DNA of 33,449 nucleotides from an uncultured Opitutia bacterium (GTDB lineage: Bacteria; Verrucomicrobiota; Verrucomicrobiia; Opitutales; Opitutaceae). Below, piece by piece: positions 1 to 33,449 of the stretch. The translations under genes and the position numbers were made by a program. The DNA is taken from NCBI GenBank assembly GCA_903900845.1, contig CAIUOU010000193.1, positions 1 through 33,449 on the forward strand, read 5' to 3'. The first letter of the stretch is position 1, and each line of letters begins with the position of its first letter. Below the pieces are notes generated by a model. It was given only the letters and a program-made list of their open reading frames with translations. It made no database searches and was not told where the DNA came from.

Positions 1-74
1 CCGCACACGTTTTCCCCTCACCGCCCTTGGTTTTCGGCTGGCGCCGCATACTCCGCGCGGCAGCTTGCGCCACC

Positions 75-377
75 ATGCGCGCTCCCGTCGACATCCAGCT
101 CATCGGCCGAGAGATCGCCATCCGTTGGGATGACGGCGCGGAGTCTTTTCATAACCACGAGGAACTGCGGGCGGCCTCGCCGAGCGCCTCGAACCAGGGC
201 GAACGCGACATCCTCGGCAACCGATATGGGGGCGACGGCGCGAAGAGTTTTCCCGGTGTGACGGTGACCGGCTGGGAGCGCGTGGGGAACTATGCGCTGC
301 GGTTCGATTTCAGCGACGGGCACCGCACGGGCCTCTACGCGTTCGATTATCTCCGCCGCCTAGGCGGACTCGGCTGA
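75..377 (+). CDS. DUF971 (gamma-butyrobetaine hydroxylase N-terminal-like) domain protein
   Basis: A small protein of about 100 residues made of a single DUF971-type domain. The family pattern is visible: an early I-x-W-x-DG segment (IAIRWDDG), a middle LR segment, then a VGNYALRFDFSDGH stretch followed by a TGLY-x-FDYLRRL end. In eukaryotes this fold is the N-terminal zinc domain of gamma-butyrobetaine hydroxylase. Free-standing bacterial versions have no settled role, and some sit near Fe-S or Mrp-type genes. The usual cysteines are absent here: the CPCAxC-like position reads SPSASN, so zinc binding is doubtful. The frame is open from 27, but the ATG at 75 puts the conserved domain at the usual distance from the start. 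It ends 74 bp before the E1 dehydrogenase gene on the same strand and could be its leading cistron. Confidence 0.75.
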   Translation: MRAPVDIQLIGREIAIRWDDGAESFHNHEELRAASPSASNQGERDILGNRYGGDGAKSFPGVTVTGWERVGNYALRFDFSDGHRTGLYAFDYLRRLGGLG

Positions 378-451
378 TCCGCGTCGGCAGGCGCATGAAT
401 CTCCCGCCTTGCGGGCGCCGGAGCGCGCCGCCACGTTTCGCGCCAAAATTC

Positions 452-2488
452 ATGGCCCTCCCGGACTTGCCCTCGTTCCTCGCGACCCGCGCGCTGGGGA
501 CCGACGAAATCGGAAAACAGCCCGCCGAGGCGCTCCTGCGGATTTACGGCTGGATGCAGCTCTCGCGCAGCGCCGACAACCGCATCCTCGAGCTCTTCCG
601 GCAGGGCCTCATCAAGGGCACGGTCACCGGAGGACAAGGTAACGAGGCCCTCTGCGTGCCACTGGCGCTGCTCGCCGACAAGTCGCTCGACGTGGTGTCG
701 TTCACGCATCGCGATCTGGGCGGCCACCTGGTTTGGAGCGGGCATCCCTGCGACCAGCTGAACCAGTACCTTGCCAACGCCGCCAGCCCCACGCGGGCGC
801 GCGAGGGCAACATCCACCACGGCGATCCCGCTAACCGTTCGCTGCCGATGATCAGCCACCTCGGCGCAATGGTTTCCAACGTGGCCGGCGCGACCGATTC
901 CCAGCGGCGGTTCGGACGGCCCGCGGTGGGCTTCGCGCTGTTCGGGGACGGTGGCTCGAGCACCGGCGACATCCATGAGACGCTGAACCTGGCATCGCTT
1001 CTCTCGCTCCCGGTGCTGTTCGTCATCCAGAACAACCGTTACGCGTACTCCACGCCGCTCGCGGAGCAGTTCGCGAACGGCACCGAACTGTGGCGCCGCG
1101 CGGCGGGCTACGGTATCGAGGGCTTCGCGCTGGACGCCACCGGCGACGTGCTGGAGACGGCGCGCGTTCTCGGTGACGCGATTGCCCGCGTGCGCGCGAC
1201 CTCGCGTCCGATGCTCATCGAGGCCCACACGCTGCGCCTGCGCGGCCACGCCGCGTACGACACGTGCGACTACCTCGCGCCCGGCGAGAACGAAGGTTTC
1301 CTCTCCCGCGACGCGCTGCCCAAGGCGAGGGCGCGACTGGCGTCGCTGCTCGGCGCCGCCCGCGTCGACGCCGTGGACGCGGAGATCGCCGCCTTTCTCG
1401 AGGCCTGCGTGAAGACTTCGCTTGCGGTGCCGCGGCCCGACGCCGCGGGATTGGAAACGGGACTCCACGCGCCCGAGGCCGCTCTGCCGCCATGGCGGCC
1501 CGAACCGGCGACACCCGAGGCCCTCAACGTCGCCCAAGCACTCAACCTCGGATTGCGGAAGATCCTGACCGAGCGGCCGGAATCCCTCGTGCTCGGCCAG
1601 GACATCGGCACCTACGGCGGCGCGTTCAAGGTGACGGAGGGATTGCTGCGTGAATTCGGGCGCCCGCGCGTGATGAACACCCCGCTAGCCGAGAGCGCCT
1701 GCACCGGCTACGCGATCGGCCTCGCGTTGAATGGCCACCGGCCGATCGAGGAGTTCCAGTTCGCCGACTTCGCCACCGAGGCGACGACGCAGATCGCGCT
1801 CAACGCGGCGACCATGCATTTCCGCTCCGGCGCCGCCTGCCCGCTCGTGCTGCGCCTGCCGTGCGGCGGCGGCCTCACCTTCGGCTCCTTCCACTCGCAG
1901 GAACTGGAGGCTTTCTTCCTTTCGATGCCCGGCCTCAAGGGCCTCTACCCCTCGACGCCGCAGGACGCGTTCAACGCCTTGATCGCCGCCTACGAGGATC
2001 CCAACCCGGTGCTCATCTTCGAGCACAAGGCGCTCTACCGCCGCGGCCGGGCCCCGGTGGCCTGGGACCCCGGGTACCGTTCCGTCTGGCAGCCGCGGCA
2101 GGTGACGAAGGGCGACGACGCCACCCTCGTCACCTACGGCGAGATGACGCTCGTGGCCGCGGAAGCGGCCAAGTATTTCTCAGACGAATACGACAAGCAC
2201 CTCGACGTGTGGGACCTGCGCGCGCTGGCGCCACTGCGCCTCGAGGCGATCCGCGCCTCCCTCGCCCGCACCGGCCGGTTGATCGTGCTGCACGAGGGCC
2301 GCCGCACCCACGGTTTCGGCGCCGAGCTTGTCGCACGTCTCACGGAGGAAAACTTCGGCGCGCTCAAGGCAGCCCCGCTGCGGATCGCCGCGCTGGATCT
2401 GCCGGTCCCGTTCGCGCCCGAGCTCGAGCGCGTCTACCGGCCCAGCGTGGAATCGGTGATCGACCGAGTGGCGGCGTGGCTCGGCTGA
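452..2488 (+). CDS. Fused 2-oxoacid dehydrogenase E1 component, alpha plus beta (thiamine-dependent)
   Basis: Thiamine-diphosphate E1 component of a 2-oxoacid dehydrogenase complex, which decarboxylates a 2-oxoacid (pyruvate, branched-chain 2-oxoacid or acetoin type) and passes the acyl group to E2 lipoamide. About 678 residues hold both subunits in one chain. Residues 25-340 are E1-alpha, with the ThDP motif running from GDGGSS (165) to NN (194-195) and an RLRGHAAYD active-site loop. Residues 355-678 are E1-beta, with LGQDIGTYGGAF, NTPLAESACTGYAIG and the C-terminal transketolase domain. The frame is open from an ATG at 395, but 452 begins right before the family-like N-terminus. The substrate cannot be read from the sequence, and no E2 or E3 gene is in the window. 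Its stop lies 4 bp before kdsC, so the two are probably co-transcribed. Confidence 0.9.
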   Translation: MALPDLPSFLATRALGTDEIGKQPAEALLRIYGWMQLSRSADNRILELFRQGLIKGTVTGGQGNEALCVPLALLADKSLDVVSFTHRDLGGHLVWSGHPCDQLNQYLANAASPTRAREGNIHHGDPANRSLPMISHLGAMVSNVAGATDSQRRFGRPAVGFALFGDGGSSTGDIHETLNLASLLSLPVLFVIQNNRYAYSTPLAEQFANGTELWRRAAGYGIEGFALDATGDVLETARVLGDAIARVRATSRPMLIEAHTLRLRGHAAYDTCDYLAPGENEGFLSRDALPKARARLASLLGAARVDAVDAEIAAFLEACVKTSLAVPRPDAAGLETGLHAPEAALPPWRPEPATPEALNVAQALNLGLRKILTERPESLVLGQDIGTYGGAFKVTEGLLREFGRPRVMNTPLAESACTGYAIGLALNGHRPIEEFQFADFATEATTQIALNAATMHFRSGAACPLVLRLPCGGGLTFGSFHSQELEAFFLSMPGLKGLYPSTPQDAFNALIAAYEDPNPVLIFEHKALYRRGRAPVAWDPGYRSVWQPRQVTKGDDATLVTYGEMTLVAAEAAKYFSDEYDKHLDVWDLRALAPLRLEAIRASLARTGRLIVLHEGRRTHGFGAELVARLTEENFGALKAAPLRIAALDLPVPFAPELERVYRPSVESVIDRVAAWLG

Positions 2489-2492
2489 GACG

Positions 2493-3032
2493 ATGCCCTC
2501 CCAGCCGCGTACCCGCCGTCGCCCGGCCCCGACCGCGGGCCGCTGGGCCCGCGTGCGCCTGTTCGCGATGGATGTGGACGGGGTGCTGACCGACGGCACC
2601 GTGCACATCTCGTCCGAGGGCTCCGAGGCGAAGGCCTTCTCCATTCTCGATGGACACGGCCTGCGGCAGCTCGCGCGCGAGGGCGTGGCGGTGGCCTGGA
2701 TCAGCGGGCGCGCCTCCGGCGCCACGACCTCCCGCGCCCGGGAACTTGGGATCCCGCACGTAATCCAAGGTCCGGTGGACAAACTCGCCTCGCTCCGCGA
2801 ACTCGCCGGCCGGCTCGGGCTCGGCGCGAAGGAGTGCGCCTACATGGGCGACGACGAGATCGACGCCGGCGCCATGCGCTGGGCGGGCATCGCGGTCGCG
2901 CCTCCCGGCGCGATGCCGGTCGCACTCGCCGCGGCCCACCTGGTCACGCGCCGGCCCGGCGGCCACGGGGCGGTGCGCGAGGTTTGCGAGTTACTGCTGG
3001 CGGCGCGCGCCAAAGACGGAGGTGGGCTTTGA
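2493..3032 (+). CDS. kdsC: 3-deoxy-D-manno-octulosonate 8-phosphate phosphatase (KdsC-type HAD)
   Basis: Hydrolyses Kdo-8-phosphate to Kdo, the sugar that links lipid A to core in LPS; a cytosolic HAD phosphatase without cap domain. The nucleophile motif DVDGVLTDG lies at residues 27-35, motif II is ISGR, and the C-terminal GDDEID motif holds the metal-binding aspartates. At 179 residues it has the normal family length plus a basic N-terminal tail of about 20 residues. Its TGA overlaps the TTG start of the next gene. Position at the head of lptC-lptA-lptB matches the classical kdsC-lpt order of Gram-negative bacteria and supports the assignment. Confidence 0.92.
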   Translation: MPSQPRTRRRPAPTAGRWARVRLFAMDVDGVLTDGTVHISSEGSEAKAFSILDGHGLRQLAREGVAVAWISGRASGATTSRARELGIPHVIQGPVDKLASLRELAGRLGLGAKECAYMGDDEIDAGAMRWAGIAVAPPGAMPVALAAAHLVTRRPGGHGAVREVCELLLAARAKDGGGL

Positions 3033-3469
3033 ACCGGAACCTGATCGCCGGCGCACTCGCCGGCCTCGCCGCGGCCCTGGCCCTCGCCTCAGAGCCGGTG
3101 CAGCCGTCCGGCGCACCGGCGCACAATTGGGTTCTGCCCGTGTTCTCCGACCGGGAAGGTCACCGTCTGATGACCCTGCGCGGAGCGGAGGTGCGACCTT
3201 CCGGGGATACGATCGCCATCCGCGACCTCATGGTGACGGTATTCACCGGCGAAGCCGAGGCGAAGGTCGACAGCGTGCTGATCACCCCGTTCGCGGAGTT
3301 CCAACCCGGCCGAAACATCGTGTCCGGAGACCGGTCGCTCCGCTTCCTACAGGACGACGTCGAGGTGACCGGCAACCGCTGGACCCTCGATCAGGGGGCC
3401 AAAAAGGTTTCCATCCGCGGGGACGTGCGCGTTACGTTCCGCGCCAAGCTGAACGATATCCTGAGATGA
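3029..3469 (+). CDS. lptC: LPS export protein LptC-like
   Basis: Predicted LptC, the single-span inner-membrane/periplasmic protein that passes LPS from the LptBFG extractor to LptA. The chain of 146 residues has an N-terminal hydrophobic segment (LIAGALAGLAAALALAS) and then a short beta-rich domain resembling the LptC/OstA jellyroll. Similarity by eye is weak, so the call rests largely on position between kdsC and lptA. The start is inferred as TTG at 3029: it overlaps the kdsC stop as TTGA, follows a clear GGAGGTG ribosome-binding site at 3018-3024, and places the hydrophobic segment at the N-terminus. The segment may be a cleaved signal rather than an anchor. The stop overlaps the lptA ATG by four bases. 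Confidence 0.68.
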   Translation: MNRNLIAGALAGLAAALALASEPVQPSGAPAHNWVLPVFSDREGHRLMTLRGAEVRPSGDTIAIRDLMVTVFTGEAEAKVDSVLITPFAEFQPGRNIVSGDRSLRFLQDDVEVTGNRWTLDQGAKKVSIRGDVRVTFRAKLNDILR

Positions 3470-4056
3470 CCCCGCGCCGCGCCCTCGCCTGTCTCCTGCT
3501 CGGCGTTCTCATGGCGCCCGCTTCCCGCGCCGCCGACGCGCCCGCCCCGAAGCCGGCCGCGCCGACGGTCGAGACGGTGGTGCAGAGCGACGAGTTCGAG
3601 ATGGTGAGTTCCGCGAAGGAGACAACTTTCACCTACCGCCGGAACGTCCGCGTGACGGCGACCAACATGACGCTCACGTGCGACAACCTCGTGATCGTCG
3701 CCCGCCGTTCCGGCGACCCCTCACTCCTCGTGGGCAAGCAGGAGCGGCTCAAGGCGCTCGTGGCGACAGGCCGCGTCCGCATCATGCAGGACGACCGCGA
3801 GGCCGCCGCCGAGCGCGCGGAGGTGCTGCCCGACGACGACAAGGTAATCCTGACCGGCAACCCGGTGGTGCGCAGCACCAAGGACGGCTGGGAGCAGCGG
3901 GGAGATCGCATGGAACTGCACCGCGGCGAAAGGCGCGCGGTCATCCCCAGCAACCCCCGCACCGTGCTGCCCGCCCTCAAGGACCTGGGCTACGACAAGC
4001 TGCCTCCGCGCAAGGGAACACCTCCCGCCGGCGCGCCGCCGGCCCCGAAGCCATGA
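3466..4056 (+). CDS. lptA: LPS periplasmic bridge protein LptA (OstA-like)
   Basis: Predicted LptA, which forms the periplasmic beta-jellyroll bridge carrying LPS from LptC to LptD. About 196 residues. Residues 1-22 are a typical signal peptide (RRALACLLLGVLMAPASRAAD). The OstA fold follows, with the DNLVIVAR and ERAEVLPDDDKVILTGNPVVR strands that resemble the family. A proline/lysine-rich tail ends the protein. The ATG at 3466 overlaps the lptC stop and its own TGA overlaps the lptB start, so translation of the three is very likely coupled. Confidence 0.85.
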   Translation: MTPRRALACLLLGVLMAPASRAADAPAPKPAAPTVETVVQSDEFEMVSSAKETTFTYRRNVRVTATNMTLTCDNLVIVARRSGDPSLLVGKQERLKALVATGRVRIMQDDREAAAERAEVLPDDDKVILTGNPVVRSTKDGWEQRGDRMELHRGERRAVIPSNPRTVLPALKDLGYDKLPPRKGTPPAGAPPAPKP

Positions 4057-4790
4057 GCGACATCCCGGCCGCCACCCTCGAGACCGAGGCGCTCGTCAAG
4101 ACCTACGGCGATCGCACGGTGGTGAACGGGGTTAACCTCCGCTTCCGCTCGGGCGAGGTCGTCGGCCTCCTCGGACCCAACGGGGCCGGCAAGACGACGA
4201 CGTTCTATATGGTCGTGGGGCTCGTGCCGGCCACCGCGGGCCGCGTCCGACTCGACGGAACCGAAATCACCCGCCTGCGCATGCACGAACGCGCCCGCCA
4301 CGGGATCGGTTACCTCCCGCAGGAGGCGTCGGTGTTCCGCAAGCTCACCGTCGCGGAGAACATCCTTGCCGTGCTCGAGGCGACCGGCGTCCCAGCGAAG
4401 GTTCGCGCGGCCCGCGTCGAGGCGCACCTTGCGGAGCTGCACCTCGGGCACGTCGCCAGGCAGAAGGCGTTCACCCTTTCCGGCGGCGAGCGCCGGCGCC
4501 TGGAGATCGCGCGCGCCCTCGTCACCCGGCCCAAATTCCTGCTGATGGACGAGCCTTTCGCCGCCATCGACCCGATCTCCGTCGCCGAGGTGCAGCGCAT
4601 CATCCTCCAGCTCAAGGCGCGCGGCATCGGCGTGGTCATCACGGACCACAACGTGCGCGAGACCCTGCGTATCGTCGACCGGGCCTACCTGATCCACGAG
4701 GGCAAGGTGCTCACGGAGGGGCCGGGCGAGTTTCTCATCCGCGATGAACAGGCGCGGCGCTTCTACCTCGGCGACAGCTTCAAACTCTAG
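4053..4790 (+). CDS. lptB: LPS export ABC transporter ATPase LptB
   Basis: Cytoplasmic ATPase of the LptB2FG transporter that extracts LPS from the inner membrane. The chain of 245 residues has the Walker A GPNGAGKT at 41-48, the signature LSGGERRRLEIARAL, and a Walker B LLMDEPFAAIDPIS, all in the arrangement seen in LptB/YhbG. The C-terminus ends LGDSFKL; LptB proteins usually finish on a similar FYLG motif. The membrane partners LptF and LptG are not in the window. hprK starts 9 bp downstream. Confidence 0.95.
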   Translation: MSDIPAATLETEALVKTYGDRTVVNGVNLRFRSGEVVGLLGPNGAGKTTTFYMVVGLVPATAGRVRLDGTEITRLRMHERARHGIGYLPQEASVFRKLTVAENILAVLEATGVPAKVRAARVEAHLAELHLGHVARQKAFTLSGGERRRLEIARALVTRPKFLLMDEPFAAIDPISVAEVQRIILQLKARGIGVVITDHNVRETLRIVDRAYLIHEGKVLTEGPGEFLIRDEQARRFYLGDSFKL

Positions 4791-4799
4791 GCCCGCCCC

Positions 4800-6993
<2,194 letters not shown>

Positions 6994-7053
6994 GCGCGGC
7001 CGCAGCCGACCGGCTGCTTGCACCCGCCAGCGGGCGGACCAGCGTTGCCTGCC

Positions 7054-8283
7054 ATGGACTCCTTCCGCCGCCACGCCCTCGCCCTTCTGTCTCTCTGCGC
7101 CAGCGCCAACGTGCCGGCCGCCGACTGGCCGCAATGGCGCGGCCCCGCGCGCGACGGTGTCGCCGCAGGCTTCCAAGCGCCGTCCGCTTGGAAAGCCGAA
7201 ACGCTCATGAAAAAATGGTCGGTCACGGTGGGCGAAGGCCACGCGTCCCCGGTGATCGCGGGCGACCGCGTGTTCATTTTCTCCCGGGATGGTGAGCAGG
7301 AGACGATGCGCTGCCTCGCGCTCGCCGACGGCAAGGAGCTCTGGAAGGAATCCCACGAGGTGCCTTACTCGCCTAGTTTTGCCGCCCGCAAACACGGCAA
7401 GGGCCCGAAGGCGACCCCTACGGTCGCGGGCGGGCGCGTCTTCGGGCTGGGAATCGCCGGCCACGTCTCCGCCTGGGACGCCACCTCCGGACGCGTCCTC
7501 TGGCGCAAGGACTTCGCGGGCGATTTCAAGTACGCGTCGCCCGAGTTCGGCGCCGCGGCCTCGCCGCTCGTCGACGGTGACACCATGATCGTGCACGTGG
7601 GCGGGAAGGACGGCGGTGCACTCAAGGCGTTTGACGTCGCCACGGGCGAGGTGCGATGGAAGTGGACCGGGGACGGCCCGGGCTACACGTCACCCGTGAT
7701 CGCGACCTTCGGCGGCGTACGCCAACTGGTCACACAGACGCAGAAGCGCTGCGTCGCCCTCTCGCCGGCCGATGGCAGGCTGCTCTGGGAGATGCCCTTC
7801 ACGACCCCGTACGAGCAGAACAGCGTCACGCCGGTCGTGATGGGCGACCTCGTGATCTTCGGAGGCGTCGGCAAGCCGACCTTCGCCGTGAAGGTGAATG
7901 GAAAATCCGCGACCACGGTCTGGGAGGCGCGCGAGATCACGATGTACATGAGCACGCCGGTGCTGGCCGGTACGCGGCTCTACGGTATGTCCGACAAGTC
8001 CCGGGGCTCCCTCTTCGTACTCGATGGCGCCAGCGGGCGGTTGCTCTGGAAAAGCGAGGGGCGCCTCGGGGAAAACGCCTCGGTCACGCGGTTCGGTGAC
8101 CGGCTGCTGGTGCTCAGCACCACCGGGGAAATCACGATCCACGAACCCGCCGGCGAGGGCCTGCGAGAGATCGCGAAATACAAGGTGGCGGAAACGCCGG
8201 TCTGGGCCTGCCCTGCGCTCGGCCGCAACCGGGTGCTGGTGAAGGATCTGGACACCCTGACCGCCTGGTCGGTCGGCGGCTGA
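7054..8283 (+). CDS. Secreted PQQ-like beta-propeller repeat protein
   Basis: A probable periplasmic eight-bladed-type propeller of 409 residues. The ATG at 7054 begins a signal peptide ending about NVPAADWPQWRG. The WPQWRGP opening is typical of the planctomycete/verrucomicrobial group of PQQ-like proteins. Tryptophan-docking style repeats recur (DGKELWKE, SGRVLWRKD, TGEVRWKW, DGRLLWEM, SGRLLWKS). No catalytic residues of quinoprotein dehydrogenases are seen, so this is more likely a structural or BamB-like propeller than an enzyme. An in-frame TTG at 7018 is possible but would bury the signal peptide. It starts 60 bp after leuB; a functional link to leucine synthesis is not expected. Confidence 0.85.
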   Translation: MDSFRRHALALLSLCASANVPAADWPQWRGPARDGVAAGFQAPSAWKAETLMKKWSVTVGEGHASPVIAGDRVFIFSRDGEQETMRCLALADGKELWKESHEVPYSPSFAARKHGKGPKATPTVAGGRVFGLGIAGHVSAWDATSGRVLWRKDFAGDFKYASPEFGAAASPLVDGDTMIVHVGGKDGGALKAFDVATGEVRWKWTGDGPGYTSPVIATFGGVRQLVTQTQKRCVALSPADGRLLWEMPFTTPYEQNSVTPVVMGDLVIFGGVGKPTFAVKVNGKSATTVWEAREITMYMSTPVLAGTRLYGMSDKSRGSLFVLDGASGRLLWKSEGRLGENASVTRFGDRLLVLSTTGEITIHEPAGEGLREIAKYKVAETPVWACPALGRNRVLVKDLDTLTAWSVGG

Positions 8284-8297
8284 GCGCCGATCACGCG

Positions 8298-8335
8298 AAA
8301 AAAATCCGCGGACCCGGGCGAGCGAGTCCGCGGAT
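8298..8335 (-). terminator. Rho-independent terminator of the DUF350 gene
   Basis: A perfect 10-bp stem (ATCCGCGGAC at 8304-8313 with GTCCGCGGAT at 8326-8335) and a 12-nt loop. On the minus strand it is followed by seven U residues (AAAAAAA at 8298-8304 on the plus strand). It lies 20 bp past the stop of the gene at 8355-9017. On the plus strand there is no U-tract, so it should not serve the propeller gene efficiently. Confidence 0.85.
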
Positions 8336-8354
8336 GAAGACCGCAAGGGCTTGA

Positions 8355-9017
8355 TCAGGCGCGCAGCGCGTCGACCAGCGCGCCGAGGAACAGCGAGACG
8401 CCGGAGCCGATGCCGGTGACGCCGGCGGAGACGAGGCTCGAGACGCCGATCAGGATCCCGCAATAGATGACGCCGATGGCGGGGTTGCCGCCCTTGAACT
8501 CCGCGCGCTCGTCGATCCCGGCCGTGAGCTTGTCCATCACGCGGAAGACCACCGTGATCGCGAAGCTGGCCACCCCGATGGCGACCACGAGGTTGATGAC
8601 GCCCGCGACCAAGCCGATGACGCCGTTGAGCACGCCGCCCGTGCCGAGGGTGAGCAGGGAACGGGTCATCGCGTCGATGCCGCCGGAGATCACGCGCGTG
8701 TAGGAGATGACGACTCCGCCGGCGAGGAGGGCCACGGCGACGTTGCGGGACTTGATCTCAGCCCAGATGTCGATGCCACCGAGGAGCTTCGAAAGGAGCT
8801 GGAGACCCTTCGTGATCGAGAACGCCGCGAGGCTGAGCCCCACGATGAGCTGGATCACCCCGAGCAGAAGACCGCCAACCGAGCCGCCGACGGCGGCCCA
8901 CCCGCCGGAGGACGCGGCGGGGGCGGACTGGGCGGCGTGGGCGACGCTCGCACCGGCCAGCGCGGCGAAGACCGCGACCGGCAGCTTGGAGGAAGTGTGG
9001 AAGGCTGTGCTTTTCAT
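8355..9017 (-). CDS. Membrane protein with two tandem DUF350 units
   Basis: A 220-residue protein with a signal-like N-terminus (residues 1-28, ending VAHAAQSA) and about six hydrophobic segments. Two copies of the same roughly 85-residue unit are visible. Each has a helix ending AAFSI or ASFAI, then a GID-x-x-AE-x-K-x-x-N block (81-92 and 167-178), then a hydrophobic helix. The GID...E...N block is the hallmark of DUF350/UPF0719, whose single-domain members have no firmly established function. The gene is monocistronic, flanked by its own terminator and divergent from the Nramp-like gene. Whether residues 1-28 are cleaved or form a first span cannot be decided by eye. Confidence 0.82.
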   Translation of the reverse strand: MKSTAFHTSSKLPVAVFAALAGASVAHAAQSAPAASSGGWAAVGGSVGGLLLGVIQLIVGLSLAAFSITKGLQLLSKLLGGIDIWAEIKSRNVAVALLAGGVVISYTRVISGGIDAMTRSLLTLGTGGVLNGVIGLVAGVINLVVAIGVASFAITVVFRVMDKLTAGIDERAEFKGGNPAIGVIYCGILIGVSSLVSAGVTGIGSGVSLFLGALVDALRA

Positions 9018-9120
9018 GGACGGAGGCCGCGGAAACTTCGAGAAAGCATGCTCGGGGGCAAACTGGGAATTGTCGGAGCGTCCGGTTAGCCGGAACCGCA
9101 GGAATCAGGATTGAGCCGCA

Positions 9121-10488
9121 GTGCACCTTGCGCCCATGGTCGCGCACCCCACCCCGATGAGTTCCTCCGCGAATCACGCCACCGCTCCGGTCCGTCCCGG
9201 GGAAATCCTGCGTCAGATCGGCCCTGGTCTGATCATCACCGCGACAATCGTCGGCTCGGGGGAATTGGTGGTGACGCCGAAGTTGGGGGCGGGGGCGGGC
9301 TTCACGCTCCTGTGGTTCATGATCGCGGCGTGCGTGCTGAAAGTCTTCATCCAGGTTGAAATTGGCCGGCACACCGTGACGACGGGACGCAGTTCGCTGC
9401 GCACGATGGACTTGATGCCCGGCCCGCGGCTGCGGGTTTCCTGGCTGCTCTGGCTTTGGGTGCCGATGTTCGCCGCGACGGTCTTCCAGATCGCGGGCAT
9501 GCTGGGTGGGATCGCGAGCATTCTTTCACTGGCGGGAGCGGCGCTGCCCAAGCCCCTGCTCGCGGCCGGCGTCGGCGTGTTCACCGCCGGGCTGCTGGTC
9601 CTCGGCCGCTACCGGGTGATCGAGGCCGCGTCCACCTGGATGGTGGTGGCCTTCACCGTTTGCACGGTGGGGGCGGTCGGGGCGCTTCAGTTCACGCCGT
9701 TCGCGGTGACCGGCGCCGATCTCGCGGAGGGTTTCAGCTTCAAGCTCCCGCCCTCTTTCACCGTGGCCTTCGCGGCCTTCGGCGTGATCGGGGTGGGCGC
9801 CTCAGAGCTGATTTACTACCCTTACTGGCTGCTCGAGAAGGGCTACGCGCGGCGGGTGGGTGTCGCGGACGGAACCCCGGGCTGGCGGGAGCGCGCCCGC
9901 GGCTGGATCCGCGTGCTGCACGCGGACGTGTGGACGTCCTGCCTGATCTACACAGGGGCAACCCTGGCTTTCTACGTGCTGGGGGCGGCGATCCTGAAGC
10001 GCAAGGGACTGGACGTCACCAATGCCGACATGATCCCGGCCCTGTCACAGATGTACATCGAGACCTTCGGCGCCTGGAGCCTGTGGCTTTTCCTCATCGG
10101 CGCGGCGGCGGTGCTTTACTCGACCGTGTTCGGCGCCACCGCGGCCAACGTGCGGCTGGTGGCGGATGCCCTGGAGGTCTTCGGCGTGAAGAAGCACCGC
10201 GACGAAGCGGATCGCCAGCGCACGCTCCTGCAGCTCTCGGTGGCTTTCCCGGTCATCTGGACCACGATCTATCTGTTCTGGGGAGAGCCGGTCACACTCG
10301 TTTTCGTGGGCGCGGTAGCGCAGGGTCTCATGCTGCCGTTCCTCGGCTTCCTCGCGCTTTACCTGCACCACCGCCACACACCAGAAGGCCTGCGTCCGGG
10401 CGTTCCGTGGAGAGCCGGTCTCTGGCTATCCGCGACCTGCATGGCGGTAGCGGGAGGCTACCAGGTGGTTTCCCGATTCCTGTCCTGA
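9121..10488 (+). CDS. Nramp-family-like membrane transporter, divergent metal site
   Basis: An integral membrane protein of about 455 residues with roughly 11 hydrophobic segments. The N-terminal GPGLIITATIVGSGELVVTP segment matches the first transmembrane helix of Nramp (Mn/Fe-proton symporters), and the fold can be followed through LLWFM and IGRHTVTTGR. The canonical DPGN motif of helix 1 is replaced by GSGE (45-48). The MPH motif of helix 6 is replaced by GASELIYYPYW (226-236). The substrate is therefore unclear. The start is uncertain: GTG at 9121, or in-frame ATGs at 9136 and 9157. The first helix begins near residue 32, so all three leave it intact. It converges with secA, 34 bp away. 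Confidence 0.8.
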   Translation: MHLAPMVAHPTPMSSSANHATAPVRPGEILRQIGPGLIITATIVGSGELVVTPKLGAGAGFTLLWFMIAACVLKVFIQVEIGRHTVTTGRSSLRTMDLMPGPRLRVSWLLWLWVPMFAATVFQIAGMLGGIASILSLAGAALPKPLLAAGVGVFTAGLLVLGRYRVIEAASTWMVVAFTVCTVGAVGALQFTPFAVTGADLAEGFSFKLPPSFTVAFAAFGVIGVGASELIYYPYWLLEKGYARRVGVADGTPGWRERARGWIRVLHADVWTSCLIYTGATLAFYVLGAAILKRKGLDVTNADMIPALSQMYIETFGAWSLWLFLIGAAAVLYSTVFGATAANVRLVADALEVFGVKKHRDEADRQRTLLQLSVAFPVIWTTIYLFWGEPVTLVFVGAVAQGLMLPFLGFLALYLHHRHTPEGLRPGVPWRAGLWLSATCMAVAGGYQVVSRFLS

Positions 10489-10522
10489 TCGTAAACCGGG
10501 TCCGGTGATCCGCCCGGCGGCG

Positions 10523-13507
10523 TCAGGCGCCGTGACAGGCCTTGAACTTCTTGCCGCTGCCGCAGGGGCAAGGTTCGTTGCGGCCCACCTTGGGCGTCTC
10601 GCGACGGATCGTCACCGAAGGCAGCACAATCTCCTGCTCCGCCGGTGCGGAAGGGGCGGGCTCGGCGGCCGGCGCGGTCGCCGGCGCGGCGCCGGGACCA
10701 TCGGCCGGCCCCACCGCTTTCGCGGTGCGACTGAGTAACGCGAGCATGTTCTCGAAAGACTCGAGGTTGGAGGCGCTGCGAAACAGGCCGCTGCAAATCT
10801 GCAGCCGCACGTTGTTCATCAGTTCCTCGAAGTACTTGAACGCCTCGCCCTTGTACTCGACGAGCGGGTCCTTCTGGCCGTAGCTGCGCAAGCCGATGGA
10901 GCGCCGCAGTTCCTCCATCTCGGTGAGGTGTTCCTGCCAGTGGTGGTCGATCGCGTTGATGACCACGTAGCGCTCCAGCGCGCCCAGCGCCTCGCTCTGC
11001 TCGACCGATTCCTTGACGGCGTAGGCGTCGCGAATGCGAGTAATCAGACGCTGAACCACGGGCTCCGGATCGGCGCCCGCGAGATCCTCGGTCCGGCAGC
11101 CGATGGGAAAGTGCGAGTTGACCCATCCAACAACGCCCTCGAGGGCGGTCTGCGTGGGACCGCCCTTCTCGCCGAAGCCGGCGACGGCGAGACGTTGGTG
11201 CAGCTCCTCCCCAATTTGCTCGAAAATCGTCTCCTTCGGACGCTCCGCATGGATTGCGGCGTTGCGGATGCCGTAGACGACCTCGCGCTGCTGGTTGAGC
11301 ACGTCGTCGTACTGGAGCAGGCGCTTGCGGATGGAGTAGTTCTGCTGCTCGACCTTTTTCTGGGCGCTCTCGATGGAGCGGTTCAGCCAGGGATGCTCCA
11401 GCTCCTCTCCCTCCTGCATCGAGCCCTCCATGAGCTTGGAGGCGAGATTGCCCTGCAGGAACAGCCGCATGAGGTCGTCCTCGAGGGAAAGGTAAAACTT
11501 GGTGAGACCCGGATCGCCCTGGCGGGAGCAACGGCCGCGCAGCTGGCGGTCGATGCGGCGGGACTCGTGGCGCTCCGTGCCGATGACGTAAAGGCCGCCC
11601 AGATCACGCACCCCCTCGCCCAGTTTGATGTCGGTGCCGCGACCCGCCATGTTCGTGGCGATCGTCACCGCGCCGCGCTGGCCCGCGCGGGCCACGATGT
11701 CGGCCTCCTGCTGGTGGAACTTGGCGTTGAGGACCGTGTGAATGATGCCCGTGCGCTTGAGCATGCGCGACAGCACCTCGGAGGACTCGACGCTCACGGT
11801 GCCAACGAGCACGGGCTGGCCGCGCTTGTGGGCCTCCTCGATTTCCTTCACGACGGCGGCGTACTTGTCGCGGCGCGTCTTGAAGATCGAGTCGTTGCGG
11901 TCGACGCGGATGCAGGGCCGGTTCGTCGGGATGACCTGCACCGCGAGACGGTAGATGTCGTTGAACTCGGTCGCCTCGGTCTCCGCCGTGCCCGTCATGC
12001 CGGCGAGCTTCTCGTACATGCGGAAGTAGTTCTGGATCGTGATCGTCGCGTAGGTGCGCGTCTCGCGCTCGATGGCCACCCCCTCCTTGGCCTCCACGGC
12101 CTGGTGGAGGCCGTCCGACCAACGGCGGCCGGGCATGACGCGGCCGGTGTTCTCGTCGACGATCATCACCTTGCCGTCGGGCGTGACGACATACTCCACA
12201 TCGCGTTCGTACAGCGAATAGGCGCGCAGCAGTTGGGAGATCGCGTGGATCTCCTCGGACACCTCGGCGTAGCGCTGCTGGGAGACGAGCTTGCGCTCCT
12301 CCTTTTGCTCGGGGCTAAAGGCGGTATCGCGCTCGAGATCGGAAAATTCCGTGGCCAGGTCGGGCAGAACGAAGGCGTCCGGACTGTCGGGCCGCAGGCG
12401 GTTGCGGCCGATTTCGGTGAGGTCGGCCTGGTGCTGGCGCTCGTCGATGACGAAGAGCAGGTCCTCCTTGAGCTTGTAGAGCTCGTCCTTGTTGAGATCG
12501 GAATTGAGGTCCGTCTCCATGCGGTCCAGGAGCTTCCGCCAGGCGCCGTTCTCCATCAGCCGGAGGAGCTGCTTGTTCTTCGGGTGGCCCATCTTGACCT
12601 GCAGCATCTTGCGGGCGGCGGTCTCGCGGTCCTCGTTGGTGGCGGCGGTCCTCTCCAGCAACTCCTTCGCCTCGGTGACGATACGGTTGCAGAGGCGCAC
12701 CTGCTCGTTGACCAGACGGTCGACGCCGGGCTTGAGGCGGGTGAACGGCTGCTCGCGCTCGATCGGCGCGGGACCGGAGATGATCAGGGGTGTGCGGGCT
12801 TCGTCGACGAGGATGGAGTCGACCTCGTCAACGATGCAGAACCAGTGATCGCGCTGCACCTGGTCCTCGCGACGAGTGGCCATGCCGTTGTCGCGCAGGT
12901 AATCGAATCCAAACTCGCTGGCGGTGCCGTAAGTGATATCGCGCCCGTACATGTCACGGCGCACGTCAGGCGGCATCTGCTGCTGGATGCAGCCCACGCT
13001 GACGCCAAGGAAGTTGTACAGGTAGCCCATCCACTCGGAGTCGCGGCGGGCGAGGTAGTCGTTGACGGTGACGAGCTGGGTGTTCCGGGCCGCGAGGGCG
13101 TTGAGGTAGAGCGGCAATGTGGCGACGAGCGTCTTGCCCTCACCGGTCGCCATCTCGGAGATCCGCCCCTGGTGCAGGGCAAGGCCGCCGATGAGCTGGG
13201 TGTCAAAATGCACCATATCCCAACGCAGCTCGTGGTCGCAAACCACCACGTTACGCCCCACGAGACGGCGGGCCGCGTTCTTCACGGCTGCGAAGGCTTC
13301 GGGCAAGACGGCCTCCAGGGCGGCGTGCTTGTCGGAAGCGGCGGCGATCCGGGCCCGAAACTCCTCGGTTTTCGCCCGCAGCTGATCGTCGGACAGCGCC
13401 TGGAAGGAAACCTCCAGCTCGTTGATGCGCGCCACGACGGGACGCGCCTTCTCGAGGAACTTCTTGTAATGCCGGCCGGAGAAGCGCTTGAGCAGAAACG
13501 AGAGCAT
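10523..13507 (-). CDS. secA: Preprotein translocase ATPase SecA
   Basis: Motor ATPase that drives unfolded preproteins through SecYEG. The 994 residues begin [18 protein letters not shown]. The Walker A segment is MATGEGKT (119-126) in the first nucleotide-binding domain, and [21 protein letters not shown] carries the DEVD motif. The preprotein cross-linking domain, [31 protein letters not shown] and the C-terminal SEC-C zinc motif [14 protein letters not shown] follow in order. It is about 90 residues longer than E. coli SecA, mainly from a charged insertion in the cross-linking region (roughly residues 250-390), as in several non-proteobacterial SecAs, and an Ala/Pro-rich linker before the zinc motif. 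The frame stays open upstream to 14113, but the ATG at 13507 matches the family start and avoids the neighbouring gene. Confidence 0.97.
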
Positions 13508-13575
13508 GAAGGGCGGAAAGTGAGGTCCGGCCCACCCCTTGGCAAACGGCAAATCCGGCGGCGAGCCGCGGTCGG

Positions 13576-14502
13576 TCAGGAAGCGCCGCGGAAGTACGCG
13601 ATCGTGCGGGTCAGGCCCTCTTCCAACGGCACGGACGGCTCCCATTTCAGGACGCGACGGGCAAGCGCGATGTCGGGCTGACGCTGGCGGGGGTCGTCGG
13701 GAGGCAGCGGCTTGTGTACGATCCGGGAAGGGCCGCCGACCAGGCGGAGGGTGAGCTCGGCCAGCTGCAACATGGTGAACTCCGACGGGTTGCCGAGATT
13801 CATCGGACCCACGGTCTCGGTCTGATCCATGAAGCGGACGAACCCCTCGATGAGATCGTCGACGTAACAGAACGACCGTGTCTGGCTGCCGTCGCCGTAA
13901 ACCGTGAGGTCCTCGCCCCGCAGCGCCTGCACGATGAAATTCGAGACGACGCGCCCGTCCCCGGGGTGCATGCGCGGACCGTACGTGTTGAAGATGCGCA
14001 CCACCCGGATATCGACCTTGTTCTCGCGGTGGTAGTCGAAGAACAGCGTCTCGGCGCAGCGCTTGCCCTCGTCGTAGCAGGAACGCCGGCCGATCGGGTT
14101 GACGTTGCCCCAATACGATTCCGGCTGGGGATGGACGGCAGGGTCACCGTAGACCTCGCTGGTGCTCGCTTGGAACACCCGCGCCTTCACCCGCTTGGCC
14201 AGACCGAGGCAATTGATCGCCCCCATGACCGAGGTCTTCGTGGTCTTGATCGGGTTGTACTGGTAATGCGGAGGCGAAGCCGGGCAGGCCAGGTTGAAGA
14301 TGCGGTCGACCTCGAACTTGAAGGGATCGATGACGTCGTGGCGCACGAACTCGAACGAGGGGTGCGCCAAAAGATGGGCGATGTTCCGCTTCTGGCCGGT
14401 GAACAGGTTGTCGATGCAGATCACCTCGTGACCGTCCCGCAGCAGCCGGTCGCAAAGGTGGGAGCCGAGGAAACCGGCGCCGCCGGTCACGAGGATGCGC
14501 AT
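13576..14502 (-). CDS. UDP-glucuronate decarboxylase (UDP-xylose synthase type SDR)
   Basis: Extended short-chain dehydrogenase/reductase, 308 residues, predicted to convert UDP-glucuronate to UDP-xylose with tightly bound NAD. Visible are the NAD motif GGAGFLGSH (7-15), [18 protein letters not shown], the catalytic SCYDEGKR (YxxxK type), the [12 protein letters not shown] segment, and the [10 protein letters not shown] motif typical of UXS enzymes. The ATG at 14502 starts the Rossmann strand RILVTGG immediately. Likely role: nucleotide sugar for envelope or extracellular polysaccharide. It ends 68 bp before secA on the same strand; the link to SecA is probably only positional. Confidence 0.9.
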
Positions 14503-14539
14503 GGCAAAACCCTGCGCGGCAGGTCCGGTTCTGGCCAGC

Positions 14540-14561
14540 AAAACCCCGCCCGCGGGCGGGG
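14540..14561 (-). terminator. Probable rho-independent terminator after the DUF4337 gene
   Basis: A GC-only hairpin (CCCCGCC at 14544-14550 pairing with GGCGGGG at 14555-14561, loop CGCG) followed on the minus strand by four U residues. It begins two bases beyond the DUF4337 stop and lies before the decarboxylase start at 14502. The U-run is short, so readthrough into the decarboxylase gene is possible. Confidence 0.5.
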
Positions 14562-14563
14562 AC

Positions 14564-15100
14564 TCAGCTGAAAAAGGCCCACGCGCCCAGCGCGGCACCG
14601 AAAACCGAAAGCGCCAGCCCGGCGAAGAAGAAGGCGCGAGCCTTGGTCAGCAGGGTGATCGAGCAGAACACGACCGCGATCTGCAGGAAAATCTCCGCGC
14701 GGTCGTAGCGGTTGCCGCGGGCGTCGGCCTGCGCGGCAAGTTTCTTCGCCTCCTCGGCGTCGCGGAGAATCTGGTCGTTCTCCGTCTTGTACTCGGCGTT
14801 CTTGGCCGAGAGCCGCGCCTCGAGTTTGCCCATGGCCTCCTTCTGCGCTGCGGACGGGCTGCCGGCGTGTTCCACCTTCATCTGGTCCAGCATCAGCTCG
14901 TTCATGCCGGCGCGGATGCGCTTGGACTGGTACCAGGCGAAGCCGTTGGAAGCCTCGATCTGCTTTACGATCTTCTCGTTGTCCTGCTCGTTGCCTAGCG
15001 CGGACACAACCGCGAGCAGGATGGCAAGGATGGCGATGGTCAGTCCCACCTGCCGCTCCTGGCGGTCACGGGCGTCTTCAGGGATCTCGATGTCAGGCAT
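14564..15100 (-). CDS. DUF4337 family membrane protein
   Basis: Hypothetical inner-membrane protein of 178 residues. A short charged N-terminus ([15 protein letters not shown]) precedes a transmembrane helix ([19 protein letters not shown]). A long predominantly helical, charged central region (about 40-135) contains the family segment [10 protein letters not shown], and two C-terminal hydrophobic helices follow ([16 protein letters not shown] and [21 protein letters not shown]). The WYQ-x-K-x-I/R pattern and topology match DUF4337 proteins, whose function is unknown. Nothing in the neighbours suggests a specific role. Confidence 0.8.
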
Positions 15101-15166
15101 GGGAGAAAGGAGCCTGTCTAGGCGTCGACCGGCGCGGCTGACAAGCGGGTAAACGCGGGGAACGGC

Positions 15167-16312
15167 TCAACGGGCCAGACGTTCCATGGCCCCGGTCTCA
15201 TAACGCTCGATCCACGCCCGGTGCCACGACCCGAAGTCGCCGGCCTCAAGGTGCGCGCGCGCCTGAGCCATGAGATCGAGGTAGAAATGAAGGTTGTGCA
15301 GCGTGAGTAGCGTGCAACCTAGGATCTCGCCCGCCATCGTGAGGTGACGCAGATAGGCCCGGGAAAACCCCGCGGTGTAGTTCGACAACCCCTCGACCAG
15401 GGGCGACGGATCGCGCCGATAGCGCTCGTTGCGAAGGTTGAGGGGGCCGTCGGGGGTGAAGACCAGACCGTTGCGCGCGACGCGTGTGGGCAGCACGCAA
15501 TCGAACATGTCCACCCCGAGCGCGACCATCCGCAGCAGCTGCGGCGGCGTGCCCAGCCCCATGGTGTAGCGGGGTTTATTCACCGGCAGGAACGGAGTGG
15601 TGGCCCCGACCTGCTTGAGCATCTCCGGCTCGGGCTCGCCGACGCTCACGCCGCCCACCGCGTACCCGGGAAAGTCCATCGCCCCCAGTTCCTCCGCCGC
15701 CTGCCGCCGCAGGTCGTCGAACGTCGATCCCTGCACGATCGCGAAGACATGATGTCCCGCGGCGAGGAAGCCGCTTTCCTCCGCGAGGCGCCGGCATTCC
15801 CGCGCCCAACGCGCGCTGCGCGCCACCGCCCGCACGCACTCGTCGCGCTCACAGGGCCACGGAGGGCACTCGTCGAGGACCATCGCGATGTCGCTGCCGA
15901 GATCGCGCTGGATCCCCATCACCTCCGCCGGCCCCAGGAACAACCGGGCGCCGTCGAGATGCGAGGCGAAGGCGACGCCGTCTTCGCGCACGTCGCGCAG
16001 CTTCGCGAGGGAGAACACTTGGAAGCCGCCGCTGTCCGTGAGGATCGGTCCGTCCCAGCCCATGAATCCGTGCAGACCGCCGAGTTCGCGGATGAGCGGG
16101 GCGCCCGGCCGCAGGCCGAGGTGGTACGTGTTGCCGAGGATAATCTGCGCGCCGATGTCCCGTAATTGCCGGGGCGTGACCGATTTCACCGTGCCCTGCG
16201 TCCCCACCGGCATGAAAATCGGGGTCTCCACCAGACCGTGCCGGGTACGCAGCCGCCCGCGGCGCGCCGCCGTCGCGGTGTCGGTGAGCAGAAGTTCGAA
16301 GGCCCCGGCCAT
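15167..16312 (-). CDS. tgt: tRNA-guanine transglycosylase (queuosine pathway), zinc cysteines lost
   Basis: Exchanges guanine-34 of GUN-anticodon tRNAs for the queuosine precursor preQ1. The 381 residues show the catalytic base region DSGGFQVF (Asp93), DEC at 147-149, IVQG (Gln194), GGVSVGEP and the nucleophile Asp271 in [11 protein letters not shown]. Cys149 and Val224 match the bacterial preQ1-type pocket rather than the eukaryotic queuine pocket. The zinc site is abnormal. In E. coli Tgt the ligands are C302, C304, C307 and H333; here they align to Gly308, Ser310, Thr313 and His339. Only the histidine remains, though the flanking FSRAYLRHL is intact. The usual IVQGG also reads IVQGS. No queuosine-synthesis gene lies nearby. 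It diverges from the pabA-type gene. Confidence 0.93.
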
Positions 16313-16438
16313 TTGCGACGCAAGCTACCTCCCGAGCCGGCCGCACTGTCAATCCGCGAGCCCGTCAGAAAGAGTGTTCGACGCGCCGCGCCCGATGCGC
16401 CTTCCTTGAACGGTCCATCGCCCTTTGGCGCGATCCCC

Positions 16439-17011
16439 GTGCTGCTCGTCATCGACAACTACGATTCGTTCACCTTCAACCTCGTCCAGTGCTTCGGCCA
16501 ACTGGGCGTGGAACAGCGCGTCTTTCGCAACGACGAGATCACCCCCGAGCAAGCGCTCGCCCTCAACCCGGAACGGGTGCTCCTCTCCCCCGGTCCCTGC
16601 TCGCCCCGCGAGGCGGGGGTGACGCTCGACATCCTGCGTGCCTTCGCCGGCCGCCGACCGATCCTGGGCGTATGTCTCGGCCACCAATCAATCGGCCATT
16701 ATTTTGGAGGGAGGGTTGTCCGCGCCAGCCGCCTGATGCACGGTAAGATCTCGCCGATCCTCCACCGTAACACCGACGTGTTCCGAGGCATGCCTCAGGG
16801 GTTCGCCGCCACCCGCTATCACTCGCTGCTGGTCGAACGGGCCACCCTGCCCGCCGTGCTGGAGGTCACCGCCGAGACCGCGGAAGGTGAAATCATGGGC
16901 CTACGCCACCGCGAGCTACCCGTCTGGGGAGTGCAGTTCCACCCGGAGTCGATCGCCACCGAGGCCGGCATCAACATCCTGCGCAACTTTCTGGAACTCG
17001 GGCGCTCCTGA
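16439..17011 (+). CDS. Aminodeoxychorismate/anthranilate synthase glutaminase component (PabA/TrpG type)
   Basis: Glutamine amidotransferase class I, about 190 residues, supplying ammonia to a chorismate-using partner for folate (PabA) or tryptophan (TrpG). The triad is visible: Cys79 in [10 protein letters not shown], then His168 and Glu170 in VQFHPES. The MHGK segment (100-103) and the opening [14 protein letters not shown] are typical of both. The start is taken as GTG at 16439, placing [10 protein letters not shown] at the N-terminus as in the family; a TTG at 16406 is a weaker alternative. No pabB, trpE or trpD is adjacent, so the two pathways cannot be told apart. Many bacteria use one subunit for both. 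Confidence 0.9.
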
Positions 17012-17070
17012 GCTGACCCATTGAAACCGGGGCCCTTCCGGGCCGTCTAACCCCCGCAACCCAACCCGCC

Positions 17071-17532
17071 ATGCGCTGCCCGAAATGCACTTCGGTCGAA
17101 GACAAGGTGATCGACTCGCGTATCAGCCGGGAAGGCGGCACCATCCGCCGGCGCCGGGAGTGCCTGGAGTGCGGTTACCGCTACAGCACCACCGAGACCG
17201 TGGTCCGCGACGGGCTAGTCGTCATCAAGCGTGACGGCCGGCGGGAGGATTTTGACCGCGACAAGCTCACCCGCGCCGTGCGGGCCGCCTGCCACAAGCG
17301 CCCGGTCGACGCCGAGCAGATCACCATGCTGGTGGAGGACGTGATGGACGCGCTGGAAGCGCAGTTCGACAAGGAGATCCCGTCCAGCGCCATCGGCGAG
17401 GGCGTCATGCAGCGCCTCCGTGGTGTCGATCAGGTCGCTTACGTGCGTTTCGCCAGCGTCTACAAGGAGTTCCGCGACGTCGCCGAATTTGTCGACGAGA
17501 TCAGCGCTCTTGGGCGCAAGCCCCCGGCCTGA
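17071..17532 (+). CDS. nrdR: Ribonucleotide reductase transcriptional repressor NrdR
   Basis: Zinc-ribbon and ATP-cone regulator that senses ATP/dATP and represses ribonucleotide reductase genes by binding paired NrdR boxes. The 153 residues show the zinc ribbon cysteines C3, C6, C31 and C34 and the conserved RRRRECLECGYRYSTTE core. An ATP-cone follows at about 46-136 (VVIKRDGRREDFDRDKL onward). The sequence is canonical in length. Its probable targets, nrdB-nrdA, lie 3 kb away on the opposite strand, with candidate boxes at 25130-25181. It is followed after one base by an unrecognised gene and may share its transcript. Confidence 0.96.
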   Translation: MRCPKCTSVEDKVIDSRISREGGTIRRRRECLECGYRYSTTETVVRDGLVVIKRDGRREDFDRDKLTRAVRAACHKRPVDAEQITMLVEDVMDALEAQFDKEIPSSAIGEGVMQRLRGVDQVAYVRFASVYKEFRDVAEFVDEISALGRKPPA

Positions 17533-17533
17533 G

Positions 17534-18046
17534 GTGCCTACCGCCAAACGCACGCGCGACGAAGTCAGGCGCCTGCACTTCATCAACGCCCTTTTCGCCC
17601 ACGCGACCGGTAGCGACCTGTACCTCGCCGAACAGATCCGCTCGGCGATCGCCTGCAGTATGGCGGAACTCGAGGCGAGACTGCAGGCCTCGCCGGAACA
17701 AGCGGCGCGCTACGACGAGGCCTTCAACGCCGCCGCCGCCGAATTGCTGGCGCGCCTTTTCGCCCGGCATCCACGACACGGTTTTTACCACTGGGATGCC
17801 TCGCTGACGCTGGCCGGCGGCACCCCGTTGTTCAGCCGCGCGGAGATCATGGCCGGGCTGCGCCGGCTGGCCGGCTACCGAGAAGCCACCCTGCTGGTGA
17901 CCAACCTGCGGAGCGCGCTCATCCCGCCCGGGCACCGCGCGACCGCGCGCCGGCGCGGCGAATACGCGGAAGCCCTGGGATTCATCCGCGACCTCGCCGC
18001 CGCACGGACCGCGCGCGGAACCGAACTGCACCTGCTTTTCCTCTGA
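17534..18046 (+). CDS. Hypothetical protein, function not recognised
   Basis: A 170-residue protein I do not recognise. The start is inferred as GTG at 17534, two bases after the nrdR stop, giving PTAKRTRDEVRRLHFINALFAH. It is predicted soluble and mostly helical, with no signal peptide or membrane span. Segments worth noting are RHPRHGFYHWDASLTLAGG, SRAEIMAGLRRLAGYREATLLVTNLRSALIPPGHR, and a C-terminus ending ELHLLFL. Codon use matches its neighbours (high third-position GC), and it is translationally adjacent to nrdR, which suggests a real gene. An upstream in-frame start inside nrdR (17420) is unlikely. No ATG is near the start, which lowers confidence in the exact 5' end. Confidence 0.6.
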   Translation: MPTAKRTRDEVRRLHFINALFAHATGSDLYLAEQIRSAIACSMAELEARLQASPEQAARYDEAFNAAAAELLARLFARHPRHGFYHWDASLTLAGGTPLFSRAEIMAGLRRLAGYREATLLVTNLRSALIPPGHRATARRRGEYAEALGFIRDLAAARTARGTELHLLFL

Positions 18047-18100
18047 TCGCGGCCGCCTCGGGCCTTGCCCGCGACACCGCTCCGCTGTTTTCTTCCCCCC

Positions 18101-19249
18101 ATGAAAACCCTGCCGCTCATCGCCCTCAGCCTCGCCGGACTCTCCGCCCTCTGCGCCGCGGAACGGAAGGCCGGCGCCCCGGAGGTAGGCAAACTAGACC
18201 CCGCGATGGGTGCGGCTTCCGCCGCAGCCGCCAACGTCGACTGGCACGACGTGACCCAGTGGGGCGTCGAGGGTCGCGCGTGGCCGGAGATGGAACGCCT
18301 GCGCTGGTTCGACCGCTTTCCATCCACGGCCCAGAAGACCGTGACCTCCGCGGTATGGAACCTCAGCCGCGACAGCACGGGGATGATGGTGCGTTTCAAA
18401 ACCGACGCCACGGCGATCCACGTGCATTACAAGGTCGTGAAGGCCGCACTCGGGATGCCGCACATGCCCGCCACCGGCGTAAGCGGCGTAGACCTCTACG
18501 CCCGTGACGACGCCGGCAAATGGCGCTGGGTGCAGGTGACCCGACCGGCCACGCAGGAAATCAAGGCCGAGGTGATCAAGGACCTCGCTCCCGGTTTCCG
18601 CGAATACGCCGCCTACCTGCCGCTCTACAACGGCGTCGAGTTCCTCCACATCGGTGTGCCGAAGGGCGCGCGCTTCGAGGGCCTCGCCCCGCGGACCGAG
18701 AAGCCGATCGTCTTTTACGGCACCTCCATCACCCATGGCGCCTGCGCGTCGCGTCCGGGCATGGTGCACACCGCGATCCTCGGGCGCCGTTTCGACGCGC
18801 CGGTGATCAACCTCGGCTTCTCCGGCAACGGCCGCATGGACGCCGCCGTGGGCGAGTTCCTCGTGAAGATCGACGCCGCTGTCTACGTCATCGATTGCCT
18901 TCCCAACATGCAGCCCGCCGCCGTGCGCGAGAAATGCGCGCCGCTCGTGAAGCTGATCCGGGCCGCGCGGCCCGACATCCCGATCGTCCTCGTGGAGGAC
19001 CGCCGCTTCACGAACGACTGGATCACACCCGCGAAAAAGAAGTTCCATGACGATAACCACGCGGCGCTGCGCGAGGTCTACGCCGAACTCGTTAACGACG
19101 GCGTCAAGGGCCTCCACTACATCCCGGGCGACGCGCTTTACGGCACGGACACCGAAGGCGCGACCGACGCCTCCCACGCAAACGATCTCGGATTCATGCG
19201 TCAGGCCAACGTGATGGAGCCGGTGATCCGCGCCGCGCTCCGCCGCTGA
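18101..19249 (+). CDS. Secreted SGNH/GDSL-type hydrolase with N-terminal beta-rich domain
   Basis: Predicted periplasmic or exported esterase, 382 residues. A signal peptide covers residues 1-19 ([19 protein letters not shown]). Residues 45-195 form a beta-rich domain of the type found before SGNH domains in carbohydrate and polyketide tailoring esterases (SsfX3-like). The SGNH domain follows from 200: block I is GTSITHG with Ser209, block [10 protein letters not shown], block III DCLPNM with Asn269, and block V DASH (Asp356, His359). Substrate is unknown; deacetylation of polysaccharide is plausible. ATG at 18101 gives the signal peptide. mtnA starts 16 bp downstream. Confidence 0.85.
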
Positions 19250-19265
19250 CCAGGCGGCGTCCGCG

Positions 19266-20378
19266 ATGAACGTCGCCGGCCGCCCCACCCGCACGATCTG
19301 GCCCGATGCCGACGGCGTAGCCGTCGGCATCATCGACCAGACGAGCCTGCCGCACGCGTTATCAAACGTCCGTCTGGAGAATCTCGACGACGCCGCACGG
19401 GCGATCCGCGACATGCTGGTGCGCGGCGCTCCCCTCATCGGGGCGACGGCGGCCTGGGGCATGTGGCTGGCTCTGCGATCCGAAGCCGGTGACACCGCGC
19501 TCGAGCGCGCGCACGCCACCCTGCTCGCCACGCGCCCGACCGCGGTGAATCTCCGCTGGGCCCTTGACCGGATGTACGCGCGGCTCGCCCCGTTACCGCC
19601 GGCGGAGCGACCGGCCGAGGCCCGCGTCCTCGCCGCGGCAATCTGCGACGAGGACGTCGCGCTGAACCGCGCGATCGGCGCCGCGGGGCTGCCGCTGCTT
19701 GCCGCCCTCGCGGCCCGGAAGCCCGCCGGCCAGCCGCTCAATATCCTCACACATTGCAACGCCGGCTGGCTGGCGACGGTCGACATCGGTACCGCGACGG
19801 CCCCGATCTACGCCGCCCACGACTCCGGTCTGCCGGTGCATGTCTGGGTGGACGAGACGCGCCCGCGAAACCAGGGAGCGAGCCTCACCGCATGGGAGCT
19901 GCTCAACCACGGCGTGCCGCACACGGTGATCGCGGATAACGCCGGGGGACACCTTATGCAGCACGGTCACGTCGATCTTGTGATCACCGGAACGGACCGC
20001 GTCACGGCGGCGGGCGACGTCTGCAACAAGATCGGCACCTACCTGAAGGCGCTCGCGGCGCGCGACAATGACGTGCCCTTCTACGTGGCGACACCTTCGC
20101 CGAGCATCGACTGGCGGATCCGCGATGGACGGCGGGAGATCCCGATCGAGGAGCGCTCCGCGACTGAAGTCGCACGCATCACGGGCCGCCTGGCTTCCGG
20201 AGAGGTAGCGACGGTCGACTTGCTGCCAGCCGGCTCGCCGGCCTCGAACCCGGCCTTCGACGTGACACCAGCGCGGCTGGTGACGGGACTGATCACCGAG
20301 CGAGGCGTCTGCGCCGCCAACTCTTCCGACTTGGCGACGCTTTTTCCCGAACAAGCGGCCGGTCGCGCCATCGGGTAG
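19266..20378 (+). CDS. mtnA: Methylthioribose-1-phosphate isomerase
   Basis: Isomerises 5-methylthioribose-1-phosphate to the ribulose form in the methionine salvage pathway; a cytosolic member of the eIF-2B alpha-like family. The 370 residues show RGAPLIGA (53-60), THCNAG with the catalytic Cys164, the [11 protein letters not shown] region with Asp244 (equivalent to B. subtilis Cys160 and Asp240), NKIGTY, and the C-terminal [17 protein letters not shown]. Length is normal. Other methionine salvage genes are not in the window. The ATG at 19266 is the first of the frame. Confidence 0.95.
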
Positions 20379-20414
20379 AGAGCGTCGGTCGGAGCAACGC
20401 CCGGACCAGCCCAT

Positions 20415-20442
20415 AAAAAAAGGCGCGGCCGGAGGCCGCGCC
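20415..20442 (-). terminator. Rho-independent terminator of nrdA
   Basis: Perfect 9-bp stem (GGCGCGGCC at 20422-20430 with GGCCGCGCC at 20434-20442) and a 3-nt GGA loop, followed on the minus strand by seven U residues (20415-20421). It lies 31 bp beyond the nrdA stop and 36 bp beyond the convergent mtnA stop. The plus-strand side has no U-tract. Confidence 0.85.
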
Positions 20443-20472
20443 CTTGGAAATCGACCACCCGCAGACGCTGGT

Positions 20473-23400
20473 TTACTGGCAGGCCTCGCACTCCTCGCCG
20501 CGGCGCATCGCCTCGATCGAGCAGGCTTTTTTCTCGGCTTCCGTGTACTGACGCTTGGAGGCGGGCGCTTCGGGCGCGGCGGCTTCCGCGGGCTTGGCCT
20601 TCTCCGCATCGATCCCGGCGGCGACGGCGCCGCGGACCTCCTTTTTCGCCGCCACGGTAGCCTTCTCGATATTGGAAGCGCCAAGGCTGCGAAGGTAGTA
20701 GGTGGTTTTGAGACCCGACCGCCACGCGTGGCGGTACATGTGGCTGAGTGTCTTCAGGTCGGGCGTCTTGATCCAGAGGTTCACCGACTGCGCCTGGTCG
20801 ATCCACTTCTGGCGGCGGGCGGCCGCATCGAGGATCCACTTGAAGTCGATGTCGAACGCCGTGAGGTACTTCTCCTTGAGATCGGCGGGAATACGCTCGA
20901 TGTCCTTCAACTCACCGTCGAAATACTTGAGATCATCGATCATGTCCTGATCCCAGAGACCGCGCGCCTTGAGGTCCTTCACGAGGAAGGGATTAAGGAC
21001 GATGAACTCACCCGAGAGGTTCGATTTGACGAAGAGGTTCTTGTAGGTCGGCTCGATGCAGGGCGAAGTCGCCGTGATGTTGGAAATCGTGGCGGTCGGC
21101 GCGATGGCGAGGCAGTTGGAGTTGCGCATGCCCTGCGCGGCGATCTTCGCGCGGAGAGGAGTCCAATCCAGACGACCGCCGCGCGGAACCTCGACCGGCA
21201 CGCCACGCTCATTCTCCAGCAGGTCGAGCGTGTCCTGCGGCAGGAGACCGCGGTCCCACTTCGAACCCTTGTAGCTCGAGTACGTGCCGCGCTCGGCGGC
21301 GAGGTCGGAGCTGGCCTCGTAGGCGTAGAACGCGATCGCCTCCATGGCCTCATCGTTGAACTCGACCGCCTCGTTCGAGGCGAAGGCGTGGCCGCGCAGA
21401 TAGATGGAGTGCGCAAGCCCCATGACGCCGAGGCCGATCGGACGATGGCGGAGGTTCGAAGTGCGCGCCGCGACCGTCGGGTAGAAATTGATGTCGATGA
21501 CGTTGTCGAGCGCCCGGACCGCGGTGCGGATGGTCTCGCGGAGCTTGGCGTGGTCGAGCGAGCCGTCGGGCTTGAGGTGTGTCTCGAGGATGACGGAGCC
21601 GAGGTTGCAGACCGCGGTCTCCTCGTTGCTCGTGTTGAGCGTGATCTCGGTGCAGAGGTTGGAGGAGTGGATCACGCCGGCGTGGTCCTGCGGGGAGCGG
21701 ATGTTGCAGGCGTCCTTGAAGGTGATCCACGGGTGGCCCGTCTCGAAGAGCATCGAGAGCATCTTCTTCCACAGCTCGAGGGCCTCGATCCGCTGGCCGG
21801 AGATCTTGCCCTCCTCCGCGAGGCGCTCGTATTCGAGGTAGCGGCGTTCAAAGGCTGAGCCGTAGAGATCGTGGAGGTCCTTGACCTCGTTGGAACGGAA
21901 GAGCGTCCAGTGCTTCCGGTCCTCCATGCGCTTCATGAAGAGGTCGGGAATCCAGTTCGCCGTGTTCATGTCGTGCGTGCGCCGGCGGTCGTCGCCCGTG
22001 TTCTTCCGCAATTCGAGGAACTCGAAAATGTCGTTATGCCAGCTCTCGAGGTAAGCGCAGCCGGAGCCCTTGCGCTTGCCACCCTGGTTGACCGCCACGA
22101 GCTGGTCGTTGTGGAGCTTCAGGAACGGGATGACGCCCTGCGACTCGCCGTTGGTGCCGTGGATATGGGCGCCGGTGCCGCGCACCGCCGTCCACGAGCC
22201 GCCAAGGCCGCCCGCCCACTTGGCGAGGAAAGCGTTGTCGGCGATGCCGCGGAGCATGATGCTCTCGAGCGAGTCGTCCACGTAGTAAAGGTAGCAGGAC
22301 GACAGCTGGGAGTGCAGTGTGCCGGAGTTGAAGAGCGTGGGCGTGCTGCTGCAGAAGCGGCGGCTCTTATAGAGCTCGTAGAGGCCGGCGACCAGCGACT
22401 CGCGGTCACCCTTTTCATCCAGCATCAGCCCCATCGACACGCGCATCCAGAAGAACTGCGGCGTCTCGATGCGGCGCGCAGGCTTCCGCGTCTTGTCGAT
22501 AATCAGGTAGCGATCGTAGAGCGTCTGGATGCCCAGGAAGTCGAACTCGAGGTCGGACGAAGGATCAAGGGCGGCGGAAAGACGCGAGAGATCGTAGTCG
22601 AGCAGGCGGGGGTTGAGCCGGCGGATCGCTACGCCGTGCTCGAGGTACTTGCGGAAGGCCCGCTGGTGGGCGGTTTTCAGGGCGGCGATGCCGTCCCGGG
22701 AGATGTCCCAGCCGAGAACTTCCTCGTAGATATAGGTGAGCTGGATGCGGCCGGCGAAACGCGCGAAGTCGGCGTCCCGCTCGATCAGCGTCTTCGAGTT
22801 GAGAATGATGGTGGCGTCGAGGTCCTTCTCGCTGATCTGGTCGTACACCGAGCGGCGGAGTTCCGCCTCGATCTCCTCGTTGGTGAGGCAGAGGTCGAGA
22901 CCGATGCGGGCGAACTCGATGCGCTTGCGCAGGTCGGCTCCGTCCCAGAACACGTTCGAGCCGTCGGCCTTCTTGACCACGATCATCGAGGACTGGCCCG
23001 GAGCGGGGGCGGCGGGGATCGCCGCGGCCGAGCCGGTTTCCTCCTCGCCGCGGTCGCGGGCGGCGGCGCGCTGCGCCCGGAAGAGAATGTAGGCCTCGGC
23101 CACTTTGAAGTGACCCGCCTTCATCAGCTCCTCCTGCACGAAGTCCTGGATCTCCTCGATGTGGACGAATGACTGCTTGGAGGCATGGACCCGCTCCGAG
23201 ACCGCGCGTGTGATCGCCACCGCCGGGGCGGAATCGCGCTGCAAGGACAGGAAGGTCTTCCGCACCGCGATCTCCACCTTGTGCTCGCTCCACGGCACGA
23301 CGTGGTTGTTACGGCGGATGACGCGCAGCGTGGAGGACGCGGCGGCGTCGCGGTCGACGGCGATCTTGCGGGCACGGTTGAGCAGGAGGCTCTTGGCGAC

Positions 23401-23790
23401 AAAGTAGGCGTTATTATCGACCAAGGTCTTCTCGATCAGCTCGTACAGCGCATCGAGGGAGAGCCGCAGGGGCGACTGCTTGCGGGCCTGGACGGCGAGG
23501 GTGGCGGCAAGTTCACCGCAGATCTTGGCGACCCAGGCGCGATTGGCGTCGGTGAAAATTTCCTTCTCCCCGCGGGCGAGGTGGACGTTGGTCAGGGCCT
23601 TGCCCAAGGTATCGGCCACCTCGGCGAGCACGAATCGCTCCTCGCCATGCGGGCACAGGAGGGTGATGGGCGGCACGGTGCCCTCCGCCCCGGCGACAAC
23701 ATCGCGCCACGCGAAATGGGGCTTCTGTTCAACGGGGGCGTGGACGGTGCGTTTAAGGGCGAGATCGTGCGCGACGGTCGGCTGGCTCAT
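20473..23790 (-). CDS. nrdA: Ribonucleoside-diphosphate reductase alpha subunit, multi-ATP-cone
   Basis: Catalytic subunit of class I ribonucleotide reductase, reducing NDPs to dNDPs. The 1105 residues comprise an extra N-terminal region of about 268 residues plus a core that aligns with E. coli NrdA from residue 270. Residues 270-360 correspond to the E. coli ATP-cone (VKKADGSNVFWDGADLRKRIEF). A clear second cone lies at 155-245 (RVIRRNNHVVPW...KVEIAVRKTF), and a degenerate third candidate at about 40-139. Catalytic residues are present: SSC for E. coli C225, SSNLCTEI for N437/C439/E441, VCNLGS for C462, the YY radical pair in KTTYYLRSLG, and a C-terminal CEAC. It lies 145 bp downstream of nrdB; chlamydial NrdA is similarly extended. 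Confidence 0.96.
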   Translation of the reverse strand: MSQPTVAHDLALKRTVHAPVEQKPHFAWRDVVAGAEGTVPPITLLCPHGEERFVLAEVADTLGKALTNVHLARGEKEIFTDANRAWVAKICGELAATLAVQARKQSPLRLSLDALYELIEKTLVDNNAYFVAKSLLLNRARKIAVDRDAAASSTLRVIRRNNHVVPWSEHKVEIAVRKTFLSLQRDSAPAVAITRAVSERVHASKQSFVHIEEIQDFVQEELMKAGHFKVAEAYILFRAQRAAARDRGEEETGSAAAIPAAPAPGQSSMIVVKKADGSNVFWDGADLRKRIEFARIGLDLCLTNEEIEAELRRSVYDQISEKDLDATIILNSKTLIERDADFARFAGRIQLTYIYEEVLGWDISRDGIAALKTAHQRAFRKYLEHGVAIRRLNPRLLDYDLSRLSAALDPSSDLEFDFLGIQTLYDRYLIIDKTRKPARRIETPQFFWMRVSMGLMLDEKGDRESLVAGLYELYKSRRFCSSTPTLFNSGTLHSQLSSCYLYYVDDSLESIMLRGIADNAFLAKWAGGLGGSWTAVRGTGAHIHGTNGESQGVIPFLKLHNDQLVAVNQGGKRKGSGCAYLESWHNDIFEFLELRKNTGDDRRRTHDMNTANWIPDLFMKRMEDRKHWTLFRSNEVKDLHDLYGSAFERRYLEYERLAEEGKISGQRIEALELWKKMLSMLFETGHPWITFKDACNIRSPQDHAGVIHSSNLCTEITLNTSNEETAVCNLGSVILETHLKPDGSLDHAKLRETIRTAVRALDNVIDINFYPTVAARTSNLRHRPIGLGVMGLAHSIYLRGHAFASNEAVEFNDEAMEAIAFYAYEASSDLAAERGTYSSYKGSKWDRGLLPQDTLDLLENERGVPVEVPRGGRLDWTPLRAKIAAQGMRNSNCLAIAPTATISNITATSPCIEPTYKNLFVKSNLSGEFIVLNPFLVKDLKARGLWDQDMIDDLKYFDGELKDIERIPADLKEKYLTAFDIDFKWILDAAARRQKWIDQAQSVNLWIKTPDLKTLSHMYRHAWRSGLKTTYYLRSLGASNIEKATVAAKKEVRGAVAAGIDAEKAKPAEAAAPEAPASKRQYTEAEKKACSIEAMRRGEECEACQ

Positions 23791-23842
23791 GGCGAAGAAT
23801 TAACGGGAATGGAACAAAACCGGTGAAAGGGGGGCGAAAGGG

Positions 23843-23878
23843 AAAACCCGTGCCCGCCCGTTGCGGGGCGGGGACGGG
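23843..23878 (-). terminator. Strong intercistronic hairpin between nrdB and nrdA
   Basis: Left arm CCCGT-g-CCCGCCC (23847-23859) pairs with GGGCGGG-g-ACGGG (23866-23878): 12 pairs with one G-G mismatch and a 6-nt loop. On the minus strand it is followed by four U residues (23843-23846). It sits after the nrdB stop (23936) and before nrdA (23790). It could act as a partial terminator or as an mRNA-stabilising structure; the short U-run argues against complete termination. Confidence 0.5.
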
Positions 23879-23935
23879 AAGGAAAAGACGGGATATGAAG
23901 GGCGGGGTTGGCCCGGGATCAGGTGGGGTAGAGAA

Positions 23936-25021
23936 TCAAAGCTCGTCGTCGCTGGCGACATTCAGGGATGAAGCCTTCTGGTACTCGGTGACGCGACCCT
24001 CGAAGAAGTTCTGCTCCTTCTTGATATCCATCATCTCGGCGAGCCAAGGAAGCGGGTTCTTTAGGCCCGGGGACAACGGCGCGAGACCGCAGCTCTCGAG
24101 CCGGCGATCCGCGATGTAGTCGATGTAAGCCACGAAGTCGTCGGCCGCGAGACCGATGGAGTTTACCGGCAGGCAATCACGGATGAATTCCTTCTCGAGT
24201 TGCACCGCCTCGCGCATCAGGGACCTGAGCTCCTCCTTGAATTCGGCGGTCCAGATCTCCTGGTTTTCGTCCACCAGGTCCATGAACAGGTTACGGAACA
24301 CCTCTATGTGGTTCGACTCGTCGCGCAGCGTGTAGCGGAACATCTGGCCGATACCCGGGAACTTGTTCTGCCGGTAGAGCGAAAGCACCATGCCGAACAG
24401 GCCGTAGAACTGGGTGCCCTCCATGCACTGACCGAAGATGAAGATGTTCTTCGCCAGCAGGCGCTTGTTCTCGGGGAGCGTGAGATCAAGGTCACGCCGC
24501 AGGGCGTGGGAGGTCTTGGTGACGAACTCGTTCTTGCGGACGATCGTCGGGATGTCCTCAAACATCGCCTCGCACTCGTGCGGGTTGATCTGCAGCGAGG
24601 AGATCATGTACAGCAGCGAATCGGCGTGGATGTTCTCCTCGTGGGCATGGCGACCCAGGACCAGCTTGAGCTCCGGCGCGGTCACCAACTCGCGGACGAC
24701 GTGCTGGATGTTGTCTCCCACGATGCCCTCGGCCGCGGAGAAGTATCCGATGCCCATCCGGATGATCCAGCGCTCGACGTCGGAAACAGTCTTCTCATCC
24801 CGCCATTGCTCGATGTCCTTGCCCATCGGGATGTCCTCCGGCTCCCAGTGGTTGGCCTTCATCTTGCGGTAAAGGTCATAGGCCCACTGGTACTTCAGGG
24901 GCAGGAGGTTGAAGGTCATGGTCCCACGACCGTTGATGACCTTCTTGGCGGAGAACGCGGCCTCGGCTTTGGCCTGGTCTAGAACGAAGGATTTGGAACC
25001 TACTTGAAATGTCTTCTGCAT
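23936..25021 (-). CDS. nrdB: Ribonucleoside-diphosphate reductase beta subunit, class Ic-like (Leu at the radical Tyr site)
   Basis: Radical-generating R2 subunit, 361 residues, partner of NrdA. All six metal ligands can be placed: Glu98, Glu129, His132, Glu201, Glu235 and His238. The residue four after His132, equivalent to E. coli Tyr122, is Leu136; a tyrosine appears two positions later (Tyr138), as in Chlamydia trachomatis R2 (Phe127, Tyr129). The first ligand is Glu, as in chlamydial R2 (Glu89), rather than Asp. Trp59 and Tyr346 (in RVTEYQ) match the radical-transfer path. A Mn/Fe class Ic cofactor is inferred; a dimanganese class Id enzyme is the alternative. The frame is open upstream to 25267, but 25021 fits the family and keeps the leader non-coding. 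Confidence 0.95.
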   Translation of the reverse strand: MQKTFQVGSKSFVLDQAKAEAAFSAKKVINGRGTMTFNLLPLKYQWAYDLYRKMKANHWEPEDIPMGKDIEQWRDEKTVSDVERWIIRMGIGYFSAAEGIVGDNIQHVVRELVTAPELKLVLGRHAHEENIHADSLLYMISSLQINPHECEAMFEDIPTIVRKNEFVTKTSHALRRDLDLTLPENKRLLAKNIFIFGQCMEGTQFYGLFGMVLSLYRQNKFPGIGQMFRYTLRDESNHIEVFRNLFMDLVDENQEIWTAEFKEELRSLMREAVQLEKEFIRDCLPVNSIGLAADDFVAYIDYIADRRLESCGLAPLSPGLKNPLPWLAEMMDIKKEQNFFEGRVTEYQKASSLNVASDDEL

Positions 25022-25129
25022 GGCGGGCGGGCGGTGACGGAATGCGCCGGAGTGGCGCGGAAACCGTTCTGGAATAGATGATTGGCGGAGGAGCGAACGA
25101 AAGTTGTTGGGACTTATTGACGCGTTGCT

Positions 25130-25181
25130 GACCACAACCGGCTGTGGTCCCACCCCGCGATGACCCCAACCGATGGGGCCC
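25130..25181 (-). promoter_or_regulatory. Candidate paired NrdR boxes upstream of nrdB
   Basis: Two related palindrome-like elements lie 109 bp before the nrdB start. Box 1 (25130-25149) is an inverted repeat, GACCACA and TGTGGTC around ACCGGC. Box 2 (25162-25181) has arms CCCCA and TGGGG around ACCGA. They match in 10 of the first 11 bases (GACC-A/C-CAACCG), and the start-to-start distance is exactly 32 bp, about three helical turns. Known NrdR boxes are paired palindromes at this spacing with CAC-w-A and T-w-GTG arms. Box 1 carries CACAA and CTGTG, one arm mismatch; box 2 fits less well, and the usual AT-rich core is replaced by CCGG. Assignment is inference, supported by nrdR in the same window. 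Confidence 0.55.
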
Positions 25182-25379
25182 TCCTCCGCTTCGTCAAATA
25201 ATTTGTCGGTGAATTTTCGGGCCGGGCGTCGCGGTTTTTTCTCTTGCGCGGCGACCCTCCGCGCCACCCGCCGTGCGCGGCCCCGACCGGCGTGCCGGCC
25301 AGCCCCGGGAAATGTATTCGAAACCCGCTGACATGAGTCCGCCGGACCCGGCGCGCCCCTCGCGCCACGGCGATCAAAG

Positions 25380-25460
25380 CGTATCCTTTTTATACTTACT
25401 TTTTTGCAACCCGCCCGGGCAGATTACAAGTATCCTGTTTTTCGTTACAAAAAGGCCCGG
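25380..25460 (-). promoter_or_regulatory. AT-rich island with a possible nrdBA promoter and a repeated AGGATAC motif
   Basis: A locally AT-rich patch in a very GC-rich window, within the 515-bp gap between nrdB and the TonB receptor gene, just past that gene's terminator. On the minus strand, TTGTAA (25445-25450) and TGTAAT (25423-25428) are separated by 16 bp and resemble sigma-70 -35 and -10 elements. GGATAC preceded by an A-tract occurs twice (GTATCC at 25381 and 25430 on the plus strand, 49 bp apart), flanking the palindrome GCCCGGGC (25413-25420). If used for nrdB, the leader would be about 395 nt and include the candidate NrdR boxes. The rest of the gap (25182-25379) holds nothing else I can name; an 11-bp CAAATAATTTG palindrome is at 25195. 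Confidence 0.3.
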
Positions 25461-25476
25461 CGGTCCGCCGCAGGCC

Positions 25477-25509
25477 AAAAAAACGGCGCGCCACCGGGGT
25501 GGCGCGCCG
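25477..25509 (-). terminator. Rho-independent terminator of the TonB-dependent receptor gene
   Basis: A near-continuous palindrome (CGGCGCGCCACC at 25484-25495 and GGTGGCGCGCCG at 25498-25509, GG between) followed on the minus strand by seven U residues (25477-25483). In RNA the stem is about 10-11 bp with a 4-nt loop. It begins 27 bp beyond the receptor stop codon. Confidence 0.88.
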
Positions 25510-25536
25510 CGCGGGCGTCGGGCGGGAAGCTCGACG

Positions 25537-28500
25537 TCAGAAGCTCAACCGCGCGCCCAGCTGGATGCGCCAGCGGGACATGCCGTTGTCGATGTTGAAG
25601 CCCACCGGGGCGGAGGTGTAGGTGGGGCGGATGCGGCCGTCCGGCCCGTAGGCGGTTCCGCTGGTGAGCGTCCGGGTGCGGAAGACGCCGTTGCTCAGGA
25701 AGGGCGACACCTCGTTGTAGCCGAAGAACTCCTTGCTGAGGACGGCGCCGAAGTTGATGAAGTCGAAGAACAGGTCCAGCCGCAGCCGGCCGGCCAGCGG
25801 GATGTTATGGGCGAACTTCACATCCAGACGGTTCACCCACGGTTCGGTGAACGCGTTCTTCGGGGCGATGCCGCCGGCGTAGGCCGAGAGCTCGCTGCCT
25901 CCGACGAAGGACAGGAAAGCGTCGCGCTGCGCCGGCGTCATGCCGGAGAAGTCGAAGCGCGGGTCCGACAGGCCGCTCGGGACGGCCACGGTGTCGTTGA
26001 AGGAGACGCTGTCGCCATTCAGGTCGCCGCCAAAGACCCAGCTGTACGGGTTGCCGGTGCGACCCTCGTAGGAGACCGAGACGCGCGTGCGCTGCCCCTT
26101 GAGGAACTCGAAGTCGCGCGTCAGCGACAGCAGCAGACGGTGCTTGATCTCGAAGTCGGCCGTGCCCTCCGCCACCGTGTTCTGGTTGAACACCACGTTG
26201 CGGTTCCACTGGCCGCCCGCGGTGGTCTGGCCGATCGCCTGCGCCTCGGTGGCGGAGCCGTGCGTGTAGGCGAGGTCGAAGCCCCACTTGCGCCGCACCG
26301 GCCGCGACCACTGCAGGCTGAAGTACGTGGACTCACCCACCGAGGCGTTGCGCACCCGGATGAGCGTCGTGTACCCAGCGAACTTCGCGTTGGCCGCGGT
26401 CGAGGGGTTGCCCGCGAACCGCTGGCGGCCGTCCGCCCCGACGGTGGTGGCCCGGATGTTCTCGTTGGTCACGAAAAGCGCCTGGTCGATCACGCTGTGG
26501 ACGGCCTCGAAGGTGAGCACGGAGTCGAACAGGGGAACCTTCTGCTCCAACGCGAGATTGCCGCGCCATGACTGCGGCAGCTCCGTGCCGGAGTCCACCC
26601 AGTTGACCTCGCGCCGGAGCGTCGGCACATCGCGACCGGTCCCGATCGGGTTGGCCGGATCAAACGAGGTGCGCAGGTAGGAGGTGAGCGTGTTGGGGAG
26701 TTCACCCTGGGCGGAAGCCAACGTGAAACCACCCACGCCCGTCTGCCCAAAGGAGTTCGAAAAAATCACCCACGGGGCACGGCCGAAGAAGTGGCCCACG
26801 CCGCCTCTCAACTGCAGCCGGCGATCCTCATCGAGGGCCAGGTTGAAGCCAAACCGGGGGGAGAAGCTGTTCGAGCCGTCCGGCGTGGCGTCATTCCGGA
26901 AACCCGTCGCGGCGAGGAACGCCTGATTGAGGGCCGGGCGAATGCTGGTCTCCACCAACTCGACGCGCAGGCCGCCGGTGAAGCTGAGCCTGTTGTTCAC
27001 GTCCCACTTCGCCTGCGCGAACAAGCCGGTCGTGGTGAGGTCGGAAATGTCAGCCACCGGACGGGCCGCCGGATCGTACGCATTGCGCTCGATCACCGCG
27101 TTGGTGTCCGCCAGGAAATCCGCGAACGTGCGGTAGGCGACGCGACCGTAGGATCCCTGACGAAACAGGTTGTAGAAGTCCGACTGTTCACGCTCGAAGC
27201 CGGCGGAAAAGACAAAGTTCTTCCACGAGTAGGTGGCGATCGCGCTGAGCTGCTGGCTGTCGACGGCAATCTCATTGCCGTGCCGGAACTGCTCCGTTCC
27301 GACGATGTAGCCTCCGTTGGTCACCGGCTGCCCGTTGATCTGGTTCACGCCGGCGACGCCCGCGATCAGGATCATCGGCGCCTTGGTGTTGACCGGAGTC
27401 AGCTGGTCCTGGGTGGTCGAGGAGTACTTGATCTCGGTGGAAAGGCTCCGCGTCCAACTGCTGTTGAGCTGGCCGGCGATCGTCTTCTCCTGCCGCGTCT
27501 GCGCGTAGAAATGCCCGTCGGACGAGGTCGTGATACCGGCCGACACGCCATTCAGGGTGAGACTGGAACTCGCGAAGTTCCCGAACTGCGGCACCTCGCC
27601 CTCGGTGGTGGTGTAACGAACGGAAAGGCGGTGGTCGGCGTTGATGTTCCAATCGACCTTCGCGCTGAGCTTCTTGTCCTGAGCGATGTTCGCGGTCTGG
27701 CCCGTGACGGCATTGCCCCAATCAATCGTGCGCCCCGCCGCCTGGGAGATCTGGCCGAGACGCTGCAGGATCTGCGTCTCCTGCGAGGCGGTGAAGAGCG
27801 GGTCGCGTCCGGCGCTCGTGCTCTCGAAGTCCTCGTAGGAAGCGAAGAAGAAAAGGCGGTCCTTCAGGATCGGCCCGCCCAACGTCGCGCCGAGGGTCTG
27901 GCGCTCCAAGCGCGGGGTGAACTTCGAGCCGTTGAGGGTGTTTTCCCGCGGGTTGTAGCCCTGCAGCTTGACGCCCAGCAGCTCGTCGCCGCGGAAATAG
28001 GTGTAAACGGAACCGCGGAACTGGTTGGTGCCCGATTTGGTCACGGCGTTGATCGAGGCGCCGGTGAAGCCGGCCTGACGCACGTCGTAGGGCGAGACTT
28101 GCACCGCGAGCTGCTCGATCGTGTCGAGCGAGAGCGGATTGAAGAACGAGGCCAGACCGGTGCCGTTGAGACCGAAAAGGTCGTTGATGCGCGACCCGTC
28201 GATCTGGATCGAATTGTACCGGTTGTTCTGGCCCAACGCGGTGATCTGCGACTCCTCGCGGTCACCGAAGGTCTCGCGCAGGGTGACCAGGGGCGAGGCG
28301 CTCACCATGTCGGCGAGGGAACGCTCGGAGGTCGGTCGGCCTTCCAACCGCTCGGAGGAAAGGGTGACACCCGAGCCCGTCGCCGAACCGTCAAGGTCGG
28401 TGCGGGACGCCTTCGCGACGAAAGCCGAGAGCACCACGACCTCGGACTTGAGCGTGATGTTCACGTCGATGTCCGTGCCGAGCTGGGTCACCACATCGGA

Positions 28501-28788
28501 GGCGGGTACACCCGAGAAGCCGGCCGCGGTGGCCGTGATCGAGTAAGGTCCGCCCACCGGAAGTCCGCGCAGGTTGTACCGGCCTGACTCGGAGGTCTCG
28601 GCCGCGAAGCGCGCGTTCGTGGGGGCGTAGACCGCGGACACGGTGGCTCCGGGGACCGGCTTGCCCGAGGTGTCCCGCACAAACCCGGAAATACCCGTGG
28701 TGGTGAGCTGGGCCCAGCCCGAGGGGGTCAGGCCGCCGAGCGCGAACGCGAGGAGCGGGATGAGTTTTCGAAACAGCGAGGTTTGCAT
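25537..28788 (-). CDS. TonB-dependent outer-membrane receptor, Oar-like, with carboxypeptidase-regulatory-like domain
   Basis: Large outer-membrane protein of 1083 residues. A signal peptide covers 1-26 (ending TPSGWAQ). A carboxypeptidase-regulatory-like beta-sandwich follows at about 32-115 (ISGFVRDTSGKPVPGATVSA, TSESGRYNLRGLPVG). A plug domain is at about 130-250 (RLEGRPTSERSLADMVS, YNSIQIDGSRIND, INAVTKSGTNQFRGSVYTYFRG), then a long beta-barrel ending in phenylalanine (ARLSF), the outer-membrane insertion signal. The INAVTKSGTNxFRGSVY segment is characteristic of Oar-like receptors. No separate SusD-type partner, anti-sigma factor or ligand-specific gene is adjacent, so the ligand is unknown. 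It is monocistronic with its own terminator and divergent from the TMTC-like gene. Confidence 0.92.
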   Translation of the reverse strand: MQTSLFRKLIPLLAFALGGLTPSGWAQLTTTGISGFVRDTSGKPVPGATVSAVYAPTNARFAAETSESGRYNLRGLPVGGPYSITATAAGFSGVPASDVVTQLGTDIDVNITLKSEVVVLSAFVAKASRTDLDGSATGSGVTLSSERLEGRPTSERSLADMVSASPLVTLRETFGDREESQITALGQNNRYNSIQIDGSRINDLFGLNGTGLASFFNPLSLDTIEQLAVQVSPYDVRQAGFTGASINAVTKSGTNQFRGSVYTYFRGDELLGVKLQGYNPRENTLNGSKFTPRLERQTLGATLGGPILKDRLFFFASYEDFESTSAGRDPLFTASQETQILQRLGQISQAAGRTIDWGNAVTGQTANIAQDKKLSAKVDWNINADHRLSVRYTTTEGEVPQFGNFASSSLTLNGVSAGITTSSDGHFYAQTRQEKTIAGQLNSSWTRSLSTEIKYSSTTQDQLTPVNTKAPMILIAGVAGVNQINGQPVTNGGYIVGTEQFRHGNEIAVDSQQLSAIATYSWKNFVFSAGFEREQSDFYNLFRQGSYGRVAYRTFADFLADTNAVIERNAYDPAARPVADISDLTTTGLFAQAKWDVNNRLSFTGGLRVELVETSIRPALNQAFLAATGFRNDATPDGSNSFSPRFGFNLALDEDRRLQLRGGVGHFFGRAPWVIFSNSFGQTGVGGFTLASAQGELPNTLTSYLRTSFDPANPIGTGRDVPTLRREVNWVDSGTELPQSWRGNLALEQKVPLFDSVLTFEAVHSVIDQALFVTNENIRATTVGADGRQRFAGNPSTAANAKFAGYTTLIRVRNASVGESTYFSLQWSRPVRRKWGFDLAYTHGSATEAQAIGQTTAGGQWNRNVVFNQNTVAEGTADFEIKHRLLLSLTRDFEFLKGQRTRVSVSYEGRTGNPYSWVFGGDLNGDSVSFNDTVAVPSGLSDPRFDFSGMTPAQRDAFLSFVGGSELSAYAGGIAPKNAFTEPWVNRLDVKFAHNIPLAGRLRLDLFFDFINFGAVLSKEFFGYNEVSPFLSNGVFRTRTLTSGTAYGPDGRIRPTYTSAPVGFNIDNGMSRWRIQLGARLSF

Positions 28789-28922
28789 GGCTTGGTTGGG
28801 ATGGTTCGGCGGGGGGCCTTAGGAATTACCGAAGGCTTGCCCCGCGGCCTAGTCAAGGCGCGGCCCGGCGTCGGGCGCAAAATTCGCGGGTTAACACGAT
28901 TGTCACTTGACCGGGAAACGGG

Positions 28923-30803
28923 ATGAAAAGGGTCTTCCCCCCACCCTGCCCGGCCGTCTTCCTCCACCTTCCGATGCCGCGCCCGGCCTCTTCCTCGTCC
29001 TTCCGCGATCTCCTGCTGGTCGCCGCGGTCCTGCTTGCTCTCGTGGCGGGCGCCGTCGGGCCCGCACTGGGCGGCCCGCTCGTTTTGGACGACGAGCCGG
29101 CCCTCGCTCTCGCGCGGGACATCGCGGCACGCGGCGCGTGGTCCGAGGTTTGGCGCGCGGGCGCGGACCCCGGCGAGACGCTGCGGGGCCGCCCGCTCTC
29201 CGCATGGTCCTTCGCGCTGCAGGCGGCGGCCGGCCTTGACTCTCCGCCCGCCCTGCGCGCCGGCAACGTGCTGCTGCACGGCCTCACCGCACTGCTCCTC
29301 GCCCTGATCGTCCGGCGCACGCTGATCCGGTTGTCCCACCCGCCTGACCGGGCCCGGACGACCGCCATTCTGGCCGCCGGAGCGTGGCTGCTTCACCCGT
29401 TGTCACTCTCCGCGGTCGTCTACGTGGTCCAGCGCACCGAGGTGCTCGCCGCGCTGGGGTCGCTCGCCGCGCTGGCCGCGTTCGCGCGCTCTTTGGACGG
29501 CGTGCCCGTGGCACGCTGGCGAGCCGCCACCGTGCTGTTCTGCGGCGCCGCCATGCTCGCCAAGGAGACGGCCGCGATCACGCCGCTCCTTTTGGCCCTC
29601 TACGACCGCTGCTTTCATGCCCCTTCCTGGAGAGATCTGCTGGTGAGCCGGGGGAGGTTCTACGCGGTTCTGGCCGCGACCTGGGTGCCGCTCGGCGTGC
29701 TGGTGGCGGCCGGACGCGGGCGCGGAGGCTCCGCCGGGTGGGACGGAGGTGTCAGCGTGAAGGATTACCTGGTGACCCAGGGCGAAGCGATCGCCGGTTA
29801 TGTGCAACACACCGTCTGGCCCCATCCCCTCGTCTTCGATCATGGGCCGGTCCTCTCGAGTCTGCCGGCCGCGCTGCCCGCGGGTCTCGCGGTCCTCGCC
29901 CTGCTGGGTGCGGCGCTTCACGGCGCCTGGAGGGCCCGGCCGCTCGGCTTCGCGGGAACCGCCTTTTTCCTCTGCCTATCCCCCTCCTCCAGCGTCGTAC
30001 CCGTAGCCTCCCAGACGATCGCCGACCACCGGATGTACCTGGCGCTGGCCCTGCCGGTCACGTTCCTGGCCGTGCTCCTCGTCCGTTGCCTGCCGCGCGC
30101 CGGCGCGGCTGCGGGCGCCGTCGCGATCACCGCCCTCGCGGTCGTGTCCGGACTCCGCCACCAAGTCTACCGCGACGAGATCACCCTTTGGACCGACACC
30201 GTGCGGACGAGGCCCTCCAACCCCCGCGCCCACCACAATCTTGGACGCGCGGAATTCGCGCGGGGTGATCTCGCGGCCGCCGAACGGCACTTCACCGAGG
30301 CGGAACGCCTGCGGCCGGGCGATCCCGACACTCGCCACAACCTCGCGCTCTGCCACGTCCGCGCAGGCCGGCACGCCGAGGCGCGATCACTCCTCGAGGG
30401 GGTTCTGACGGCCTTTCCGGAGCACACCGCCGCGCGATCCGCTCTCGGCGAAGTCCGGGTGGAACTGGGCCGCGTCGCCTTGCAGGCGGGCCGGCGGCGG
30501 GAGGCCGGCGAACACTACCGGGCAGCCACCAGCCTGCGGCCGGCGGACCCCCGCCCGTGGAACAACCTCGGGAACGTCCTGCTGGAACTGGACGAGGCCC
30601 CCGCGGCGCTCGAATCCTGGCGCCAAGCGCTCGCCATCGACGCGGATTTCATCGAGGCGCGGCGCGCCACGGCCCTCGTGCTGCTCCACTCGGGGCGGGC
30701 GACAGAGGCCCTGCCGCATCTGGAGCGGCTGGTGCGCGCCCAACCGAATAACGCGGAGTTTCGCGCGGCGCTGGCGGAAGCCCGCCGCGCGCCCGCCCGC
30801 TGA
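28923..30803 (+). CDS. TMTC-like GT-C membrane glycosyltransferase candidate with C-terminal TPRs
   Basis: About 626 residues: some ten hydrophobic helices up to about residue 410, then tetratricopeptide repeats from about 433 to 620. Several segments resemble eukaryotic TMTC O-mannosyltransferases: an early VLDDEPAL loop (DDE at 56-58, GT-C style), GRPLSAWSFAL, HPLSLSAVVYVVQRTEVLA (158-176), AKETAAIT, ADHRMYLAL (367-375), and YRDEITLW leading into NPRAHHNLG, where the TPRs begin. A membrane glycosyltransferase with lumenal/periplasmic TPRs is inferred; donor and acceptor are unknown. The start is unclear: ATG at 28923 or at 28974, the latter placing the first helix closer to the N-terminus. 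recQ begins 5 bp downstream. Confidence 0.78.
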   Translation: MKRVFPPPCPAVFLHLPMPRPASSSSFRDLLLVAAVLLALVAGAVGPALGGPLVLDDEPALALARDIAARGAWSEVWRAGADPGETLRGRPLSAWSFALQAAAGLDSPPALRAGNVLLHGLTALLLALIVRRTLIRLSHPPDRARTTAILAAGAWLLHPLSLSAVVYVVQRTEVLAALGSLAALAAFARSLDGVPVARWRAATVLFCGAAMLAKETAAITPLLLALYDRCFHAPSWRDLLVSRGRFYAVLAATWVPLGVLVAAGRGRGGSAGWDGGVSVKDYLVTQGEAIAGYVQHTVWPHPLVFDHGPVLSSLPAALPAGLAVLALLGAALHGAWRARPLGFAGTAFFLCLSPSSSVVPVASQTIADHRMYLALALPVTFLAVLLVRCLPRAGAAAGAVAITALAVVSGLRHQVYRDEITLWTDTVRTRPSNPRAHHNLGRAEFARGDLAAAERHFTEAERLRPGDPDTRHNLALCHVRAGRHAEARSLLEGVLTAFPEHTAARSALGEVRVELGRVALQAGRRREAGEHYRAATSLRPADPRPWNNLGNVLLELDEAPAALESWRQALAIDADFIEARRATALVLLHSGRATEALPHLERLVRAQPNNAEFRAALAEARRAPAR

Positions 30804-30808
30804 AGACC

Positions 30809-32641
30809 TTGCCAGAAATCCATCACCTCCTCCGCACGACTTTTGGCTACGACCGCTTCCGGCCGCTGCAGCGCGAGATCTGCGAGGCCACGCTAGCCGG
30901 ACGCGACGTCTTCGCCCTGCTGCCCACCGGCGGCGGCAAGTCCCTGTGTTTCCAGTTGCCGGCGCTCGCGCGCGACGGGCTCACGGTCGTCGTCTCGCCG
31001 CTCATCGCGCTGATGAAGGATCAGGTCGACGCACTGCAGGCCAGCGGCGTGGCGGCGACCTTTCTCAACTCCACGCTCGGCGAGGACGAGGCGCGCTCGC
31101 GCCTGCGCGGCCTCCACCGCGGGGAGTTCCGCCTCCTCTATGCGGCGCCCGAGCGCCTGATGCTCGCCGGCTGGAAGGAAAACCTGAAGTCGTGGAACGT
31201 CTCCTGCCTCGCGATCGACGAGGCGCATTGCGTTTCCGAGTGGGGCCACGACTTCCGTCCCGAGTACCAGCAGCTCGCGAAACTGCGCGGGTTGCTGCCC
31301 GGCGTGCCCGTGATGGCGCTCACGGCCACGGCGACGGAAAGGGTCCGGGCCGGTATCATCCAACACCTCGGCCTGCGCGACCCGGCGACCTTCGTCGCGA
31401 GTTTCAACCGCCCCAACCTCACCTACCGCGTCGTCCCCAAGGACCAGCCGCTCAAGCAGGTCATCGACTTCATCCGCCGGCGCGAGGACGAGAGCGGCAT
31501 CATCTACTGCGCCAGCCGCTCGACCGCCGAGCGGGTGGCCGACTCGCTCGCGGGCCGCGGCTTCCTGGCCCGCGCCTACCACGCCGGCCTCGACGCCGAC
31601 ACGCGGTCGAGGAACCAGGAAGCGTTCCTCCGCGACGAGACGCGCATCATCTGCGCGACCATCGCGTTCGGCATGGGCATCAACAAGCCGAACGTCCGCT
31701 GGATCATTCACCACGACCTGCCGAAGAACATCGAGGGCTACTATCAGGAAACCGGCCGCGCGGGACGCGACGGCCTGCCGGGCGATTGCCTCCTGCTCTT
31801 CAGCCCCGGCGATATCGCCAAGCAGACCCACTTCCTCGACGAGATCACCGATGCGCAGGAACAGAAGATCGCCCGCGACCAGCTGCGCAACATGGTCAAT
31901 TACGCCGAGAGCGCCGGCTGCCGCCGCGTCGCGCTGCTCGCCCACTTCGGCGAGGGATTTCCCACCGCCACCTGCGGAGCTTGCGACAATTGCCTCGAAC
32001 CGCGCGAAACCTACGACGGCACCGTCGTCGCGCAGAAATTCCTCTCCTGCCTCTACCGCATCGCGCGCCACAGCGGCTTCAGCGTCGGCCTGCGCCACGT
32101 CGTCGCCGTGCTAACCGGCGTCGTCAACGAGAAGATCCGCCGCTGGGGCCACGACCAACTCACGACCTACGGCATCGGCCCGGAACTCGACGAACGCGGC
32201 TGGAGCGCCGTCGCGCGCGAGCTGATGCGCCTCGGGCATGTCGCGCTCTCACCCGGGGAGTTCGCGACGCTGGAGCTGACCGACTCAGGCCTCGAGGTGC
32301 TGCGGGCCCGCACCCCGATCCAGCTCACGAAACCGATGGACCTGCCGACGGCCCGGAAGGCGCCCGCGCGCCGGGCGGGCGAGGTGGAGTGCGACGAGAT
32401 CCTGTTCGCGCGTCTCCGCGCCCTCCGCAAGGAACTCGCCGACGAACGCCGCGTGCCGGCCTACATCATACTCGGCGACGCCGCCCTCCGCGCGATGGCC
32501 CGCCATTATCCGGCGACCGAGCGGGACATGACGGGCATCCCCGGCCTGGGCGAACGCAAGCGCGAGCAGTTCGGCGCTCTCTTCGCCGAAGAGATCTCCG
32601 ACTACCTCCGCACCAACTCCCGCCAGCGGTTCAACGACTGA
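30809..32641 (+). CDS. recQ: ATP-dependent DNA helicase RecQ
   Basis: 3'-5' superfamily 2 helicase acting in recombination and replication-fork repair. The 610 residues show motif I LLPTGGGKS (38-46), motif II IDEAHCVSEWGHDFRPEY, motif III ALTATAT, the GRAGRDG motif VI, and the RQC zinc site (Cys919-type pattern CRRVALL...CGACDNC). A winged helix and a C-terminal HRDC domain (about 525-600, ILFARLRALRKELADERRVPAYIILGDAAL in part) follow. The start is TTG at 30809, five bases after the TMTC-like stop; the residues after it (PEIHHLLRTTFGYDRFRPLQ) match RecQ N-termini, so no later start is needed. Confidence 0.95.
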   Translation: MPEIHHLLRTTFGYDRFRPLQREICEATLAGRDVFALLPTGGGKSLCFQLPALARDGLTVVVSPLIALMKDQVDALQASGVAATFLNSTLGEDEARSRLRGLHRGEFRLLYAAPERLMLAGWKENLKSWNVSCLAIDEAHCVSEWGHDFRPEYQQLAKLRGLLPGVPVMALTATATERVRAGIIQHLGLRDPATFVASFNRPNLTYRVVPKDQPLKQVIDFIRRREDESGIIYCASRSTAERVADSLAGRGFLARAYHAGLDADTRSRNQEAFLRDETRIICATIAFGMGINKPNVRWIIHHDLPKNIEGYYQETGRAGRDGLPGDCLLLFSPGDIAKQTHFLDEITDAQEQKIARDQLRNMVNYAESAGCRRVALLAHFGEGFPTATCGACDNCLEPRETYDGTVVAQKFLSCLYRIARHSGFSVGLRHVVAVLTGVVNEKIRRWGHDQLTTYGIGPELDERGWSAVARELMRLGHVALSPGEFATLELTDSGLEVLRARTPIQLTKPMDLPTARKAPARRAGEVECDEILFARLRALRKELADERRVPAYIILGDAALRAMARHYPATERDMTGIPGLGERKREQFGALFAEEISDYLRTNSRQRFND

Positions 32642-32697
32642 GGCCGCGGCCTTCCGCGTGCTTGCCGCGCGGCGCGCGGCGCGGTTGGGATGGCGAG

Positions 32698-33449
32698 ATG
32701 ACCTCCGGGGAAGAGACCATGCTCGCGACGCTCAGCCGCATCGGCACCGTCGCGCCCGAGGTCATCGAGCTCTTCGATTACCTCGAGGACACGCCGCTCT
32801 GGATGAAGGACGAGGCGGGCCACTACGAGTGGGTCAACGTGCCGTTCCTGCTGAATTTCGGCGTGCGGACGCGCGCCGAGATCATCGGGCGCACCGACTA
32901 CGATTTCTGCGGCGAGGTGCTCGCGAACCAGTACCGGATGGACGACGAACGCGTGCTGCGCGGAGAGAAGATCCTCTCGCGCATCGAGCTCGTCGGACGC
33001 TTCGACCACACGGCGCGCTGGTGCGTGACGTCAAAGGTACCGCTGCGCAACGCGGCCGGCCGCATCGTCGGCACCGCGGGTGTCACGCGTCCGCTCCCGC
33101 GCGCCGGCTCGATGCCGCCGGCCGCGACCGGCGCCCCGCTCGGGGTGGCCATCCGCTTCATCAGCGAGCATTACGCGGAACGCATCACCAACGAGGACCT
33201 CGCGCGCGCCTGCGGGTTGTCGGTGCGCGCGTTCGAGCGCCAGTTCCAGGCCGCCTACCAGACCTCGCCGCACGACTATCTCCGCGGCCTGCGTGTGCGG
33301 ATGAGCTGCAGCCCGCTGGTCTTCACGAAAAAGTCGCTCGCCGAGGTCGCCAGCGAGTTCGGCTTCGCCGACCAGAGTCATTTCACGAAGGAGTTCCGCC
33401 GCATCATGGACGAGACCCCGAGCGCGTACCGCCGGCGGTTTCAACCGCG
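32698..33449 (+). CDS. PAS-domain AraC-family transcriptional regulator (partial, runs off the window)
   Basis: An open frame from ATG 32698 to the window end, 250 codons without a stop, so the 3' end is missing, probably by few residues. Residues about 20-125 look like a PAS sensor domain (FDYLEDTPLWMKDEAGHYEWVN, then GRTDYDFCGEVLANQYR, and an end strand IVGTAGVTR). Residues about 153-250 are an AraC double helix-turn-helix: EDLARACGLSVRAFERQFQ, then the second HTH SLAEVASEFGFADQSHFTKEF followed by TPSAYRRRF. This arrangement is common for ligand- or redox-sensing activators. Targets cannot be deduced. It starts 56 bp after recQ in a GC-rich spacer with no clear ribosome-binding site. Confidence 0.88.
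   Translation, partial: MTSGEETMLATLSRIGTVAPEVIELFDYLEDTPLWMKDEAGHYEWVNVPFLLNFGVRTRAEIIGRTDYDFCGEVLANQYRMDDERVLRGEKILSRIELVGRFDHTARWCVTSKVPLRNAAGRIVGTAGVTRPLPRAGSMPPAATGAPLGVAIRFISEHYAERITNEDLARACGLSVRAFERQFQAAYQTSPHDYLRGLRVRMSCSPLVFTKKSLAEVASEFGFADQSHFTKEFRRIMDETPSAYRRRFQP

Follow-up and report, generated by a model that had tools for sequence, protein, structure and literature searches.

The zinc need of the tRNA-guanine transglycosylase (Tgt) of Escherichia coli reportedly goes back to work by Chong in 1995, and the UniProt rule for the Tgt family assigns zinc conditionally. A published account describes Tgt as the signature enzyme of queuosine (Q) and as requiring zinc for its activity, with QueA and QueG acting after it (PMC9508795). 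For the enzyme of Zymomonas mobilis, another source names Asp280 as the nucleophile and Asp102 as the general acid/base (PMC4425180). No paper on a zinc-less Tgt was found among the matches listed in a literature search, most subscription papers being outside its coverage. Here we describe a Tgt that has lost the cysteines of the zinc site and kept the catalytic residues. With a probability of roughly 0.8, we consider it an active housekeeping enzyme free of the zinc site, in which the zinc knuckle has turned into a metal-free loop.

The tgt gene and its product

The window, a contig stretch of 33,449 nucleotides from an uncultured Opitutia bacterium, contains on its reverse strand (positions 15,167–16,312) an open reading frame for a tRNA-guanine(34) transglycosylase of 381 amino acids. 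It is the sole Tgt detected in the genome (G000; 4.40 Mb, 205 contigs, 96% complete, one Tgt-family match). A gene for a DUF4337 protein (14,564–15,100, reverse strand) lies directly downstream on the same strand. Scans of the gene region or the window for promoter-like sites, tRNAs, Rfam families and repeats yielded nothing relevant to the loss of the zinc site.

The protein matched the Pfam TGT domain (PF01702) with an E-value of 1.2e-147 and passed the equivalog cut-off (306.75) of NCBIfam TIGR00430 (tRNA guanosine(34) transglycosylase) with 449.5 bits. It matched three NCBIfam families, and the model for DpdA, the protein of DNA 7-deazaguanine insertion (NF041059), was not among them (no match at E 0.001). 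Three of the 52 sequences in the alignment used for structure prediction did match NF041059, with a best E-value of 3.8e-5. Pairwise dN/dS of tgt against 17 relatives, two of these from the same genome, was 0.037–0.177, and by these sequence comparisons the gene is under purifying selection. The product of another Opitutales bacterium (L118) was 88% identical to the window Tgt. At 96% identity, the protein of a further genome (L075) had a motif region identical to that of the window.

Loss of the zinc-binding cysteines

The reading frame was open, without stops, and its translation lacked the C-x-C-x-x-C motif, as the sequence-only reading had stated. From the complete site of CxCxxC plus His, only His339 was present (15,296–15,298, reverse strand), the fourth ligand position, which a residue comparison of 217 sequences identified as kept. 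Residues 300–318 contained neither cysteine nor histidine. Many relatives have GLDNYTCRNFSRAYL at the knuckle; the window protein instead has Leu309, Asn311 and Ala314 at the positions of the first, second and third cysteine (Cys1 to Cys3; 15,371–15,388, reverse strand). A one-residue deletion relative to the TCRNF of relatives follows (Ala314-Gly315-Phe316; 15,365–15,373, reverse strand).

This register rests on the alignment with relatives, which places the gap after Ala314. The sequence-only reading had equated the cysteines with Gly308, Ser310 and Thr313. These residues are indeed encoded at 15,374–15,391, but do not correspond to the cysteines: they were counted back from His339 without a gap, so that the register was one residue off. 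The same reading took IVQGS, in place of IVQGG, for a second change, which it is not. IVQGS is the consensus of the 52-sequence alignment and hence ordinary; it occurred in 21 of the 27 zinc-type loci compared, against two with IVQGG, and QGS stands at the same place in solved zinc-type Tgts.

The residues that had been listed as retained (His339, Asp93, Asp147, Gln194 and Asp271) were all present. Asp93, Asp147, Gln194, Gly220 and Asp271, comprising the catalytic Asp pair and the base pocket, were invariant in all 217 sequences. By homology with Z. mobilis Tgt, Asp271 (15,500–15,502, reverse strand) would be the nucleophile, corresponding to Asp280, and Asp93 (16,034–16,036, reverse strand) the general acid/base, corresponding to Asp102. 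The covalent chemistry would thereby proceed as usual in the homologues.

The host does not seem to avoid structural zinc in general: two other proteins encoded in the window keep their Cys motifs. NrdR (17,071–17,532, forward strand) has an intact zinc ribbon, and SecA (10,523–14,113, reverse strand) an intact C-terminal Cys/His motif.

Distribution and phylogeny of the motif loss

The survey covered 217 loci with a Tgt domain; the motif was absent from 125 and present in 92. Some genomes were represented twice (e.g., by L072 and L119). Loci found with the Pfam model were its best scorers, so that the counts below are not prevalences; 40 lower-scoring family members were picked by hand as an offset. 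The Bacteroidota sample consisted of the best 80 of at least 592 stretches, found with peptides of the window protein from outside the zinc motif. Clade labels were partly taken from the tree and from named neighbours (families f10 and f14 as Verrucomicrobiales, L134 as Opitutales, L166 as Bacteroidota).

The motif was missing from all rows of Opitutales Tgt1 (78/78) and of Verrucomicrobiales (21/21), and from 23 of the 24 Bacteroidota/Balneolota rows. The other PVC rows (46/46) and the remaining rows (35/35) had it, as did 10 of the 13 Tgt2-like rows, the other three being without it. L146, labelled Bacteroidota, has retained the motif and falls with Ignavibacteriales on the tree. None of the 40 added family members had CxCxxC either: 29 showed the shortened form, nine had Cys at position 3 and two had Asn there. 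The sequence-only reading had proposed a survey of Verrucomicrobiota for a clade-wide loss; such a loss was found, and it extends to another order and another phylum.

A sequencing or assembly artefact, for which one might point to the draft state of the assembly (205 contigs), is as good as refuted by these relatives. The frame is open, as first described, the same motif recurs in L075 at 96% identity, and the loss is seen in many other genomes. An Opitutales Tgt1 with the full motif, which would have pointed to a local artefact, did not turn up: CxCxxC was missing in 118 of the 118 Opitutales Tgt1 sequences examined. The loss of the zinc site in the window Tgt is real.

The zinc state was mapped on an unrooted tree of 165 rows, of a quick kind, built with the motif columns removed and with rows at least 88% alike or shorter than 300 residues left out. 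Four changes were needed, and the starred branches force four; with shuffled labels the mean was 55. The pattern is not due to chance. Support for the zinc-less groups was 100 for Opitutales Tgt1, 87 for Verrucomicrobiales and 100 for L113–L115 (families f6 and f9). The zinc-less Bacteroidota formed a group of 21 rows at 99; the fork (87) that joins it to the Balneolota row is unresolved. Since distant Tgts widely carry the motif, the changes on this unrooted tree are probably losses rather than gains. From these alignments, it thus seems that several bacterial groups gave up this zinc site independently of one another and kept the catalytic parts.

In the genomes of L113, L114 and L115, the sole Tgt found falls, on a long branch, with the second-Tgt lineage; it is devoid of the zinc motif. 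Changed residues at the otherwise invariant positions 224, 226, 249 and 251 were seen in three zinc-less rows, taken to be these, on account of which the substrate of this Tgt may differ.

The state of the individual ligands varied. Cys3 was kept in 5 of 22 rows from the genus of the window, in 29 of 30 from the rest of the family, in 20 of 22 from the rest of the order and in none of three named rows. Erosion looks stepwise: Cys1 and Cys2 would have been lost early in Opitutales Tgt1, and Cys3 later, in some lineages, with the deletion. Cys at position 2 was found in four Bacteroidota rows and in L134, which has a long branch and was assigned to Opitutales from the tree. The substitutes at the lost motif differed between clades (HPHVA, NYVSS and others), and some Verrucomicrobiales had His-Pro-His or His-Pro-Leu-Cys in the motif. 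As a candidate for a new metal site, the His-Pro-His of family f10 was set aside because it was not constant, HPF and HPS forms occurring too.

At position 339, each of the 92 zinc-type sequences had His; of the 125 zinc-less ones, 114 had His and 11 had Gln (seven rows of family f10, all from genus g37, and the Bacteroidota rows L167, L172, L180 and L196). A change of His to Gln in zinc-less rows is what one expects from a lost metal role followed by drift, as far as can be judged from the residues. The seven g37 loci (L208, L210, L217 and L223–L226) had none of the four zinc ligands: the segment was free of Cys, and Gln stood in for His. Genus g37 may be Akkermansia. In the one locus named as Akkermansia muciniphila (L126), the cysteines were absent and the His kept.

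The retention of His339 in all 78 Opitutales Tgt1 rows is not by itself explained by a complete loss of its metal role. It is an argument for a ligand-swapped metalloprotein, in which a metal would still be bound by His339 together with Ser310, Asn311, Glu306, Cys333 or water. The co-occurrence of Cys3 with the His in many relatives, the His-Pro-His or His-Pro-Leu-Cys of some Verrucomicrobiales and the lone Cys of rows such as L134 and the four Bacteroidota rows point the same way. However, with no Cys or His in residues 300–318, substitutes that vary between clades, no conserved Cys at position 333, and g37 devoid of both Cys and His, we regard a ligand swap as improbable. Cys333 as a replacement ligand was ruled out, the position varying among relatives.

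Queuosine pathway and second Tgt

The host genome had one match each for QueA, QueG and QueF. In a sample of 200 family genomes, QueA was found in 186 and a Tgt match in 193. The presence of QueA says little about whether Tgt is active, since it was also found in six of the seven sampled family genomes that gave no Tgt match. These six were 99% (G404), 94% (G453) and 65–84% complete (G416, G438, G457 and G488), and either assembly gaps or real loss may lie behind them. QueA was present in 20 of the 21 named genomes whose Tgt is zinc-less, and 19 of the 21 had a single Tgt-family match; what else matched in G570 and G574 was partial and weak. A further source describes Akkermansiaceae and some Bacteroides as typically able to synthesize Q (PMC11130926), which fits active zinc-less Tgts there.

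A degenerate protein without transglycosylase activity or with a changed role, Q being absent or made otherwise, would agree with the zinc requirement reported in PMC9508795 and with the existence of QueA in genomes without a Tgt match. It is very unlikely given the invariant catalytic positions, a dN/dS far below 1, and the presence of QueF, QueA and QueG in a genome with no other Tgt found. The sequence-only reading had left it at an enzyme either stabilized in another way or changed in role. With no second tgt found and queF, queA and queG present, we favour the former and not the latter.

Relatives of the host may carry a second Tgt. Two Tgt matches were found in 12 of the 27 genomes of the genus, and the second copies inspected (L067, L081, L082, L085–L087, L089, L090, L116 and L117) kept CxCxxC in open reading frames of 687–758 amino acids. 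In L081, the protein chosen for testing, TGT was fused to a Methyltransf_30 domain (PF05430) at the C-terminal end. We take this domain to resemble the MnmC-type wobble-uridine methyltransferase, and on the strength of this resemblance the second Tgt may combine two wobble-base modifying activities in one protein.

A second canonical tgt in the same genome, named in the sequence-only reading as a refutation, was not found in G000 (96% complete, 205 contigs). A zinc-type copy could still have escaped assembly in a genome of that quality and make the Q, leaving the window copy an auxiliary. Second copies with the motif occur in relatives, as stated above, and only the zinc-type second Tgt was seen in one congener (G550, 85% complete). 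Against this stand three complete or nearly complete genomes whose only Tgt lacks CxCxxC and which have QueA. G091, a family member on a single contig (100% complete), has a Tgt that keeps Cys3 (L054); those of G080 (100% complete) and G143 (99%) have none of the three cysteines. These genomes suggest that relatives can do without a second Tgt, and a hidden copy in the host has only a slim chance.

Predicted structure

The window protein was modelled with AlphaFold2 on an alignment of 52 of the 81 available sequences, with L123 as a zinc-type control. Such models carry no metal, give no measure of stability and may show the family fold whatever the stability. The window protein reached a mean pLDDT of 91.6, and the control one of 90.6. 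In 10-residue blocks, pLDDT was 91–97 over residues 291–350 of the window model, including 91–92 at 301–320; weaker stretches were residues 40–42 (below 50) and the blocks at 31–50 and 91–110 (means of 74–77). Residues 301–317 were coil in the window model, in contrast to the control, which had a short helix (320–324) at the knuckle and block pLDDT of 97–98 in 301–330. The structure prediction that had been proposed for the zinc region thus returned a confident fold, with coil in place of the knuckle helix. The model matched solved Tgts throughout, the top match being 4hqv (370 residues, 1.4 Å, Z 54.3).

A column-by-column comparison of zinc-type and zinc-less clades established no compensating substitution. 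One candidate was Arg265 to Leu, Leu being present in 60 of the 84 zinc-less rows and in 4 of the 81 zinc-type rows; since there are only four independent pairs among the candidates listed, no significance is possible for candidates of this type.

We favour an active enzyme free of the zinc site, serving as the housekeeping Tgt of the host and replacing guanine-34 of GUN-anticodon tRNAs with preQ1. Its C-terminal subdomain would do without structural zinc, the helix-bearing knuckle having become a metal-free loop that is one residue shorter. This loop would be held by packing on the following helices, where His339 lies. Enzyme activity, absence of zinc and loop packing are all predictions.

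Comparison with known Tgts

The window Tgt is a real and widespread zinc-site-free variant of a known enzyme, presumably active and without metal. The structural zinc of Tgt would then be dispensable, having been shed on four or more occasions (Opitutales Tgt1; Verrucomicrobiales, including the A. muciniphila locus; Bacteroidota with Balneolota; and the second-Tgt lineage of two families in the order of the window). We think it fairly likely that these losses produced a broad class of active zinc-free Tgts, in which partly parallel packing changes, such as Arg to Leu at 265, replace the role of zinc. Should zinc-free enzymes prove typical of Bacteroidota and of two orders of Verrucomicrobiota, the zinc would be a scaffold that can be exchanged. 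Connections made between the supply of zinc and Q34 would then not have to hold for Tgt in these groups, and the losses that nature has repeated would offer a set of cases in which to study what takes the place of a structural zinc site.

Within the same domain family, the second Tgt of Opitutales shares the TGT domain and 43–48% identity with the window protein. Unlike it, the second Tgt keeps CxCxxC, is longer and carries a C-terminal methyltransferase domain (L081). The zinc-less Tgts of Verrucomicrobiales and Bacteroidota/Balneolota have the catalytic residues and the lost motif in common with the window Tgt; their losses are changes on the tree separate from that of the window, with different substitutes. 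In seven g37 and four Bacteroidota rows, the His has also become Gln, unlike in the window Tgt.

The three cysteines were present in the five solved chains aligned, three of the Z. mobilis type and two further ones; PDB 10fa/10fb is, we assume, an E. coli-like Tgt. With the zinc-type Tgt of Z. mobilis (e.g., 1pud), the window Tgt shares the fold, the catalytic Asp pair and the base-pocket residues, as well as Tyr320 and His323 after the knuckle, at about 47% identity in structural alignments. It differs by the absence of every Cys ligand and by a knuckle shortened by one residue.
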